Below are positions 1 through 64,000 of a DNA stretch of 64,000 nt, in pieces. The position numbers were made by a program, and so were the translations under genes. The stretch's first letter is position 1, and the number at the start of each line of letters is the position of its first letter. Source of the DNA: Simplicispira hankyongi (lineage in GTDB: Bacteria; Pseudomonadota; Gammaproteobacteria; Burkholderiales; Burkholderiaceae_C); the NCBI RefSeq assembly GCF_003570885.1, contig NZ_QXJC01000001.1, forward strand, positions 1,240,001-1,304,000, read 5' to 3'. The notes below the pieces were generated by a model. It saw only the letters and a program-made list of their open reading frames with translations. It did no database searches and had not been told where the DNA came from.

Positions 1-1
1 G

Positions 2-88
2 CGCGACTTTGGCGCCCTGCCGGTCACGGCCCACTTGCTCGCGCAGCACCTGGCCCCTGCTGCTGCGGACGAGTGCGACAAAACCTAA
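2..88 (+). CDS. C-terminal tail of an upstream gene, identity unknown
   Basis: An open frame enters from the left edge and stops with TAA 33 bases before leuC. Only 28 codons are visible, ending DECDKT. A LysR-type regulator often sits upstream of leuC in this bacterial group and the FGALPVTAH stretch would not be out of place in one, but 28 residues cannot settle it. Confidence 0.45.
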   Translation, partial: RDFGALPVTAHLLAQHLAPAAADECDKT

Positions 89-121
89 AATTCATCTCCC
101 CACCTGAAAGAAGAGCACCCC

Positions 122-1573
122 ATGGGACGCACCCTGTACGACAAGATCTGGGACGAGCACGTCGTCCACACCGAAGAAGACGGCACGTCCATCCTCTACA
201 TCGACCGCCATCTGGTGCACGAAGTCACCAGCCCCCAGGCGTTCGAGGGCCTGCGCCAGGCCGGGCGCAAGGTCTGGCGCATGAGCTCCATTGTTGCCAC
301 GGCTGACCACAACACCCCTACCACCGGCTGGGAACAGGGCTACGACGGCATCACCGACCCGATCAGCAAGGAGCAGATCACCACGCTGAACGACAACATG
401 GCGCAGATCAGCCCGGCGGCGTTCTTCCCGTTCATGCACCAGCGCCAGGGCATCGTGCACGTCATCGGCCCGGAAAACGGCGCCACGCTGCCCGGCATGA
501 CCGTCGTCTGCGGCGATTCGCACACCTCCACCCATGGCGCCTTTGGCGCATTGGCCCACGGCATCGGCACCAGCGAGGTCGAGCACGTGATGGCCACGCA
601 AACCCTGCTGGCCAAGAAGGCCAAGAACCTGCTGGTGCAGGTCAACGGCCAGGTGGCGCCCGGCATCACCGCCAAGGACATCGTGCTGGCCATCATCGGG
701 AAGATTGGCACTGCGGGCGGCACGGGCTACACGATTGAGTTTTCCGGCCCAGCCATTCGCGCGCTCAGCATGGAAGGCCGCATGACGGTCTGCAACATGG
801 CCATCGAAGCCGGTGCCCGCGCCGGCTTGGTGGCGGTGGACGAAAAAACCATCGACTACCTGCGCGGCAAGCCCCTGGCGCCAGGCTACGACGCAAAAAC
901 CGGGCGCTTTGTCGGCGGCGCCGAATGGGACCAGGCCGCGGCCTACTGGCGCACCCTGCATTCCGACCCGGATGCTGCCTTCGACGCAGTGGTCACCTTG
1001 AACGCCGCAGACATCGTTCCGCAAGTCACCTGGGGCACCTCGCCCGAAATGGTGCTGGGCGTGGACGGCCACGTGCCCGACCCCGACAAGGAAAAGGACG
1101 CCAGCAAGCGCGGCGCGATCGAGCGGGCACTTACCTACATGGGCCTACAGCCCGGCAAGGCCATGGACGACATCACCATCGACAAGGTGTTCATCGGCTC
1201 GTGCACCAACAGCCGCATCGAGGACATCCGAGAAGCTGCTGCCGTGGTGAAGAAGCTCGGCCGCAAGGTGGCGGGCAACGTGAAACTCGCCATGGTGGTG
1301 CCGGGCTCGGGCCTGGTGAAGCAGCAGGCCGAGCGCGAGGGGCTGGACGCCATCTTCAAGGCCGCCGGCTTTGAGTGGCGCGAACCCGGCTGCTCCATGT
1401 GCCTGGCGATGAACGCCGACCGCCTGGAGCCGGGCGAACGCTGTGCATCCACCTCCAACCGCAACTTCGAAGGCCGCCAGGGCGCGGGCGGGCGCACGCA
1501 CCTGGTCAGCCCCGCCATGGCCGCCGCAGCTGCCGTGCACGGCCATTTCGTGGATATTCGCAAGTTCGCCTAA
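122..1573 (+). CDS. leuC: 3-isopropylmalate dehydratase large subunit (LeuC)
   Basis: Large subunit of isopropylmalate isomerase, which with LeuD converts 2-isopropylmalate to 3-isopropylmalate in cytoplasmic leucine synthesis. It is an aconitase-family protein of 483 aa, slightly longer than the usual 465-475. The three [4Fe-4S] ligands are visible: Cys361 in GSCTNSR and Cys424/Cys427 in GCSMC. The N-terminus [13 protein letters not shown] and the [12 protein letters not shown] motif are typical. The ATG follows a purine-rich GAAAGAAGAG Shine-Dalgarno region. It heads a run leuC, entericidin gene, leuD, leuB, asd on one strand, so co-transcription with leuD is likely. Confidence 0.98.
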
Positions 1574-1621
1574 GCTGCTTGCCGTTTTGTCCGACTGCGC
1601 TATTGCCTAAGGAGCATCACC

Positions 1622-1747
1622 ATGAAAACCACCGCCACCCTCCTCACGCTCGCCCTGGCCTTCTTTCTTGCCGGCTGCAACACGGTCAAGGGGATGGGCC
1701 AGGACATTGGCCGAGCCGGCAGCGCCATCGAGCGCGCCGCCAAATAA
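1622..1747 (+). CDS. entericidin A/B-family small lipoprotein
   Basis: A 41-aa gene between leuC and leuD. It has a strong AAGGAG site 9 bases before the ATG. The product starts [19 protein letters not shown], a signal peptide ending in a lipobox (LAGC) with Cys19 as the lipidated residue. It continues with a short [18 protein letters not shown] segment typical of entericidin-type envelope lipoproteins (EcnA/EcnB). It is expected in a membrane of the cell envelope. Entericidins have been described as a bacteriolytic/antidote pair in enterics; only one member is here, so its role is open. Its place inside the leu operon suggests co-expression with leucine genes. Confidence 0.85.
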
Positions 1748-1758
1748 GAAAGCCCAGC

Positions 1759-2409
1759 ATGCAGAAATTCAACACCCACAAGGGCCTCGTCGCCCCCATG
1801 GACCGCGAAAACGTCGACACCGACGCCATCATTCCCAAGCAGTTCCTCAAATCCATCAAGAAGACGGGTTTTGGCGTCAACCTGTTTGACGAATGGCGCT
1901 ACCTTGACCACGGCGAGCCCGGCCAGGACCCGGCCAGCCGCAAGCCCAACCCCGATTTCGTGCTGAACCAGCCGCGCTACCAAGGCGCCTCCATCCTGCT
2001 GGCGCGCAAGAACTTTGGCTGCGGATCAAGCCGCGAGCACGCGCCCTGGGCGCTGGACCAATACGGCTTTCGCTGCGTGATCGCGCCCAGCTATGCCGAC
2101 ATCTTCTACAACAACTGCTTCAAGAACGGCCTGCTGCCGATTCAGTTGCCAGAAGCCACGGTGGCCCAGTTGTTCGACGAGGTGCTGGCCTTCCCCGGCT
2201 ACCAGCTCACCATCGACCTGGAGCGCCAAGTGATCGTGCGCCCGCAGGGACAAGAAATTGCGTTTGAAGTGCAGGCCTTTCGCAAGTACTGCCTGCTGGG
2301 CGGCCTGGACGACATCGGCCTGACGCTGCGCCAGTCGGACAAGATCAAGGCGTTTGAAGCCGAGCGCCTGGCCACCAAGCCCTGGCTGGCGCATTCGATG
2401 GCGTCCTGA
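1759..2409 (+). CDS. leuD: 3-isopropylmalate dehydratase small subunit (LeuD)
   Basis: Small subunit of isopropylmalate isomerase, partner of LeuC. From ATG 1759 it is 216 aa, normal for bacterial LeuD. It starts [18 protein letters not shown] and carries the substrate-loop region [14 protein letters not shown] and the [15 protein letters not shown] motif. The open frame runs much further upstream, but that part overlaps leuC in another frame and is not coding. The gene starts 11 bases after the entericidin stop codon. The space to leuB carries a palindromic repeat. Confidence 0.97.
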
Positions 2410-2426
2410 AAATTTACACACAAAAT

Positions 2427-2470
2427 AGGCCTCCAGCGCTTATCCATAAAGCGCTTACAGCTATCAAAAT
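2427..2470 (-). repeat. palindromic extragenic repeat, family A, copy 1
   Basis: Short palindrome AGCGCTTA..TAAAGCGCT flanked by GGCCT on one side and AGCTATCA on the other. It is one of at least 13 related copies in this window. Read on the minus strand it matches the orientation TGATAGCT..AGGCC. It lies in the leuD-leuB gap. Confidence 0.8.
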
Positions 2471-2482
2471 AAGAGTATTCTC

Positions 2483-3556
2483 ATGATGAAAATCGCGGTG
2501 TTGCCGGGTGACGGCATTGGCACAGAAATCGTCGCCGAGGCCATCAAGGTCCTGGATGCGCTGGGCCTCCCCTTCGAGATGGAATCGGCCCTGGTGGGCG
2601 GCGCTGCCTACGAGGCGCACGGCCACCCTCTGCCCGAGTCCACCCTGAAGCTCGCCAAGGAGTCCGACGCCATCCTGTTTGGCGCCGTGGGCGACTGGAA
2701 ATACGACAAACTCGACCGCCCCCTGCGCCCCGAGCAAGCCATTTTGGGCCTGCGCAAGCACCTGGGCCTGTTTGCCAATTTCCGCCCCGCCATCTGCTAT
2801 GAGCAATTGGTGGGCGCGTCGAGCCTCAAGCCCGAGCTGATTGCAGGCCTCGACATCCTCATCATCCGCGAGCTGACCGGCGATATCTACTTCGGCCAGC
2901 CGCGCGGCCGCCGCACCGCCGTGGACGGCCACTTCCCCGGTGCCGAAGAAGCCTTCGACACCATGCGCTACAGCCGCCCCGAGATCGAACGCATCGCCCA
3001 CGTCGCCTTCCAGGCGGCGCGCAAGCGCAGCAAACGCGTGACCAGCGTGGACAAAGCCAACGTCTTGGAGACTTTCCAGTTCTGGAAAGACGTGATGACC
3101 GAAGTCGGCCAGCAATACCCCGACGTGGAACTGCAGCACATGTACGTGGACAACGCGGCCATGCAACTCGTCAAGGCGCCCAAGGCGTTTGACGTGATCG
3201 TCACCGGCAATATGTTTGGCGACATCCTCTCGGACGAAGCCTCCATGCTCACCGGCTCGATTGGCATGCTCCCCTCGGCATCGCTGAATGCCAAAAACCA
3301 GGGCCTGTACGAACCGAGCCACGGCAGCGCACCGGATATCGCCGGCAAAGGTGTGGCCAACCCGCTGGCCACCATCCTCAGCGCCGCCATGATGCTGCGC
3401 TTCAGTCTGAACCAGGAAGCCGCCGCCCAGCGCATTGAGGCCGCCGTGCAAAGCGTGCTGGCCCAAGGCCTGCGCACGCCGGATATCTACAGCGCAGGCA
3501 CCACCAAGGTGGGCACAGCGCAGATGGGGGATGCGGTGGTGACGGCACTGGGCTAA
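2483..3556 (+). CDS. leuB: 3-isopropylmalate dehydrogenase (LeuB)
   Basis: NAD-dependent oxidative decarboxylation of 3-isopropylmalate to the ketoacid precursor of leucine. It is 357 aa, the normal family length. The N-terminus [16 protein letters not shown] carries the cofactor-side GDGIG motif. Substrate-binding and metal residues lie in [18 protein letters not shown] and [12 protein letters not shown], and ApoNAD-side [10 protein letters not shown] is present. A second ATG three bases downstream is an equally good start. The Shine-Dalgarno is weak and the upstream 70 bp hold a palindromic repeat, so leuB may be expressed at a different level from leuCD. Confidence 0.97.
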
Positions 3557-3567
3557 CCGGCTCCAAA

Positions 3568-3590
3568 ACCCGGCGGGTCGTCTGCCGGGT
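3568..3590 (+). terminator. weak hairpin after leuB
   Basis: ACCCGGC and GCCGGGT form a 7-bp stem with a 9-base loop just after leuB. No T-run follows, so it would be at best an inefficient or Rho-assisted end, or an mRNA-stabilising hairpin. The rest of the 262-bp leuB-asd gap shows no gene. Confidence 0.25.
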
Positions 3591-3818
3591 GAAATTCACC
3601 ATCCAGTACAATTCAGCCCCATGCTCGCCGCTTGCCCGTTCGCATTGAACCCCACATCCGCCACCCTGGCCGATGTAGCAACGCGCGCAAGCACCACCAA
3701 AACCACGACCATTAAGGGCTGATCCAGCTCCGGTTCGTCGTGCGCCCTCCCTGGCCAGACGAGCCGGGGCAAAACAGTCTGGTCTGCACTGTTTTTTTAA
3801 CTTGATAGGGGCGTTGAA

Positions 3819-4949
3819 ATGAGCAAGTTGGTAGGACTCGTCGGCTGGCGCGGCATGGTCGGCTCGGTATTGATGGACCGCATGGCCGAAGAAAAAGACT
3901 TCGACCTGATCGAGCCGCTGTTTTTCTCCACGTCGAATGCCGGCGGCAAGGCCCCCGCACAGGCCAAGAACGAAGCCACGCTGCAAGACGCTTTCAACAT
4001 CGACGCCCTCAAGCGCTGCGACATCATCATCACGGCCCAAGGGGGCGACTACACGAACGAGGTCTACCCCAAGCTGCGCGCTGCAGGCTGGGCTGGCCAC
4101 TGGATTGACGCCGCATCCGCCCTGCGCATGGAGAAGAACGCCGTCATCGTGCTGGACCCGGTGAACATGCCCGTGATCAAGAACGCCTTGGCGCGGGGAG
4201 GCAAAGACTGGATCGGCGGCAACTGCACGGTCAGTTGCATGCTGATGGGAGTGGGCGCGCTCTACAAGGCAGGGCTCGTGGAGTGGATGAGCACGCAGAC
4301 CTACCAGGCGGCCTCGGGCGGCGGCGCCCAGCACATGCGCGAGCTGCTGACGCAGTACGGCACACTGAACGCCGAGGTCAAGGCACTGCTGGACGACCCC
4401 AAGAGCGCCATTCTGGAGATCGACCGCAAGGTCATCGCCAAGCAACGCGCGCTCACCAGCGCCGAAACGGCCAACTTCGGCGTACCCCTGGGGGGTTCGC
4501 TGATTCCCTGGATCGACAAAGACCTCGGCGACGGCATGTCCAAGGAAGAATGGAAGGGCATGGCCGAGACGAACAAGATTCTGGGCATGGGCGAGGGCTT
4601 CGACTCCGCTGCGATTCCCGTCGATGGCTTCTGCGTGCGCGTCGGCGCCATGCGCTGCCACAGCCAGGCACTGACCTTCAAGCTGAAGAAGGACGTCCCC
4701 GTGGCCGATATTGAAGCCATGATCGCGGCCGACAACGAATGGGTGCAGGTGGTGCCCAACACCCGCGAAGCCACCATCAAGTCTCTCACGCCTGTGGCCG
4801 TCACCGGCACGATGCAGATTCCCGTGGGCCGCATCCGCAAGCTGGCCATGGGGCCGGAATACGTTGGAGCATTCACCGTCGGCGACCAGCTTTTGTGGGG
4901 TGCGGCCGAGCCGCTGCGGCGTATGGTGCGCATCCTGCTGGATGCCTGA
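3819..4949 (+). CDS. asd: aspartate-semialdehyde dehydrogenase
   Basis: Reduces aspartyl phosphate to aspartate semialdehyde, the branch point to lysine/diaminopimelate, threonine and methionine. At 376 aa it belongs to the long Gram-negative type. The N-terminal NADP-binding segment is [13 protein letters not shown]. The catalytic cysteine is Cys136 in [12 protein letters not shown], and the acid-base histidine is in [11 protein letters not shown]. It follows leuB after 262 bp and precedes fimV, the same order seen in related betaproteobacteria. Only a weak GGGGCG ribosome site is visible before the ATG. Confidence 0.97.
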
Positions 4950-5059
4950 ACGGGTACAAAGCACGGTCAGGGCACGCGGCGCTCGTTGTGGCGAGACAAC
5001 AGCCCCGCGTGCTGGGAACCCTTCGGCTTGCCTGCCAGAAGCTTCCCCATTGCCTTAGC

Positions 5060-5088
5060 TTGTCACTGCAAAACATTGCTGCTATGGT
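5060..5088 (+). promoter_or_regulatory. sigma-70-like promoter candidate for fimV-truA
   Basis: TTGTCA (5060-5065) and TATGGT (5083-5088) are separated by 17 bp and lie about 45 bp before the fimV start, in the AT-richer part of the asd-fimV gap. Inferred from sequence only. Confidence 0.4.
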
Positions 5089-5133
5089 GCTTTTACCTAT
5101 TTTCTATGCCGGAGCGGATTGGGCATTCAGACC

Positions 5134-7827
5134 ATGAAAAACGATATCCCGTTCGGCAACGTCCCCCACTCCTATCCGCTAATGGCAACCATGCACCGTT
5201 GGAAATACTCTGCGCTGGCGGCTGCCGCGCTCGCGTCCGTGGCTTTGTATGCGCCCGACGCACTCGCACTTGCCTTGGGGCCCGTCACGGTGCAATCGGC
5301 ACTGGGCGAGCCCCTGCGTGCAGAAATCGCCTTGCCGAGCATCACGCCGGCAGAAGCCGATTCGCTGAAAGTCACTACGGCAGCACCCGAAACCTTCCGT
5401 GCCCAGGGCATGGAATATTCAAGTGCTGCGGGACAGGTACATATGGCGCTGCAGCGCAGGCCGGATGGCAGCAGTGTGCTGCGCCTGAGCAGCAACACAC
5501 CTGTCAACGACCCTTTCGTGGACCTGATCATTGATGCCACTTGGGCGACCGGCCGCATCACGCGCAGCTACACCATGCTGTTTGATCCACCGGCCATGCG
5601 TCGGCCCGCACCCAGCGTGACGGCGGCTCCCCAGGTGCGTGCACCGGCTCCAGCCGCACCCTCCGCGCAAGCCTCGGCAGTGCCCACGCGCCCGGCAGCG
5701 CCGCCGCGTTCGGCTGCGCCTGCCACAGCCGAATCGTCAGGCAATGTCACCGTGAAGGCAGGCGACACCGCCGGCCGTATTGCCAATGCCCACCGTCCGC
5801 ACGATGTGTCGCTTGACCAGATGCTGGTGGCCATGCTGCGCGCCAATCCCGAGGCGTTCATTGGCGGCAACGTCAACCGACTCAAGGCCGGCGCGGTGCT
5901 CGATCTGCCAAGCGCGAGCCAGGCAGCAGCCACTCCAGCAGCCGAGGCGCGCCAGACCATCGCAGCGCAAAGCCGTGATTTCAACGCTTTCCGCCACAAG
6001 CTGGCCGCGGCAGCACCCACTGCCGAAACCACCAGTGCCGGGCGCAGCGAAAGCGGGCGCGTGCAAACGCAGGTGCAGGAGCAAAAGACGACAAGCACCT
6101 CACCCGACAAACTCACCCTCTCCAAGGGCGCCGTCAAAGGCACCAAGGCCACGCCGGAAGCACTGGCGACGCGCAAGCAGGCCAGTGAAACGTCCGCACG
6201 GGTGGAAGAGCTGTCCAAGAACATCAGCGATCTCAACAAGCTGGCGAGTGCTTCCGGTTCTGCCGCTGGCGCAGTGCCCAGCGCACCTGCCGCGTCCACA
6301 GCAACGGGAGCAGGCCCAGCCGTGACAAGCACCGCTGCGGTTCCCCCAGCCGTACCAGCCGCCACCCCGGCAAGCGCATCTGGTCCGGCCATCGCAGCAT
6401 CGGCCCCCGCTCCGCAGGCGACAGCGCCTGCCGCCACCGCTAGCGCTGAAGCCTCCCCACCTGCTGCGGCCAGCACGATCGCCGCCAGCGAAATGGTGCC
6501 TGCTTCGGCACCTGCCGCCCCTGCGCCGGCAGCGTCGAAGGCCGCCGCTGTGCCTCCTGCTCCAGCGCCTGCAGAAGAACCTGGTTTCATCGCGGGTTTG
6601 CTGGAGCAGCCGCTGATTCCCGCAGGCGCGCTGACACTGCTGCTGTTGCTTGGCTACGGTGGCTACCGCATCGCCCAGCGCCGTCGCAACCAATCAGGCG
6701 TCGACAGCTCGTTCCTCGAAAGTCGCTTGCAGCCCGACTCCTTCTTCGGCGCCAGTGGCGGCCAGCGCGTCGATACAGCAGGCACCGATTCCACCGGCTC
6801 CTCCATGGCGTATTCGCCCAGCCAGCTGGACGCGGGCGGCGACGTGGATCCAGTGGCAGAAGCCGATGTCTACCTCGCCTACGGCCGTGACCTGCAAGCC
6901 GAAGAAATCCTCAAGGAGGCGATCCGGCACAACCCGGAGCGGGTGTCCGTCCACGCCAAGCTGGCCGAAATCTACGCCAAGCGACAAGACCGCAAATCGC
7001 TGGAAGCCGTGGCCAAGGATATTTTTGGCATTACCAACGGAGAAGGTGCCGACTGGAACCGCGTTACGGAACTTGGCCGCGACCTGGATCCAGAAAACGG
7101 CTTCTACCACCCAGGTGGACAGCAAACCCCTGCCCCTGAGTTGACCCCTCCGAGCCACTTTGTCAGCACCTTTGGCCCCTCCGAAGGCCCCCCATCGCTG
7201 CCCGCTGATCTGGATCTGGACCTGGACCTTGATCTGCCCGACGATGCACTGACAGAGGCACCCGCACCGGCGCCAGCAGTGGCCGGCAGCTTCGCCGCTG
7301 CAGCAGCGGCAGCAGCTGTGGCAAGTGCGACCGCACGCACTTCGCTGGATACGGCTGCTGCACCTGCACAGGAAGAGCCGGCCTGGTCCCCACCCACTGG
7401 TTCTGGCACCCTGGCCTGGGAGGCGCCCGAGAAAGTGGAGCCAGTGCCCGAGGCCGCTGCACCAGAGCAAGAGCAAGATCTGCATGATTTCCCACTCGAT
7501 CTACCTGCCATGGACACCCAGCCGCAAGCACTGGCGCCAGCCGAGGCACCGTTCATTCCTTCGGATTCCGGTTTGATGGATTTCGACCTGGATCACTTGT
7601 CGCTGGACCTGAACACCAAGGCTGAAGCAAAGGCAGAGGCAGTGGAAGCAACGCACGAAGCCTCGGTAGCCCAAGAAGACCCCTTGGCCACCAAGCTGGC
7701 GCTTGCCCATGAGTTCGATGCCATCGGCGACAACGACGGTGCACGCACCCTGATTGAGGAAGTCATCGCCGAGTCCAGCGGTGAACTCAAGGCCCGCGCG
7801 CAACGCATGTTGAGTGAGTTGAGCTGA
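5134..7827 (+). CDS. fimV: FimV/HubP-family polar hub protein
   Basis: Large inner-membrane protein of the FimV/HubP family, which organises cell-pole functions such as type IV pili and twitching. From ATG 5134 it is 897 aa. Visible parts: an N-terminal signal/hydrophobic segment (about residues 24-46), a conserved periplasmic domain (LGPVTVQSALGEPLRAEI), a LysM-like peptidoglycan-binding segment near 205-265 (VKAGDTAGRIA), a long Ala/Pro-rich linker, one transmembrane helix near 489-515, acidic repeats including DLDLDLDLDLP, and the C-terminal FimV TPR-like motif ending LKARAQRMLSELS. An alternative start is ATG 5191, directly before the signal peptide; a TTG at 5119 is less likely. It is followed closely by truA. 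Confidence 0.9.
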   Translation: MKNDIPFGNVPHSYPLMATMHRWKYSALAAAALASVALYAPDALALALGPVTVQSALGEPLRAEIALPSITPAEADSLKVTTAAPETFRAQGMEYSSAAGQVHMALQRRPDGSSVLRLSSNTPVNDPFVDLIIDATWATGRITRSYTMLFDPPAMRRPAPSVTAAPQVRAPAPAAPSAQASAVPTRPAAPPRSAAPATAESSGNVTVKAGDTAGRIANAHRPHDVSLDQMLVAMLRANPEAFIGGNVNRLKAGAVLDLPSASQAAATPAAEARQTIAAQSRDFNAFRHKLAAAAPTAETTSAGRSESGRVQTQVQEQKTTSTSPDKLTLSKGAVKGTKATPEALATRKQASETSARVEELSKNISDLNKLASASGSAAGAVPSAPAASTATGAGPAVTSTAAVPPAVPAATPASASGPAIAASAPAPQATAPAATASAEASPPAAASTIAASEMVPASAPAAPAPAASKAAAVPPAPAPAEEPGFIAGLLEQPLIPAGALTLLLLLGYGGYRIAQRRRNQSGVDSSFLESRLQPDSFFGASGGQRVDTAGTDSTGSSMAYSPSQLDAGGDVDPVAEADVYLAYGRDLQAEEILKEAIRHNPERVSVHAKLAEIYAKRQDRKSLEAVAKDIFGITNGEGADWNRVTELGRDLDPENGFYHPGGQQTPAPELTPPSHFVSTFGPSEGPPSLPADLDLDLDLDLPDDALTEAPAPAPAVAGSFAAAAAAAAVASATARTSLDTAAAPAQEEPAWSPPTGSGTLAWEAPEKVEPVPEAAAPEQEQDLHDFPLDLPAMDTQPQALAPAEAPFIPSDSGLMDFDLDHLSLDLNTKAEAKAEAVEATHEASVAQEDPLATKLALAHEFDAIGDNDGARTLIEEVIAESSGELKARAQRMLSELS

Positions 7828-7841
7828 GCGGGCTCGCGGTA

Positions 7842-8675
7842 TTGGGCTCCCGGATCGCCTTAGGCCTGAGCTACGCTGGCCAGCATTACAGCGGCTGGCA
7901 AAGCCAGTCCTCGGGCAACACCATCCAGGACCACCTGGAGGCCGCGCTGGCGCGCTTTGCCGGCGAGGGCAATGCCCGGATCACCACCCTGTGTGCAGGC
8001 CGCACCGACGCCGGCGTGCACGGCCTGATGCAGGTGGTGCATTTCGATGCGCCGGTGCAGCGCCCAGTCGCTGCCTGGGTGCGCGGCACGAACACTTTCC
8101 TCCCCTCCAACATCGCCGTGCAATGGGCGCGCGCCGTGCCTGACGGCTTTCACGCCCGCGCCAGTGCCACGGCACGTCGCTATGCCTACGTGCTGCTGCA
8201 GTCGCCGGTACGCCCCAGTGTCGAGGCCGGCCGGGTCGGCTGGGTATTCCGCCCGCTGGATGGTGCGGCCATGGTTGCTGCAGCGCGCCTGCTGGAAGGC
8301 GAGCACGATTTCAGCTCTTTTCGCGCTGCTGCCTGCCAGGCGCTCTCTCCCGTCAAGACCCTGGCGCCCATCCGCATCACCCGCAGCAGCATGCCAGTGG
8401 GAAGTGCCGGGAGCGACAGCGCAAGCTGCTACTGGCACTTCGAATTCGAAGCCAACGCTTTTTTGCACCACATGATCCGCAACATCATGGGCTGCCTGAT
8501 TGCTGTTGGCCAGGGCAGCCAGCCCCCGGAATGGATGGCACAGGTGCTGCAGGCGCGCTCGCGCAAGGTGGCGGCGCCGACCTTTTCGCCTGACGGGCTG
8601 TATTTTCTGGGGCCGGTGTACGCGCCATCGTGGGGCCTGCCCGCACGAACCGCTGCGTATGATTGGCTGCCATGA
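7842..8675 (+). CDS. truA: tRNA pseudouridine(38-40) synthase TruA
   Basis: Makes pseudouridine at positions 38-40 of tRNA anticodon stems. It has 277 aa and starts at TTG 7842, the only start that fits between the fimV stop and the conserved RIALGLSYAG segment; no ATG is available. The catalytic aspartate is Asp56 in CAGRTDAGVHG. FHARASATARRYAYVL and FLHHMIRNIMG are typical family motifs. It begins 14 bases after fimV and its stop overlaps the trpF start as ATGA, so truA and trpF are translationally coupled. Confidence 0.95.
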   Translation: MGSRIALGLSYAGQHYSGWQSQSSGNTIQDHLEAALARFAGEGNARITTLCAGRTDAGVHGLMQVVHFDAPVQRPVAAWVRGTNTFLPSNIAVQWARAVPDGFHARASATARRYAYVLLQSPVRPSVEAGRVGWVFRPLDGAAMVAAARLLEGEHDFSSFRAAACQALSPVKTLAPIRITRSSMPVGSAGSDSASCYWHFEFEANAFLHHMIRNIMGCLIAVGQGSQPPEWMAQVLQARSRKVAAPTFSPDGLYFLGPVYAPSWGLPARTAAYDWLP

Positions 8676-9409
8676 AAGCACCGCTTGCCCCCACACCCAC
8701 CCCGGCCCGCACGCGCATCAAGATCTGCGGACTGACGCGCGAAGAGGACGTGGACGTGGCCGTCGCCGCCGGAGCCGACGCCATCGGTTTTGTGATGTAT
8801 GCACCGAGCCCGCGTGCCGTGACGCCAGCGCGTGCTGCAGAGCTGGCGGCGCGCCTGCCGCCGTTTGTCACACCTGTGCTGTTGTTCGTCAATGAAAGTA
8901 CTACCAATGTGATAGCTGCAAGCGCTTATGTAGCAGGCGCTACACTGCAATTTCATGGAGACGAAACACCGGAAGACTGCTGGGCTGCCAGCGGCCAGGG
9001 CGCCCGGCCCTTCCTGCGCGCCGCACGCATTCCCCTGGGCGAAGGCGGGGCACGCTTCCCCCTCGTAGAATATGCCCAGCAATTCTCCCGCGCCCAAGCC
9101 ATCTTGCTCGACGCCCATGTCGAAGCGTACGGCGGTGGCGGCAAGGCATTCAATTGGTCACTTCTTCCTCCAAGCGTAAACGCTCACCTCGTCTTAAGTG
9201 GTGGACTCTCGCCTGCAAACGTGGGCGATGGGATCTTGGCGCTCCGGCCGCGCTGCACCACGCTCGCGGTTGACGTCAGCTCCGGCGTCGAATGCGATGC
9301 CCCTGGGGGAGGAACCCACAAGGGCATCAAGGACGCCGACAAGATCCAACGTTTCGTCGCCGCCGTGCGTGCGGCCGACGAGCACCTTGCCAGGAACACC
9401 CATGTTTGA
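8672..9409 (+). CDS. trpF: phosphoribosylanthranilate isomerase (TrpF)
   Basis: Converts phosphoribosylanthranilate to CdRP in tryptophan synthesis, using a TIM barrel. It has 245 aa from ATG 8672. The catalytic cysteine is in [12 protein letters not shown] and the general-acid aspartate in [33 protein letters not shown] forms the phosphate site. The stretch around 8910-8947, encoding [13 protein letters not shown], closely follows the family A palindromic repeat, so the repeat appears to be part of the reading frame. The gene overlaps truA by 4 bases and trpB by 8 bases. Confidence 0.95.
8910..8947 (+). repeat. family A palindromic repeat inside trpF, copy 2
   Basis: GATAGCTGCAAGCGCTTATG followed by AGCAGGCGCTACAC keeps the TGATAGCT arm and the paired AGCGCTT/AGGCGCT core. 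It is read through in frame as part of TrpF. Confidence 0.6.
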
Positions 9410-10673
9410 TTACCAGCAGCCCGACGCGTCGGGCCATTTCGGCAGCTACGGCGGCAGCTTCGCCAGCGAGACGCTCACCTTTGCCCTGAAAGAGCTCAGG
9501 GAAGCCTATGCGCGCTACCAGCATGACCCGGACTTTCTGGCCGAATTCGCCTACGAACTCAACCACTTCGTCGGCCGGCCCTCGCCCGTGTACCACGCGG
9601 CGCGCACCAGCCAGGAGCTGGGCGGCGCGCAGATCTACCTCAAGCGCGAAGACCTCAACCACACCGGCGCGCACAAGATCAACAACGTCATCGGCCAGGC
9701 CATGCTCGCCAAGCGCATGGGCAAGCCGCGCATCATTGCCGAGACCGGCGCCGGCCAGCACGGCGTGGCCACGGCCACCATCTGCGCCCGCTACGGGCTC
9801 GAATGCGTGGTCTACATGGGCAGCGAAGACGTCAAGCGCCAAAGCCCCAACGTCTACCGCATGAAGCTGTTGGGCGCCACCGTGGTGCCGGTGGATTCGG
9901 GCAGCAGGACTCTGAAAGACGCCTTGAATGAAGCCATGCGCGACTGGGTGGCGAATGTGGACAACACCTTCTACATCATTGGCACCGTGGCCGGCCCGCA
10001 CCCCTACCCCATGATGGTGCGCGACTTCCAGAGCGTCATCGGCACCGAGTGCCTGACGCAGATGCCAGCCATGCTGGCCGAGCAAAAAATCGCCGCCGAG
10101 CAGCCCGACGTGGTGCTTGCCTGCGTGGGCGGTGGCAGCAATGCCATGGGCATCTTCTACCCCTATATCCCGTTTGAAAAAACGCGCCTGATTGGCGTCG
10201 AAGCAGCCGGCGAAGGCCTGGACAGTGGCAAGCATTCGGCCAGCCTGCAGCGCGGCTCCAGCGGTGTGCTGCACGGCAACCGCACCTTCATCCTGCAGGA
10301 CGAAAACGGCCAGATCACCGAGACACACAGCATCAGCGCAGGGCTCGACTACCCCGGCGTGGGCCCCGAGCACGCCTGGCTGCAGGAAATTGGCCGCGCC
10401 GAATACGTGGGTATCACCGATACCGAGGCGCTGGCAGCCTTCCACCACCTGTGCCGCACCGAAGGCATCATCCCGGCGCTGGAATCAAGCCACGCCTTTG
10501 CCTACGCCATGAAGCTGGCCAAGGAGATGCGGCCGGACCAGTCCATCCTGGTCAATCTCTCGGGCCGGGGCGACAAGGACATCGGCACCGTGGCCGACCT
10601 GTCGGGCGAAGACTTCTACGACCGGCCGTCCATGCGCGGCCTGACGGTCAAGGGCGCGGGAGGAAAACCATGA
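9402..10673 (+). CDS. trpB: tryptophan synthase beta chain
   Basis: PLP enzyme that joins indole and serine to make tryptophan, in complex with TrpA. It has 423 aa from ATG 9402, slightly longer than the usual 395-405. The PLP lysine is Lys92 in HTGAHKINN; the phosphate-cradle motif is GGGSNAMG; the catalytic-glutamate region [11 protein letters not shown] is present. The open frame extends about 200 bp upstream into trpF, but the AGGAA site and the [14 protein letters not shown] start fix the true beginning. It overlaps trpF by 8 bases and trpA by 4 (ATGA). Confidence 0.97.
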
Positions 10674-11485
10674 ACCCAGGACGCATTGCCACCACGTTTG
10701 AGCAGCTTGCCGCACGCGGCCGCAAGGCGCTCATTCCCTATGTCACGGCCGGCTTCCCCTTTGCCGACATCACCCCCGCGCTGATGCACGGCATGGTCAG
10801 CGCCGGCGCCGACGTGATTGAGCTGGGCGTGCCGTTCTCCGACCCCATGGCCGATGGCCCGGTGATCCAGAAGGCGGGCGAGAAGGCCCTGGCGCTGGGC
10901 GTCGGCCTCAAGCAAGTGCTCGGCTACGTGCGCGAGTTCCGCGAAGAGAACCAGAGCACGCCAGTGGTGCTGATGGGCTACGCCAACCCTGTGGAGCGCT
11001 ACAACCAGATCCATGGCGCTGGCGCCTTTGTGCGCGACGCGGCGGCGGCTGGCGTCGATGGCGTGCTCATCGTCGATTACCCGCCCGAGGAATGCGAAGC
11101 CTTTGCCGCTGCGCTGCGCGCGCAGGGCATGGACTTGATCTTCCTGCTGGCCCCTACCTCTACCTCCGAGCGCATGGCCCAGGTAGCGCGGGTGGCCAGC
11201 GGCTACGTGTACTACGTGTCGCTCAAGGGCGTCACCGGCTCGGGCACGCTCGACACCGCGGCCGTCGAAGCCATGCTGCCGCGCATCCGCAAGCACGTCA
11301 GCATTCCGGTGGGCGTCGGCTTCGGCATCCGCGATGCCGCCACCGCCCAGGCGATCGGCAAAGTGGCCGATGCCGTGGTGATTGGCAGCCGCATCATCCA
11401 GCTGCTCGACGGCCAGCCCCATGAAAAGGTGGTGCCCGTGGCGGTCGATTTTCTGCGCGGAATCCGCAAGGCGCTCGACGCATAA
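10670..11485 (+). CDS. trpA: tryptophan synthase alpha chain
   Basis: Cleaves indole-3-glycerol phosphate to indole, which passes to TrpB. It has 271 aa, the normal length. It shows [18 protein letters not shown] with the catalytic Glu and Asp of the family, and the phosphate-binding [19 protein letters not shown] ribosome site sits before the ATG, which overlaps the trpB stop. The gene is followed by a GC-rich repeat and then accD, an order common in proteobacteria. Confidence 0.97.
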
Positions 11486-11495
11486 TAAGAACCAA

Positions 11496-11610
11496 CCCCC
11501 TGAGCGGCTGCGCCGCTTCCCCCTTCTCTTGCAGCGCGGCGCGCTGCGGAAGGGGGACGCCGCCAGCGCGGCGGGGCGGCCCTTGCGCGGCGGCCCTGGC
11601 TTGGGCAGCG
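11496..11610 (+). repeat. GC-rich intergenic repeat, family B, copy 1
   Basis: The trpA-accD gap contains CCCCCTGAGCGGCTGCGCCG, then CTTCCCCCTTCTC, GAAGGGGGAC and GGGGCGGCCCTTGCG. The same blocks occur in the opposite orientation at 20862-20988 and in weaker form at 24270-24384. CTTCCCCCTTCTC and GAAGGGGGA can pair. Confidence 0.65.
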
Positions 11611-11658
11611 CGGGTGGCACGGCAGCGCGCAAACGGCAAATTGATTGAAAGGAACCCC

Positions 11659-12531
11659 ATGTCCTGGCTAGAAAAACTCCTCCCCGCCAAGATCCAGCAA
11701 ACCGACCCCAATGTGCGCCGGCAAATGCCCGAAGGCCTGTGGATCAAGTGCCCGAGCTGCGAAACCGTGCTCTACAAGGCCGACCTGGAGCAGAACCAGA
11801 ATGTCTGCCCACAGTGCGGCCACCACCACCGCATTGGCGCCCGCGTCCGGCTCGACGCCTTTCTTGACCCGGAAGGCCGCTACGAGATCGGCCAAGAGGT
11901 CATTCCCGTCGATGCGCTCAAGTTCAAGGACAGCCGCAAATACCCCGAGCGCCTGAAAGAAGCGCTGGAGAACACCGGCGAGACCGACGCACTCATCGTC
12001 ATGGGCGGCGCGGTCAAAAGCATCAACGTCGTCGTCGCCTGCTTCGAGTTCGATTTCATGGGCGGCTCCATGGGCAGCGTGGTCGGCGAACGCTTCGTGC
12101 GCGGGGTGGAAACCGCCATCGAGCAGAAAGTGCCCTTCATCTGCTTCACCGCCACGGGCGGCGCACGCATGCAGGAGGGCCTGCTCTCGCTCATGCAGAT
12201 GGCCAAGACCAACGCAGCGCTGACCCGGCTAGCGAAGAAAAAACTGCCCTATATCAGCGTGCTGACCGACCCCACCATGGGCGGCGTGAGCGCGGGCTTT
12301 GCCTTTCTGGGCGACATCGTGATCGCCGAGCCCAAGGCGCTGATCGGCTTTGCCGGCCCCCGCGTGATCGAATCCACCGTGCGCGTCACCCTCCCCGAAG
12401 GCTTCCAGCGCGCCGAGTTCCTGATGCAAAAAGGTGCGGTGGACCTCATCAGCGACCGGCGCGAGTTGCGCAACACCATCGCCCAAAGCCTGGCCGTTCT
12501 GCAGCGCCTGCCGGCGGACGCGGTAGCCTGA
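11659..12531 (+). CDS. accD: acetyl-CoA carboxylase carboxyltransferase beta subunit
   Basis: With AccA it forms the carboxyltransferase that makes malonyl-CoA, the first step of fatty-acid synthesis. It has 290 aa from ATG 11659, which has an AAAGGAA ribosome site; the open frame reaches back to 11614. The N-terminal four-cysteine zinc ribbon is visible as CPSC at about 30-33 and CPQC at about 52-55. The crotonase-fold core shows [11 protein letters not shown] and [15 protein letters not shown]. It is closed by a clear terminator. Confidence 0.97.
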
Positions 12532-12549
12532 GGCAGCAACGCCACCCCT

Positions 12550-12579
12550 AAAAAGACCGCCATCCTTGGCGGTCTTTTT
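12550..12579 (+). terminator. rho-independent terminator after accD
   Basis: AAAAAGACCGCC (12550-12561) and GGCGGTCTTTTT (12568-12579) form a perfect 12-bp stem with a 6-base loop, ending in T5. Its symmetry means it could also act for minus-strand transcripts from yggT. Confidence 0.93.
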
Positions 12580-12590
12580 GCTACTCTATT

Positions 12591-12632
12591 AATAGCTATA
12601 AGCGCTTTACACATAAGCGCTGCGGGCCATTT
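12591..12632 (+). repeat. family A palindromic repeat, copy 3
   Basis: AATAGCTATAAGCGCTTTAC and ATAAGCGCTGCGGGCC, between the accD terminator and the end of yggT. Confidence 0.7.
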
Positions 12633-12644
12633 CAACCAATATTT

Positions 12645-13193
12645 TTAGCGCCACAAGGATATCTGCAGGTTGCCCAGCACCATGAGCAGCACCTGCAGCA
12701 GCACGATCAGCACCAGCGGCGAGAGATCCACTCCGCCCAGCGGCGGCAGCAAACGGCGCACCGGGCGCAGGATGGGCTCGGCCAGGCGGTCGATCACGTT
12801 GGCGATTGGCGAGCGCGCCTGCACCCAGGACATCACGGCGTGGACGATGACCAGCCCCATCACCGCGCTCACCGCCACGCGCAGCAGCCCAAACAGCGCC
12901 AGCCACGGCAGCCAGGCCCAGCCGGCCCCGGCACCAAGGATGATCCACAGAACCAGGTACTGCACCAATTGCACCAGCAAAGCCGCCAGCAGGCTGGCCC
13001 AGTCGATACCGCGCACGGCAGGAACAGCGCGGCGCAGCGGCAGCACCAGCCAGTCGGTCAGTGCAAACACCAATCGCCCTACCGGGTTGCCAAAGGGCAC
13101 ACGCTGCCACTGCATGTACAGGCGCAGCAAACAGGCGCCGGTCAACAGGCCACCGGCCACATCAAGCAAAAACGAGACAATCTGGTAGAGCAT
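12645..13193 (-). CDS. YggT-family integral membrane protein
   Basis: A 182-aa inner-membrane protein with two YggT units, each of hydrophobic helices followed by a P-x-R-R segment: [14 protein letters not shown] in the first and [24 protein letters not shown] in the second. YggT proteins have been linked to osmotic or ion homeostasis, but the molecular role is not settled. It is the only minus-strand gene in this part of the window and is divergent from the gene at 13224, with 30 bp between their starts. Confidence 0.9.
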
Positions 13194-13223
13194 GTGGTCC
13201 GGTCGGTAAATCTCTGACGTACG

Positions 13224-13877
13224 ATGATAGCCACCCCGATGAACGCACCGCTCTCGCTCACCTCACTGCCCCTGTTTCCGCTGGAAGCCGTGCTCTACCC
13301 TGGCGGCACGCTGGCGCTGCGTATCTTCGAGGTGCGCTACCTCACCATGGTGCGCAAGTGCCACGAGGCCGGGGCGCCGTTCGGCGTAGTGTGCCTGCAA
13401 AGCGGCACCGAGGTGCGCCGCGCAGGCGCCAGCTCCGAGCAACTGTGCCATGTAGGCACCCTGGCGCACATCGAAAGCCTGGAGTCTCCCCAGCCGGGTC
13501 TGCTGCTGGCACGGTGTCTCGGCAGTGCACGCTTTCGCATTCAGCGCTACACCCTGCTGCCGCACGGCCTGTGGGTGGCCGACGTGGAACAGATTCCCGA
13601 CGACCTGCCTATTCCCGTGCCGGAGCACCTGGCCGCCACCGCGACCGCCCTGGCTCCGGTGCTCGCCGCCCTGCGCGAGCGCCACGGCCCTGGTGCTGTC
13701 AGCGTGCCGACGCCCAAGCGGTTGCACGACAGCGGTTGGGTAGCCAACCGCTGGTGCGAACTGCTGCCGATGCCTTTGTCGCTCAAGCAGCAAATGATGG
13801 AGCTGGACAACCCCTTGCTGCGCCTGGAGCTGGTGAGCGATATGCTGGATCGCACAGGAATCGCTCCCGACGCTTGA
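13224..13877 (+). CDS. Lon-substrate-binding-domain (LON N-terminal) protein
   Basis: A 217-aa stand-alone protein resembling the substrate-recognition domain of Lon protease: [25 protein letters not shown] near the N-terminus is the family signature. It has no ATPase or protease domain. Such proteins are common in betaproteobacteria; their function is not established. ATG 13224 and ATG 13239 are both possible starts and neither has a good ribosome site, because the leader is shared with divergent yggT. lysS follows after 122 bp. Confidence 0.88.
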
Positions 13878-13999
13878 GCGTATTCGGGTCGTGCGCACAG
13901 CCTTCGCCCCCGGCGCGCTCCAGCAAATCTAAAATACGCGGTTCGGCGCATGCGCCCCGCCCCTCGCAGCCTGCCTGCTCCACCTTCTGTGCTTTGTCC

Positions 14000-15541
14000 A
14001 TGTCTGACCAAAACTCTGCCCCTACCGCTCCTGACGAGAACCAGCTGATCGCCGAGCGGCGCGAGAAACTGCGCGCCCTGCGTGAAGCCCAGACCCAAGG
14101 TACGGGCGTGGCCTTCCCCAACGATTTCAAGCCCTTGCACCACGCGGCCGATCTGCACGCGCTGCATGGCGACAGCAGCGCCGAACAGCTCACGGCAGCA
14201 CCCGTAACGGTCAGCGTGGCCGGCCGCATGATGCTCAAGCGCGTCATGGGCAAAGCGAGTTTTGCCACCATTCAGGACGGGTCGCTGGGCAGCCACGGCG
14301 GGCGCATCCAGTTGTATGTCACGCGCGACGCGCTGGGCGAAGACCTGTACGCCGCCTTCAAGCACTGGGATCTGGGCGACATCATCGGTGCCGAAGGCAC
14401 TCTGTTCAAAACGCGTACCGGCGAGCTGTCGATTCAGGTGACCCAGCTGCGCCTGCTGACCAAGAGCCTGCGGCCCATGCCCGACAAGTTCCACGGCATT
14501 GCCGACCAGGAAGTGAAATACCGCCAGCGCTATGTCGACCTGATGACCGACGAGGCCGCGCGCCAGCGCTTTGTCGCGCGCAGCAAAGCCGTCAGCGGTA
14601 TTCGCGACTTCATGGTGCAGCACGATTTCCTGGAAGTCGAAACGCCCATGCTGCACCCGATTCCGGGCGGCGCCAACGCCCGGCCGTTCGTCACGCACCA
14701 CAACGCGCTTGAGCAGGAGATGTACCTGCGCATCGCCCCCGAGCTGTTTTTGAAGCGCCTGCTGGTGGGTGGTTTCGAGCGGGTGTTCGAGATCAACCGC
14801 AACTTCCGCAACGAAGGCATCTCGGTGCGCCACAACCCCGAGTTCACCATGATGGAGTTCTACGCGGCGTACTGGAACTACCAGGACCTGATGGGCTTCA
14901 CCGAGGCACTGGTGCGCGATGCCGCACAGAAGGCCGTGGGCACGCTGCAGCTCTCGTACCAGGGCCGGGCCGTGGACCTGAGCCAGCCGTTCGCGCGCCT
15001 GACTATCCGCGAAGCCATCTTCCAGTACACCGAGGCCGGCGCGCATGTGGACGACGCTGCCTGGCTGATCAGCGCGCTGAAGAAATTGGGCATGAACGAA
15101 GAAAAGAACCGGCTCTCCACGCGCAGCCTGGCCAGCCTGCAGGTGCTGTACTTCGAGGAAACCGTGGAAGACCAGCTCTGGCAGCCCACGTTCATCATGG
15201 AGCACCCGACCGAAATCAGCCCGCTGGCGCGCGCCAACGACCAACGGCCCGAAGTCACCGAGCGCTTCGAGCTCTACATCACCGGGCGCGAATTCGGGAA
15301 CGGCTTTTCTGAACTCAACGACGCCGAGGACCAGGCCGCGCGCTTTCACGCCCAGGTGGCGGCCAAGGACAACGGCGACGATGAAGCCATGTATTTCGAC
15401 CACGACTTCGTGCGCGCGCTCGAATACGGCATGCCGCCCGCCGGCGGCTGCGGCATCGGCATCGACCGGCTGATGATGCTGCTGACCGACAGCCCCAGCA
15501 TTCGCGACGTGATCCTGTTCCCGGCCCTGCGGCGCGAGTGA
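14000..15541 (+). CDS. lysS: lysyl-tRNA synthetase (class II)
   Basis: Charges tRNA-Lys. It has 513 aa from ATG 14000 ([13 protein letters not shown]), close to the usual 500-510. It has an N-terminal OB-fold anticodon-binding domain (about 60-180). The class II core includes motif 2 ([20 protein letters not shown]) and motif 3 ([15 protein letters not shown]). The frame is open for about 940 bp upstream, but that stretch belongs to other genes. The mscS-like gene starts inside its stop codon. Confidence 0.97.
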
Positions 15542-16206
15542 GCGGGCCGCTACCGACGACCGGCATGGTGCCGCACCTGCAGCAGTTCAAATCCCGCCTG
15601 CCCGACTGGGTGCAGGACTGGCTGGACTTCATCGTCCCCAGCCTGCAGATCCTGCTGATCCTGCTGGCCGCCTGGGTGCTGCAGTACCTGCTGCGCCGGC
15701 TGGTGCGCCGCGCCAGCGCCCGCTACCAACTGCCCAGCAAGCTGCTGGCACCGCTGACCGGGCTGATCCGCTGGCTCATCATGGGCAGCGCACTGCTGCT
15801 GGTGCTTGAGCGCCTGGGCGTCTCGGCCACCGTGCTGTGGACCGCCTTCACCGGCTTTGCCACCGTCGGCGCGGTGGCCTTCTTCGCGGCGTGGAGCGTG
15901 CTCTCCAACCTGTTCTGCGCGCTGCTCATCCTCACCGTGCGGCCGTTTCGCGTCGGCGACCACATCGAGGTGCTCGACACCGCCGAAAAACCCGGCGCCA
16001 AGGGCCAGGTGGTGGACATCAACCTGCTCTACACCACGCTGCTCGACCACGACGCCGCGCGGGGCCAGCCGTGCTGGCTGCAGATTCCCAATGCCCTGGT
16101 GTTCCAGCGCGTGGTGCGGCGCTGGCAGGGCGTGCCGCCGGTGGTGGCGGCGGCGGGGGCGGAGTCAGAGGCGGAGCCGCCGGGGCTTGCCAGCGCGGGG
16201 CACTGA
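15538..16206 (+). CDS. small MscS-family mechanosensitive channel protein
   Basis: A 222-aa membrane protein of the MscS type. Hydrophobic helices occupy about 30-110, and the pore-lining third helix and start of the beta domain read [20 protein letters not shown] then FRVGDHIEV. The C-terminal cage domain is short compared with E. coli MscS (286 aa). The chosen GTG start at 15538 overlaps the lysS stop (GTGA); ATG 15565 is an alternative. The last 30 residues are Ala/Gly/Glu-rich and lie next to the integron remnant, so the C-terminus may have been altered when foreign DNA arrived. Confidence 0.85.
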
Positions 16207-16325
16207 TCGGCGGTCTGCGGAAAGACGTGCCAGGCGTGGCATTCCCCAGAAAAAAGCGAATAGGTGCCGACCAAGCTGAGGGACGCGCCGCACGCGCGTT
16301 CTGCTGGAGCGCGGAGTTAAGCCAA

Positions 16326-16385
16326 GCCCAACGTTTGACTTAAGCGGCCTGCCGAAGGCAGGTCCGCTTGAAGGATTGGTTGGGC
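16326..16385 (-). other. attC site (integron cassette recombination site), complete
   Basis: A 60-bp site with outer boxes GCCCAAC (16326-16332) and GTTGGGC (16379-16385), which are perfectly complementary and fit the RYYYAAC/GTTRRRY consensus. Inside is a hairpin AAGCGGCCTGCC / GGCAGGTCCGCTT with one unpaired T, the extrahelical-base feature used by integron integrases on folded attC. It lies directly after the stop codon of the gene at 16411-16821, as expected for a gene cassette read on the minus strand. Confidence 0.88.
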
Positions 16386-16410
16386 CATTGGGCGTCAGAC
16401 GAGTTTTTCC

Positions 16411-16821
16411 TCATAGCATGGACGGAATTTTTGTAGTGAAGGAGGCAAAATTTATCGCTAATACGCAAAAATTTCCGGCTGTCAGACCAAAAAGCAGTAG
16501 GCGTTTGTGGGCAATGGCGGCTGAAAGTGGCTTTTGAGGTTTGGCTGTTATTACTCCCGCGGTGCCTAGCGCAAAAACGAATACCCCTGCCATAGTCGCT
16601 GCATAGAGAATACGGCCGGCAGCATCGCGATCTATCTGCATCAGGATCAGGCCCTCTGCAGTTGTAGTCGCGGCGACTATGCTCGCGATCACCAAGGAAA
16701 TAAGAAAGAAGGCGGGCTGACCAGCTTCATACTTCGTCCTTAAGATTCTTACGCCGAGAAGGTAAGAAAACAAAATAGAGTACGCGCCGCACGCGCATAT
16801 CGTGAAGATGAACGATGTCAT
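16411..16821 (-). CDS. integron-cassette-encoded membrane protein, unknown function
   Basis: A 136-aa product from ATG 16821 (a TTG 12 bases upstream is possible). It has about four hydrophobic segments (MTSFIFTICACGAYSILFSY; FFLISLVIASIVAATTTAEG; ILYAATMAGVFVFALGTAGV; LLLFGLTAGNFCVLAINFAS) and looks like a small four-helix inner-membrane protein. I recognise no family. The cassette starts TTGGGCC five bases before the ATG, and this is complementary to the GGCCCAAC box of its own attC. AT-richer codon use than its neighbours supports foreign origin. Confidence 0.75.
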   Translation of the reverse strand: MTSFIFTICACGAYSILFSYLLGVRILRTKYEAGQPAFFLISLVIASIVAATTTAEGLILMQIDRDAAGRILYAATMAGVFVFALGTAGVITAKPQKPLSAAIAHKRLLLFGLTAGNFCVLAINFASFTTKIPSML

Positions 16822-16833
16822 GCTGAGGCCCAA

Positions 16834-16889
16834 TGTCTGAATTCACCGGCCTGCGCGGCTTTTTCGCGCAAGTCCGGTGGAATGAATAC
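16834..16889 (-). other. partial attC site, left part of a split site
   Basis: Read on the minus strand, ATTCATTCCACCGGACTTGC, then GCGAAAAAGC, then CGCGCAGGCCGGTGAATTC and AGAC sits right before the next cassette start TTGGGCC. The arms CACCGGACTTGCGCG and CCGCGCAGGCCGGTG pair imperfectly around AAAAAG, and ATTCATTC matches the usual sequence just inside the outer box of attC sites. The outer box expected before ATTCATTC is missing, because the IS110-like element begins there. The base before TTGGGCC is A, where G is normal. Confidence 0.65.
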
Positions 16890-16892
16890 GAA

Positions 16893-16976
16893 GGGACTTC
16901 CCACCTCCCACAAACGGTGTCGAAGCACCAAGATTGAGATCTGACCATCAATCTGCCAACTGGAAAGGGGAAGTCC
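16893..16976 (+). promoter_or_regulatory. inverted repeat that can mask the transposase ribosome site
   Basis: GGACTTCCC (16894-16902) is perfectly complementary to GGGAAGTCC (16968-16976), which contains the GGGGAAG ribosome site and ends directly at the transposase ATG. A transcript reading in from outside would fold this 9-bp stem and hide the start. The stretch in between is a possible leader RNA. Confidence 0.5.
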
Positions 16977-18074
16977 ATGACTGAGATTACACGAGGTGAG
17001 ATCGTTCGGGTGGGTGTTGACCTGGCCAAGCATGTCATCCAGATCCACGCCGTCGATCAGGCAGGCCGCATCGTCACAGCCAAACCGCTGCCGCGCGAGA
17101 AGTTCCTGGCCTGGTGCACCCTGCAACTGCCGCCCGGCTGCCTCATTGCCATGGAAGCCTGCGGCGGCGCCCACCACTGGGCCAGGCGACTGCAGGAGAT
17201 GGGCTTTGATGCGCGGCTCATTGCGGGTCACTTCGTGGGGCCGTACCGCATGCAAGGCAAGAGCGGCAAGAACGACGCCAACGACGCAGCCGCAGTCTGC
17301 GAAGCAGCCTCGCGCCCCAACATGCGCTTTGTGCCCATCAAGACTGCACAGCAACAAGCGCTGCTGTCCGTACACCGCCTGCGCGAAGGCTACAAGGAAG
17401 AGCGCACCGCCTGCATCAACCGCATCCGGGGCCTGCTCACCGAATACGGCCTGGTCTTTGCACAAAGCCCAGAAGTGCTGCGCCTGGCACTGCAGGACAC
17501 ACTGGAAGACGCCAGTAACGAGTTGCCTGCGCTGGCCCGCATGGCGCTGCAACGCGCCCACCTGCAATGGATCGAGACCGAATGCCACATTGCCTGGTGC
17601 GACGAACGCATCACCGCCCATGTACGCACCGACGCCCAAGCCAAAGCAACCGCCCAGCTGTGCGGCATTGGCCCCGTCACTGCCTCGGCCCTGGTGGCAA
17701 GCGTGGGCGACTTCACGCAGTTCAAGACGGGCTCTCAGTTCGGCGCCTGGCTGGGTTTGGTGCCCAGCCAGAACTCCAGCGGCGGCAGGGCCAGCCTGGG
17801 GCGCATTACCAAACGCGGCGACGACTATTTGCGAACATTGCTGATCCAGGGCGCCAAGTCGGCCGTGATGAGCGCGCACAAACGCAGTGACCGCATCTCA
17901 GAGTGGCTGGTGCAACTCAAAGAGCGGGTCGGGTGGCAAAAGGCCGTGGTGGCGCTGGTCAACAAGAACGCCAGGATCGTCTGGGCGGTGCTGGCCAAAG
18001 GCCGGGGGTTTGACCCCAACCATATCTCCATCAAGCCCGGCGAGATGGTTGGCGCAGTTGTCGCCACTGACTGA
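16977..18074 (+). CDS. IS110-family transposase (DEDD type)
   Basis: A 365-aa recombinase. The N-terminal RuvC-like DEDD domain shows VGVDLAKHVIQ (first Asp), AMEACGGAHHWARRL (Glu) and GKNDANDAAAV (last Asp pair). A coiled-coil-like middle follows. The C-terminal Transposase_20 domain has LCGIGPVTASALVASVGDF and LGLVPSQNSSGGRASLGRIT, including the serine expected to attack DNA. It is full length with no frameshift, so it may still be active. It lies on the strand opposite to the cassette genes around it. Confidence 0.93.
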   Translation: MTEITRGEIVRVGVDLAKHVIQIHAVDQAGRIVTAKPLPREKFLAWCTLQLPPGCLIAMEACGGAHHWARRLQEMGFDARLIAGHFVGPYRMQGKSGKNDANDAAAVCEAASRPNMRFVPIKTAQQQALLSVHRLREGYKEERTACINRIRGLLTEYGLVFAQSPEVLRLALQDTLEDASNELPALARMALQRAHLQWIETECHIAWCDERITAHVRTDAQAKATAQLCGIGPVTASALVASVGDFTQFKTGSQFGAWLGLVPSQNSSGGRASLGRITKRGDDYLRTLLIQGAKSAVMSAHKRSDRISEWLVQLKERVGWQKAVVALVNKNARIVWAVLAKGRGFDPNHISIKPGEMVGAVVATD

Positions 18075-18691
18075 ACACTCCGAAATCAAAAACTTTTAAA
18101 CGATTGATTTTCTCTGTAAGACGTGCGTTCGAAGATGCATCAAACAGGTCAGACCGGTGGCAGGTGAACTCGACTAACCCTGTGTTGCGCCCAGAGTGGC
18201 GACGACGGTGAATGAATGGAGTCCTGCCAAGCGGTTCGTATCTGGGCCCGCACTGAAACCCGAGTGCAACAAGGCCGCCTGTAGATGTGCAGTCTGTTCC
18301 ATGTGGCGTTGCATCACGCAGAACGCACGCGGCTTATGGGAGAGAAGAGAGGCAGCCCGTAATCAAGAAAATCAACAAAACCTGTTGACTAGGTGGGGAG
18401 TCCCTGTAGAGTGGTTAGACCCAGACGCAAAAACAGAAACCGCTGAATTGACGATGGGCACAAACTGCGAAAAAGCACTGCGCAACCGAGGCGGCGCAAC
18501 GCTTTCAAAATGATAGCTGGTGGCGCAAGCTGCGCAAGGACTAGAGACCAAAAAGGCTTGAAACTAGCACAGGATCCAAAGGCGAAGCTAGGCACACGGC
18601 AAAACACCCAGCGGATAACGCTTGAGAAGATAAATGCCGGTGAACAAAAAATGAGACTGAATAAAGCGGGTTTTTCGCAGGCCAACTATAT
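18075..18691 (+). other. 617-bp gap right of the transposase, no convincing gene
   Basis: It holds the right end of the IS, a decayed family A repeat (18511-18549) and possible attC fragments. A small hairpin GAAATCAA / TTGATTTT lies just after the transposase stop. A 105-codon open frame at 18196-18513 has no recognisable features or ribosome site and is not called as a gene. The expected attC of the 159-aa cassette to the right is not recognisable. Confidence 0.5.
18511..18549 (+). repeat. family A palindromic repeat, decayed copy
   Basis: TGATAGCTGGTGGCGCAAGC followed by TGCGCAAGGACTAGAGACC retains the TGATAGCT arm and the CTAGAGRCC arm, but the AGCGCTT core has changed to a GGCGCAAGC/TGCGC variant. 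Confidence 0.55.
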
Positions 18692-19171
18692 TTAGGCGTC
18701 GCCTGTCTCTAACGTCACCAGGCTACCGATCCGAGAGTTTGGGAAGTTGACCAATAGAGACTTCAGTTCTTGAGCGATAAGGGAAAGAAGTTGCTCTGCA
18801 TGATCCCCTGTGGCGATTGCGTGCGTCTTCGCATATTCAAGATCAATAGACTCGTCATGGATGCCGCGAATTGATTGCATTAAAGCCGCATGGGCAAGAT
18901 AGTTGCGATGCTCCGGAAGCTTTCGTAAGTGCTCAATCAATTTGGTGTTTCGATTGACCTTTTCGAACATTGTCGTAATTGTTCCCAAAGCAGCTTTATT
19001 GATTTTCTTTGAATCAACTTGAAATGGAATACCGTAAGGAACTGCAGCCGCAATCAGTTGCTCGGCTGTACCCACGTACAACCGCAGCGCTTCCTCGATC
19101 ATCTGCATAAACGCAAGCGCTCGCATTAGATGCGGCAGTAGCTCTCTCGATTGTTGCTGTCTATTGCTCAT
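18692..19171 (-). CDS. cassette-encoded protein of unknown function
   Basis: A soluble, mostly helical 159-aa protein (MSNRQQQSRELLPHLMRALA at the start) with a histidine-containing stretch LRKLPEHRNYLAHAALMQS that recalls HEPN- or DUF-type helical bundles, though no family is recognised. The ATG lies only 4 bases after the attC of the next cassette, a position typical of cassette genes; the cassette would start TTAGGG. Its downstream attC is not clear, so the cassette may be degraded on that side. GC content is well below that of the neighbouring housekeeping genes. Confidence 0.7.
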   Translation of the reverse strand: MSNRQQQSRELLPHLMRALAFMQMIEEALRLYVGTAEQLIAAAVPYGIPFQVDSKKINKAALGTITTMFEKVNRNTKLIEHLRKLPEHRNYLAHAALMQSIRGIHDESIDLEYAKTHAIATGDHAEQLLSLIAQELKSLLVNFPNSRIGSLVTLETGDA

Positions 19172-19174
19172 GAT

Positions 19175-19231
19175 CCCTAACGCTGGAATTGAGCGGCGGC
19201 GTAGCCGTCCGCCTCGAATGAAATGTTAGAC
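19175..19231 (-). other. attC site of the first (attI-proximal) cassette
   Basis: A 57-bp site with outer boxes CCCTAAC (19175-19181) and GTTAGAC (19225-19231) around a GC-rich hairpin GAGCGGCGG / CCGCCTC. Read on the minus strand, the GGTCTAAC box overlaps the stop codon of the 57-aa gene. The cassette itself begins TTAGACC at 19460-19454, the exact complement of that box, as expected for a cassette inserted from a circle. Confidence 0.85.
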
Positions 19232-19399
19232 CTTTGGCGGAAGGGCCCGCCGATGTTGAGCCTCAGCTTGAGCAAGCCTGGCAAGAATCGCGAGGAAACA
19301 GCCGATGGCAATGAGACCTACGCCCAAGGTTGCTTGGCTAAGCGAAAGAATGCCGCCGATAACCACTAGTATGCCGAGGATGACCAGAAAGATGCTCAT
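19226..19399 (-). CDS. 57-aa cassette-encoded membrane peptide
   Basis: The peptide starts MSIFLVILGILVVIGGILSL and has two hydrophobic segments separated by SQATLG, then a charged tail QAEAQHRRALPPKV. It has a strong GGGAGGGGG ribosome site. The stop codon lies within the attC outer box, a common cassette economy. Small two-helix peptides of this kind are frequent in integron cassettes and their functions are largely unknown; a membrane-acting toxin or stress peptide is possible but not shown. Confidence 0.8.
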   Translation of the reverse strand: MSIFLVILGILVVIGGILSLSQATLGVGLIAIGCFLAILARLAQAEAQHRRALPPKV

Positions 19400-19454
19400 A
19401 TTCCCCCTCCCTGTTGCAGATGATCAACGCTCTACGCCAAGCCTGGCGAGAGAG

Positions 19455-19575
19455 GTCTAACTAGAATTAGACGACAGTGATGCTACGTGGAACGGTCTGA
19501 TAACGCAACGCATCTCCCAGCCCTCCCAGTTAAACCCCAATGGGTTGCCATTTAGGCAAACCTAAGATTTTGCGG
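19455..19575 (-). other. attI side of the integron with first cassette junction
   Basis: GTCTAAC at 19455-19461 (GTTAGAC on the minus strand) marks the attI/cassette crossover. The 115 bp from there to the intI start holds the expected attI and the divergent promoter region. The exact attI limits and a cassette promoter cannot be defined by eye. Confidence 0.6.
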
Positions 19576-19713
19576 ATGTCGACTAATCCCGCAAATCAGC
19601 CAACTGCCGCCGGTGATGCCCCGGCGCCGCGCCGGCCCATGCTGTTGGAGCGTTTGCGCATTCACCTGCCCACCCGGCACTACAGCATTCGCACCGAGCA
19701 GGCCTATGCCGAT
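19576..19713 (+). pseudogene. truncated integron integrase gene (intI remnant)
   Basis: Codes for 46 residues, ending in LLERLRIHLPTRHYSIRTEQ then AYAD. This is the N-terminal SAM-like domain of IntI tyrosine recombinases, where RHYSxRTEQAYxxW is highly conserved. After YAD the match stops: the next codons read SARSRAGATPS, and 47 bp later the 3' end of pfkA is reached. The catalytic domain (R..H..R..Y) is entirely missing, so no integrase can be made. The gene points away from the cassette array, as in intact integrons. Confidence 0.85.
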
Positions 19714-19759
19714 TCGGCGCGGAGCCGGGCTGGTGCAACCCCATCCCGCCCTGCCACCC

Positions 19760-20815
19760 TCACCCCAAACACACCCCAATATCCCGCGCAATAGCGATCA
19801 GCTCGTGGTCCAGCGGCACCTTGCGCTGGGTGTTCGCCACCTCGGCGATCGGCACGCTGCCGATCTGGCCGCCCTGCAGCGTGGCCATGCGGCCGAACTG
19901 GCCTTCGGTCACCAGCCGCGCCGCATGGTGGCCAAAGCGGGTGGCGAGCACGCGGTCGAACGGGGTCGGGTCGCCGCCGCGCTGGACGTGGCCGAGCACG
20001 GTGGCGCGCACCTCGCTCGCCAGGTGCGGCTGGAGCTGCTCGCGCAGCACATGGCCGACGCCGCCCAGGCGCACCGGGTCGGGGCTGTGGGCGATGCGCT
20101 CGCGCACGGTGAGCGCGCCGCCGCGCTCCTTGGCGCCTTCGCCGATGCAGATGATGGTGTAGCGCTGGCGCTGCTCGCGCTCGCGGCAGCGCTCAATGAC
20201 GGCCCGCAGGTCGTAGTCGATCTCGGGCAGCAGGATGACGTCGGCCGCGCCGGCGATGCCGCTCTCGAGCGCCAGCCAGCCGGCGTGGCGGCCCATGGTT
20301 TCGACGATCATCACGCGGTGGTGGCTGTAGGCGGTGCTCTCGATGCGGCGCAGCGCATCGGTGACGGTGGCCACGGCGGTGTCAAAGCCGAAGCTGCGCT
20401 CGCACAGGGCGATGTCGTTGTCGATGGTCTTGGGCACGCCCACGCAGGCCAGGCCCACTTGCGCCAGGCCGTACGCCTGGCTCATGGTGCCGTCGCCGCC
20501 AATGGCCACCACCACGTCCAGCCCCAGCGCGCGCACGTTGCGGCCCACCTGCTCCAGGGTGGCGGCGTCCTTCAAGGGGTTGGCGCTGTTGCTGGTGCCC
20601 AGCAGGGTGCCGCCGACGTGCAGGATGCCCGACACCTGCTCCCAGCCGAGCGCTCGCGTGCGCGGCGCCGCGCCCATCAGGCCCTCGAAGCCGTCCGCGA
20701 TGCCCAGCACCTCGCACTGCCCGTGGTGGATGAGCGACTTGGTGACGGCGCGGATCACCGCGTTCAGGCCGGGGCAGTCGCCCCCGCCGGTGAGCACACC
20801 TACGCGCAGCGTCAT
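19760..20815 (-). CDS. pfkA: 6-phosphofructokinase, group III-like
   Basis: A 351-aa phosphofructokinase that phosphorylates fructose 6-phosphate in glycolysis. The start is ATG 20815 with a GGAGAG ribosome site. LTGGGDCPGLNAVIR, AIGGDGTM and PKTIDNDI are seen. The GGDG glycine (position 104 in E. coli numbering) points to ATP use, while the lysine in PKTIDND (position 124) is typical of pyrophosphate-using or mixed-type enzymes. Phosphoryl-donor choice therefore cannot be read off with certainty. It is the last gene of the long minus-strand run that starts at lepA. Confidence 0.88.
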   Translation of the reverse strand: MTLRVGVLTGGGDCPGLNAVIRAVTKSLIHHGQCEVLGIADGFEGLMGAAPRTRALGWEQVSGILHVGGTLLGTSNSANPLKDAATLEQVGRNVRALGLDVVVAIGGDGTMSQAYGLAQVGLACVGVPKTIDNDIALCERSFGFDTAVATVTDALRRIESTAYSHHRVMIVETMGRHAGWLALESGIAGAADVILLPEIDYDLRAVIERCREREQRQRYTIICIGEGAKERGGALTVRERIAHSPDPVRLGGVGHVLREQLQPHLASEVRATVLGHVQRGGDPTPFDRVLATRFGHHAARLVTEGQFGRMATLQGGQIGSVPIAEVANTQRKVPLDHELIAIARDIGVCLG

Positions 20816-20861
20816 GGCAACTCTCCAAGGCGGTGCGCCCCTCCAGCATCGCGTAAAACCG

Positions 20862-20988
20862 GCGCGGCCCACGCCAGGGATGCCGAGCAAGGGCCGCCCC
20901 GCAGCGAGGGCATCGTCCCCCTTCCGCATCGCGCAGCGATGCAAGAGAAGGGGGAAGTCGCGCAGCGGCTCAGGGGGATGTACTTGCT
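20862..20988 (-). repeat. GC-rich intergenic repeat, family B, copy 2
   Basis: The pfkA-nagZ gap. Minus-strand CCCCCTGAGCCGCTGCGCGA, CTTCCCCCTTCTC and GGGGCGGCCCTTGC match copy 1 at 11496-11610 block by block, in the opposite orientation. Confidence 0.7.
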
Positions 20989-20990
20989 CA

Positions 20991-22091
20991 TCAGGGCAGC
21001 AGGTCCAGCGCCCGCATGTAGGCGGGCTGCAGCATCAGTTCGTCCCACGGCTGGGGCAGGGTTTCGGGCAGCAGCGCCAGGCGGCGCGCCTCGCTGTCCA
21101 CACTGGGCTGCCAGCGGCCCTGGGCCTGGGCTTTCTCCAGGCCATCCAGCAGTTCGTCCACTGCCCGGCCCTCGCCCAGGCTCTGGTTGCACAGCAGCAC
21201 CAGGTCGCAGCCGGCCTGCAGCGCGGCCACGGCGGCGTCGGTGTAGCTGACCACCTGGCCGTCCAGGCGGCGCGCGCCTTCCATGCTGAGGTCGTCGCTG
21301 AAGATGGCGCCGTCAAAACGCAGTTGGCGGCGCAGGATGTCCTGCAGCCAGCACTGCGAGAAGCCCGCGGGCCGGCTGTCCACCTTGGGGTAGACGATGT
21401 GCGCCGGCATCACGCCGGTGAGCGTGCTGCTGAGCCAGGCGTACGGCGCCGCGTCGTCCTGCAGGATCGCCTTGAGGCTGCGCTGGTCCACCGGCACGTC
21501 GGTGTGCGAATCGGCCCGCGCGAAGCCGTGCCCTGGAAAATGCTTGCCACAGTTGGCCATGCCCGCCTGCAGCAGGCCGTGCATCACGCTCTTGGCCAGC
21601 AGCGCCACCACGCGCGGATCGCGGTGGAAGGCGCGGTCGCCGATGACGCCGCTGCGCGAAGCGCCGGGCTCATCCGCATGGTCGAGGTCGAGCACGGGCG
21701 TGAAGGAAAAGTCCACACCGCAGGCGCGCAGCTCGCTGGCGAGCACATAGCCCGCCGCCGTGGCCGCGTTGGTGGCGGCGAGCGCGCCGCTGCCCGGCCC
21801 CGCCTTGCCGTCTTGTGTCCACAGCTCGCCAAAGGCGCGCATGGGGGGGATGTGGGTGAAGCCGTCGCTGCGAAAGCGCTGCACACGCCCGCCTTCGTGG
21901 TCCACGCTGATCAGCAGATCACCGCGCACCGCCTTGACGGCAGCGGTAAGGTCGAGCAGCTGGGCACGGCTTTCCCAGTTGCGGGCGAACAGGATGATGC
22001 CGCCGACCAGCGGGTGCGCCAGGCGGCGGCGGTCGCGGGCGGTGAGCACCGTGCCAGCCACGTCGATGAGGAGGGGAGCGTGTTCGGTCAT
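20991..22091 (-). CDS. nagZ: beta-N-acetylhexosaminidase NagZ
   Basis: Cytoplasmic glycoside hydrolase family 3 enzyme that removes N-acetylglucosamine from recycled muropeptides; its product can induce AmpC-type beta-lactamases in some bacteria. It has 366 aa against about 340 in E. coli. The catalytic histidine loop is KHFPGHGFARADSHTDVP and the nucleophile aspartate lies in IFSDDLSMEGA. LISVDHEGGRVQRF is the substrate-binding signature. It sits next to acpS and pdxJ, the usual betaproteobacterial order. Confidence 0.95.
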   Translation of the reverse strand: MTEHAPLLIDVAGTVLTARDRRRLAHPLVGGIILFARNWESRAQLLDLTAAVKAVRGDLLISVDHEGGRVQRFRSDGFTHIPPMRAFGELWTQDGKAGPGSGALAATNAATAAGYVLASELRACGVDFSFTPVLDLDHADEPGASRSGVIGDRAFHRDPRVVALLAKSVMHGLLQAGMANCGKHFPGHGFARADSHTDVPVDQRSLKAILQDDAAPYAWLSSTLTGVMPAHIVYPKVDSRPAGFSQCWLQDILRRQLRFDGAIFSDDLSMEGARRLDGQVVSYTDAAVAALQAGCDLVLLCNQSLGEGRAVDELLDGLEKAQAQGRWQPSVDSEARRLALLPETLPQPWDELMLQPAYMRALDLLP

Positions 22092-22121
22092 GGGAGTGGA
22101 AACAAGAGATTGCTATTGAGA

Positions 22122-22160
22122 TGATAGCTTCCAGCGCTTACCAGATAAGCGCTGGAGCAC
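22122..22160 (+). repeat. family A palindromic repeat, copy 4
   Basis: TGATAGCTTCCAGCGCTTAC then CAGATAAGCGCTGGAGCAC, in the 77-bp gap between acpS and nagZ. Confidence 0.8.
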
Positions 22161-22168
22161 GATATGGC

Positions 22169-22561
22169 TCAGTTTTTCTCGACCACGCAGAAGCTGGCTG
22201 CGTAGTCGGTTTCGTCCGTCACGCTGATGTGCGCCGTGAGGCCGCGCGCCTCGAACCATTCCTTGAGCGCGCCGTGCAGCACGATCACCGGTTGGCCGCT
22301 GGCGAGCTTGGCGACTTCGCAGGCGCGCCAGGTCATGGGCATGCGCATGCCCAGGCCAATCGCCTTGCTGAACGCCTCCTTGGCGGAAAAGCGCGTCGCC
22401 AGGTAGCGCAGGCCGCGCTCGGGCCAGCGGCCCGTGCGCATGCGCCAGGTGGCCAGCTCGCCTTCGGCCAGAACCTTGGCGGCAAAGCGCTCGCCATGGC
22501 GTTCCACGCTGGCGGCGATGCGGCGCACGTCGCAGATGTCGGTGCCTATGCCGTAGATCAT
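22169..22561 (-). CDS. acpS: holo-[acyl-carrier-protein] synthase
   Basis: Transfers phosphopantetheine from CoA to the serine of acyl carrier protein (the acpP at 35211 is a substrate). It has 130 aa from ATG 22561. Mg-binding Asp is in [14 protein letters not shown] and the Glu in [15 protein letters not shown], both family signatures. The longer open frame upstream overlaps a repeat and pdxJ and is not coding. It follows pdxJ after a short gap that holds a palindromic repeat. Confidence 0.95.
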
Positions 22562-22575
22562 TTTTTGGTCTTTTC

Positions 22576-22615
22576 GGCCTCTAGCGCTTATCTGGTAAGC
22601 GTTAGCAGCTATCAA
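22576..22615 (-). repeat. family A palindromic repeat, copy 5
   Basis: GGCCTCTAGCGCTTATCTGG then TAAGCGTTAGCAGCTATCA, filling the pdxJ-acpS gap just before the acpS ribosome-binding region. Confidence 0.85.
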
Positions 22616-22616
22616 A

Positions 22617-23396
22617 TCAGGAATTTTCAGACCCGGCTTGGCCCGCTTCGATGCAGGCCAGGTAGGCCTGCACCGTGGCGCGGTAGCCCAGCTCCAGCGC
22701 GTCGGCAATGAGGGCGTGGCCAATGGAAACCTCTTGCACGCCCGGCACGCCGCGCACGAAGGCGGCCAGGTTGTCCCGGTTCAGGTCGTGCCCGGCGTTG
22801 ACCGCGAGCCCCGCATCCAGCGCGGCCTGCGCAGCGGCGCGGTAGCGCTCCAACTCGGCGCCCTGCTGCGGCGTGCCCCAGGCGGCCGCATAGGGTTCGG
22901 TGTAGAGCTCGACGCGGTCGGCGCCCACGGCCCGGGCCTGCGCCATCTGCTCGGGCACCGGGTCCATGAACAGGCTCACGCGCACGCCCAGCGCCCGGCA
23001 TTCGGCAATCAGCGGCGCGAGCTTCTGCGCGTCCTGCGGAAAACTCCAGCCGTGGTCGCTGGTGAACTGGTCTTCGCTGTCGGGCACGAAGGTGGCTTGC
23101 TGGGGGCGCACCTGGCGGATGAACTCCATCAGGTTGTGCGAGGGGTTGCCTTCGATGTTGTATTCGCGCCCCGGCCACTGCCGGAGCAAAGCCGCCAGGG
23201 CATGCACGTCGTGCGCGCGGATGTGGCGCTCGTCGGGCCGGGGGTGCACCGTAATGCCCTGGGCGCCGGCCTCCAGGCAGATCTGCGCGGCGCGCAGCAC
23301 GTCGGGAATGCCCAGGTGGCGGGTGTTGCGCAGCAGCGCCACCTTGTTGACGTTGACCGAGAGCGCGGTGCGGTGGGGGGAAGCAGAAGAGGTCAT
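22617..23396 (-). CDS. pdxJ: pyridoxine 5'-phosphate synthase
   Basis: Last ring-closing step of DXP-dependent vitamin B6 synthesis. It has 259 aa, a little longer than the usual 240-250 because of a short N-terminal extension. [16 protein letters not shown] starts the TIM barrel; [14 protein letters not shown] and [14 protein letters not shown] carry catalytic histidine and glutamate; [11 protein letters not shown] and [12 protein letters not shown] are late phosphate-binding motifs. It lies between recO and acpS, the classic rnc-era-recO-pdxJ-acpS order. Confidence 0.96.
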
Positions 23397-23429
23397 AGAG
23401 CGGGTGGGCCAAGAGAACGCGGCGCAGGA

Positions 23430-24191
23430 TCAGAGCGCCTGCACGTCCATCATGAATTGGCGGGTGCGCAGGCGCGGGCTGCCGCAATGGTATTGCAGCA
23501 GCGCACGCAATTGGGGCTTGAGTTCAAAGGCCACCGGCGCGCAGGCACGCAGCAGGGCCGTCAACGCCGCGCCTTCCTGCAACGCCTGCGCCAGCAGCAG
23601 CCACTGGGCGCCGCGCAGGCTGGCGCGCTCGTCGGACCCCGCCGCGCGCAGCCCCCCTTCGGCCACCAGCGTGTAGCGCGCCGCGGGGTCAAGCGCATGC
23701 TGCGTCAGCGTCTGCAGGTCCAGCGCCGGCAGCAGGCCCACTTCGCGCAGCAGCACCAGCTCGAACAGGCGCAGCACGGGCTCCAGCGCCTCGCCGTGCT
23801 CGCTGGCCAGCACCCGCACCACGGCCGCGTAGTGGTCAAACAGCAGCGCGTGCGGGTCGCCCCGCGCCAGAAGGCGCAGCAGCAGCTCGTTCATGTACAG
23901 GCCCGCGAGCAGCGCGTCGCCCGTGGGCATGATGTGGCCGCCGACCCACTCCGCTCCCTTGAGGGTGTGGATCTCGGCGTCGCCGCCGGCGCTTTGCGTC
24001 CAGCCCAGGTGCAGGGGCTGGAGCGGCAGCAGCACCGGGCGAAAGTTGGAACTGGGCTTCTTGGCCCCCTTGGCCACCAGCGCGGTGCGCCCATGGTTGC
24101 GCGTGAACACTTCCAGGATCAGGCTGGACTCGCTCCAGTCGTAGCGGTGCAGGACGAAAGCCGGCTCATTGGAAAAGCGGCGCGGAGGCAT
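23430..24191 (-). CDS. recO: DNA repair protein RecO
   Basis: Helps load RecA on single-stranded DNA in the RecFOR pathway. It has 253 aa, with the N-terminal OB-fold ([20 protein letters not shown] and [13 protein letters not shown]) and a helical C-terminal domain. The zinc cysteines found in some RecO proteins are not evident in the C-terminal half. The gene is preceded by a repeat-rich gap from era, so it may be only loosely coupled to era. Confidence 0.93.
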
Positions 24192-24204
24192 TTCGCTATT
24201 TTTT

Positions 24205-24245
24205 CAGTAGCTAACAGCGCTTGCTACATAAGCGCTAGAGGCCAA
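24205..24245 (+). repeat. family A palindromic repeat, copy 6
   Basis: CAGTAGCTAACAGCGCTTGC then TACATAAGCGCTAGAGGCCAA, directly upstream of recO. Confidence 0.8.
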
Positions 24246-24269
24246 TTGCATTCAATATTTCAACCGGAG

Positions 24270-24384
24270 CGCGGCCGCCCGCGCCAGCGCGGCGCAGTGC
24301 CAGTGCCACCGTGGAACCGGCTTTGCCGGGCCACCGGTGGCGTCCCCCCTTGGGGGGAAGACGCGAAGCGGCGCAGGGGGGAGT
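24270..24384 (-). repeat. GC-rich intergenic repeat, family B-like, copy 3
   Basis: The end of era is followed by minus-strand CCCCCCTGCGCCGCTTCGCG, CTTCCCCCCAAGGGGGACGC and a CCGGTGGCCCGGCAAAGCCGG palindrome. The opening block resembles family B; the middle differs. Confidence 0.5.
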
Positions 24385-25430
24385 CACTCATACCCGAAGG
24401 AGCGCACGCGCGCTTCGTCGTCCGCCCAGCCGGAGCGTACCTTGACCCAGATTTCAATGAACACCTTGGCGTCCATGAGTTTCTCCAGCTCCTGCCGCGT
24501 CTCGGTGCCGATGCGCTTCAAACGCTCGCCCTTGTCGCCGATCACCATGGCCTTGTGGCTGTCGCGCTCGACGACGATGGTGGCGGCAATGCGCACCAGG
24601 CGCTTGTGCTGCTTGCTTTTCTCTTCGCTGAACTGGTCAATGACGACGGTGGAGGTGTAGGGCAGCTCGTCACCGGTGAAGCGGAACAGCTTTTCGCGCA
24701 CCGTTTCGCTGGCGAGGAATCTTTCGCTGCGGTCGGTCAGCTCGTCCTCACCGTACCACCAGGCCTGCTCGGGCAAATACTTTGCGCAAATACCGTACAG
24801 CCGCTCGACATCGCTCTTGCTCTTGGCCGACATGGGCACGAATTCGGCGAACGGGTGGCGTTCTTGCATGCTCTTGAGCCAGGGCGCAATCTCGGCGCGG
24901 CGGTGGATGTTGTCGAGCTTGTTGGCAATCAGCAAGGTCGGAATGCCGGGTTTGAACAGCGAGAGCACCTTGGCATCCGCCAGGGTAAAACTGCCGGCCT
25001 CGACGACGAACAGGATCAGGTCCACGTCGCCAATGGCGCCCATCACGGTCTTGTTGAGCGATTTGTTCAACGCCGTGGCGTGGCGCGTCTGAAAACCCGG
25101 GGTGTCGACGAAGATGAACTGCGTCTGCTCCCGCGTGTGAATGCCGGTGATGCGGTGGCGCGTGGTCTGCGCCTTGCGCGACGTGATGCTGATCTTCTGC
25201 CCCACCAGGGCGTTGAGCAGCGTGGATTTGCCGACGTTGGGCTTGCCGACAATGGCAATCACGCCGCAGCGCTGGCCTGTTGCACTCGCTTCACCCGGTT
25301 TATCCGGTTCGCCCACATCGCCCACCGCTGCCGCGGGCCGGCTCGCCGCCAGCATGGATTCAAGGCTTTTTTGGCCTTCAGCGCTTATCCCATCAGCGGG
25401 AGCAGCTTCTTTATTTGTAGCATCGATCAT
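24384..25430 (-). CDS. era: GTPase Era
   Basis: Essential GTPase that binds 16S rRNA and assists 30S assembly. From ATG 25430 it is 348 aa, about 45 longer than E. coli Era, because of an N-terminal extension before [18 protein letters not shown] (G1). G2/G3 read KAQTTRH and FVDTPGF, and G4 is ANKLDN. The C-terminal KH domain has [20 protein letters not shown]. The extension is partly encoded by a family A repeat. The start overlaps the rnc stop as ATGA, the usual coupling. Confidence 0.95.
25372..25408 (-). repeat. family A palindromic repeat inside era, copy 7
   Basis: GGCCTTCAGCGCTTATCCCA then TCAGCGGGAGCAGCTT resembles the family A arms and core. It encodes part of the extra N-terminal residues of Era (around [13 protein letters not shown]). 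Confidence 0.5.
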
Positions 25431-26110
25431 GATTTTTTCGCCTGGAGTTGGGCCAACACGGCAGCGGCCGCAGATTGTTCGGCCGCGCGGCGGGAAGCCC
25501 CACTGCCGCGCGCAGCCAGCGCGAGTTCGCCAATGCTGCATTCGACTTCAAAAGACTGCCGGTGCGCCGCGCCGGTGGTGTCAACCACCCGGTAGCTGGG
25601 CAGTTTCATGCGCCGGCCCTGCAGCCATTCCTGCAAGGCCGTTTTGGCATCCCGGGCGACGGCCTGCATGCGCGGGCTGATGTCGACGCCTTCGAACAAA
25701 CGGTGCACCAGGCGGGCGGCAACCTCAAAGCCAGCATCAAGGTACACCGCACCGATCACGGCCTCCAGCGCATCGGCGAGCATGGAGGGGCGGGTTTTGC
25801 CACCCGAACGGGCCTCGCCCTCCCCCACGCGCAGCACGGCCGGCAGGTCCAGCGCCAGCGCTATGGCGTGCAGGGTGTCCTGCTTGACCAGGTTGGCACG
25901 CACGCGCGAGAGATCGCCCTCGGCAAGATCGGCCAGGCGTTCGTACAAGAGACTGGAAACAGCCAGGCTGAGCACCGAGTCGCCAAGAAATTCGAGCCGC
26001 TCGTTGTGGTCGGCGCTGGCACTGCGGTGCGTCAGGGCGCGCGTCAGCAGCGCCGGCTTGGAGAACTGGTGTTGCAGGCGCTGCTGCAGCGAGAGAAGAG
26101 CTGGGTCCAC
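25427..26110 (-). CDS. rnc: ribonuclease III
   Basis: Double-strand-specific RNase for rRNA processing and RNA regulation. It has 227 aa from a GTG start right after the preceding stop codon (TAG-GTG). The RNase III signature [14 protein letters not shown] is at about 37-50, and the metal-binding [17 protein letters not shown] follows. A C-terminal dsRNA-binding domain ([16 protein letters not shown]) is present. It is coupled to era by a 4-base overlap. Confidence 0.97.
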
Positions 26111-26476
26111 CTATTCGGACTGCATATCAAAGCGGAAAACCAGGTAGGCCGGCCCTGCCAGCGCAATCTCGCGCGAATACTTGGCACGCACCACCACCTT
26201 GTCGCCGCGCTTGCTGACGTCGAGGTCCTTGCCGCTGATGGTAGAAATATCGTCAATAGCAGCTGCGCGATCAAAGTCAGCTCGGATGGCAGCGACAGTG
26301 GATTGTTCTCTGGCCGCCTTGGTAATCGCCTTCTGGATGGCGTGCGCCTCCAGAAAAACCGGTATGGATTGGCCCCCGATGGCAAAGGCCGCGACCGCTA
26401 ACAGGCCAATGAGAATGACGCCGATGAAGGACAGGCCGCGCTGACGCGAAGGACTGGCTGTGCGATGCGATTTCAT
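26111..26476 (-). CDS. DUF4845 single-pass membrane protein
   Basis: A 121-aa protein with an N-terminal type IV pilin-like segment, RQRGLSFIGVILIGLLAVAA, then a periplasmic domain with a predicted helix and strands. It is the DUF4845 protein regularly found between lepB and rnc in betaproteobacteria; its function is unknown. The ATG at 26476 has a GGGAGAG ribosome site. Confidence 0.9.
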   Translation of the reverse strand: MKSHRTASPSRQRGLSFIGVILIGLLAVAAFAIGGQSIPVFLEAHAIQKAITKAAREQSTVAAIRADFDRAAAIDDISTISGKDLDVSKRGDKVVVRAKYSREIALAGPAYLVFRFDMQSE

Positions 26477-26522
26477 AGAGTCACTCTCCCTGTCTTGTTT
26501 GCAATTCTGTACGATGGCTTGC

Positions 26523-27496
26523 CTATTGGAACCCACCGATGCGCTTCCAGTTGCCAAAATTCATCCACACGAAAAACGCCTTGCCGACAATATTGGCATC
26601 CGGGACAAAGCCCCAGTAGCGCGAATCGAGCGAATTGTCGCGGTTGTCGCCCATCATGAAATAGTGGCCCTGGGGCACCTTGCAGACCACACCTTCCACA
26701 CTGTAGCGGCAGTTGTCCCGGTAGGCAAAATTGCTTGCGCCCTGGACGAAAGCCGGCACGTCGTCGTTGTTCAGCAGCTTGTGGGTGTGGCTTCCCAATT
26801 GCTCTTGAAATTGCTTGGAGTAGCGCGTGGCCTCTTCGTCAAAGAAATCGGGCACGGCCTCGGTCGGCACCACCTTGCCGTTGATGGTCAGGCGCTTGTT
26901 GAGGTAAGCCACCTCATCGCCCGGCAGCCCCACCACGCGCTTGATGTAGTCCAGGTTGGGCTGCGGCGGGTAGCGAAACACCATCACGTCGCCGCGCTGG
27001 GGCGCATGGCCTTCGGTCACCTTGGTGTTGAGCACCGGAAGGCGAATGCCATAGGCGAATTTGTTCACCAGAATGAGGTCGCCTACCAGCAAGGTCGGGA
27101 TCATGGAGCCAGACGGAATTTTGAAGGGCTCAAACAGGAAAGAGCGCAGCAGGAACACGGCGGCGATCACCGGAAACAGCCCCGCCGTCCAGTCCAGCCA
27201 CCAGGGCTGGGCCAGCACTTTCGTCCGCGCCTCCCCGACGTCGATGTCGTTGCGGGCGATGCCCTGGCGATCGAGCTCGGCCCGCCGTGCCTCGGCCGCC
27301 TGCTCGATGGCAAGCGCCGCCTTGCGCCGGCGCGGCAGAAAATACAGGCGCTCGGCCAGCCAGTAGGCACCCGTCACCACCGTGGCCAGGAACAACAGCA
27401 GAGCGAAATTGCCCTCGATGGCGCCAAAGTACCAGGCACCGATATACCCCGCGAACGCAGCGAGCAACAGCGACGTGAAAATCTGAACCAACTGCA

Positions 27497-27497
<1 letters not shown>
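26523..27497 (-). CDS. lepB: signal peptidase I
   Basis: Inner-membrane protease that removes signal peptides. It has 324 aa from ATG 27497, which overlaps the lepA stop by one base (TGATG). Two transmembrane segments lie near 4-22 and 103-120. The nucleophile is Ser131 in PSGSMIPTL and the general-base lysine is Lys186 in DYIKRVVGLPGD. MGDNRDNSLDSRYWG is box E. An extra periplasmic stretch with Cys residues, CRYSVEGVVCKVP, is typical of betaproteobacterial LepB. Confidence 0.97.
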
Positions 27498-29305
<1,808 letters not shown>

Positions 29306-29347
29306 CAACGGGAGGTTCGGAAAGGCGCGAGTGGCGCGGCACGCATG

Positions 29348-29381
29348 AAAAAAGGGCGCGCCGCTTTCAAGGGACGCGCCC
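29348..29381 (-). terminator. rho-independent terminator after mucD
   Basis: On the minus strand GGGCGCG (29381-29375) and CGCGCCC (29360-29354) form a 7-bp stem with a 14-base loop, followed by T6 (29353-29348). It separates the stress module from lepA. Confidence 0.85.
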
Positions 29382-29442
29382 GTGACAGGCACTCATGCTT
29401 GGGCGCGTATTGTAGGCAAAAGCCTGCACACGCCCTCGCGCT

Positions 29443-30927
29443 TCAGCGCGCTGGTCGAATCAGGGCGTACTGTTCCCACTCGCCACGGCGGTAGCGCACG
29501 TTGATGGCCTTGCTCTTGTCAGCCTGACCGATCGCAGCCTCAAAGTCTTTCAGACTGGAGACTTCGGTGTTGGCCACTGCCAGTATCACGTCGCCCTCGC
29601 GCAGCCCGGCGCGCGCCGCCGCATCCGTAGCTGCGTCTACACGCACCCCGCCCTTGATCTTGAGCTTCTGCCGCTGGGCATCGCTCAGCGACGACACCAC
29701 CAGGCCCAGCTTCTGGGCAGCGGGCGAAGCCTTGGCCTTGGGCTCGGACTGGCTTGGGCTGGCCACGCTGTCATCGGGTTCGATAAGGGCCACGGTCACC
29801 GAAAGATCTTTGGTCTGGCCACGGCGAAACACCGTAACGGTGCTGTGCGTGCCAGGCTTGGTATTGCCCACCATGCGTGGCAGGTCAGAAATGCGCTCCA
29901 CCGCTTTGCCATCAAAGCGGGTGATCACGTCGCCCGCCTGGATGCCTGCCTTGTCGGCTGGCGCACCGGCCTCGACGCCCGTCACCAAGGCCCCTTGTTG
30001 CTTGGGCAGTCCGAGCGAATCGGCAACGTCCTTGGTCACGCTGCCAATCTGCACACCGATACGTCCGCGCGTCACATGGCCGGTGGCGCGCAACTGGTCG
30101 CTTACCCGAATCGCCTCGTCGATCGGGATCGAGAACGAGATACCCATGAACCCACCCGAACGCGAATAGATCTGGCTGTTGATCCCGACCACCTCACCAC
30201 GCAAATTGATGAGCGGACCGCCAGAATTGCCAGGGTTGATCGCCACGTCGGTCTGGATAAAAGGCAGGTAGTCGCCCGTGTCACGCTGCTTGGCGCTCAC
30301 GATACCTGCCGTCACGGTGTTCTCCAGGCCAAACGGTGAACCAATCGCCATGACCCATTCGCCCACCCGCAGGCGGCTGACGTCGCCAATCTTCACCGCT
30401 GGCAGACCGGTGGCGTCGATCTTGACCACCGCCACGTCGCTGCGCTTGTCGTAGCCGATGATTTTGGCCTTGAACTCACGCTTGTCGGTGAGGGTGACCA
30501 TGACTTCGTCCGCACCCTCGACGACATGGGCGTTGGTCATGACGTAACCATCGGAGCTGAGGATGAAGCCAGAGCCTAGACCCGTCGGCTGCTCTTCATC
30601 GGGTTGCTGCTGGCGCCGGTTCGGGCGCTGTCCCTTGGGAATGTTGGGCACGGGCAAGCCGAAACGCTTGAAAAATTCCAGCATGTCTTCATCCATGGCA
30701 CCTGCCGTGGGCTGCGACGACACCTTCTCCAGCGTGCGGATATTGACGACCGAGGGACCCACCTGTTCTGCAAGATCAGCGAAATCCGGCAAGCCTCGCA
30801 CGGTGCTGACCTGCGCGTACGCGTGCATGGGCGAGAGGCTGGCGCTGCCCACCCCTACCGCACCCACAACAGCAAGCACACCCGCCGTGGTCCATGCGTT
30901 CAATTTTGTCCATTGGAATTTCATCAT
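29443..30927 (-). CDS. mucD: periplasmic serine protease MucD/DegP (DO family)
   Basis: HtrA-type envelope protease/chaperone. It has 494 aa from the MMKFQW start, which has an AGGAAAGG ribosome site; a signal peptide (about 8-38) ends near MHAYA. The trypsin-like triad is visible: His in VMTNAHVVEGADEV, Asp in KRSDVAVVKID and Ser in GNSGGPLIN. Two PDZ domains follow. It lies after rseB and has its own sigma-E-like promoter. Confidence 0.95.
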   Translation of the reverse strand: MMKFQWTKLNAWTTAGVLAVVGAVGVGSASLSPMHAYAQVSTVRGLPDFADLAEQVGPSVVNIRTLEKVSSQPTAGAMDEDMLEFFKRFGLPVPNIPKGQRPNRRQQQPDEEQPTGLGSGFILSSDGYVMTNAHVVEGADEVMVTLTDKREFKAKIIGYDKRSDVAVVKIDATGLPAVKIGDVSRLRVGEWVMAIGSPFGLENTVTAGIVSAKQRDTGDYLPFIQTDVAINPGNSGGPLINLRGEVVGINSQIYSRSGGFMGISFSIPIDEAIRVSDQLRATGHVTRGRIGVQIGSVTKDVADSLGLPKQQGALVTGVEAGAPADKAGIQAGDVITRFDGKAVERISDLPRMVGNTKPGTHSTVTVFRRGQTKDLSVTVALIEPDDSVASPSQSEPKAKASPAAQKLGLVVSSLSDAQRQKLKIKGGVRVDAATDAAARAGLREGDVILAVANTEVSSLKDFEAAIGQADKSKAINVRYRRGEWEQYALIRPAR

Positions 30928-30970
30928 GTTGGCCTTTCCTTGTCGGTTCGCGCTGCCTGCGCATGTACCT

Positions 30971-30998
30971 TCAGAAGCGTGCCGGAACAATTGGTTCC
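30971..30998 (-). promoter_or_regulatory. sigma-E-like promoter before mucD
   Basis: On the minus strand GGAACCA is followed 16 bases later by TCTGA, close to the extracytoplasmic sigma-E pattern GGAACTT-N16-TCTGA, and lies about 45 bp before the mucD start. It fits control by the rpoE gene encoded just upstream. Confidence 0.5.
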
Positions 30999-31014
30999 CA
31001 GCGCTCGCACAGCG

Positions 31015-32088
31015 TTAGCGCGTACGCACCAGGCGGTTGGCAAACTGCACCAGGGTGGCGGGCGGCACCTCGCCCACGGCCGTCAGCCACGTGCTTGCAT
31101 CGAGTGGACGCGCCAACGCCTGCGTTGCACCGGCCGACCAACGCGCCACGACCGGCACGGGTTTACCGGAATGCACGGGCTCGAAGAACAGCGACACGGT
31201 TGCCAGGCCGTCCGAATAACTGCACTGCATGGTGTCTGGCCGCGCTTGCGGGGCGCGACAGCCCTGCAGAACGAATCCTGGAACCTGCTCACGCAAGGTC
31301 CAGCTGCGTTCTCCGTCCTCTAGGCTGCGTTCGGGCGCTACCGCCACGGTGCGGTAGCCCGAGAAATCGTCCATTTCGCGCGACAGCTCGGCAAGCGACA
31401 CCGAGGCATTCAGGTCCAACTGCACAAAGCTCGCCTGCTCGCGCACCCGGCCGTCGACCTGCACCGTCTGCAAGCGCAGCACAAGGCCCGAGCCATGCTC
31501 GCTCCACAGGCGGTAGCCAAAGCGCAAGCCATCACGCGGCTGAAAAAGGACCACATCGGCGTCATGCCCTGCCACACGCTGGCGCCCCTGCCGCTCGGCC
31601 CGGTACAGCAAATCCAGCTTGCTGGCCAAGGCCGGTACCGCCCCAGAGAAAGGCACACTGCTGCCCAATGGCTCCGTCACGGCCGTGTGCGAGGCATGGA
31701 AAAAGGTCCGCATTTCCCCATTGCGACGGAAGATGGTGCGCGACGGGCCATCGAGTGCCTCGATACGCTCAATATGCTGGTCGCCCTGGCAGGCATGCCA
31801 GATGCGTGAGCCACTGGCTGCGCCCGTATCCGTCACGACGACAAAGGTACCCGTGTAGCTGCGCTCCAAGGCAGCATGCTGCACCCGGGCGATCCAGCCA
31901 GCAACATCCGAAGGCAGCGGCCCGGCGCGCTCGGCCGAGAGCGCGGCGGCACCCGCTCGGTCAGCAGCGTGGGCTGCCATGCAGGCGCCTAACACCAGCG
32001 CCCCCACGAGAAGAAGCCCACTGGCCCCTCGGGCGCCGCGCACGCCTACAAGAGCGCGCTCAGCGCTGCGGGGTCTCAAACGTCGCAT
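31015..32088 (-). CDS. rseB: periplasmic regulator RseB/MucB
   Basis: Binds the anti-sigma factor RseA in the periplasm and shields it from DegS-type cleavage. It has 357 aa from ATG 32088, overlapping rseA by 29 bases. An N-terminal signal segment (LLLVGALVLGACMAAHA) precedes the MucB domain. LERSYTGTFVV and DQHIERIEALDGPSRTIFR are typical of the family. The later ATG at LGACMAAH is a less likely start. Confidence 0.92.
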   Translation of the reverse strand: MRRLRPRSAERALVGVRGARGASGLLLVGALVLGACMAAHAADRAGAAALSAERAGPLPSDVAGWIARVQHAALERSYTGTFVVVTDTGAASGSRIWHACQGDQHIERIEALDGPSRTIFRRNGEMRTFFHASHTAVTEPLGSSVPFSGAVPALASKLDLLYRAERQGRQRVAGHDADVVLFQPRDGLRFGYRLWSEHGSGLVLRLQTVQVDGRVREQASFVQLDLNASVSLAELSREMDDFSGYRTVAVAPERSLEDGERSWTLREQVPGFVLQGCRAPQARPDTMQCSYSDGLATVSLFFEPVHSGKPVPVVARWSAGATQALARPLDASTWLTAVGEVPPATLVQFANRLVRTR

Positions 32089-32644
32089 TGCGCAAGAAAC
32101 CAGCGGGCATTTGAAGGGCCGAGGCGCCGCCGTACTGCTTGTGGGCAGCCAGCAGCTCATCGAGACGAGGATCGCGGATCATCACCGCCGGACCGGCCTG
32201 GGCCAGCTCGGTCTGCTCCGTGCCCGCGGAGGGTTGTGTGACGACGGCCAGTTGCGCGCCTTGCGGAGCCTCGCTCTGCAGGACGGAGAACGAATTCCAG
32301 CCAATGGCGGCCACCGCGGCCAGCGATGCAAAACCGGCCACCATTTTCCAGCGAAACAAAGAATCGTTGGCGGCCGGCGCAACCACCGCCGGCTGGCTGG
32401 AAAGCACGGGCGCAGCCGGTTCGTTCGCTAGGGCACTGCGCATCCGCTGCAGAAATTGCGTGCTGTCGCCGGCGCGCGCCAACTCCGGGGCGCGCAATAC
32501 GTCACCAATCAAATGGTAGTCACGCCAACGCGCGCAAGCGCTGTCCCGCGCGCACAGTGCCAGCGCCTGGGCCAGTTCCTCACCTTGCAGCTCGCCATCG
32601 GCCAGCGCCGAGAGAAGCTCCTGTTCCTTCACATCCAGTTCCAT
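32060..32644 (-). CDS. rseA: anti-sigma-E factor RseA
   Basis: Single-pass inner-membrane anti-sigma factor that holds RpoE. It has 194 aa from ATG 32644, which has an AGGTGG site 8 bases upstream; starts at 32659 (ATG) or 32677 (GTG) are possible. ELLSALADGELQGEELAQAL is the RseA N-terminal domain, followed by one transmembrane helix near 103-120 and a periplasmic tail. It sits between rpoE and rseB, the standard order. Confidence 0.9.
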   Translation of the reverse strand: MELDVKEQELLSALADGELQGEELAQALALCARDSACARWRDYHLIGDVLRAPELARAGDSTQFLQRMRSALANEPAAPVLSSQPAVVAPAANDSLFRWKMVAGFASLAAVAAIGWNSFSVLQSEAPQGAQLAVVTQPSAGTEQTELAQAGPAVMIRDPRLDELLAAHKQYGGASALQMPAGFLRNATFETPQR

Positions 32645-32677
32645 GGTGTCCACCTGCATTGTCCGGTTGCCGTCCAC

Positions 32678-33319
32678 CTACCAGCGCTTGCCCGACTGGT
32701 TTTCCAGCATCGGGCGCACACGCGCCGAAATCGCCTCCCGCGCCCGAAAGATGCGCGAGCGCACCGTACCGATCGGGCAATCCATGGCCTCAGCAATCTC
32801 TTCGTAGCTCAGGCCTTCAATTTCCCGCAACGTCACTGCCTGGCGCAAATCGGCCGGCAGGGCTTCCATGGCGGCGTTCACCGCCTGCGCAATTTCCTGT
32901 GCAGCCAGCACCGTTTCGGGTGTTTCTTCTGTGCTTGGTTCGTAGCGCGGGCGGGAAGTTTCATCTTCCTCGTCGCTACCGGGCGCGGCACCGTCGTACA
33001 CCACCGGGTTGCGCTTGAGATCAAGCAGCGTTTTCTTGGCGGTATTCACGGCAATGCGGTACAGCCAGGTATAAAACTGCGCTTCGCCGCGAAACTGGTG
33101 CAGCGCGCGGTAGGCGCGGATAAAAGTTTCCTGAGCGATGTCCGGCACCAAGTCGGTGTCGCGCACCATGCGGCCAATGAGCCGCTCGATACGGCGCTGG
33201 TACTTGATGACCAGCAGTTCGAACGCGCGCTGATCACCCGCCACGCTGCGCTGCACCAGCTGAAAATCAGCATCGGGCGCACGCGGCTCGGCAGGGACAA
33301 CGGAGGAGGAATCGGTCAT
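32678..33319 (-). CDS. rpoE: RNA polymerase sigma-E factor (RpoE/AlgU)
   Basis: ECF sigma factor of envelope stress. It has 213 aa from ATG 33319. Region 2 shows FELLVIKYQRRIERLIGRMV and DIAQETFIRAYRAL; region 4 has LREIEGLSYEEIAEAMDCP with the helix-turn-helix. It is followed by rseA, rseB and mucD, so the stress response is autoregulated as a unit. Confidence 0.96.
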   Translation of the reverse strand: MTDSSSVVPAEPRAPDADFQLVQRSVAGDQRAFELLVIKYQRRIERLIGRMVRDTDLVPDIAQETFIRAYRALHQFRGEAQFYTWLYRIAVNTAKKTLLDLKRNPVVYDGAAPGSDEEDETSRPRYEPSTEETPETVLAAQEIAQAVNAAMEALPADLRQAVTLREIEGLSYEEIAEAMDCPIGTVRSRIFRAREAISARVRPMLENQSGKRW

Positions 33320-33377
33320 GGGTAAATCAAGCGCTGGCCGCAAGCGAACGACCGAGCCGCAGAGGGGCTCGCCGCCC

Positions 33378-33878
33378 TCATGGCATGCGTTCCCCGTGCT
33401 GGCAGCTTGCGGGCGAGGGCCTCGCCGCATTGGGCCGCGAATATACCGCACGGCGCAAATCGAGCCAGCGTACGGATTGCTGCCTTTGCTCGACAAACAG
33501 CCAGACGGGCGGCGCTGCCTGGGGAAAGGCAAGCGCCATCTGGCGCTGCAAGTCGAGCTGCACCACGACCGTAGGGCCCAATGCCTGCGCGGCGCTCCCC
33601 CCTGCTGCCCGGCGCAACTGCCAGGCCGTACCGTCCCAAGCCAGACGGCCGACCGGTTGGCGCATCCAGAAATGGGCCCCCAGCGCGGCTGCCGCGCTCC
33701 ACACAAGCAAGACAGGCAGGACCGCAGCGCGCAGCGCGCCCGCATCGCGCAAAAGCCACGCCGCAAGAATGGCCAGGCTGCCAACATGCAGCAGCAGAAG
33801 CACAGCAGCCAAACGGCCGCTGCGTTCGATGGGGTATTCCACCGCAGGCGCTGGGTAGCGCTCGGTACCGGCGCCCAT
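33378..33878 (-). CDS. YgfX-like small membrane protein
   Basis: A 166-aa protein with two adjacent transmembrane segments near 22-60 (AAVLLLLHVGSLAILAAWLL; AAVLPVLLVWSAAAALG) followed by a tryptophan-containing soluble domain, GRLAWDGTAWQLRRA, a layout like YgfX/CptA proteins. It sits between fabF and rpoE in many relatives. The function is not established; assignment is by layout only. Confidence 0.65.
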   Translation of the reverse strand: MGAGTERYPAPAVEYPIERSGRLAAVLLLLHVGSLAILAAWLLRDAGALRAAVLPVLLVWSAAAALGAHFWMRQPVGRLAWDGTAWQLRRAAGGSAAQALGPTVVVQLDLQRQMALAFPQAAPPVWLFVEQRQQSVRWLDLRRAVYSRPNAARPSPASCQHGERMP

Positions 33879-33917
33879 GGAACTTGTGAGGAATGGAAAT
33901 ACGCGCGGGCCGTGGCG

Positions 33918-35162
33918 TCAGACGCGCCGGAACACCAAGGTGCCGTTGGTGCCGCCAAAACCGAAATTGTTCTTCATGGCGACATCCACGCGCATATCGC
34001 GCGCGGTGTTGGCGCAGAAGTCCAGATCACACTCGGGGTCCTGGTGGTCCAGGTTGATGGTGGGCGCCACCTTCTGGTGGTAGAGCGAGAGAATGGTAAA
34101 GATGCTCTCGATGCCGCCAGCGCCGCCCAACAGGTGGCCGGTCATGGACTTGGTCGAACTGACCACCAGCTTGCCCGCATGGTCACCGAATGCCGCCTTG
34201 ATGGCATGCGTTTCATTCAGATCGCCCAGGGGGGTAGAGGTGCCATGGGCATTGAGGTAATCCACGTCACTGGCGTTCATGCCGGCGTTGCGCAACGCGC
34301 TCAGCATCGCGCGGCGCGGGCCGTCCATGCTGGGCGCTGTCATGTGGCCGGCGTCGGCGCTCATGCCAAAACCGCACAGCTCCGCATAAATGCGTGCGCC
34401 GCGCGCCTTGGCGTGCTCGTACTCTTCAAGCACCACGACGCCTGCGCCCTCGCCCAGCACAAAGCCGTCGCGGTCGCGGTCCCAGGGGCGCGATGCCGCT
34501 TGCGGGTCGTCGTTGCGGGTGGAAAGCGCGCGCATGGCGGCAAAACCGCCAATGCCGAGCGGCGAAACCGTCGCTTCGGTGCCGCCCGCCACCACCACGT
34601 CGGCGTCACCGTACTCAATCATGCGTCCGCCTTCACCAATGCAGTGCAGACCGGTGGTACACGCCGTGACGACTGCGAGGTTGGGCCCCTTGAAGCCAAA
34701 GCGCATGGAGACATGCCCGGCCACCATGTTGATGATGGAGGCTGGCACGAAGAACGGCGTAATGCGCCGGGGGCCGCGGGCCACGAGTTCGGCGTGGGTG
34801 TTTTCGATCAGCGGCAGGCCGCCAATGCCCGAACCGATCACGCAGGCGATACGGGTCGCCAGCTCTTCATCCAGTGCCTCGCCCACCGGCAAGCCAGCAT
34901 CCTGCACAGCCTGTGCGGCGGCGGCGATACCGAAGTGAATGAAGGAGTCCATGGAACGCGCGTCCTTGGCGCTCATGTAGGACTCAAGGTCAAAACCCCG
35001 CACTTCGCCGGCGATCTTGCAGGCGAAGGCCGACGTATCAAACTTGCTGATCGGGCCAATACCGGATTTCCCGGCCAGGACGTTGGCCCAGGCATCCGCC
35101 ACCGTGTTTCCCACGGGACAGACGCAACCCAGGCCGGTCACGACAACGCGACGACGGCTCAT
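33918..35162 (-). CDS. fabF: beta-ketoacyl-ACP synthase II
   Basis: Elongating condensing enzyme of type II fatty-acid synthesis. It has 414 aa from ATG 35162. The active-site cysteine is in [13 protein letters not shown], and the two histidines lie in [11 protein letters not shown] and [13 protein letters not shown]. The start follows acpP after 48 bp, and the gene belongs to the rpmF-plsX-fabHDG-acpP-fabF run. Confidence 0.97.
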
Positions 35163-35210
35163 GCGTAAACCTTGTGCTTGAAAATCGCTCAACGCGGCGC
35201 AGCGCGCCGC

Positions 35211-35474
<264 letters not shown>

Positions 35475-35554
35475 TTAATTGGGGATTCTAGCCGGTTCGT
35501 TCGTGCACTCGGACACAGTTTGCAGTGTCGCGAACACGCGCGAATTTACAGCAA

Positions 35555-36304
35555 TTACATGTACATGCCGCCATTGACGTGCAATTCCTGCCCCGTCACG
35601 TAGCCGGCCTGCGGCGAAGCGAGGTAGGCAACGGCATGGGCGATGTCTGCAGGTCGCCCCAGATGGCCCAGTGGAATCTGGTCCAGCAGCGCCTTTTGCT
35701 GCGCTTCTGGCAAGCTGGCGGTCATGTCGGTGTCGATGAAGCCCGGCGCCACGCAGTTGACCGTAATGCCCCGGCTGCCCAACTCGCGCGCCAGCGAGCG
35801 CGCCATGCCGGCAACGCCCGCCTTGGCGGCGGCATAGTTGGCCTGACCCGGGTTGCCCGAGGCGCCCACCACACTGGTAATGCTGATGATGCGGCCAAAG
35901 CGCTGCTTCATCATGGGGCGAATGGCGGCGCGGCTGACGCGAAACACCGCACTCAGGTTGGTGGACAGCACCGCATCCCAGTCGTCGTCTTTCATGCGCA
36001 TGGCGAGCTGGTCGCGCGTGATGCCGGCGTTGTTCACCAGCACCTGCAAGCCGCCCAATTCCTTGACAGTGGCGTCAATCAGCGCGTCCACCGCCGGCGT
36101 GTCGTTCACATCGAGCACCACACCACGGCAGCCGGTATGCGCCGAAAGCGCGGCGCCAATGCGCTGGGCGCCCTCCTGCGTGGTGGCCGTGCCCACCACC
36201 TGGTAGCCACGCTGGGCAAGTTCGAGCGCGATGGCCGCGCCAATGCCGCGCGAAGCGCCAGTGACCAGCGCCACACCGAGGGTCTTGTCATTTGCCTGGG
36301 TCAT
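35555..36304 (-). CDS. fabG: 3-oxoacyl-ACP reductase
   Basis: NADPH-dependent reductase of fatty-acid elongation, short-chain dehydrogenase family, 249 aa. The Rossmann glycine motif is TGASRGIGAAIA; NNAG and the catalytic S..Y..K residues are seen in SITSVVGASGNPGQANYAAAK. The ATG overlaps the fabD stop (ATGA). Confidence 0.97.
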   Translation of the reverse strand: MTQANDKTLGVALVTGASRGIGAAIALELAQRGYQVVGTATTQEGAQRIGAALSAHTGCRGVVLDVNDTPAVDALIDATVKELGGLQVLVNNAGITRDQLAMRMKDDDWDAVLSTNLSAVFRVSRAAIRPMMKQRFGRIISITSVVGASGNPGQANYAAAKAGVAGMARSLARELGSRGITVNCVAPGFIDTDMTASLPEAQQKALLDQIPLGHLGRPADIAHAVAYLASPQAGYVTGQELHVNGGMYM

Positions 36305-37251
36305 GCGAGAAGCTCCTTGGCTTGTTCGAGAGACGCAGGGTCGAACACCGCGGCGCCCGTCAATTCTGCGTCGATGCGGCGCACCAGGCCGGTGAGCACC
36401 TTGCCCGGGCCGCATTCAATGATGTGCGTGGCCCCCATGGCCTTGAGCTGCCGGATGCACTCGACCCAGCGCACCGGGCCAAAGGCCTGGCGGTACAGGG
36501 CGTCGCGGATGGCGTCGACATCGGTCTGCACTGCTACATCAATGTTGTTGACGACCGGAATCTGCGGCGCGGCCATTTCCGTCGCCGCCAGCGCGGTGCG
36601 CAGCTTCTCGGCTGCCGGGCGCATCAGGCTGGAGTGAAAGGGAGCAGACACCGGCAGGGGCAGCGCACGCTTGGCACCCGCCGCCTTGAGCGCCTCGCAG
36701 GCGCGCTCGACGGTGGCCTTGCTGCCGGCAATCACGGTCTGCGAGGGGTCGTTGAAATTCACCGCCTCGACAGTTTCCTGCTCATTTTGGCCGTAAGCGC
36801 TTGTCACCTCTGCGCATACAGCTATGACTTTTGAAGCATCCAACCCCAAAATGGCGGCCATGGCGCCGCTGCCCACCGGGACGGCCTCCTGCATGGCCGC
36901 AGCGCGCAGGCGCACCAGGGGCGTTGCCTGCGCCAGGGTGAGCACGCCGGCGGCCACCAGGGCGGAATACTCTCCCAGCGAATGGCCCGCCAACGCCATG
37001 GGCAAGGCGCCGCCCTCGGCGCGCCAGACGCGCCACGCGGCCACGCCCGCCACCAGCATGACGGGCTGGGTGTTGGTGGTGAGGGCCAGCGCGTCTTTGG
37101 GGCCTTCTTTGATCAGCTTGCCCAGATCTTCCCCCAACGCGTCCGAGGCTTCGGCCAGCGCGCCCACGACGGCGGGGTGGTCGCCCCAGGCGTCGAGCAT
37201 GCCGACGGCCTGCGAGCCCTGGCCGGGAAAGACAAATGCAAAAGAATTCAT
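36301..37251 (-). CDS. fabD: malonyl-CoA:ACP transacylase
   Basis: Loads malonyl groups on ACP. It has 316 aa. The catalytic serine is Ser91 in GHSLGEYSALVAAG and the histidine lies in VSAPFHSSLMRPA. FVFPGQGSQAVGM is the N-terminal signature. A stretch around residues 142-157 (SKVIAVCAEVTSAYGQNE) is encoded by a family A palindromic repeat and has no counterpart I recognise in other FabD proteins. It overlaps fabG by 4 bases. Confidence 0.96.
   Translation of the reverse strand: MNSFAFVFPGQGSQAVGMLDAWGDHPAVVGALAEASDALGEDLGKLIKEGPKDALALTTNTQPVMLVAGVAAWRVWRAEGGALPMALAGHSLGEYSALVAAGVLTLAQATPLVRLRAAAMQEAVPVGSGAMAAILGLDASKVIAVCAEVTSAYGQNEQETVEAVNFNDPSQTVIAGSKATVERACEALKAAGAKRALPLPVSAPFHSSLMRPAAEKLRTALAATEMAAPQIPVVNNIDVAVQTDVDAIRDALYRQAFGPVRWVECIRQLKAMGATHIIECGPGKVLTGLVRRIDAELTGAAVFDPASLEQAKELLA
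36785..36828 (-). repeat. family A palindromic repeat inside fabD, copy 8
   Basis: On the minus strand CATAGCTGTATGCGCAGAGG then TGACAAGCGCTTACGGCCAA keeps the TAGCTGT and AGCGCTTACGGCCAAAA arms. It is read in frame as part of FabD. Confidence 0.6.
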
Positions 37252-37271
37252 GTCGAAAATATGAGTAAAAA

Positions 37272-37309
37272 CAGCCTCTAGCGCCTATTGGGTAAGCGCT
37301 ACCAGCTAC
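37272..37309 (-). repeat. family A palindromic repeat, copy 9
   Basis: AGCCTCTAGCGCCTATTGGG then TAAGCGCTACCAGCTAC, covering the fabH-fabD gap and the last bases of fabH, whose TAG stop (37308-37306) is part of it. Confidence 0.8.
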
Positions 37310-38283
37310 ATTTTCAGGAGTACCGAACCCCAGGTAAAACCGCCGCCCACACCTTCGAGCAGCACCGTCTGGCCGGGCTTCACCTGGCCGGATCGCACCG
37401 CATGGTCGAGCGCCAGCGGAATCGACGCGGCCGAAGTGTTGCCGTGCTGGTCCACCGTGACAACGACCTTTTCCATCGGCAACTTGAGCTTGCGCGCCGT
37501 GCTTTGGATGATGCGGATATTGGCCTGGTGCGGGACCATCCAGTCGAGCGCGCTGGCCTCCATGCCGGCCTTGTCCAGCGTGGCACGGGCCGATTTCTCC
37601 AGCAGGCCCACCGCCAGCTTGAAGACCGCCTGGCCATCCATCTTGAGGAACGGGTCGCCGCTGGCAACACCGCCCGACACATGGCCGGGCACGCACAGGA
37701 TGCCCACATGCTTGCCGTCGGCGTGCAGGTCGCTTGCCAGGATGCCCGGCTGCTCCGACGCCTCCAGCACCACCGCGCCAGCGCCGTCGCCAAACAGCAC
37801 ACAGGTCGTGCGGTCACGGAAATCGAGCAGACGGCTGAACACCTCGGAACCCACCACCAGCGCGCAGCGGGCGTTGCCGGCGCGAATCATGGCGTCCGCC
37901 ACGGTCAGCCCGTAAATGAAGCCGCTGCAGACGGCCTGCACATCAAACGCCGGGCAGCCATTGGCGCCGAGTTTGTTCTGCAGGATGCAGGCGGTGGACG
38001 GAAACACCATGTCCGGCGTCGACGTGGCGACGATGATCAGGTCGATTTCGCTCGCGTCGCGTCCGGCCGCCTGGAGCGCATGGCGCGCAGCATCCAGCGC
38101 CATGTCGCTGCACTGCACGTCGTCGGCCGCGAAGTGGCGGGCGCAAATGCCGGTGCGCTCGACGATCCATTGGTCGGATGTCTCGACGCCGCCAGCAGCC
38201 AGTTGCGCGACCAGATCGGCGTTGGTGATGCGGCGGGGCGGCAGGTGGCTGCCGGTGCCGGTAATACGGGAATAAAGAGTCAT
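37306..38283 (-). CDS. fabH: beta-ketoacyl-ACP synthase III
   Basis: Starts fatty-acid synthesis by condensing acetyl-CoA with malonyl-ACP. It has 325 aa. The catalytic triad is visible: Cys119 in [11 protein letters not shown], His in [10 protein letters not shown] and Asn in [10 protein letters not shown]. The start overlaps the plsX stop as ATGA. Confidence 0.97.
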
Positions 38284-39338
38284 CGGGCAGAAGCTGGCGC
38301 CGCAGAATCGTCGCTCTGCGCGGCACCGGCCTGCCTCAGCAGGGGCGCGGCGCTGTCAATACGCTGACGAACACGGTCCAGAAGGTTGTTGCGGGCTGCA
38401 TCATACGCGCGGCCCAGGGCCAGTTCGAAGGCCAGTTCGTCGGCCGAACCGTGGCTTTTGAAGACCAGCCCGCGCAGCCCGAGCAGGGCAGCGCCGTTGT
38501 AGCGCCGGTAGTCCATGCGCTTCATCAGCGCGGCCAGCACCGGGTAGGCGACGAGCGCAGCGAGCTTGGTGAACAGATTGCGCTTGAATTCCTGCTTGAG
38601 GCCGCCAACGATCATGCTCGCCACGCCTTCACTGGCCTTGAGCGCCACGTTGCCGACAAAACCGTCGCACACCACGATATCCGCCGTGCCCTTGAAGATA
38701 TCGTTGCCTTCGACGTTGCCGTAGAAATTGAGGGTTCCGGCCTCGCCGGCCGCGCGCAGCAGCTCGCCCGCGCGCTTGATGACTTCACTGCCCTTGATGG
38801 CTTCTTCGCCAATATTGAGCAGGCCCACGGTGGGCTGCGCGTTGCCGCCCAGCGCGGCCACCAGGGCCGAGCCCATCACGGCGAACTGCAGCAGGTGTTC
38901 GGCCGAGCAGTCCACGTTGGCCCCCAGGTCCAGCACGGTCGTGGCGCCGCCTTTGTCGTTGGGCAATTGTGAGGCAATGGCGGGCCGGTCGATGCCGTCG
39001 AGCGTCTTGAGCAGGTAGCGCGCAATGGCCATCAACGCGCCGGTATTGCCGGCCGACACGGCCGCTGCGGCGGCGCCGTCCTTGACCTGCGCAATGGCGA
39101 CGCGCATGGACGAATCCTTTTTGCGCCGCAAGGCCACCTCAACCGGGTCGTCCATGGCGACCACCTCGCTTGCCGGCACGACGCTGGCGCGCGCGTGGGC
39201 GAACCCGGCCAGCGCATCGGGCAGGCCGACGAGCAGCAGGCGCGCCTCGGCGTGCGAATCAAGAAAGCGGCGGCAGGCCGCCAAGGTGACGCGGGGGCCG
39301 TGGTCACCCCCCATGCAATCGACTGCCAGTGTGGTCAT
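38280..39338 (-). CDS. plsX: phosphate acyltransferase PlsX
   Basis: Makes acyl-phosphate from acyl-ACP for phospholipid synthesis. It has 352 aa from ATG 39338. [18 protein letters not shown] is the N-terminal signature; [12 protein letters not shown] and [20 protein letters not shown] are typical. A C-terminal tail rich in Ala and Ser extends past the usual end. Confidence 0.96.
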
Positions 39339-39390
39339 GAATCGGTCGGGCAATTACCGCTCAGGCGGCGAATGGGGAAAGCGCAGCACC

Positions 39391-39433
39391 CAAAACAAAG
39401 GCCCGCGCTACAGGTTTTGTAGCTACGGGCCTT
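39391..39433 (-). terminator. hairpin after rpmF
   Basis: On the minus strand AAGGCCCGTAGCTAC and GTAGCGCGGGCCTT pair with a bulge, followed by TGTTTTG. It may be an imperfect or attenuating terminator between rpmF and plsX. Confidence 0.5.
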
Positions 39434-39458
39434 AGGCCGGCGCTGATGCGCTGGGTGA

Positions 39459-39641
39459 TCAGGCTTCGGACTTGTTCTTCAGCACCTGGCGACCACGGTA
39501 AAAGCCGTTGGGGCTGATGTGGTGGCGCAGGTGCACTTCGCCCGTGGTGGGCTCCAGCGCAATGCCGGGCACGTCCAGCGCGTTGTGCGAACGGTGCATG
39601 CCGCGCTTGGAGGGGGATTTCTTGTTTTGCTGAACAGCCAT
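39459..39641 (-). CDS. rpmF: 50S ribosomal protein L32
   Basis: A 60-aa large-subunit ribosomal protein starting [20 protein letters not shown]. It lacks the four zinc cysteines of some L32 proteins, the usual betaproteobacterial form. It is first in the rpmF-plsX-fab block, linking translation and lipid synthesis genes. Confidence 0.98.
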
Positions 39642-39740
39642 GATCGGCTCCTGGGTTTGAATAGGTTGGTAAAAACGCGATCAACCCATCAAAGACAACC
39701 GGGGGATGCGCGCGAAGCCCACGATTATAACGCAGGCCGT

Positions 39741-40298
39741 CTACTTCTTGTCCTTGCCGACCCGAAGGACCGCCAGCGCGGCAAATGGGTTCGGTCGCTC
39801 GGCGCTCGCCGCATCGAAATCCTCGTCGCTGGACTGCATGGGCAAGTGCGCGGGGCAGACGTCGTGGCGCGGCACCACGGGCAGGGCCATCAGCAGTTCA
39901 TCTTCTATCAGCTCATGCAGCGAGAACTCGCGGCTGAGCGCCAGCAGGTCTTCCTCGGCGTCGTCGTCCAGCGCCTCGGCCGTGGCCTCGTCGGGGACGA
40001 AGCGAAACCAGCGGTCCACGTCCAGCGGCACATCCACCGGCGTAAGGCAGCGCTGGCACTGCATGGGAAAGGTGGCGTGCACGGTCAGGTGCAGCCATAG
40101 CTGCGGCGCGCCAACGTCAGCCACGGCGCTGCGCAACTCGCCCTGCGCCTGCCAGTCGACCAGCAGAGCTGGGTGCAGGCCCTTGGCTTCCTGGGCCAGG
40201 CGCTCGTAGGTGAGCAGGGACTCGTGTCCGGCCAGGTGCGCGGATGCCTGCACGAAGGCCTTCACGTCGAGTCGGTCGGGAGAGTATTCCTTGGTCAT
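39741..40298 (-). CDS. YceD/DUF177-family protein
   Basis: A 185-aa YceD-type protein next to rpmF, as in most bacteria; YceD relatives have been tied to 23S rRNA processing or accumulation. It contains CQRCLTPVDVPLDV, with the CxxC often found in the family, and an acidic FSLHELIEDELLMALP segment. The start is ATG 40298. It is divergent from maf, with 25 bp between starts. Confidence 0.92.
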   Translation of the reverse strand: MTKEYSPDRLDVKAFVQASAHLAGHESLLTYERLAQEAKGLHPALLVDWQAQGELRSAVADVGAPQLWLHLTVHATFPMQCQRCLTPVDVPLDVDRWFRFVPDEATAEALDDDAEEDLLALSREFSLHELIEDELLMALPVVPRHDVCPAHLPMQSSDEDFDAASAERPNPFAALAVLRVGKDKK

Positions 40299-40323
40299 GC
40301 GCGCAGTGTAAGAGAATCGTGCG

Positions 40324-40935
40324 ATGCCTGAACCCCTCTCCGAAACTGGCGCAAACACGCGCCCGCTGGTTCTCGGCTCCAGCTCGCGCTACCGGCGCGA
40401 ACTGCTGGAGCGCCTGCACCTTCCATTTACCGTTGCATCCCCCGACACCGACGAAGCCCCGCTGCCCGGCGAGGCGCCGCGCGCGCTCGCCTTGCGCCTC
40501 GCCCTGGCCAAGGCGCACGCGGTGGCAGCGCAGCACCCTGGTGCCGTTGTGATTGGCTCAGACCAAGTGGCCGACCTGGGCGGCGAGCCGCTGGGCAAGC
40601 CTGGCGACCACGCGCGTGCCACGCGGCAACTGCAGCGCATGAGCGGGCAGACCGTGATCTTCCAGACCGCTGTCGCCGTGGTCTGCCGGGCCACAGGCTT
40701 CGAGCAGGTCGATATCGCCCCTGTAGAGGTGCGTTTTCGCACGCTGGACGGCGCCACCATCGAGCGCTACCTGCGCGCCGAACAACCGTATGACTGCGCC
40801 GGCAGCGCCAAGAGCGAGGGCCTGGGCATTGCCCTGCTGGACGCCATCGTCAGCGACGATCCCACCGCCCTGGTGGGCCTGCCCCTGATCCGCACCTGCC
40901 GCATGTTGCGCGCGGCTGGACTGGTGCTGCCATGA
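40324..40935 (+). CDS. Maf-family nucleoside triphosphate pyrophosphatase (YceF type)
   Basis: A 203-aa Maf protein that hydrolyses non-canonical nucleotides; the YceF branch prefers 7-methyl-GTP. LVLGSSSRYRRELLERL is the N-terminal signature and VVIGSDQVADL carries the catalytic Asp region. The C-terminal half has YDCAGSAKSEGLGIAL. The stop overlaps the next start (ATGA). Confidence 0.93.
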   Translation: MPEPLSETGANTRPLVLGSSSRYRRELLERLHLPFTVASPDTDEAPLPGEAPRALALRLALAKAHAVAAQHPGAVVIGSDQVADLGGEPLGKPGDHARATRQLQRMSGQTVIFQTAVAVVCRATGFEQVDIAPVEVRFRTLDGATIERYLRAEQPYDCAGSAKSEGLGIALLDAIVSDDPTALVGLPLIRTCRMLRAAGLVLP

Positions 40936-41720
40936 GCGGCGACACCCCAGGCACCACGCGCGGCAGGCTGCTGCTGGTGCCGGCGCCGCTTGATTTCGGC
41001 TGCGAAACGCAGACACCGCTGCAAGACACGCTACCGGCCGGCACCCTGCAGGCTGCCGCCCGCACCACGCACTGGGTCTGCGAGAACGCCAAGAGCGCAC
41101 GCGCCTACCTCAAGCGCATTGGCGAACTGCACCCACTCGCCAGCCCGTTGCAGGAGCAGCACATCACCGAACTGCCGCGCGCAGTCCACAAGAAGGGCGA
41201 CCACGGCGCCCAGGGCTCAGCGCGCTTTGACGCGCGCAACCTGCTGGCGCCAGCGCTGGCCGGGCACGACGTGGGCCTGCTGAGCGAAGCTGGCATGCCC
41301 GCCGTGGCCGACCCCGGCAGCTCAGTGGTGCGCGCAGCGCACGAGCTGGGCGTGGCCGTGGTGCCGCTGGTCGGGCCGGTGTCCCTCTTGCTCGCGCTGG
41401 CTGCCAGCGGCCTCAACGGTCAGAACTTTGCCTTTGTCGGCTACCTGCCGCAGGACGCCGCCGAGCGTGCGCAGCGCATCGCTTCCCTGGAGGCCTTGGC
41501 CCTGCGCACCGGGCAAACCCAGCTGTTCATCGAAACGCCCTACCGCAATGCCGCCCTGCTCCAGGCGCTGGCGCAGACCTTGCAGCCCACCACGCGCCTG
41601 GCTGTCGCCAGCGGCCTCACCCTCGCCGACGCCAGCATCCGCAGCATGGAAGCGCGCCAGTGGCGCCACGCCGAGCCGCCAGGGCGCCACACACCGGCCG
41701 TGTTTGCCCTAGGGCGTTAG
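40932..41720 (+). CDS. SAM-dependent methyltransferase of the tetrapyrrole-methylase (RsmI-like) family
   Basis: A 262-aa protein with the tetrapyrrole-methylase fold: VGLLSEAGMPAVADPGSSVV and GPVSLLLALAASGLNGQNFAF match the RsmI (16S rRNA 2'-O-methyltransferase) motifs. The N-terminus is divergent from RsmI, so it may be a paralogue with another target. It overlaps maf by 4 bases, indicating co-translation. Confidence 0.88.
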   Translation: MSGDTPGTTRGRLLLVPAPLDFGCETQTPLQDTLPAGTLQAAARTTHWVCENAKSARAYLKRIGELHPLASPLQEQHITELPRAVHKKGDHGAQGSARFDARNLLAPALAGHDVGLLSEAGMPAVADPGSSVVRAAHELGVAVVPLVGPVSLLLALAASGLNGQNFAFVGYLPQDAAERAQRIASLEALALRTGQTQLFIETPYRNAALLQALAQTLQPTTRLAVASGLTLADASIRSMEARQWRHAEPPGRHTPAVFALGR

Positions 41721-41761
41721 AGCGCCCTCACTTAGTCCCAGGGCGTTGGAACGCACCCCAC

Positions 41762-42613
41762 TCAATGGTGGTGCGCCAGTTGCCCCACGACGGTCACCAG
41801 CACCATGCCGGCAAACAGCCACAGCACCTGGTGCAGCGTCTGCCGGGCCGTCAGACGCTTTTGCAGCTGCGGGATCAGGTCCGCCAGCGCGACGTACACA
41901 AAGCTGCTCGACGCCACCACCAGGAAGTACGGTAGGGCGAAATCGAGCCGCTCGATCAGGAAATAGCCCAGCACGCCGCCCAAGGCCGTCACTGCGCCGG
42001 CGAGCGACACCTTCACCAAGGCCACATTGCGGTTGGCGTTGCTTTGCTGCAGCACGACCAGGTCGCCCATGTGGTGCGGCACTTCGTGCACCAGCACGGA
42101 AAGCGCCGCCACAAGCCCGAGGCGTAGGTCGGCGACGAAGGCCGACGCGATCAGCACGCCGTCGCCAAAGCAGTGCACGCTGTCGCCGGTGAGCACGGTC
42201 CAGCCCCCCATGCGGGAGGCGCCCTGCTCGCCATGCGCGTGTACGCCGTGCACATGTACGCCGTGCGGGTGGGCGTGGGAATGCGGATGGCCGTGCGCAT
42301 GGCCGGGTGCGTCCGGCGCATGCTCATGGCCGTGGTGCCAGAGCTCGGCCTTGTCGAGCAGGAAGAAAAACACCAGGCCAACAAGCAAGGTCGCAAAGAG
42401 CGCCTGGGGATCGATGGGGCTCTCGAACGCCTCGGGCAACAAATGCATGAACGCCGTCGCCAACAAAGCGCCGGCCGCCAGGCTCAGCAGATGCTGCGGC
42501 CCCACGCCCTGCCCTTGCGCCCTGCCAAGGCCGGCACGCATCAGCCACGCGGCCACCCACACACTGCCAATGCCGGCCGCCAGCGTGGCCAACACAATTA
42601 CTATCAAAATCAT
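41762..42613 (-). CDS. ZIP-family metal transporter
   Basis: A 283-aa membrane protein. The loop at about 92-130 is very His-rich (HGHEHAPDAPGHAHGHPHSH then AHPHGVHVHGVHAH), as in ZIP zinc/iron transporters. The signature helix contains LTGDSVHCFGDGVLIASAF and VHEVPHHMGDLVVL, the paired His/Asp metal site. Eight transmembrane segments are plausible. Convergent with the methyltransferase gene. Confidence 0.93.
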   Translation of the reverse strand: MILIVIVLATLAAGIGSVWVAAWLMRAGLGRAQGQGVGPQHLLSLAAGALLATAFMHLLPEAFESPIDPQALFATLLVGLVFFFLLDKAELWHHGHEHAPDAPGHAHGHPHSHAHPHGVHVHGVHAHGEQGASRMGGWTVLTGDSVHCFGDGVLIASAFVADLRLGLVAALSVLVHEVPHHMGDLVVLQQSNANRNVALVKVSLAGAVTALGGVLGYFLIERLDFALPYFLVVASSSFVYVALADLIPQLQKRLTARQTLHQVLWLFAGMVLVTVVGQLAHHH

Positions 42614-42652
42614 AGCTATCTACGCTTTTCCTGTATGCCCTATGGGCTATTT
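42611..42652 (-). repeat. degenerate family A-like repeat at the ZIP gene start
   Basis: CATAGCTATCTACGCTTTTC and GGGCTATTTTTA resemble the outer arms of family A, but the core is not conserved. Listed at low confidence. Confidence 0.3.
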
Positions 42653-42670
42653 TTATTAAACTTTTTGCTT

Positions 42671-43567
42671 TCAGCGCACGCCGTGCTCACCCAACCAGGC
42701 CAGCGCCTTGTGCCAGCCATCTTTGGCGGCCGCCGCCCGGTAGCTCGGCCGGTAGTCCGCATGAAAGGCATGCGGCGCATCGGGGTAGGTGACGATGCGC
42801 GAGGCCTTTGCCGCATCCGAGCCTGACGCCAGGGCTGTGCGCATGCGCTCGATCGAGGCCTGCGGGATCCCGGTGTCCGCCTCGCCATACAGGCCGAGCA
42901 CGGGGGCGCGCAGGATGGGGGTGAGCTCCAGCGGGTGCTTGGGGGTGAGGGCTGTGGCGGCGCCTTCGAGCCGCCCGTACCAGGCCACCGCGGCCTTTAC
43001 CGGCCCGTGCGCTGCGTACAGCCAGGTGATGCGCCCGCCCCAGCAAAACCCGGTGATACCGGCGCGCGACGTGTCGCCGCCGTTCTGCGCGGCCCAGTCC
43101 AGCGCGCTGTCGAGATCGCCCATGACCTGGGCGTCTGGCACCTTGGAGACGAGATCCGCCATCAGCCTGGAAATGTCGCTGTACTTCGACGCATCGCCCT
43201 GGCGCGCATACAACTCGGGCGCGATGGCCAGGTAGCCCTCGCGCGCCAGGCGGCGGCACACGTCGGCAATGTATTCGTGTACACCGAAAATCTCCTGCAC
43301 CACCAGCACCACCGGCAAAAGCGTTTTCCCCGCAGGCTTGGCACGGTAGGCGGGCACCTGAAAGCCATCGCGCTCGTAGTGCACACGGCCCGCGTCCAGT
43401 CCTTCGGCGGAGGTCGCGATGGCCGTCTGCGCCATGAGCGGTGCGGCGGCTGCGGCATAGCCCAGCCCCACACCCGCGTGCAGCACGGTGCGGCGGCGGG
43501 CGCCGCTCTGCGTGGCCCGCCCAGGCGCAAGGGAATCGATCTCGGTGCAAATATCCTGCAAGGACAT
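42671..43567 (-). CDS. dienelactone hydrolase family protein
   Basis: A 298-aa alpha/beta-hydrolase from ATG 43567 (ribosome site GGAG). The N-terminus has ARRRTVLHAGVGLGYAAAAA, a Tat-like signal with twin arginines, so it is probably exported. The catalytic cysteine lies in GFCWGGRITW, and an Asp/His pair is in YPDAPHAFHADY. The real substrate is unknown; similarity to dienelactone (carboxymethylenebutenolide) hydrolase does not prove that activity. Confidence 0.88.
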   Translation of the reverse strand: MSLQDICTEIDSLAPGRATQSGARRRTVLHAGVGLGYAAAAAPLMAQTAIATSAEGLDAGRVHYERDGFQVPAYRAKPAGKTLLPVVLVVQEIFGVHEYIADVCRRLAREGYLAIAPELYARQGDASKYSDISRLMADLVSKVPDAQVMGDLDSALDWAAQNGGDTSRAGITGFCWGGRITWLYAAHGPVKAAVAWYGRLEGAATALTPKHPLELTPILRAPVLGLYGEADTGIPQASIERMRTALASGSDAAKASRIVTYPDAPHAFHADYRPSYRAAAAKDGWHKALAWLGEHGVR

Positions 43568-43733
43568 GAAATTTCTCCGTAACGGCAACCACACCGCCAA
43601 CGCGCAAGTCTAGAGCTTGCGCGCCTGCGGCGCTGCGAGCGCGTCGCGAGCGGCCACTCTCGCTGCTGTCGGCTGAAGTGTCCGGCGACCGCGCCTTCAT
43701 GCCAGGCGGCATGCGTTGGGTTTTAAGTGAAAA
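43568..43733 (-). other. 166-bp gene-free stretch with a GC-rich unexplained segment
   Basis: Upstream of the hydrolase. It contains GCGCCTGCGGCGCTGCGAGC and a CGGCCACTCTCGCTGCTGTC segment that I could not match to another place in the window. A CCAGGCGGCATGCGTTGGG tail faintly resembles an attC end, but no partner box was found. Confidence 0.4.
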
Positions 43734-43772
43734 TAGCCTCTAGCACTTATGCAGAAAGCGCCAACAGCTATC
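43734..43772 (-). repeat. family A palindromic repeat, copy 11
   Basis: TAGCCTCTAGCACTTATGCA then GAAAGCGCCAACAGCTATCA, just beyond the end of the flavodoxin gene. Confidence 0.7.
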
Positions 43773-43785
43773 AACTAAATAGCGT

Positions 43786-44286
43786 TTAGAAAATACCCAA
43801 GCCCAGCCCGGTAGCCAGCGCCTCGCCCAGCGCGCGGCAGCGCTCCAGATCGCCGTCCTCAATCTGCTTGGGCGCCAGAATGGCCTCGGGCGTCTGGGCG
43901 TGGGTGCAGACGATGAGCGGCTCTGCCACCGCCTTGAGGCGCCAGCCGGTGGCAATGCGCGCCACCTGCCGCGCCGCATTGCTGCCGTCGCTGCCCGCGC
44001 AGATAAGGCTGGCATAGGGCCGGCCATTCACCCGGTCCAGCACCGCGTAGTAGCTGCGGTCGAAAAAATCCTTCACCACCCCGCTCATGGCGGCCAGGTT
44101 CTCGGGCGTCGCAAACAGGTAGCCGTCGGCTGCCAGCACGTCCGGCGCTCCTGCCTGTGCAGCGTGCAGCAGGCGCACCGTGCAGCCTTCGTCCGCCGCG
44201 GCACCAGCACGCGCCGCCTCGGCCATTTGCCGCGTGCCATCGGTGAACGAGTGGTAGACGATGAGCAGCGTCTTGCGCGCGGCCAT
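43786..44286 (-). CDS. flavodoxin-family protein
   Basis: A 166-aa FMN-binding protein from ATG 44286. VYHSFTDGTRQMAEAARAGA is the FMN-phosphate loop; GYLFATPENLAAMSGVVKDF and FDRSYYAV form the isoalloxazine-side region. It follows the GST gene by 4 bases, so the two are probably one operon. Redox partner unknown. Confidence 0.88.
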   Translation of the reverse strand: MAARKTLLIVYHSFTDGTRQMAEAARAGAAADEGCTVRLLHAAQAGAPDVLAADGYLFATPENLAAMSGVVKDFFDRSYYAVLDRVNGRPYASLICAGSDGSNAARQVARIATGWRLKAVAEPLIVCTHAQTPEAILAPKQIEDGDLERCRALGEALATGLGLGIF

Positions 44287-44290
44287 GCTG

Positions 44291-44923
44291 CTACAGCGCC
44301 ATCGACGGCCTTTGCGCCATGGCGGCGCGCCAGCGCAGCAGGTGCGGGTGCTGCTCACCCGGCTTTTGCTTGACCACGCGCGCAAAGTCCACGGCCACCA
44401 CGGCGGTGATGTCGGCGACGCTGAAGCGCTCGGTGGCCACGAAGTCGCGGCCCGCCAGGCGGTCGTTAAGCAACAGGAAGAACTGCTCCACCCGCGCCAG
44501 CCCTCGCTGCGCCAGCTCAGGAATCTGCGGGTAGTTCACCGCGCCGGGCAACGCCCGGTTGGCCATGGCGGGCGCACTGTTGCGCAGGGCTTCGGCAACG
44601 GCCAGCAGGCCCTCGAACTCCATGCGCCAGTTCCAACTGGCGATCTCGGCTTTTTCCTCGGGCGTGGTGCCCAACAGGGGCGGCTCGGGAAACTGCGCTT
44701 CCAGGTAGGCCGCAATACCCGGGTTGTCGGTCAGCACCAGGCCGCCCTCGGTGCGCAGCGCCGGCACCGTGCATTGCGGGTTGATCTGGCGGTACGCCTC
44801 GCCCAACTGCTCGCCGGAGCGCAGGTCCACCGCGACGGTGGCGTGCGCCACGCCCTTTTCAGCAAGAAAGATGCGCGCGCGGCGCGGGCTGGGCGCCGTG
44901 GCGCAGTCGTAGAGGGTGATCAT
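44291..44923 (-). CDS. glutathione S-transferase
   Basis: A 210-aa GST with N-terminal thioredoxin-like domain (MITLYDCATAPSPRRARIFL) and all-helical C-terminal domain (FSVADITAVVAVDFARVV). Ser or Cys at position 12 or 14 may activate glutathione. Substrate unknown. It is followed closely by the flavodoxin gene. Confidence 0.9.
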   Translation of the reverse strand: MITLYDCATAPSPRRARIFLAEKGVAHATVAVDLRSGEQLGEAYRQINPQCTVPALRTEGGLVLTDNPGIAAYLEAQFPEPPLLGTTPEEKAEIASWNWRMEFEGLLAVAEALRNSAPAMANRALPGAVNYPQIPELAQRGLARVEQFFLLLNDRLAGRDFVATERFSVADITAVVAVDFARVVKQKPGEQHPHLLRWRAAMAQRPSMAL

Positions 44924-44939
44924 GGTGGTGTCCTATGGC

Positions 44940-45812
44940 TCAGGCCGACGGCGCGAGCTTGTCTTGCGTCTTGGTGTCGAAGTCGCTGGCGTCGTGCCGC
45001 TCATGCAACTGGCTGGCGGGCTCGCCCCAGGTGCGGTTGACCTTGCGGCCACGCTGCACCGCCGGGCGCTGGGCGATCTGGTCGGCCCAGCGGACCACAT
45101 GCGTGTACTCGTGCACCTGCAAGAACTCGCCCGCGTCGTAGAGCTGGCCCTTGGCCAGTGCGCCGTACCATGGCCAGATCGCCATATCGGCGATGGTGTA
45201 GTCGTGGCCGGCGATGAACGCGTGCTCGGCCAGGCGCTTGTTCAGCACATCCATCTGGCGCTTGACCTCCATGGCAAAGCGGTCGATCGGGTATTCGAAC
45301 TTCTCCGGTGCGTAGGCGTAAAAATGCCCAAACCCGCCGCCCAGAAACGGCCCGCTGCCCATCTGCCAGAACAGCCACGACAGGCACTCCGCGCGCGCCG
45401 CACCGCTGGCAGGAACAAAGGCGCCAAATTTCTCCGCCAGATACAACAGGATGGCGCCGGACTCGAACACCCGCACCGGATGGGCGGCATCACTGAGGTC
45501 CAGCAGCGCCGGAATCTTGGAATTGGGGTTCACCGACACGAAGCCGCTGCCGAACTGGGCGCCTTCCTGGATATTGATTAGCCAGGCGTCGTACTCGGCC
45601 CCGCTGTGGCCCGTCGCCAGCAACTCTTCCAGCAGGACCGTGACTTTCACCCCGTTGGGCGTGGCCAGCGAGTACAACTGCAGCGGGTGCTTGCCCACCG
45701 GCAGTTCCTTGTCGTGCGTGGGGCCGGACACCGGGCGGTTGATGCTGGCGAACTTGCCGCCGTTTTCCTTGTTCCAGTGCCAGATGGCGGGCGGTGTGTA
45801 AGGGGTGGTCAT
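44940..45812 (-). CDS. YghU-type glutathione S-transferase (disulfide-bond oxidoreductase)
   Basis: A 290-aa long GST close to E. coli YghU/YfcG proteins, which act as disulfide-bond oxidoreductases on glutathione. NRPVSGPTHDKELPVGKHPL then QLYSLATPNGVKVTVLLEEL is the YghU-type N-terminus, and AEYDAWLINIQEGAQFGSGF and YTIADMAIWPWYG follow. ATG 45812 is the start; the open frame reaches further upstream. Confidence 0.92.
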   Translation of the reverse strand: MTTPYTPPAIWHWNKENGGKFASINRPVSGPTHDKELPVGKHPLQLYSLATPNGVKVTVLLEELLATGHSGAEYDAWLINIQEGAQFGSGFVSVNPNSKIPALLDLSDAAHPVRVFESGAILLYLAEKFGAFVPASGAARAECLSWLFWQMGSGPFLGGGFGHFYAYAPEKFEYPIDRFAMEVKRQMDVLNKRLAEHAFIAGHDYTIADMAIWPWYGALAKGQLYDAGEFLQVHEYTHVVRWADQIAQRPAVQRGRKVNRTWGEPASQLHERHDASDFDTKTQDKLAPSA

Positions 45813-46002
45813 ATGCGATGCGGCTCCAGGGAAAATCGGACAAGGCTGCGATAGCGGGCCATGGCAGACCATAGCCATTCAGTGTACCGACGCCCTTGCT
45901 GGCTTGCTTGCGACCGGGTCAGATGGGCAAAAACGAACGGAGCACTTCCATTCCCGCCGGAGGAACGGGTCGCGGCGCGTGACGGACTTGTTGGGTCACG
46001 CC

Positions 46003-47205
46003 CTATGCCTTCGGCGGCACGCCGCGCCCCCCGCGCCACAACCAAAACGCCGTGGCAGCCAACAGCACGGTAGCGGCCGCATTCGCCCAATGGAGCGCAT
46101 CCCAGCCTGCCCACTGGGTGCTCCCGATCCATCGCACCAGCAGCGGGCCGGCGATTTGGCCGGCCGCGAAACCAGCGGTCATGCGGGCCAGCAGCGGTGT
46201 CGGGTTGGAGGGCATTCGCTCCCGCGCCAATTGCAGGCCGGCCATGGTGGCGACCATGAAAGTGCCTCCCACCAAAACCGCCGAAGCGGTCAACGTCCAC
46301 AAAGACTGTTGGCACAGCGGAAGCAAGGTGCCCAAGGCCATGACGGCCTGGGCTGCGGCCCAGACTTTTCTGCGCGGCCAGGCCGACAGCCAGCGGGACG
46401 CAACAGCAACCGACAATGCCGCCGCCGCGCCAAAAATGGGCCAGGTCAGGCCGAAGACCAGCGGATCAGAGACGAGTTGCCTCGCCATGGTGGGCAGGTA
46501 CGTGGCCGGAATGATGTAGCCAAAGCCAAAAGCGCTGTAGCAAAACACCAACCCCAGATGGCCTTTGCCAGGATGCGGCCCCTTCGTCCGATGGGCGCCC
46601 GTGTTGGCCGCCGGGGGCACCAAAGCGGCAGAGGGAGCAGCCAGGCTGCGCAGCACGTAAGCCGTGCCTGCCGCCGCCAACCCCCCAAGCTCCATCCAGA
46701 GCAGCAGGGCCGATTGCTTGCCTCCGAGCCAGGCCAGGATGCCGGTCAGCGCAATCCCCAGGCCGACACCGGTGTACATCCATCCGCCCAATGAAGGGGA
46801 CTCTCTGCGGGCCAGTTCGGACATGCACCACCCGCTTGCGCACACCAGAACCCAGGCACTGAACACACCGGCGCTGCCGCGCAAAATTGCGCCAAGCCAG
46901 GGAAGGGAAGCCGTGCCCCAGACCATGCACCCGGTGGTCAGCGCAACCCCGATCAGCCCTATGCGGATACCGTTTCGAGGCGAACGCCCAAACATGGAGG
47001 CTGTCAGCGCCCCGACCAGATAGCCGATGTAGTTGGCGCCGGCCCATTCGGTTCCGGTGACCGCATCCAAGCTTCCATCCCGCAGCATCAGCGGCATCAA
47101 TGGCGTAAAGGCAAACCTGCCGATCCCCATCGCGATCGCGAGGGAGACAAGGCCGGTGATGACGATCGTCCAGGGTGACAGCAGGTGGGATGGGCGGGTA
47201 GGCAT
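46003..47205 (-). CDS. YbfB/YjiJ-family MFS transporter
   Basis: A 400-aa, twelve-helix major facilitator protein. MGIGRFAFTPLMPLMLRDG is the YbfB/YjiJ signature in helix 1, and EWAGANYIGYLVGALTAS follows. No characterised substrate. First of three consecutive MFS genes on the minus strand. Confidence 0.88.
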   Translation of the reverse strand: MPTRPSHLLSPWTIVITGLVSLAIAMGIGRFAFTPLMPLMLRDGSLDAVTGTEWAGANYIGYLVGALTASMFGRSPRNGIRIGLIGVALTTGCMVWGTASLPWLGAILRGSAGVFSAWVLVCASGWCMSELARRESPSLGGWMYTGVGLGIALTGILAWLGGKQSALLLWMELGGLAAAGTAYVLRSLAAPSAALVPPAANTGAHRTKGPHPGKGHLGLVFCYSAFGFGYIIPATYLPTMARQLVSDPLVFGLTWPIFGAAAALSVAVASRWLSAWPRRKVWAAAQAVMALGTLLPLCQQSLWTLTASAVLVGGTFMVATMAGLQLARERMPSNPTPLLARMTAGFAAGQIAGPLLVRWIGSTQWAGWDALHWANAAATVLLAATAFWLWRGGRGVPPKA

Positions 47206-47322
47206 GCGGAATTAAACCGCACAAACCCCCATCGCCGCGCTGGCGAACCCATCGGGGGCGCCTTCCTCGTAGAGCGGGGCCTGGCAACGGTTGCCACCGC
47301 ACAAGGGTGGCACCCGCACCGT

Positions 47323-48597
47323 TCAGCGCTGTGCCCGAACTTTGCCGATGCGGTAGCGGTGGTAGGCGAACGCGACGATGGAGGCAACGAAACCCGATGC
47401 CGCGCCGACCCCGAGCGCCCAGCGAGGGCTGAAACCGTCGGCCACCCACCCAACCAAAGGGGCGCCAAGCGGCGTGCACCCCAGGAAGATGGCCATATAG
47501 ATCGCCATGACGCGCCCACGCATGGCGGGCTCCGTTCTCAACTGAACCAGACTGTTGGTTGAGGTGGTGAACGTTTGCGCCATGGTGCCCATCCCTACCA
47601 AAGCCAAGCCGAACAACCAGACATTGGGCATGACCGCGGCAAGCGTACACATCACGCCAAATCCAAAGGCACTGGCGGCCAGAATCGTCAGTCGGGGCTG
47701 CTCGCGTCCAGCGGCAAGCAAGGCGCCCAGGACGGACCCAACCGCCATGGCCGACGACAGCGCTCCGTACTGATGGGGGCCACCATGAAAGATCGTGACC
47801 GACATGGTCGAGATGAAAATCGGGAAATTGACTCCGTAGGTTCCCACCAGGAACAGCATGGCCAGGGCAATGACAAGGTCGGGCTTGTGCCTGACGTAGC
47901 GCAGGCCGTCGGCCATGGCGACTCCGGGCTTGCCGGGCTTGCCGGTTTTGGGCAGGCGGCGGAGCTCGCCAACGCGCATCTTCAGCAACGACGTGAGGAC
48001 AGCGACAAAGCTCAAGCCATTGATGATGAACAGCCACCCCGTTCCCAAGACCGCGATCAGCACCCCGGCGATCGCTGGGCCGATCAATTGGGCGCTGTTG
48101 AACAGCGTCGAGTTCAGCGCGATCGCATTGGGCAGATCGTCATCGCCCACGAGTTCCGCGACAAAGGTCTGGCGCACCGGAGCATCGAAAGCGCTGATGC
48201 ACCCCATGAGCCCGGCAAACACGTACACCTGCCACAGCGTCACAAGCCCCGTAAGCACCAGCAGACCAAGACCCAGCGCGGTGGCCGCCATCGCCGACTG
48301 CGTGGCAAGCAACATTTTTCGGCGATCCACGCGATCGGCCACGGCCCCCACCACGGGCATCAGGACAATCGGCGGGCCGAATTGGAGCGCCATCACCACG
48401 CCCACCGCCGTCCCGCTGTTGTGGGTCAACTGGGTCAGCACCAGCCAATCCTGGGCAATGCGCTGCATCCACGTGCCGATGTTGGAGACAAACGAACCGG
48501 CGGCCCAGACGCGGTAGTTGCGCCTGCCCAGCGAGCGGAACGTCCTTGTCAGCCGGGCTTTGACGCTGGCGCCGGAGGTAGGTGAAAAGGGGTTCAT
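47323..48597 (-). CDS. MFS transporter (MFS_3/EntS-like)
   Basis: A 424-aa, twelve-helix exporter-like protein from ATG 48597. FRSLGRRNYRVWAAGSFVSN and IGTWMQRIAQDWLVLTQLT are typical of the EntS/MFS_3 group, which includes siderophore and drug exporters. The motif A-like region is VADRVDRRKMLLATQ. Substrate unknown. Confidence 0.87.
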   Translation of the reverse strand: MNPFSPTSGASVKARLTRTFRSLGRRNYRVWAAGSFVSNIGTWMQRIAQDWLVLTQLTHNSGTAVGVVMALQFGPPIVLMPVVGAVADRVDRRKMLLATQSAMAATALGLGLLVLTGLVTLWQVYVFAGLMGCISAFDAPVRQTFVAELVGDDDLPNAIALNSTLFNSAQLIGPAIAGVLIAVLGTGWLFIINGLSFVAVLTSLLKMRVGELRRLPKTGKPGKPGVAMADGLRYVRHKPDLVIALAMLFLVGTYGVNFPIFISTMSVTIFHGGPHQYGALSSAMAVGSVLGALLAAGREQPRLTILAASAFGFGVMCTLAAVMPNVWLFGLALVGMGTMAQTFTTSTNSLVQLRTEPAMRGRVMAIYMAIFLGCTPLGAPLVGWVADGFSPRWALGVGAASGFVASIVAFAYHRYRIGKVRAQR

Positions 48598-48754
48598 TGA
48601 AGAGACGGTGTGCAGCCGACGCTTTCCAGGTTCGACAGGCTGCTGTATCGATTGTGAGGCCAGGAAACCGACTTGCCCGGCCGCAGACGTTAAATCACCT
48701 TGAGAGACAAGCATGGCGCGCCACAAGGGGCGCGGCACCCCACGCGACGCAACG

Positions 48755-49963
48755 CTACCCAGCCGCTCTCTGGCTTTTGGGGAGCAAGGCGGCCACGACG
48801 CCCAGCAACGGCAGGTAGGCGATCGCCCTGTAGACGAACTCGATGCTGGTGCGGTCGGCCAACAAGCCCAGCGCCGCGGCGCCAAGGCCTCCCATGCCAA
48901 AGGCAAAGCCGAAGAACAAGCCGGATACCGCGCCAATCTTTCCGGGCATCAGTTCCTGCGCATACACAAGAATCGCCGAGAAAGCCGACGACAGAACCAG
49001 CCCAATCACGATCGTGAGTGCGGTGGTCCAGAACAAATCGGCATGCGGCAGCAGCAACGCGAAGGGCGCAACGCAGAGAATGGACGCCCAGATCACCGGC
49101 TTGCGCCCGATGCGGTCGCCAATCGGCCCACCGGCGAGCGTGCCGATGGCCGAGGCAAACAGGAAGATGAACAGGTGTACCTGCGCGCTTTGCACCGACA
49201 AGCCGAACTTCTCGATCAGGTAGAAGGTGTAAAAACTGCTGATCCCCGCAATGTAGAAATACTTGGAAAAAATCAGTACCAGCAACACGCCAATGGCAAA
49301 CAGCACCACGCCGCGTGGGTGCGGCGAGCTTGGTGCGGCTCGCAGGCCGACCGGCCCAGCCGCAAGGTTGCGCGCGGCATACCAACGGCTCACCTGCAGC
49401 AGCATCGCGATGGCCAGCAGTGCGGCGAGCCCAAACCAGGCCACGCTGCGCTGACCGAAAGGAACAATCACGGCCGCTGCCAACAAGGGCCCAATCGCGC
49501 TTCCCGTATTGCCACCCACCTGGAACACCGACTGCGCCAGCCCGTGCTGCCCGCCGGACGCCAGCCGGGCGATACGCGACGATTCCGGGTGGAAGATGGC
49601 CGACCCCAGGCCCACAAACGCAGCCGCAAGCAGCAGCACCGCGTAGGTCGGCGCATAGGCCAAAAGGATCAGACCGCACAAGGTGGAGACCATGCCAAAG
49701 GGCAGCGAATACGGTTGCGGCCGCCTGTCGGTCGTCAGGCCAATCAGCGGCTGCAGCAGCGACGCCGTCAACTGGTAGGTCAGCGTGATGAAGCCGATCT
49801 GCACGAAGCTCAGGTGAAAGTCGCCCTTGAGAATCGGGTACATCGCCAGGATCAGCGACTGCATCATGTCGTTGACCATGTGCGAGGCGCTGATGGCGCC
49901 CAGCACGCGGTACTCGGCCTTGGGGGCTCGGGGCGGCCTCAGCGTGGCGGCAAGACTGGACAT
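48755..49963 (-). CDS. MFS transporter, fosmidomycin-resistance (Fsr) type
   Basis: A 402-aa, twelve-helix transporter from ATG 49963. SHMVNDMMQSLILAMYPILK and QIGFITLTYQLTASLLQPLI are Fsr-family hallmarks; the family includes an E. coli fosmidomycin exporter. The start has no clear ribosome site, and the frame stays open to 50080. It is divergent from the gene at 50195. Confidence 0.88.
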   Translation of the reverse strand: MSSLAATLRPPRAPKAEYRVLGAISASHMVNDMMQSLILAMYPILKGDFHLSFVQIGFITLTYQLTASLLQPLIGLTTDRRPQPYSLPFGMVSTLCGLILLAYAPTYAVLLLAAAFVGLGSAIFHPESSRIARLASGGQHGLAQSVFQVGGNTGSAIGPLLAAAVIVPFGQRSVAWFGLAALLAIAMLLQVSRWYAARNLAAGPVGLRAAPSSPHPRGVVLFAIGVLLVLIFSKYFYIAGISSFYTFYLIEKFGLSVQSAQVHLFIFLFASAIGTLAGGPIGDRIGRKPVIWASILCVAPFALLLPHADLFWTTALTIVIGLVLSSAFSAILVYAQELMPGKIGAVSGLFFGFAFGMGGLGAAALGLLADRTSIEFVYRAIAYLPLLGVVAALLPKSQRAAG

Positions 49964-50194
49964 TGGAAGGAGTTTTTCTGGAACAGGCGCGCGAACCACT
50001 GAAACGGGTTCGATGAGGCGGCTGGAACACGGGAATTCTAGATTTCGAATGGAAATCTGTCTTGCGGCCCGGTTCACCACCGATCAGGAGGTGGTGCCAA
50101 TCGGGCTGGCGGGCGTGCGTGCCCTGCCCGCCCATCGGCCGGCACGCTTGCAAGCGCAAAATCGTCCCTTCTATTGTGTTCTTGGAGCCAAGAC

Positions 50195-51004
50195 ATGGAA
50201 GCACATGAACCACTGTGCGAAACGTTTCGCCGCTTGCACGACGCGAATTGTTTCGTCATGCCGAACCCCTGGGATGTGGGGAGCGCACGGGCTCTGGAGC
50301 AAATGGGATTCAAGGCTTTGGCCACCACCAGCGCAGGCTTCGCGTGGTCGCGCGGCCTCCCGGACAACCAGATCACCCTTGACCAGGCGCTTGAGCACCT
50401 GCGCCACATCGTTGCCGCCGTTGCCGTGCCCGTGAACGCAGATTTCGAGGGTGGCTTCGCCATTGAGCCGACACAGGTCGCAGCCAACGTGAAACTCGCC
50501 GTGGCCACCGGCATTGCGGGGCTTTCCATTGAAGACGCCACAGGCGACGCTGACCGTCCCTTGCACGACTTCGAACTCGCGGTCGCCCGAATCCAGGCTG
50601 CGCGGCAGGCGATTGACGGGGCGGGCAGTGGCGCCCTGCTCACCGGCCGATCAGAAGGCTTCATCTGCGGGCGCCCGGACATCGCCGAGACAATCCGCCG
50701 CTTGCAGGCCTATGCAGAGGCCGGCGCCGACTGCCTGTACGCACCGGGGATTCACCAGCGAGAAGATATCGCTGCAGTCGTCGCCGCGGTGTCGCCGAAA
50801 CCGGTGAACCTGCTGATCAACGCGCCTTACATCACGGTTGCCGAGGCTGCAAATCTGGGAGTTCGCCGGATCAGCGTGGGCGGCGCGCTGGCGCGCACGG
50901 CCTGGGCGGGGTTCCTGCACGCGGCCAAAGAGATTGCGGAGGGGGGGACGTTCGCTTGCTTCGAGGGGTTGCCGAAGGTGGATGCGATGTTTCTTGGGCG
51001 GTAG
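50195..51004 (+). CDS. isocitrate lyase/phosphoenolpyruvate mutase-family enzyme
   Basis: A 269-aa TIM-barrel protein of the ICL/PEP-mutase superfamily. VMPNPWDVGSARALEQMGFK, VNADFEGGFA and SIEDATGDADRPLHDFE provide the metal- and substrate-binding Asp/Glu residues. The typical KKCGH active-site motif of isocitrate lyase is not seen (TGRSEGFICGRPD lies in that region), so it is more like 2-methylisocitrate-lyase-related oxaloacetate decarboxylases. The reaction cannot be named. ATG 50195 has a TTGGAG ribosome site. Confidence 0.87.
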   Translation: MEAHEPLCETFRRLHDANCFVMPNPWDVGSARALEQMGFKALATTSAGFAWSRGLPDNQITLDQALEHLRHIVAAVAVPVNADFEGGFAIEPTQVAANVKLAVATGIAGLSIEDATGDADRPLHDFELAVARIQAARQAIDGAGSGALLTGRSEGFICGRPDIAETIRRLQAYAEAGADCLYAPGIHQREDIAAVVAAVSPKPVNLLINAPYITVAEAANLGVRRISVGGALARTAWAGFLHAAKEIAEGGTFACFEGLPKVDAMFLGR

Positions 51005-51139
51005 GGGTCGAGTGCCTTGGCGTCAAGACGGCGGACCTTTGAGGGGGCAGCTTTTGAAGGCAAGGCAATGGCCGAAATGGGGGTTTTCGGTTGGCTGTTG
51101 TCGACCCATTGCAGCCCTGCACCTCAAGCTTATGTAAGG

Positions 51140-51228
51140 CTCCTGGTTGATCGCAAGCGGTCGCCCATCAAAGCACCTTGCAGGTACTCCATCGGTCTGG
51201 ATGACGCATACGTTGGGGGCTATCGACG
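51140..51228 (+). pseudogene. IS1595-like transposase fragment
   Basis: A short in-frame stretch reads SIGLDDAYVGGYR, resembling the DDE-domain LDDAYLGGE motif of IS1595-family transposases. No surrounding domain, start or terminal repeats remain. It lies in the 291-bp gap before the DUF4365 gene. Low confidence because only one motif is visible. Confidence 0.4.
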
Positions 51229-51295
51229 TGTTAGCCTGCCTAGCACAAGATTGTGCGCATCAACGCACCATCAATTCACGCAATTCAAGTAGCAC

Positions 51296-52291
51296 ATGGC
51301 CACTAGCAACCGCGTCAAGGGACGGATCGGTGTCAACACAGTCGCGACGATCGTCGAGAACTTCTGGGAGAGCGGCTGGCAGGAGTACGGTGCGTCCAAC
51401 GACGACGCCATCGACGGCGTCATCCTCATGCGAAGGGGCGCGGCAAAACCTGCGGATACCGGCGGCATCGTGTTTGTGCAGGTGAAGTGCGGCGGCGACG
51501 GCTATCGCCAAGATCAGAAGCAACACCCCGATCACGTAGGCGTTGCGCTGGGGCCGGCATATATCGCAAAGCACCGCAGCCGATGGCAACGGGTTCCGGG
51601 CCCCGCTGTCCTAGTCTTCGTTGACGACACCAAAGACAAACTGGCGCCGCCGGCGTGGTGGGTGGACCTCAGAGATTCCGCGTCCTATTCGACGACCAAT
51701 GCGGGAATGATCCTTATCCCGAAGTCGCAGCGGTTCTCGCATCACTCGAAGGGCGACTTCCACCGGCTGTGTGGCGCGCGCACACACGACCGTCTTTTGG
51801 AGACGTTCTCGCTCGAGAGAAGTGACACACTCTTGCCAGTCCTCGGAAAGACCGAGTCGCTGCGCAACGATGCATGGAAATACTACAAAGCATGGCGTGA
51901 CGACTCGACGGCGAGGCAGAACCCCTTGCTGAGAGAAATTCTGGTCAACCGGGAGGGCTGGAAGCACATCACGCGCCGCGGCCGGCTGCCTGAACGGATC
52001 GTTCAGTCCTGGATGCTTCTCGGTGCGGCCAAGAAACTGGTCACCAGCTCCCGGGAGGTCTTCAACCTGGGACACGCGAAAATCACGAAGTTTGCGGACG
52101 GCAACTCGGTGACAGAGGACTATCTCGGCCTGCGCGGGATTATCAGCTTCCCTTACCGCCACCAATCGGTCGTGCAGGTCGTCTTGAAACGAAACAGGTT
52201 GCTCTCGCCGAGCGACGCGAGGCGGGAGCGCGAGAAAATCTGGTTCTACTCGGTCTACGAGATGCGCCGAGGAACAATGCAGGGGGTGTAA
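51296..52291 (+). CDS. DUF4365-domain protein with extra C-terminal module
   Basis: A 331-aa protein with a DUF4365 N-terminal domain (about 10-140). NTVATIVENFWESGWQEYG, NDDAIDGVIL and GIVFVQVKCGGDG form a PD-(D/E)xK-like nuclease core (D..D..QxK). The C-terminal half (about 190-331) has REGWKHITRRGRLPERIVQS and a final REREKIWFYSVYEMRRG that I do not recognise. DUF4365 domains occur in antiviral defence and restriction-type proteins; no partner genes lie beside it. GC content is lower than in the surrounding genes, consistent with transfer. The function is inferred, not known. Confidence 0.75.
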   Translation: MATSNRVKGRIGVNTVATIVENFWESGWQEYGASNDDAIDGVILMRRGAAKPADTGGIVFVQVKCGGDGYRQDQKQHPDHVGVALGPAYIAKHRSRWQRVPGPAVLVFVDDTKDKLAPPAWWVDLRDSASYSTTNAGMILIPKSQRFSHHSKGDFHRLCGARTHDRLLETFSLERSDTLLPVLGKTESLRNDAWKYYKAWRDDSTARQNPLLREILVNREGWKHITRRGRLPERIVQSWMLLGAAKKLVTSSREVFNLGHAKITKFADGNSVTEDYLGLRGIISFPYRHQSVVQVVLKRNRLLSPSDARREREKIWFYSVYEMRRGTMQGV

Positions 52292-52972
52292 GGTGCGCGA
52301 CCGCCTACCACGGCCGGAATAGAACTTGAGCGAAAACTCGGTTGAGAAGTCCGATACGCCATTACTCTTCAATAGCAATGGGGCTAGCCGCGCAAGGTGA
52401 TTCTAGCGAGGCGACGAAGGGACCAAAACCCCGAGAACCCGCAAGCGACAGTTTGGTGGCGGAACTGTTGCACCGCTCGCCCACTGCGTTTGGCAGAGTA
52501 CGAGCCGCACTTCCAGGGGGTTGATCTTCAATCCTCGCGGTCATGGGGGTCTCTCAGACTGACCGACGAGTGCTGTCCAGGGCCAAGGAGTGGGCGATTG
52601 AGTTGTTCGGAACAAAGCCGATTCGATAGGCACCGATGACCGCACTCGGTAGTCGACAGTCGTTCGTTGCTTCCTTGTAGTTGGCTGCTTGTGGCCGACA
52701 ACAGCCGCTCATCGTCTGGAACTCAAATACGCTGCCTCAGACGTGCATGCCAAAGGAAACGCGTTGCGCCCTCCGTTCCGGGATTGGGGTCTGAGCACGA
52801 GTTTCGCTGCGCGAAATCGTGATCCGACCCCAATGCCTGCGCTACTGAGCCGGGGCCGAGCGCAGCGATGGCCCGAAGGGCGGCCCGGCTCCCCTTCCCC
52901 TCTGGCCATGCCGAGGAGCACAGCTTCAGGCGGATCAGGGCCGCCTTCAAAACCAAGTGATTCAGGCGAGGC
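52292..52972 (+). other. 681-bp stretch without a credible gene
   Basis: Between the DUF4365 gene and the DnrO-like gene. It holds a palindromic repeat copy at 52776-52842. Several short open frames (60-110 codons) have no family motifs and no ribosome sites. It looks like decayed accessory DNA. Confidence 0.55.
52776..52842 (+). repeat. palindromic repeat, family D, copy 1
   Basis: A 67-bp unit with ATTGGGGTC (52783-52791) and GACCCCAAT (52826-52834) as outer arms and TTTCGC..GCGAAA inside. A near-identical copy lies at 56463-56529, with one base difference seen (GCACGAG vs GCAAGAG). Confidence 0.85.
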
Positions 52973-53449
52973 TCAATGCGGCAACGGGGTTGCCTTCCAG
53001 CCCGGGTGCTGGAAATAGGCGCCGTAGGTATTGAGCGCCTGCGCGATCTTGACCACGCCCGAGGCGCGCTCCGGGTCGCCCTGCTTGCCTTGCGCCATGT
53101 CGGCGCCCGCCACCATTTCGGCGATCACGGCATGCAGCTGCGCGTCGGCTTTGGGGTCGAGCTTGCAGTTTTCCACGATGTAGCCGATCTGGGCCGTGAC
53201 CGCCTGGCCCAAGGCATCAAAATCGGCCGCCTTGGCCTTGCCTGCATGGGCGGCGGGCAGGGTGCGGTCTACCGATGCCTTGATCTCTTGCATGGCCTTG
53301 CGCAGCGGCGCATCGGTGGCCCATTTCTTGCCCGCATTGAGCTCGATGGGATGGGACGCGGCCGCGCCATGGTCGTGGCTTTCAGCGGCCAGGCTGGCCA
53401 GCGGGGTGACCAGGGTGGCGGCCAGCAGAAGGGACAGGGCTAGTTTCAT
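52973..53449 (-). CDS. DnrO-like periplasmic protein
   Basis: A 158-aa exported protein from ATG 53449; the signal peptide is MKLALSLLLAATLVTPLASL followed by AAE. The mature part begins SHDHGAAASHP, then a mostly helical region with CKLDPKADAQLHAVIAEMVAG. It resembles proteins annotated as DnrO in Comamonadaceae; the assignment is from memory and weak. It follows the metal-sensor-like gene on the same strand, suggesting one regulon. Confidence 0.6.
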   Translation of the reverse strand: MKLALSLLLAATLVTPLASLAAESHDHGAAASHPIELNAGKKWATDAPLRKAMQEIKASVDRTLPAAHAGKAKAADFDALGQAVTAQIGYIVENCKLDPKADAQLHAVIAEMVAGADMAQGKQGDPERASGVVKIAQALNTYGAYFQHPGWKATPLPH

Positions 53450-53576
53450 GGTGAACTCCGGTGAAGGTTGACGTGCATTGGGGCCGTGCAATGGCGCGGC
53501 CTTGCTGGTGTCAACGAACCCCGCACCGAAATGTTCCATTCAATTTGCATCTTTGTTTGCATTCCGGCCGCCCGCT

Positions 53577-54041
53577 TCAATGGCGGTGCAACTGCTCTTC
53601 CTCGGTGGACTCTTGTGCGTAGCGGCTGAGCAGCAGGTTCATCAGCTTCTCACGCTGCGGCGCATCCAGCAAATCGCGCTCTGCCAGCAGTTGGGCAATC
53701 ACGCGCTGCTGCTGGGCCGCCTGCAGCGCGGCAATGGTGGCCTGCTCGGCGTCGATGGACGCCCGCTGCGGTGACTCGGCAAAAATGTGGCGCACCAGCG
53801 ACTCGCGGTGGCGGCGAATGTCGCTCCAGTTGGCCGCGAGATCACGCAAGAAGGCTGGCTCCAACTGCTGCCAGCGCTCGCGCTGCTGCGGTGCCAGGCC
53901 GAGGTAATCGGGCACATTCAGCGGCGCGGCAGCGGCGTTCGGCGCCGGTCTGGCCTGCTGCACGAGAACGGCGGCGAGGGTGCCGAGGTTCAGAGCCAGA
54001 GACAGGGCCAACAGCCCTTTCCACATCGTGCTGCGATTCAT
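53577..54041 (-). CDS. periplasmic heavy-metal-sensor-like protein (CnrX/ZraP type)
   Basis: A 154-aa protein with one N-terminal membrane anchor (MWKGLLALSLALNLGTLAAV) and a helical domain: LAPQQRERWQQLEPAFLRDL and ERDLLDAPQREKLMNLLL. The layout is that of CnrX/NccX/ZraP-like sensors. The start ATG overlaps the anti-sigma stop as ATGA, so the protein is part of a sigma/anti-sigma/sensor operon like CnrXYH. C-terminal EEEQLHRH carries two histidines. Confidence 0.75.
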   Translation of the reverse strand: MNRSTMWKGLLALSLALNLGTLAAVLVQQARPAPNAAAAPLNVPDYLGLAPQQRERWQQLEPAFLRDLAANWSDIRRHRESLVRHIFAESPQRASIDAEQATIAALQAAQQQRVIAQLLAERDLLDAPQREKLMNLLLSRYAQESTEEEQLHRH

Positions 54042-54478
54042 GGCATGGCTTTCGATAAACGACAAATTTCAACGGCTGCGCACAGCCCGCCGGGCGGCAC
54101 CGGGTCGAACACGCGCACCAGGCTTGCGCTCGGAGCGCTCACGGCCCCACCGCCTGCCAGCAAGCTGCCCAGCCACACCCCCGATGCCAGCGCCAGGCCG
54201 GTGCCCAGCCCGGCGGGCACCCAGCCCGTCCAGAACCGGGGCCTGGCACGGGGGCGCGGGGGCGGCGTTCGCAGGCGGTCCTTGAGGCGCGCCGAGAGGT
54301 CAAACCCCAAAGTGGGCGACGGCAGCTCGCGCATGGCCTGTCGCAAATCCTCGAATTGAGCCAGACGGCGCTGGCAGACCGGGCAGCCCTGCACATGGCG
54401 GGCCAGCTTGGCGTATTCGGCGGGCCGCATTTCCTGGTCCGCGTAGGCGGATAGCGCCGGGTCTTGGGGGCAGCTCAT
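54038..54478 (-). CDS. anti-sigma factor with zinc-finger-like N-terminus
   Basis: A 146-aa single-pass membrane protein. H..C..C in LARHVQGCPVCQRRLAQFED is the zf-HC2/ZAS-type motif that binds ECF sigma factors. A transmembrane segment (WVPAGLGTGLALASGVWLGS) is at about 86-110. It overlaps the sigma-factor gene by 4 bases and the sensor gene by 4 bases, so the three products are made together. Confidence 0.85.
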   Translation of the reverse strand: MSCPQDPALSAYADQEMRPAEYAKLARHVQGCPVCQRRLAQFEDLRQAMRELPSPTLGFDLSARLKDRLRTPPPRPRARPRFWTGWVPAGLGTGLALASGVWLGSLLAGGGAVSAPSASLVRVFDPVPPGGLCAAVEICRLSKAMP

Positions 54479-55050
54479 TTCGGTACCTCTTCTGGTCGGT
54501 GTGGCATTTTTTCCAGCAGTGCGGTGCGCGCCCGTGCAATGCGCGACTTCACGGTGCCCACGTTCAGGCCGAGCACGGTGGCAATGTCCTGGTACGGCAT
54601 GTCCTCGATCTCGCGCAGCAGCAAAATTTCGCGGTGCTCGGCGGGAAGCCGCGCCAGCGCTGCCTCCAGGCTTCGATAGCGCTGGCGCGTTTCCAGCACA
54701 GCGTCGGGTGCTGGCGCGGGGTCGGCGAAGGCATCACCATCGTCTTCCTCCAGGGGCACGAACTGCACGCGCTTGTCGCGGCGCAGCCAGTCGAAGGCCA
54801 GGTTGCGCGCAATGCGAAACAGCCAGGCCGAAAAATGCGTCTCCAGTTGCCAATGCGCCAGCGCCTGGTAGGCGTTCAAGAAGGTGTCTTGCGCCAGCTC
54901 GATGGCCTCGTCGGGCGAGCGGGTCAGGCGCACCAGAAAGCGATAAATACGGTCCTGGTAGCGCACGACCAGCTCAGAAAACGCGGCCCTTTCGCCCCGC
55001 TGCGCGTGCGCAGCGCATTCTTCGTCTCCCAGGTGTTTGAAGTTCTGCAT
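54475..55050 (-). CDS. ECF-type RNA polymerase sigma factor
   Basis: A 191-aa sigma factor. Region 2: FSELVVRYQDRIYRFLVRLT and ELAQDTFLNAYQAL; region 4: LREIEDMPYQDIATVLGLNV then GTVKSRIARARTALLEKMP. It is distinct from the rpoE at 32678. With its anti-sigma factor and the periplasmic sensor-like protein it forms a probable metal- or envelope-responsive switch. Confidence 0.93.
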   Translation of the reverse strand: MQNFKHLGDEECAAHAQRGERAAFSELVVRYQDRIYRFLVRLTRSPDEAIELAQDTFLNAYQALAHWQLETHFSAWLFRIARNLAFDWLRRDKRVQFVPLEEDDGDAFADPAPAPDAVLETRQRYRSLEAALARLPAEHREILLLREIEDMPYQDIATVLGLNVGTVKSRIARARTALLEKMPHRPEEVPK

Positions 55051-55100
55051 GTGCCTTGATCACGCCAACGAACAGAGGGGGAAAAAGTTCCATCGTCCCC

Positions 55101-55265
55101 AGGAGGCTGTCGGACTTGGAGCGTCGAGAGCGAGAATCGGCCCCACCGAGGACAGTTTTTGCCGGATTTGCAGCCCCATAGCCCGACTATGGGGCAAGAA
55201 AACGGTGAAGCATGGACCGCTGCGGCCGATTTGCAGCCGACGATTTCCAAGTCCGACAGGCTCCT
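55101..55265 (+). mobile_element. 165-bp MITE-like element with 20-bp inverted ends
   Basis: AGGAGGCTGTCGGACTTGGA (55101-55120) and TCCAAGTCCGACAGGCTCCT (55246-55265) are inverted copies with one mismatch. The inside carries no gene but has CCCCATAG/CTATGGGG (55174-55194) and a repeated GATTTGCAGCC (about 55165 and 55228). The structure is that of a non-autonomous transposable element; no matching transposase is in the window. A target duplication is not clear. Confidence 0.75.
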
Positions 55266-55319
55266 AGGCGCTTGCCGCCTGGGAGGGCGGCACCCGCCTT
55301 GGCAATGGACTGCACCACC

Positions 55320-55625
55320 TCACGTCCACCACCGCACGGCTCCTGCGGCCGCCGCCCCGAGCACCACCACCAGCAAGAACGGCAACCGCGCCCACAAGGC
55401 CAGTGCGGCCACCGCCAAGGCCGCGAGCCGCGCATCCAGAACCAGCGCAGTGCCCGAGGCAAAGGTGTTCATCACGGTCAGCGCCGACAGCAGCGCCACG
55501 GTGATGGCGCCCGCCACGCGCGTCATGCGGGGGTTGTTCAACCAGCGGGCGGGCACGGCGTAGCCGGAGAGCTTGGTGAGGTAGGTGACGGCGGCACCCA
55601 CCAGGATGGCGAGCCACAAGCTCAT
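55320..55625 (-). CDS. azlD: AzlD-family membrane protein
   Basis: A 101-aa, three- to four-helix membrane protein (MSLWLAILVGAAVTYLTKLS) of the AzlD family, small subunit of branched-chain amino acid exporters with AzlC. The start overlaps the azlC stop as ATGA. Cargo here is unconfirmed. Confidence 0.9.
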   Translation of the reverse strand: MSLWLAILVGAAVTYLTKLSGYAVPARWLNNPRMTRVAGAITVALLSALTVMNTFASGTALVLDARLAALAVAALALWARLPFLLVVVLGAAAAGAVRWWT

Positions 55626-56356
55626 GGTGCAGCCCCTTCAGCGCCTGCCGATGCCGCTGCGCGATCCGGCATCCACCAACCCCAGGCTGCGCCCACGGCA
55701 GCAGCGACGAGGATGGGCAGGCCGGGCGGCAGTTGGGGCAAGGCGAGCGCGGTGACCACACCACTCAGCACCGCCAGCGCCACGGGTTCGCGCTGGCGCA
55801 AGCGGGGCCAGAGCAGGCCGAGGAAGGCAGCCACCGCTGCGCCGTCGAGCCCCCAGCGGCGCGGGTCGCCCAGGGCGTCGCCCAGCCAGGCGCCGACAAA
55901 GGTGAACAGGTTCCACAGCACGAAAATGCCCAGGCCCGCCACCCAGAAGCCACGGCGCTGCTCATCCAGCGCGGTTTGGCCGGCGGCAGTGGCGGTGGAT
56001 TCGTCGATGGTGACCTGGGCGGCGAGCCATTTGTGCCAGCCACGGGGCTGCAGCATGTGGTTCATCTGCATGGCGTAGACGGCATTGCGCACGCCCAGCA
56101 GTGCTGCGGCGCCGAGCGCGGCAGAGGGCACGCCGCCGCCCGCGATGACGCCAATGAAGGCGAACTGCGAGCCACCAGTGAACATGAGCAGGCTGAGCGC
56201 CATGGTCTGCCCCACCGTGAGCCCGGCCGCCACGGCCAGGGCGCCGAACGAGACGCCGTAGAGGCCGGTGGCGGTGGCGATGGACAGGCCCATGCGGATG
56301 GCGGGGGTCCAGGAGGCGGGCCGCAGGGTGGGCAGTGAGGAATTCGAATTAGTCAA
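55622..56356 (-). CDS. azlC: AzlC-family branched-chain amino acid exporter subunit
   Basis: A 244-aa inner-membrane protein. GLYGVSFGALAVAAGLTVGQ and ALSLLMFTGGSQFAFIGVIA are the AzlC signature, with NAVYAMQMNHML later. The start is a TTG at 56356 next to a palindromic repeat and has no ribosome site; ATG 56293 (MGLSIATATG) is a good alternative. Works with AzlD. Confidence 0.9.
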   Translation of the reverse strand: MTNSNSSLPTLRPASWTPAIRMGLSIATATGLYGVSFGALAVAAGLTVGQTMALSLLMFTGGSQFAFIGVIAGGGVPSAALGAAALLGVRNAVYAMQMNHMLQPRGWHKWLAAQVTIDESTATAAGQTALDEQRRGFWVAGLGIFVLWNLFTFVGAWLGDALGDPRRWGLDGAAVAAFLGLLWPRLRQREPVALAVLSGVVTALALPQLPPGLPILVAAAVGAAWGWWMPDRAAASAGAEGAAP

Positions 56357-56359
56357 TTT

Positions 56360-56399
56360 TGATAGCTGGTAGCGCTTGCTACATATGCCTTAGAGGCCG
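56360..56399 (+). repeat. family A palindromic repeat, copy 12
   Basis: TGATAGCTGGTAGCGCTTGC then TACATATGCCTTAGAGGCCG, just upstream of azlC. Confidence 0.75.
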
Positions 56400-56462
56400 A
56401 AAACATCTAAAACCAACGTCCCTCGCGCCAACTGCATTCAAGATGCCGGCAAGGGGGGGCAG

Positions 56463-56529
56463 TTCCGGGATTGGGGTCTGAGCAAGAGTTTCGCTGCGCG
56501 AAATCGTGATCCGACCCCAATGCCTGCGC
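56463..56529 (+). repeat. palindromic repeat, family D, copy 2
   Basis: Second copy of the GGGGTC..GACCCC palindrome, about 3.7 kb from the first, between azlC and polA. Confidence 0.85.
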
Positions 56530-56567
56530 CGTTCGCACCACCATCGCTGTGCTGCTGGCGGCGCCAG

Positions 56568-59360
56568 TCAATGCGCCTTGTCCCAATTGGGCCCCACGCC
56601 CACTTCGGCCAGCAGCGGCACTTTGAGCGCGGCGACACCGGCCATCAGGCGGGGAATGTCGTGGCGCACCCAGTCCACATCGGCCTCGGGCAGCTCGAAC
56701 ACCAGTTCGTCGTGCACCTGCATGATCATTTTGATGGCCGGCTTGTGCGCGTCCAGCTCTTTCTGCACGGCCACCATGGCCAGCTTGATGAGGTCGGCCG
56801 CCGTGCCCTGCATGGGCGCGTTGATGGCGGCGCGCTCGGCGCCGGCGCGGCGCGGGCCGTTGGGGCTGTTGATTTCGGGCAGGTACAGGCGGCGGCCAAA
56901 CACGGTCTCCACGTAGCCCATGGATTTGGCCGACGCTTTGGTCTCGTCCATGTACTGCTTGACGCCGGGGTAGCGCTGGAAATAGCGGTCGATGTAGGCG
57001 GCGGCGGCCTTGGTTTCTATCCCCAGGTTCTTGGCCAGGCCAAAGCTGCTCATGCCGTAGATGAGGCCGAAGTTGATGACCTTGGCGTAGCGGCGCTGCT
57101 CGCTGGACACTTGGTCCACCGCCACGCCAAACACCTCGGCGGCGGTGGCGCGGTGCACATCGAGCCCGTGCTGAAAGGCATGGAGCAAGGCCTGGTCACC
57201 GCTGAGGTGCGCCATGATGCGCAGCTCGATCTGGCTGTAGTCGGCGCTGGCGATGACGCGGCCGGGCGGTGCGACGAAGGCCTCGCGGATACGCCGGCCT
57301 TCGGGCGTGCGGATGGGGATGTTCTGCAGGTTGGGATCGTTGCTGGACAAGCGGCCGGTGACGGCCACGGCCTGCGCGTAGTGCGTGTGCACGCGGCCGG
57401 TGCGCGGGTTGGCGAGCTGCGCGAGCTTGTCGGTGTAGGTGCCCTTGAGCTTGGAGAGGCTGCGGTGCTCCAGCAGCTTGGCGGGCAGGGGGTAGTCCTC
57501 GGCCAGCTTTTCCAGCACCTCCTCGTCGGTGCTGCGCGCGCCGGTGGCGGTCTTCTTGACCACCGGCATGCCGAGTTTGTCGAAGAAGATTTCGCCGAGC
57601 TGCTTGGGGCTGGACAGGTTGAAGGGCTGGCCGGCGATTTCATACGCCTCGGTCTCCAACTGCACGATGCGCTGGCCCAGCGCGTGGCTTTGCGCGGCCA
57701 GCGTGGGCGCGTCGATCAGCACGCCGTTGCGCTCGATGCGGTAGAGCGTCTCGCTGCTGGCGATCTCCAGCTCGTAGATGAAGCGCAGCTTGTCGTCGGC
57801 CTGCAACAGCGGCCACAGGGCGTTGTGCACGTCCAGCGTCTGGTCCGAGTCTTCGCAGGAATAGGCGGCGGCTTTGTCGACCGGCACCTGGGCAAAAGGA
57901 ATCTGGTGCGCGCCCTTGCCACACAGGTCTTCGTAGCTGATGCCGCTGCGCCCCGTGTGGCGCAGCGCCAGGCTGCTGAGGTTGTGCGGTTTGTGCACTT
58001 CCAGCACGTAGCTTTGCAGCATGGTGTCGTGCGCGTAGCCCTGCACTTCGATGCCGTGGTTGGCAAACACGTGGCGGTCGTACTTGATGTGCTGGCCGAG
58101 CTTGTGGCGCTTCCCGTCTTCCAGCCAGGGCCTGAGGCGCGCCAGCACGTCGGCGAGCGGCAGTTGCTCGGGCGCATCCGGCCCGGCGTGGGCCAGGGGG
58201 ATATAGGCCGCCTCGCCCGCCTGCACGCTGAAACTGATGCCGACGATTTCGGCGCGCATCTCGTCGAGCGAGGTGGTTTCGGTGTCGAGGGCCACCAGCT
58301 CGGCCGCCTGCAGGCGCTGCATCCACTGGTCGAAGTCGGTCCAGTTCAGGACGGTGTCGTACACCACGCTGCGGTGCTGCGCGGCCTCGGCCACGGGGCT
58401 GGCGGAGTGGTCGGCGAACAGGTCGCCACTCTGGCCGGGCATGGCGACATCGGGAGCGTTGGTGGCGGCTGGGGACGCGGTTTCCAGCGCGCGGGCCAGG
58501 CTCTTGAAGCCATACAGCTCGTAGAAGTCCTTGAGCCGGGGCACGTCGGGCGCGCCAATGGCAATGGCGTCGAGCCGGGGCAGGCCGGCGATCCATGCAT
58601 CCAGATCGCAGTCGGTCTTGATGGTGAGAAGCTGGCGCCCCGTGGGCAGCCAGGCCAGCGCCTTGCGCAGGTTTTCGCCGGCCACGCCCTTGATCTTGTC
58701 GGCGCTTTGCACCAATGCGTCGAGCGAGCCGTATTCCTGCAGCCACTTGGCGGCCGTCTTGGGGCCCACCTTCTCCACGCCGGGCACGTTGTCGATGGCA
58801 TCGCCCACCAGCGTCTGGTAGTCCACCATCAGCCGTGGTGGCACGCCGAACTCGGCTTCCACGCCGGCCAGGTCGCGGCGCTTGCCGTTCATGGTGTCGA
58901 TGATGGTGATGTGCTCGTCCACCAACTGCGCCAGGTCCTTGTCGCCGCTGCTGACGATCACCTCGATGCCCTGGCGCGCGGCCGTCACGGCCAGGGTGCC
59001 GATCACGTCGTCGGCCTCGACGCCCGGCACGTCCAGCACCGGCCAGCCCAGCAGGCGCACCACCTCGTGGATGGGCGGAATCTGCGCGCGCAGGTCGTCG
59101 GGCATGGGGCTGCGGTGCTGCTTGTATTCGGGGTATATCTCGTCGCGGAAGGTAGGCCCCTTGGCGTCGAACACGCAGGCGGCGTAGTCGGCGCGCACCT
59201 CCTTGCGTAGCGCCTGCACCATGTTGACCATGCCGCGAATGGCACCCGTGGCGGCACTGGCCGGGTCGCCCGGCACGGCGCGCAGGTCGGGCATGGCGTG
59301 GAAGGCGCGGTAGAGGTAGCTGGAGCCATCGACCAGCAGCAGGGTTTTTTTGTCGCTCAT
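56568..59360 (-). CDS. polA: DNA polymerase I
   Basis: A 930-aa repair and Okazaki-fragment polymerase. The 5'-nuclease domain starts LLLVDGSSYLYRAFHAMPDL and has VSSGDKDLAQLV. The 3'-5' exonuclease motifs look intact: ALDTETTSLDEMRAEIVG (D..E) and YSCEDSDQT. Polymerase motifs are SADYSQIELRIMAHLSGD, RRYAKVINFGLIYGMSSFGL and MQVHDELVFELP. The ATG at 59360 (MSDKKTLLLV) is preferred to the longer open frame. Confidence 0.98.
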   Translation of the reverse strand: MSDKKTLLLVDGSSYLYRAFHAMPDLRAVPGDPASAATGAIRGMVNMVQALRKEVRADYAACVFDAKGPTFRDEIYPEYKQHRSPMPDDLRAQIPPIHEVVRLLGWPVLDVPGVEADDVIGTLAVTAARQGIEVIVSSGDKDLAQLVDEHITIIDTMNGKRRDLAGVEAEFGVPPRLMVDYQTLVGDAIDNVPGVEKVGPKTAAKWLQEYGSLDALVQSADKIKGVAGENLRKALAWLPTGRQLLTIKTDCDLDAWIAGLPRLDAIAIGAPDVPRLKDFYELYGFKSLARALETASPAATNAPDVAMPGQSGDLFADHSASPVAEAAQHRSVVYDTVLNWTDFDQWMQRLQAAELVALDTETTSLDEMRAEIVGISFSVQAGEAAYIPLAHAGPDAPEQLPLADVLARLRPWLEDGKRHKLGQHIKYDRHVFANHGIEVQGYAHDTMLQSYVLEVHKPHNLSSLALRHTGRSGISYEDLCGKGAHQIPFAQVPVDKAAAYSCEDSDQTLDVHNALWPLLQADDKLRFIYELEIASSETLYRIERNGVLIDAPTLAAQSHALGQRIVQLETEAYEIAGQPFNLSSPKQLGEIFFDKLGMPVVKKTATGARSTDEEVLEKLAEDYPLPAKLLEHRSLSKLKGTYTDKLAQLANPRTGRVHTHYAQAVAVTGRLSSNDPNLQNIPIRTPEGRRIREAFVAPPGRVIASADYSQIELRIMAHLSGDQALLHAFQHGLDVHRATAAEVFGVAVDQVSSEQRRYAKVINFGLIYGMSSFGLAKNLGIETKAAAAYIDRYFQRYPGVKQYMDETKASAKSMGYVETVFGRRLYLPEINSPNGPRRAGAERAAINAPMQGTAADLIKLAMVAVQKELDAHKPAIKMIMQVHDELVFELPEADVDWVRHDIPRLMAGVAALKVPLLAEVGVGPNWDKAH

Positions 59361-59506
59361 GCGCCAGATTGTGCACAGGAAGCGGGCGCTGGCGGTGGCC
59401 GCCAGGACATCGCCAAGGGGCTTGCCCTCTGGCGCCCTGGCAGCGCTTCGTGTTGAATGTCGCCGGTCGCCATTTGGTTTGGCACTGCCCACTTGGGAGG
59501 ACTGCA

Positions 59507-60718
59507 TTGAAGCTCAAGAAAATCGCCCTGGGAGCGCTTGCCGCGCTCGTCGTTGCCGGCACCGCCGGCTGGTTCAGCCTGGACAAGGAGACGCGCGCCC
59601 TGCTGAAAACCGCGCCGACCAACCGCGACCTGCTGTTCTGGAGCGTGCCGCAGCGCGACGCGGCCTTTCGCGCACTCGACCGGATTTCACTGCTGGCCAA
59701 ATGGCACGTCATTCCGGCCAGCAGCGCGCCCAAGCCTCTGCCACAGGGCGAGCCGCTCAAGCTCCCCATCGACCTGGACGCCTACATGGCCAGCCAGCGC
59801 AGCGCCGCCATCGTGATCCTGCAAGGCGGCAAGCTGCGGCTGGAGCGCTACGGCCTGGGCTTTGACAAGGACGGGCGCTGGACGAGCTTCTCGGTCGCCA
59901 AATCCTTCACCTCCACGCTGGTGGGCGCGGCGCTGCGCGATGGGCTCATCAAGAGCATGGACGACAAGGTCAGCGACTACCTCCCGGACATGAAAGGCTC
60001 GGCCTACGACGACGTAAGCCTGCGCCAGCTGCTCACCATGACGTCCGGCGTGCGCTGGAACGAAGACTATGCCGACCCCCACTCCGACGTGGCCCAGTTC
60101 AACAACCACAAGCCCGAGGCCGGGGTGGACGCGCTGGTGAGCTACATGCGCAAGCTCCCGCGCGAGGCGCCGGCCGGCACGCGCTGGCACTACAGCACGG
60201 GGGAAACCAATCTGGTGGGCGTTCTGCTGGAGCACGCCATCAAGAAGCCGCTGGCCGACTATCTGTACGGGAAGGTCTGGAACCCCGTGGGCATGGAGCA
60301 GCAGGCAACCTGGCTGCTGAGCAAGACGGGCAACGAGATCAGCGGCTGCTGCCTCCAGGCCGCCACACGCGACTTTGCCCGCTTCGGCGAGTTCATCCTC
60401 GAGGGCGCCAAGGTGAACGGCCAAAGCATCGTGCCGGACGGCTGGCTGGCTCAAGCCACGTCCCGCCAGGCTGCCACCGGCCAGCCCGGCCGGGGCTACG
60501 GCTACCAGTGGTGGACGTACGACACCGGCGCTTTTGCCGCGCGCGGCATCTTCGGCCAGGGCATTTTCATCGACCCCAAGCGCAAGCTCGTGATCGCCTC
60601 CAACGCCGACTGGGCCGCTGGCGCCAGCGACCGCGCGACCAGCGACGCCCGCGAAGCGTTCTACCGCGCTGTGCAGAAGGCGGTGGACGACGAGGCGGCT
60701 GCCACGCCAGCGCGCTGA
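59507..60718 (+). CDS. beta-lactamase-family serine hydrolase
   Basis: A 403-aa protein from a TTG start with a good GGGAGGA ribosome site seven bases upstream; an N-terminal membrane anchor/signal (KIALGALAALVVAGTAGWFS) follows. The catalytic Ser129-x-x-Lys132 is in SVAKSFTSTL, and Tyr229 in HYSTGETNLVGVLLE is the second active-site element. This is the class C beta-lactamase/EstB fold, which also includes esterases and peptidases, so resistance cannot be assumed. Confidence 0.88.
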   Translation: MKLKKIALGALAALVVAGTAGWFSLDKETRALLKTAPTNRDLLFWSVPQRDAAFRALDRISLLAKWHVIPASSAPKPLPQGEPLKLPIDLDAYMASQRSAAIVILQGGKLRLERYGLGFDKDGRWTSFSVAKSFTSTLVGAALRDGLIKSMDDKVSDYLPDMKGSAYDDVSLRQLLTMTSGVRWNEDYADPHSDVAQFNNHKPEAGVDALVSYMRKLPREAPAGTRWHYSTGETNLVGVLLEHAIKKPLADYLYGKVWNPVGMEQQATWLLSKTGNEISGCCLQAATRDFARFGEFILEGAKVNGQSIVPDGWLAQATSRQAATGQPGRGYGYQWWTYDTGAFAARGIFGQGIFIDPKRKLVIASNADWAAGASDRATSDAREAFYRAVQKAVDDEAAATPAR

Positions 60719-60812
60719 CCCGATGGGGCGCTGGCGCCCAGGCCGGTACAGTTCACCGGCCCTGCGCCTCTGGCGCGGAAGCGGCGCGGCGCGGCACGCC
60801 TAGAATCGCGCC

Positions 60813-61190
60813 ATGCGCGCCCTAACCCCATTGATTGCCTCCCCCCTTGCCTCTCTTGTGCTGCTGGCTTTCGTCAGCGCCCCTGCTTTCGCTCAGAATA
60901 CCAGCCAAAATGGCGTCCAGGGCACACAGGACAAGCGCGAGCAGCTCTCGAATACAGAGCAAAAAGACAAGCGGATCGAGCAGCGCACCGAACGCATCCA
61001 CCTGCAAGACCAGGGCAGCACGGTCGATGAGCTGCGCATTGGCGGCCAGACGCGCAGCATCACGGTGCAGCCCGCCGCCGGCAACATGCCCTCCTACGAG
61101 GTGCTGCCCTCTGACGGCGTGCGCAACCGCCCGCAGAATGGCGCCGAGTCCACCACCGGCCCGCGCGTGTGGAATGTGATGAAATTCTGA
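60813..61190 (+). CDS. DUF2782-like secreted protein
   Basis: A 125-aa exported protein; the signal peptide is about 1-27 (ending APAFAQN). The C-terminal half, QGSTVDELRIGGQTRSITVQ then PAAGNMPSYEVLPSDG, matches the DUF2782 layout, a small periplasmic family found near polA and thrB in betaproteobacteria. Function unknown. Confidence 0.75.
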   Translation: MRALTPLIASPLASLVLLAFVSAPAFAQNTSQNGVQGTQDKREQLSNTEQKDKRIEQRTERIHLQDQGSTVDELRIGGQTRSITVQPAAGNMPSYEVLPSDGVRNRPQNGAESTTGPRVWNVMKF

Positions 61191-61279
61191 GCGGCGCCGC
61201 CCTCTGCCCTGTCCTCGCCCCGCGGCCCGCCTCGCGTCCGCCCTTTTTTGAACGCCCCGTTTTCGTGGTGCCCTGAGCC

Positions 61280-62260
61280 ATGGCTGTATTTACCCCCGTC
61301 TCCCCCGAAGCGGCCAGCGCGCTGCTGCACAAGCTTGATCTCGGCGAGCTCGTCGCGTTGCGCGGCATTGCCGGCGGCATCGAGAACACCAATTACTTCG
61401 TCACCTGCACGGCGGGCGAGTACGTGCTGACGCTGTTCGAGCGCCTCACGGCCGAGCAACTTCCCTTCTATCTGCACCTGATGAAGCACCTGGCGCACGC
61501 CGGCATTCCCGTGCCCGACCCGCAGGGCGACGCGCAGGGCGAAATCCTGCACAGCGTCTGCGGCAAACCCGCCGCCCTGGTCAACCGCCTGCCCGGCCAC
61601 AGCCAGCTCGCGCCAGAGCCGGTGCACTGCGCGGCCGTCGGCGGCATGCTGGCGCGCATGCACCTGGCGGGGCGCGGGTTCGAACGCCAGCAGCCCAACC
61701 TGCGCGGCCTGGCCTGGTGGAACGAGACGGCACCCCTGATACTGCCAAAAATGGCTACGGACGAGACTGCGCTCTTGCAGGCCGAGCTGGCCTACCAGAA
61801 CCATGTGGCCGAGAGCCCCGCCTGTGCGGCGCTGCCACGCGGCCCGGTGCACGCCGACCTGTTCCGCGACAACGTGATGTTCGAGGGCGAGCAGCTCACC
61901 GGCTTCTTCGACTTCTACTTTGCCGGTGTCGACACCTTTTTGTTCGACCTGGCGGTGTGCATGAACGACTGGTGCGTGCACCTGCCCAGCGGCGCGCACG
62001 ACGCCGAGCGCGCCAGCGCGCTCTTGCGGGCGTACGAGGCCGTGCGGCCGCTCACCGCCGCCGAGCGCAGCCTGCTGCCCGCCATGGCGCGCGCCGGAGC
62101 GCTGCGCTTCTGGATTTCGCGCCTGTGGGACTGGCATCTGCCGCGCGAAGCCGAGGTGCTGACGCCCCACGACCCGCGGCATTTCGAGCGCGTGCTGCGC
62201 CAGCGCGTCGCCCACCCTCTTGTGCCCTCTGCCTGCGCCTCCACCTGCCTGTCTGCATGA
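61280..62260 (+). CDS. thrB: homoserine kinase (ThrB, aminoglycoside-phosphotransferase fold)
   Basis: Phosphorylates homoserine on the way to threonine. It has 326 aa and is of the APH-fold type used in many betaproteobacteria, not the GHMP type of E. coli. The kinase catalytic loop is PVHADLFRDNVMFEGEQLTG and the Mg-binding motif FFDFYFAGVDTFLFDL. With asd (3819) it belongs to the aspartate pathway. It overlaps the next gene by 4 bases. Confidence 0.93.
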   Translation: MAVFTPVSPEAASALLHKLDLGELVALRGIAGGIENTNYFVTCTAGEYVLTLFERLTAEQLPFYLHLMKHLAHAGIPVPDPQGDAQGEILHSVCGKPAALVNRLPGHSQLAPEPVHCAAVGGMLARMHLAGRGFERQQPNLRGLAWWNETAPLILPKMATDETALLQAELAYQNHVAESPACAALPRGPVHADLFRDNVMFEGEQLTGFFDFYFAGVDTFLFDLAVCMNDWCVHLPSGAHDAERASALLRAYEAVRPLTAAERSLLPAMARAGALRFWISRLWDWHLPREAEVLTPHDPRHFERVLRQRVAHPLVPSACASTCLSA

Positions 62261-63093
62261 AACTTCACATCGTCCCCGCCCGCACCGGCATCACCTGGGT
62301 CAAAAGCGGCATTCGCGTCTTCTGGCGCCAGCCCATGGCGCTGTCAGCGCTGTTCTTCCTGACCATGGCGGCCATGTCGGTGGCGACCCTGCTGCCGCTC
62401 GTCGGCCCGGTGCTGGCGCTGGCACTGCTGCCGTCGGCCACGCTGGCCATGATGGTCGCCTCGGCCGAAACCATGCAGGGGCGCGCTCCCACGCCTGCCG
62501 TGCTGCTCACCGCGTTTCGCGCCGGGCGCCAGCGCCTGCGTGCCATGGCGGTGCTGGGCGCGCTGTATGCGGCGGGTTTTCTGCTCATCATTGGGGTCTC
62601 GGCACTGTTTGACGGCGGACAGTTTGCCCAGGTGTACCTGGGCGGCGCGCCGCTGACGCAAGAGGTCGCCGAAAGCGGCGCCTTCCAGCTCGCCATGTGG
62701 GTTGCGATGCTGCTGTATCTGCCGCTCTCATTGCTGTTCTGGCATGCGCCCGGCCTGGTGCACTGGCACGGCGTGCCACCGGTCAAAAGCCTGTTCTTCA
62801 GCTTCGTTGCCTGCGTGCGCAACCTGGGCGCGTTCACGGTCTATGGCCTGGCCTGGCTGTTCGTGTTCGCACTCGGGGGCATCGCCATGAGCCTGATTTC
62901 CGGCCTGCTTGCCGCCATGGGCCTGGTGAGCGCCCCCACCGTGCTCGGCGGCACCATGGTGGCGCTGGCGATGATGCTGGCCGCCATGTGCTTTACGTCG
63001 ATTGTGTTCACCTTTCGCGATTGCTTTGAGCCGCCCGACGCCACGCAAGCCCCCGAAGCCCCTGCGGCACTGGCAGAAACCGCGTCCGAATAG
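62257..63093 (+). CDS. BPSS1780-family membrane protein
   Basis: A 278-aa protein with six hydrophobic segments, starting MKLHIVPARTGITWVKSGIR (typical of the BPSS1780 family next to thrB). The function is unknown. ATG 62257 overlaps the thrB stop. It is followed by a clear terminator. Confidence 0.88.
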   Translation: MKLHIVPARTGITWVKSGIRVFWRQPMALSALFFLTMAAMSVATLLPLVGPVLALALLPSATLAMMVASAETMQGRAPTPAVLLTAFRAGRQRLRAMAVLGALYAAGFLLIIGVSALFDGGQFAQVYLGGAPLTQEVAESGAFQLAMWVAMLLYLPLSLLFWHAPGLVHWHGVPPVKSLFFSFVACVRNLGAFTVYGLAWLFVFALGGIAMSLISGLLAAMGLVSAPTVLGGTMVALAMMLAAMCFTSIVFTFRDCFEPPDATQAPEAPAALAETASE

Positions 63094-63115
63094 AGCCAGA
63101 ACCGCGCTCGCTCCC

Positions 63116-63142
63116 AAAAAACCCGGTCTGGCCGGGTTTTTT
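63116..63142 (+). terminator. rho-independent terminator after the BPSS1780 gene
   Basis: AAAAAACCCGG (63116-63126) and CCGGGTTTTTT (63132-63142) form an 11-bp stem with a 5-base loop and T6. Confidence 0.93.
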
Positions 63143-63282
63143 GTTTTTCAAATGCCTGTCACATTGCGTTTCTAGTCTCCAGGGCAGGAAACGGGCCACC
63201 CGCCCGCTCCAAAACCTCGGCGGACCTGGCCTGCCTTCTGGGCGCGCCGCCCGCCTTTCACCGCCCCTTTCTGGAAACCACC

Positions 63283-64000
63283 ATGCCCCACACGACGACG
63301 CCCACCCGCCGCAAAGCCCTGCAATTCTTGGCCGGTGTGCCCCTGCTGCCGCTGGGCGCCAGCGCCTCGGCCGCGATGCTGGCCGCCTGCGGCGGCGGCA
63401 GTGACCCCGCACCGAAGGCCAGCTACGTGTCCGCCGCCTTCACCACCATGGCCGCGCCCACGCTGGCCAACCCTGCCGCCATGGCCACCACCACGGTGGG
63501 CTCGGCGCTCAACATCACGCTGAGCGACAAGTCGGTGCTGACCTACCAACTGGCCTACCAGCCCTTCTTCGTGACCGGCGACATGGTCTCTGATGGCAAG
63601 GGTGGCACGATCCTGTCAGGCGGCTACTACGACATCCACAACCAGCCCATCATCGACGCCACGGTGCCGGGCAAAGAGCGCCAATACTTCTCCGACTCCC
63701 CCGACGGCACCTCGCTGCTGACCGTCGCCAACCCCACCGTGACCGGCATCAAGGGCAAGGCCGTATTTGCCGTGGTGCAGTTCGAATACACCACCTGGGC
63801 GCAAGACGGCAAGACAGACATGTACGGCAAGCTGCCCTCGCCGATCGCCGTGCTCACGCTCGACCAGGACCAGGCCACCGGCAAGCTCAGCCTCGTGAAG
63901 TACCACAACGTCGACACCTCCAAGGTGCACGGCCTGTGGATCACCTGCGGCGCCAGCCTCTCGCCCTGGGGCACGCACCTGTCGAGCGAGGAATATGAAC
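63283..64000 (+). CDS. PhoX-like (DUF839) alkaline-phosphatase-family protein, N-terminal part
   Basis: Cut by the right edge after about 239 residues. The N-terminus has a twin-arginine-type signal (RRKALQFLAGVPLLPLG) and a possible lipobox-like LAACGGG. The body contains LTYQLAYQPFFVTGDMVSDG then GKGGTILSGGYYDIHN and, at the edge, HGLWITCGASLSPWGTHLSS followed by EE, the DUF839/PhoX CG.S.SPWGT..S.E motif. PhoX enzymes are Ca/Fe-dependent phosphatases; activity here is unproven. Confidence 0.85.
   Translation, partial: MPHTTTPTRRKALQFLAGVPLLPLGASASAAMLAACGGGSDPAPKASYVSAAFTTMAAPTLANPAAMATTTVGSALNITLSDKSVLTYQLAYQPFFVTGDMVSDGKGGTILSGGYYDIHNQPIIDATVPGKERQYFSDSPDGTSLLTVANPTVTGIKGKAVFAVVQFEYTTWAQDGKTDMYGKLPSPIAVLTLDQDQATGKLSLVKYHNVDTSKVHGLWITCGASLSPWGTHLSSEEYE

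What the first reader, a model, noticed from the sequence alone, without database searches (positions are those of the whole stretch)
16326..19713. Remnant of an integron between mscS and pfkA
Seen: two complete attC sites (16326-16385 and 19175-19231), a third split one (16834-16889), a boundary box at 19455-19461 and a 46-codon intI stub at 19576-19713 pointing away from the array. For the 57-aa and the 136-aa cassettes, the cassette start (TTAGACC, TTGGGCC) is exactly complementary to the outer box of its own attC, which is the strongest internal proof. Inference: the integrase was truncated by a deletion that joined intI to the region after pfkA, freezing the array.
Basis: partly seen in the sequence, partly recalled or inferred. 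Interest (0 to 1): 0.8.

Follow-up and report, generated by a model that had tools for sequence, protein, structure and literature searches.

The report
Dead chromosomal integron with frozen cassettes
This stretch of a Giesbergeria-like bacterium's chromosome is a genuine gene-capturing integron that lost most of its integrase gene by a deletion, while a close relative still carries the intact gene at the same spot.

Summary
An attC model built only from other genomes finds the two complete sites on the expected strand (63.4 and 48.2 bits; E 3e-13 and 1e-9). The third site is cut by a 1.5-kb IS1111/IS110-type insertion sequence. The intI stub is 78% identical over 49 aa to a full IntI in relative G011 (97% identical in mscS); there the intact gene runs straight into pfkA, so about 944 bp of G011 have no counterpart here. 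G000 has no complete IntI, only two fragments and XerC/XerD-like genes. At the same gap G018 has one ORF, one weak attC and no intI; G006 has neither. The genus is integron-rich: 14 of 26 genomes pass the IntI cut-off. All this is a new member of known kinds. The spin-off worth following is DUF1010: it holds a palindrome repeated 182 times in G000, and its frame is kept open while residues look weakly conserved.

The parts
15538..16206 (+). mscS-type channel gene, distal flank of the array
   Evidence: Pfam PF00924 E 1.1e-8; its orthologue flanks the array in G011
16266..16322 (-). decayed distal attC (attC with no gene of its own)
   Evidence: 10.8 bits, E 1.3 here, not significant alone; the orthologous stretch in G011 (L066 4008-4064) scores 23.3 bits, E 0.0008
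16326..16385 (-). attC of the 136/140-aa cassette, complete
   Evidence: 63.4 bits, E 3.1e-13
16411..16833 (-). cassette gene, 136 aa (from ATG) or 140 aa (from TTG), no known family
   Evidence: ORF; no Pfam or NCBIfam family over cut-off
16828..16883 (-). larger part of the split attC
   Evidence: partial model match 18.2 bits; outer box
16884..18409 (+). IS1111-type insertion sequence (IS110 transposase) inside the attC; ends uncertain by about 3 bp
   Evidence: sub-terminal repeats 16893-16906 / 18391-18404, 13 of 14 matching; one copy in G000 at E <= 1e-100
16977..18074 (+). transposase gene of the insertion sequence, 365 aa
   Evidence: NF033542 IS110 family RNA-guided transposase E 9.5e-98
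18075..18390 (+). long non-coding region downstream of tnp, expected place of a guide RNA
   Evidence: position only; guide matches to the target are not above chance
18410..18420 (-). outer end of the split attC (GTTAGAC on + at 18414-18420)
18414..18690 (-). DUF1010-type cassette, degraded copy
   Evidence: PF06231 82.6 bits, profile 1-53 of 66; one of 39 distinct copies of 270-278 nt, window copy included
18692..19171 (-). 159-aa cassette gene; no attC between it and the DUF1010 cassette
   Evidence: a relative (39% identity over 92 aa) lies between two attC sites in another genome (33.5 and 25 bits)
19175..19231 (-). attC of the 57-aa cassette, complete
   Evidence: 48.2 bits, E 1.4e-9
19226..19399 (-). 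57-aa cassette gene, first cassette after attI
   Evidence: ORF; no family over cut-off
19455..19575 (-). attI, boundary box GTCTAAC at 19455-19461
   Evidence: 19457-19725 match L084 (G011) and L038 (G008) at 91%, in both in front of a full intI
19576..19725 (+). intI stub, about 50 codons of the N-terminus
   Evidence: 78% identity over 49 aa to the full IntI of G011
19726..19737 (+). deletion joint, about 12 bp without match in G011; 944 bp of G011 missing here
   Evidence: breakpoints L084 269 and 1214
19760..20815 (-). pfkA, proximal flank
   Evidence: 97% identical orthologue directly after the intact intI of G011

Best explanation
This is the remnant of a sedentary chromosomal integron between mscS and pfkA in one lineage of a Giesbergeria-like genus (Comamonadaceae). 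Shown: attI, two model-confirmed attC sites in the right orientation, cassette starts complementary to their own attC boxes, an intI stub pointing away from the array, and the uninterrupted intI beside pfkA in a close relative. Inferred: an integrase like that of G011 once placed cassettes at attI; an illegitimate deletion of about 944 bp then removed everything after codon 50 or so, catalytic domain included. As no complete IntI remains in this genome, the array should no longer shuffle unless an integrase comes from outside. An element of the IS1111-attC kind split one attC in a separate event.
For: attC model hits. Full IntI in G011 (472 bits against a cut-off of 265) followed by pfkA at 97% identity, closest in the PDB to IntI4, 2a3v, E 9e-82. 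The mscS side of G011 carries attCs; both genomes share their flank up to the terminal crossover and then differ. G000 has no IntI over the cut-off: two integron-integrase fragments, L001 and L004, and XerD-like and XerC-like genes. Same gap in G018: a 118-aa ORF, one weak attC (19.2 bits), no intI; in G006: about 200 bp, no integron.
Against: The junction between the 159-aa gene and the DUF1010 cassette has no attC. The stub alone scores weakly. In G011 the array end and the intI end are on two contigs (C101, C16), so their linkage is inferred. G011 is a MAG and G000 a draft of 19 contigs. The C-terminal fragment L004 is as close to G011 IntI (87% DNA over 123 bp) as the stub is (89% over 165 bp), so the missing tail could have been moved rather than lost; its match stops at the end of intI, so I cannot tell. 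Loss of movement was not measured.
Confidence: 0.95

Rival explanations
1. The palindromes are ordinary intergenic repeats or terminators and the stub belongs to a phage or Xer-type recombinase.
For: The genome holds an abundant palindromic repeat (182 matches); the stub is short with weak family scores.
Against: The sites have attC boxes and strand-specific model scores; stub and attI match a locus with a full IntI; the undeleted locus exists in G011.
Confidence: 0.02
2. The cassettes still move because a functional IntI arriving from outside serves this array.
For: Intact IntIs are common in the genus (14 of 26 over the cut-off), and five further attC-like sites lie elsewhere in G000 (E <= 0.05).
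Against: G000 itself has only IntI fragments.
Confidence: 0.08
3. The truncated intI is an assembly artefact and the integron is intact.
For: Draft genome of 19 contigs.
Against: The joint lies inside a 1.42-Mb contig of a genome rated 100% complete, and the search of the genome for integrase gave only fragments.
Confidence: 0.03

Closest known systems
Sedentary chromosomal integrons with inactivated intI, as in Xanthomonas (PMC12444791; abstract and outline seen)
   Same: Ancestral integron at one chromosomal place, intI inactivated in some lineages, arrays then more stable
   Different: Here between mscS and pfkA, not downstream of ilvD; a Comamonadaceae lineage; inactivated by a deletion into the flank
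IS1111 members that target attC, such as ISKpn4, ISPst6 and ISPa25 (PMC11187229, passages read; Tetu and Holmes 2008 and Post and Hall 2009 seen only in its reference list)
   Same: Transposase family, sub-terminal inverted repeats, long non-coding region downstream of tnp, insertion near one end of an attC
   Different: A different element; exact ends and guide RNA not proved here
DUF1010 / gcuF gene cassettes of class 1 integrons (PMC11616780 and PMC3375312, passages read)
   Same: Same Pfam family and cassette layout; the plasmid cassette contains the same palindromic repeat
   Different: The window copy is degraded and its attC is cut by the insertion sequence; no resistance cassettes here. 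That the cassette between dfrA12 and aadA2 is called orfF or gcuF is recalled.

Membership tests
Integron | working intI gene for an integron-type tyrosine recombinase | tested here: not met
   About 50 codons remain; no complete IntI elsewhere in G000. Met at the same place in G011. Hence filed as a remnant.
Integron | attI next to intI | tested here: met
   19455-19575 conserved with G011 and G008 in front of full intI genes; recombination not tested
Integron | array of attC sites in one orientation | tested here: met
   two strong model hits on the - strand; a third split, a fourth decayed
Integron | cassette starts complementary to their own attC outer box | tested here: met
   57-aa and 136-aa cassettes 7 of 7; not met at the 159-aa/DUF1010 junction
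Integron | integrase-driven cassette movement | not testable with these tools
   arrays of G000 and G011 differ beyond the terminal crossover, which is indirect
IS1111-attC group | transposase of the IS110/IS1111 families | tested here: met
   NF033542 E 9.5e-98
IS1111-attC group | sub-terminal inverted repeats and long non-coding region downstream of tnp | tested here: met
   13 of 14 bp; 316 nt downstream against 70 nt upstream
IS1111-attC group | insertion at one end of attC | tested here: met
   window site; 13 of 18 members examined, window included, have GTTAG within 5 bases of the right joint; a stricter two-box test is met by 6 of 18 and not by the window; 10 of 28 loci lacked recognisable ends
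IS1111-attC group | guide RNA with matches to both target strands | tested here: inconclusive
   matches of 8 and 7 nt, as good in 0.07 and 0.19 of shuffles
DUF1010 cassette | PF06231 match in an attC-bounded cassette of about 275 nt | tested here: met
   82.6 bits over profile 1-53 of 66, 273 nt; the reading frame is broken in this copy

The most novel reading that the evidence does not exclude
The recurring cassette trapped in this dead array belongs to the family behind the DUF1010 cassette that lies between dfrA12 and aadA2 in class 1 integrons. The family arose in Comamonadaceae by taking up this lineage's genome-wide palindromic repeat. It does not work as an ordinary protein: its frame is kept open so that ribosomes can run through the attC into the next cassette, or it acts through conserved hairpins. 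Pfam DUF1010 would then largely be the translation of a chromosomal repeat plus an attC site.
Probability: 0.3. Interest if true: 0.6.

Novelty: new member of a known kind. Interest (0 to 1): 0.38.

Why it matters
One genus shows four states of one locus side by side: integron with intact integrase gene (G011), integrase deleted (this window), one ORF with a weak attC and no integrase (G018), no integron (G006). That makes the decay of a chromosomal integron readable step by step. It also points to Comamonadaceae chromosomes as a likely home of a cassette that matches 1802 of 72,556 plasmid records.

Tried and rejected
Rfam on 12000-24000 and on five loci with DUF1010 copies: no family at the attC or DUF1010 places, and no sRNA-Xcc1 among the matches. 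(One attI/leader match is on plasmid locus L253.)

Idea that DUF1010 is simply non-coding. For it: in 21 independent pairs, drawn from 45 uninterrupted frames, differences fall 0.32:0.32:0.36 on the codon positions (P 0.41 against uniform) and the nonsynonymous/synonymous ratio is 0.66. The controls give 0.22:0.14:0.64 and 0.06 for IntI (6 pairs; 14 loci given, L089 dropped for a stop) and 0.24:0.16:0.60 and 0.10 for the transposase (12 pairs of 26). Cassette lengths are 13, 8 and 18 by remainder of three. Against it: past the first 30 nt the DUF1010 frame is free of stops in 36 of 39 copies, and has an ATG in the first 60 nt and stays open in 32 of 39. In 35 of 36 aligned copies, columns 136-256, one stop is seen where 10.6 are expected, none of 1000 simulations being that low, while the other two frames show no avoidance. 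PMC3375312 (passages) also reports that a gcuF1 frame is translated as a fusion with the next cassette. So 'simply non-coding' is rejected; why the frame is kept open is unresolved.

Idea that the cassette carries a terminator: a conserved stem followed by T is visible. Support by covariation is modest (shuffles as high: 4 of 500 for the score, 15 of 500 for cells paired, 13 of 500 for double-changed cells, 144 of 500 for pairs with double change, 395 of 500 for pair types), and the terminator scan does not list it. Kept as a guess.

Guide matches of the insertion sequence to its attC: not above chance for the window element; 10 nt, 0 of 300 shuffles, for the other element in G011.

An attC after the 159-aa gene was looked for and not found.

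The box-pair attC finder gave no site in many loci, so it only served to collect model input: 49 of the 80 sites listed were used, and one of them (L116) looks poor in the alignment but was left in. The 39 DUF1010 copies are those with over 200 nt matched and both ends recognised; shorter or end-less matches were dropped uncounted.

Failed scripts: ended in errors; 9 and 32 were redone in part, 46 had printed most rows and was followed. One search read three loci on the wrong strand and was repeated.
Full report
What is there. The window is part of a 3.7-Mb draft genome (G000:C1:1240001-1304000). Between an mscS-type gene (15538-16206, +) and pfkA (19760-20815, -) lie, read from right to left on the - strand: attI, a 57-aa cassette with attC 19175-19231, a 159-aa gene, a degraded DUF1010 cassette, an attC cut by an insertion sequence, a 136/140-aa cassette with attC 16326-16385, and a decayed attC at 16266-16322. 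On the + strand, pointing away, is an intI stub at 19576.

Are the sites attC? The model was made from 49 attC sites of genomes fetched with the IntI of relative G011; neither the window nor G011 was in it. On the window it gives 63.4 bits (E 3.1e-13) for 16326-16385 and 48.2 bits (E 1.4e-9) for 19175-19231, both on the - strand, as an array running away from intI requires. The first palindrome on the + strand gets 22.7 bits. The inner part of the split site gets 18.2 bits, E 0.022; the distal site 10.8 bits, E 1.3, which alone is nothing. In G011 the orthologue of that distal site gets 23.3 bits, E 0.0008. Over the whole of G000 the model gives 7 matches at E <= 0.05: the 2 of this window and 5 elsewhere on contig C1. 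The starts of the 57-aa and 136-aa cassettes are complementary to their own outer boxes, 7 of 7 bases each.

Is the stub intI? Alone it is weak: NCBIfam integron integrase E 0.0028, Pfam SAM-like domain E 0.047. Against the full IntI of G011 it has 38 of 49 identities. DNA homology runs from attI (19457) to 19725 at 91%, then resumes at 19738 in the pfkA flank. The G011 positions are 1-269 and 1214 onwards, so 944 bp of G011 have no counterpart, and about 12 bp at the joint match neither side. G011 is 97% identical in mscS. Its contig C16 is attI, an IntI (open frame 357 aa, 343 aa from the ATG used; 472 bits, cut-off 265), then pfkA (97% identical) and nagZ. A named contig of the same length with identical IntI is JAGNYI010000097, MAG Giesbergeria sp.. 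Among solved structures that IntI is closest to IntI4, entry 2a3v, E 9e-82.

Other relatives. Twenty stretches from the genus were taken. In G018 mscS and pfkA are separated by a 118-aa ORF and one weak attC (19.2 bits, E 0.008) without intI; in G006 by about 200 bp without either. In 13 of the 20 stretches nagZ is the next of the genes searched after mscS, with no pfkA match. Over the genus 14 of 26 genomes have an IntI over the cut-off, and 21 of 26 have attC matches at E <= 0.001. G000 has none over the cut-off: L001 (C1:303975) is an N-terminal and L004 (C13:572353) a C-terminal integron-integrase fragment, L002/L005 fit XerD-type and L003 XerC-type recombinases better, which also ring in 14 of 14 control genomes below the cut-off. 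L004 is 87% identical to the G011 intI tail over 123 bp, so it could be the displaced tail of this very gene or the rest of another integron.

The insertion sequence. 16977-18074 encodes an IS110-family transposase (E 9.5e-98). Sub-terminal repeats of 14 bp (13 matching) lie at 16893-16906 and 18391-18404, and the long non-coding region is downstream of tnp. Those are marks of the IS1111 family in PMC11187229 (passages read). Of 299 family genomes, 25 have a match at E <= 1e-100, G000 included; G000 has one copy. Of 28 loci, 18 had both ends recognisable. In 13 of these 18 (window included; two genomes contribute two loci each) GTTAG follows the right joint within 5 bases. A stricter test for both outer boxes is met by 6 of 18, not by the window site. 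The 89%-identical element of G025 sits in a site that is not attC-like. No convincing guide matches were found for the window element.

The extra cassette. 18414-18690 matches Pfam DUF1010 (82.6 bits), but its start is lost and its frame shifted relative to intact copies, and the insertion sequence cuts its attC. DUF1010 occurs in 22 of 299 Comamonadaceae genomes at E <= 1e-6, and in 3 of 399 drawn from the order: G000, one other of the family, one of another family. Several genomes hold many copies (up to 18 matches). The 39 distinct copies compared are 270-278 nt long. On plasmids 1802 of 72,556 records match a translated copy, 1777 of them at under 60% identity; in the two records opened, DUF1010 lies between dfrA12 and aadA2. 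That this cassette is known as orfF or gcuF is recalled. PMC3375312 (passages) describes a gcuF1 cassette whose nearest relative, 87% identical, is in an Acidovorax genome, whose presence goes with ten-fold less transcript of the next cassette, and whose frame is translated as a fusion. PMC11616780 (passages) lists a DUF1010 cassette in blaGES-5 integrons.

What is odd about DUF1010. The first third of the Pfam profile contains the translation of a palindrome that matches 182 times in G000 (up to 2 mismatches; 0 for the pattern read backwards). The plasmid cassette has that palindrome with 1 mismatch, where the lowest of 200 shuffles is 10; the window copy has 5. The end of the profile lies in the attC, as read from the alignments. 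Differences between copies fall evenly on the three codon positions, unlike IntI and the transposase. Yet the frame avoids stops strongly (1 seen, 10.6 expected). An open frame with little residue constraint is the honest description; whether it is a fast-changing protein, a device for ribosomes, or something acting through RNA hairpins is open. Searches that touch this question: DUF1010 (10 papers; passages of two), gcuF with integron and cassette (39 papers, 12 listed; passages of two), ORF-less cassettes with terminators (153 papers at three of four terms, 12 listed; passages of two, one of them the same review), dfrA12/orfF/noncoding/Acidovorax (2 papers, listing only), noncoding cassette with Acidovorax (6 papers, listing), sRNA-Xcc1 with integron (11 papers, 8 listed). 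None of what I read treats this question, which is no proof that nobody has.

Verdict. The integron remnant is real and explained: a chromosomal integron whose integrase gene was cut down by a deletion, of the sort known from Xanthomonas (PMC12444791, abstract and outline). It is a new member of a known kind.

Noticed in passing
18414-18690 and copies in related loci (39 distinct, window included): DUF1010 cassette: near-constant length, holds a genome-wide palindromic repeat and the attC, frame kept open but differences even over codon positions.
   Followed up: yes
18685-18720: Junction of the 159-aa gene and the DUF1010 cassette lacks an attC; on the - strand the 9 bases before the crossover (CTAAATATA) resemble the attI end (CTAATTCTA), possibly by chance.
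   Followed up: partly
16266-16330: Two attC-like sites back to back at the distal end, as if the last cassette were an attC with no gene.
   Followed up: partly
L066 (G011:C101), reverse complement about 2510-4030: A second, different IS110/IS1111-type element (49% transposase identity) sits at the other end of an attC-like site in G011; its non-coding region holds a 10-nt match to its flank (0 of 300 shuffles).
   Followed up: partly
L001 and L004 (G000:C1:303975, G000:C13:572353): Two further integron-integrase fragments in the same genome; L004 may be the displaced tail of the window's intI or belong to another dead integron.
   Followed up: partly
G000 whole genome: 182 matches of a palindrome ATAGCT-N4-GCGCTT-N7-AAGCGCTAGAGGCC, a REP-like family; not checked how many lie in genes or cassettes.
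   Followed up: partly
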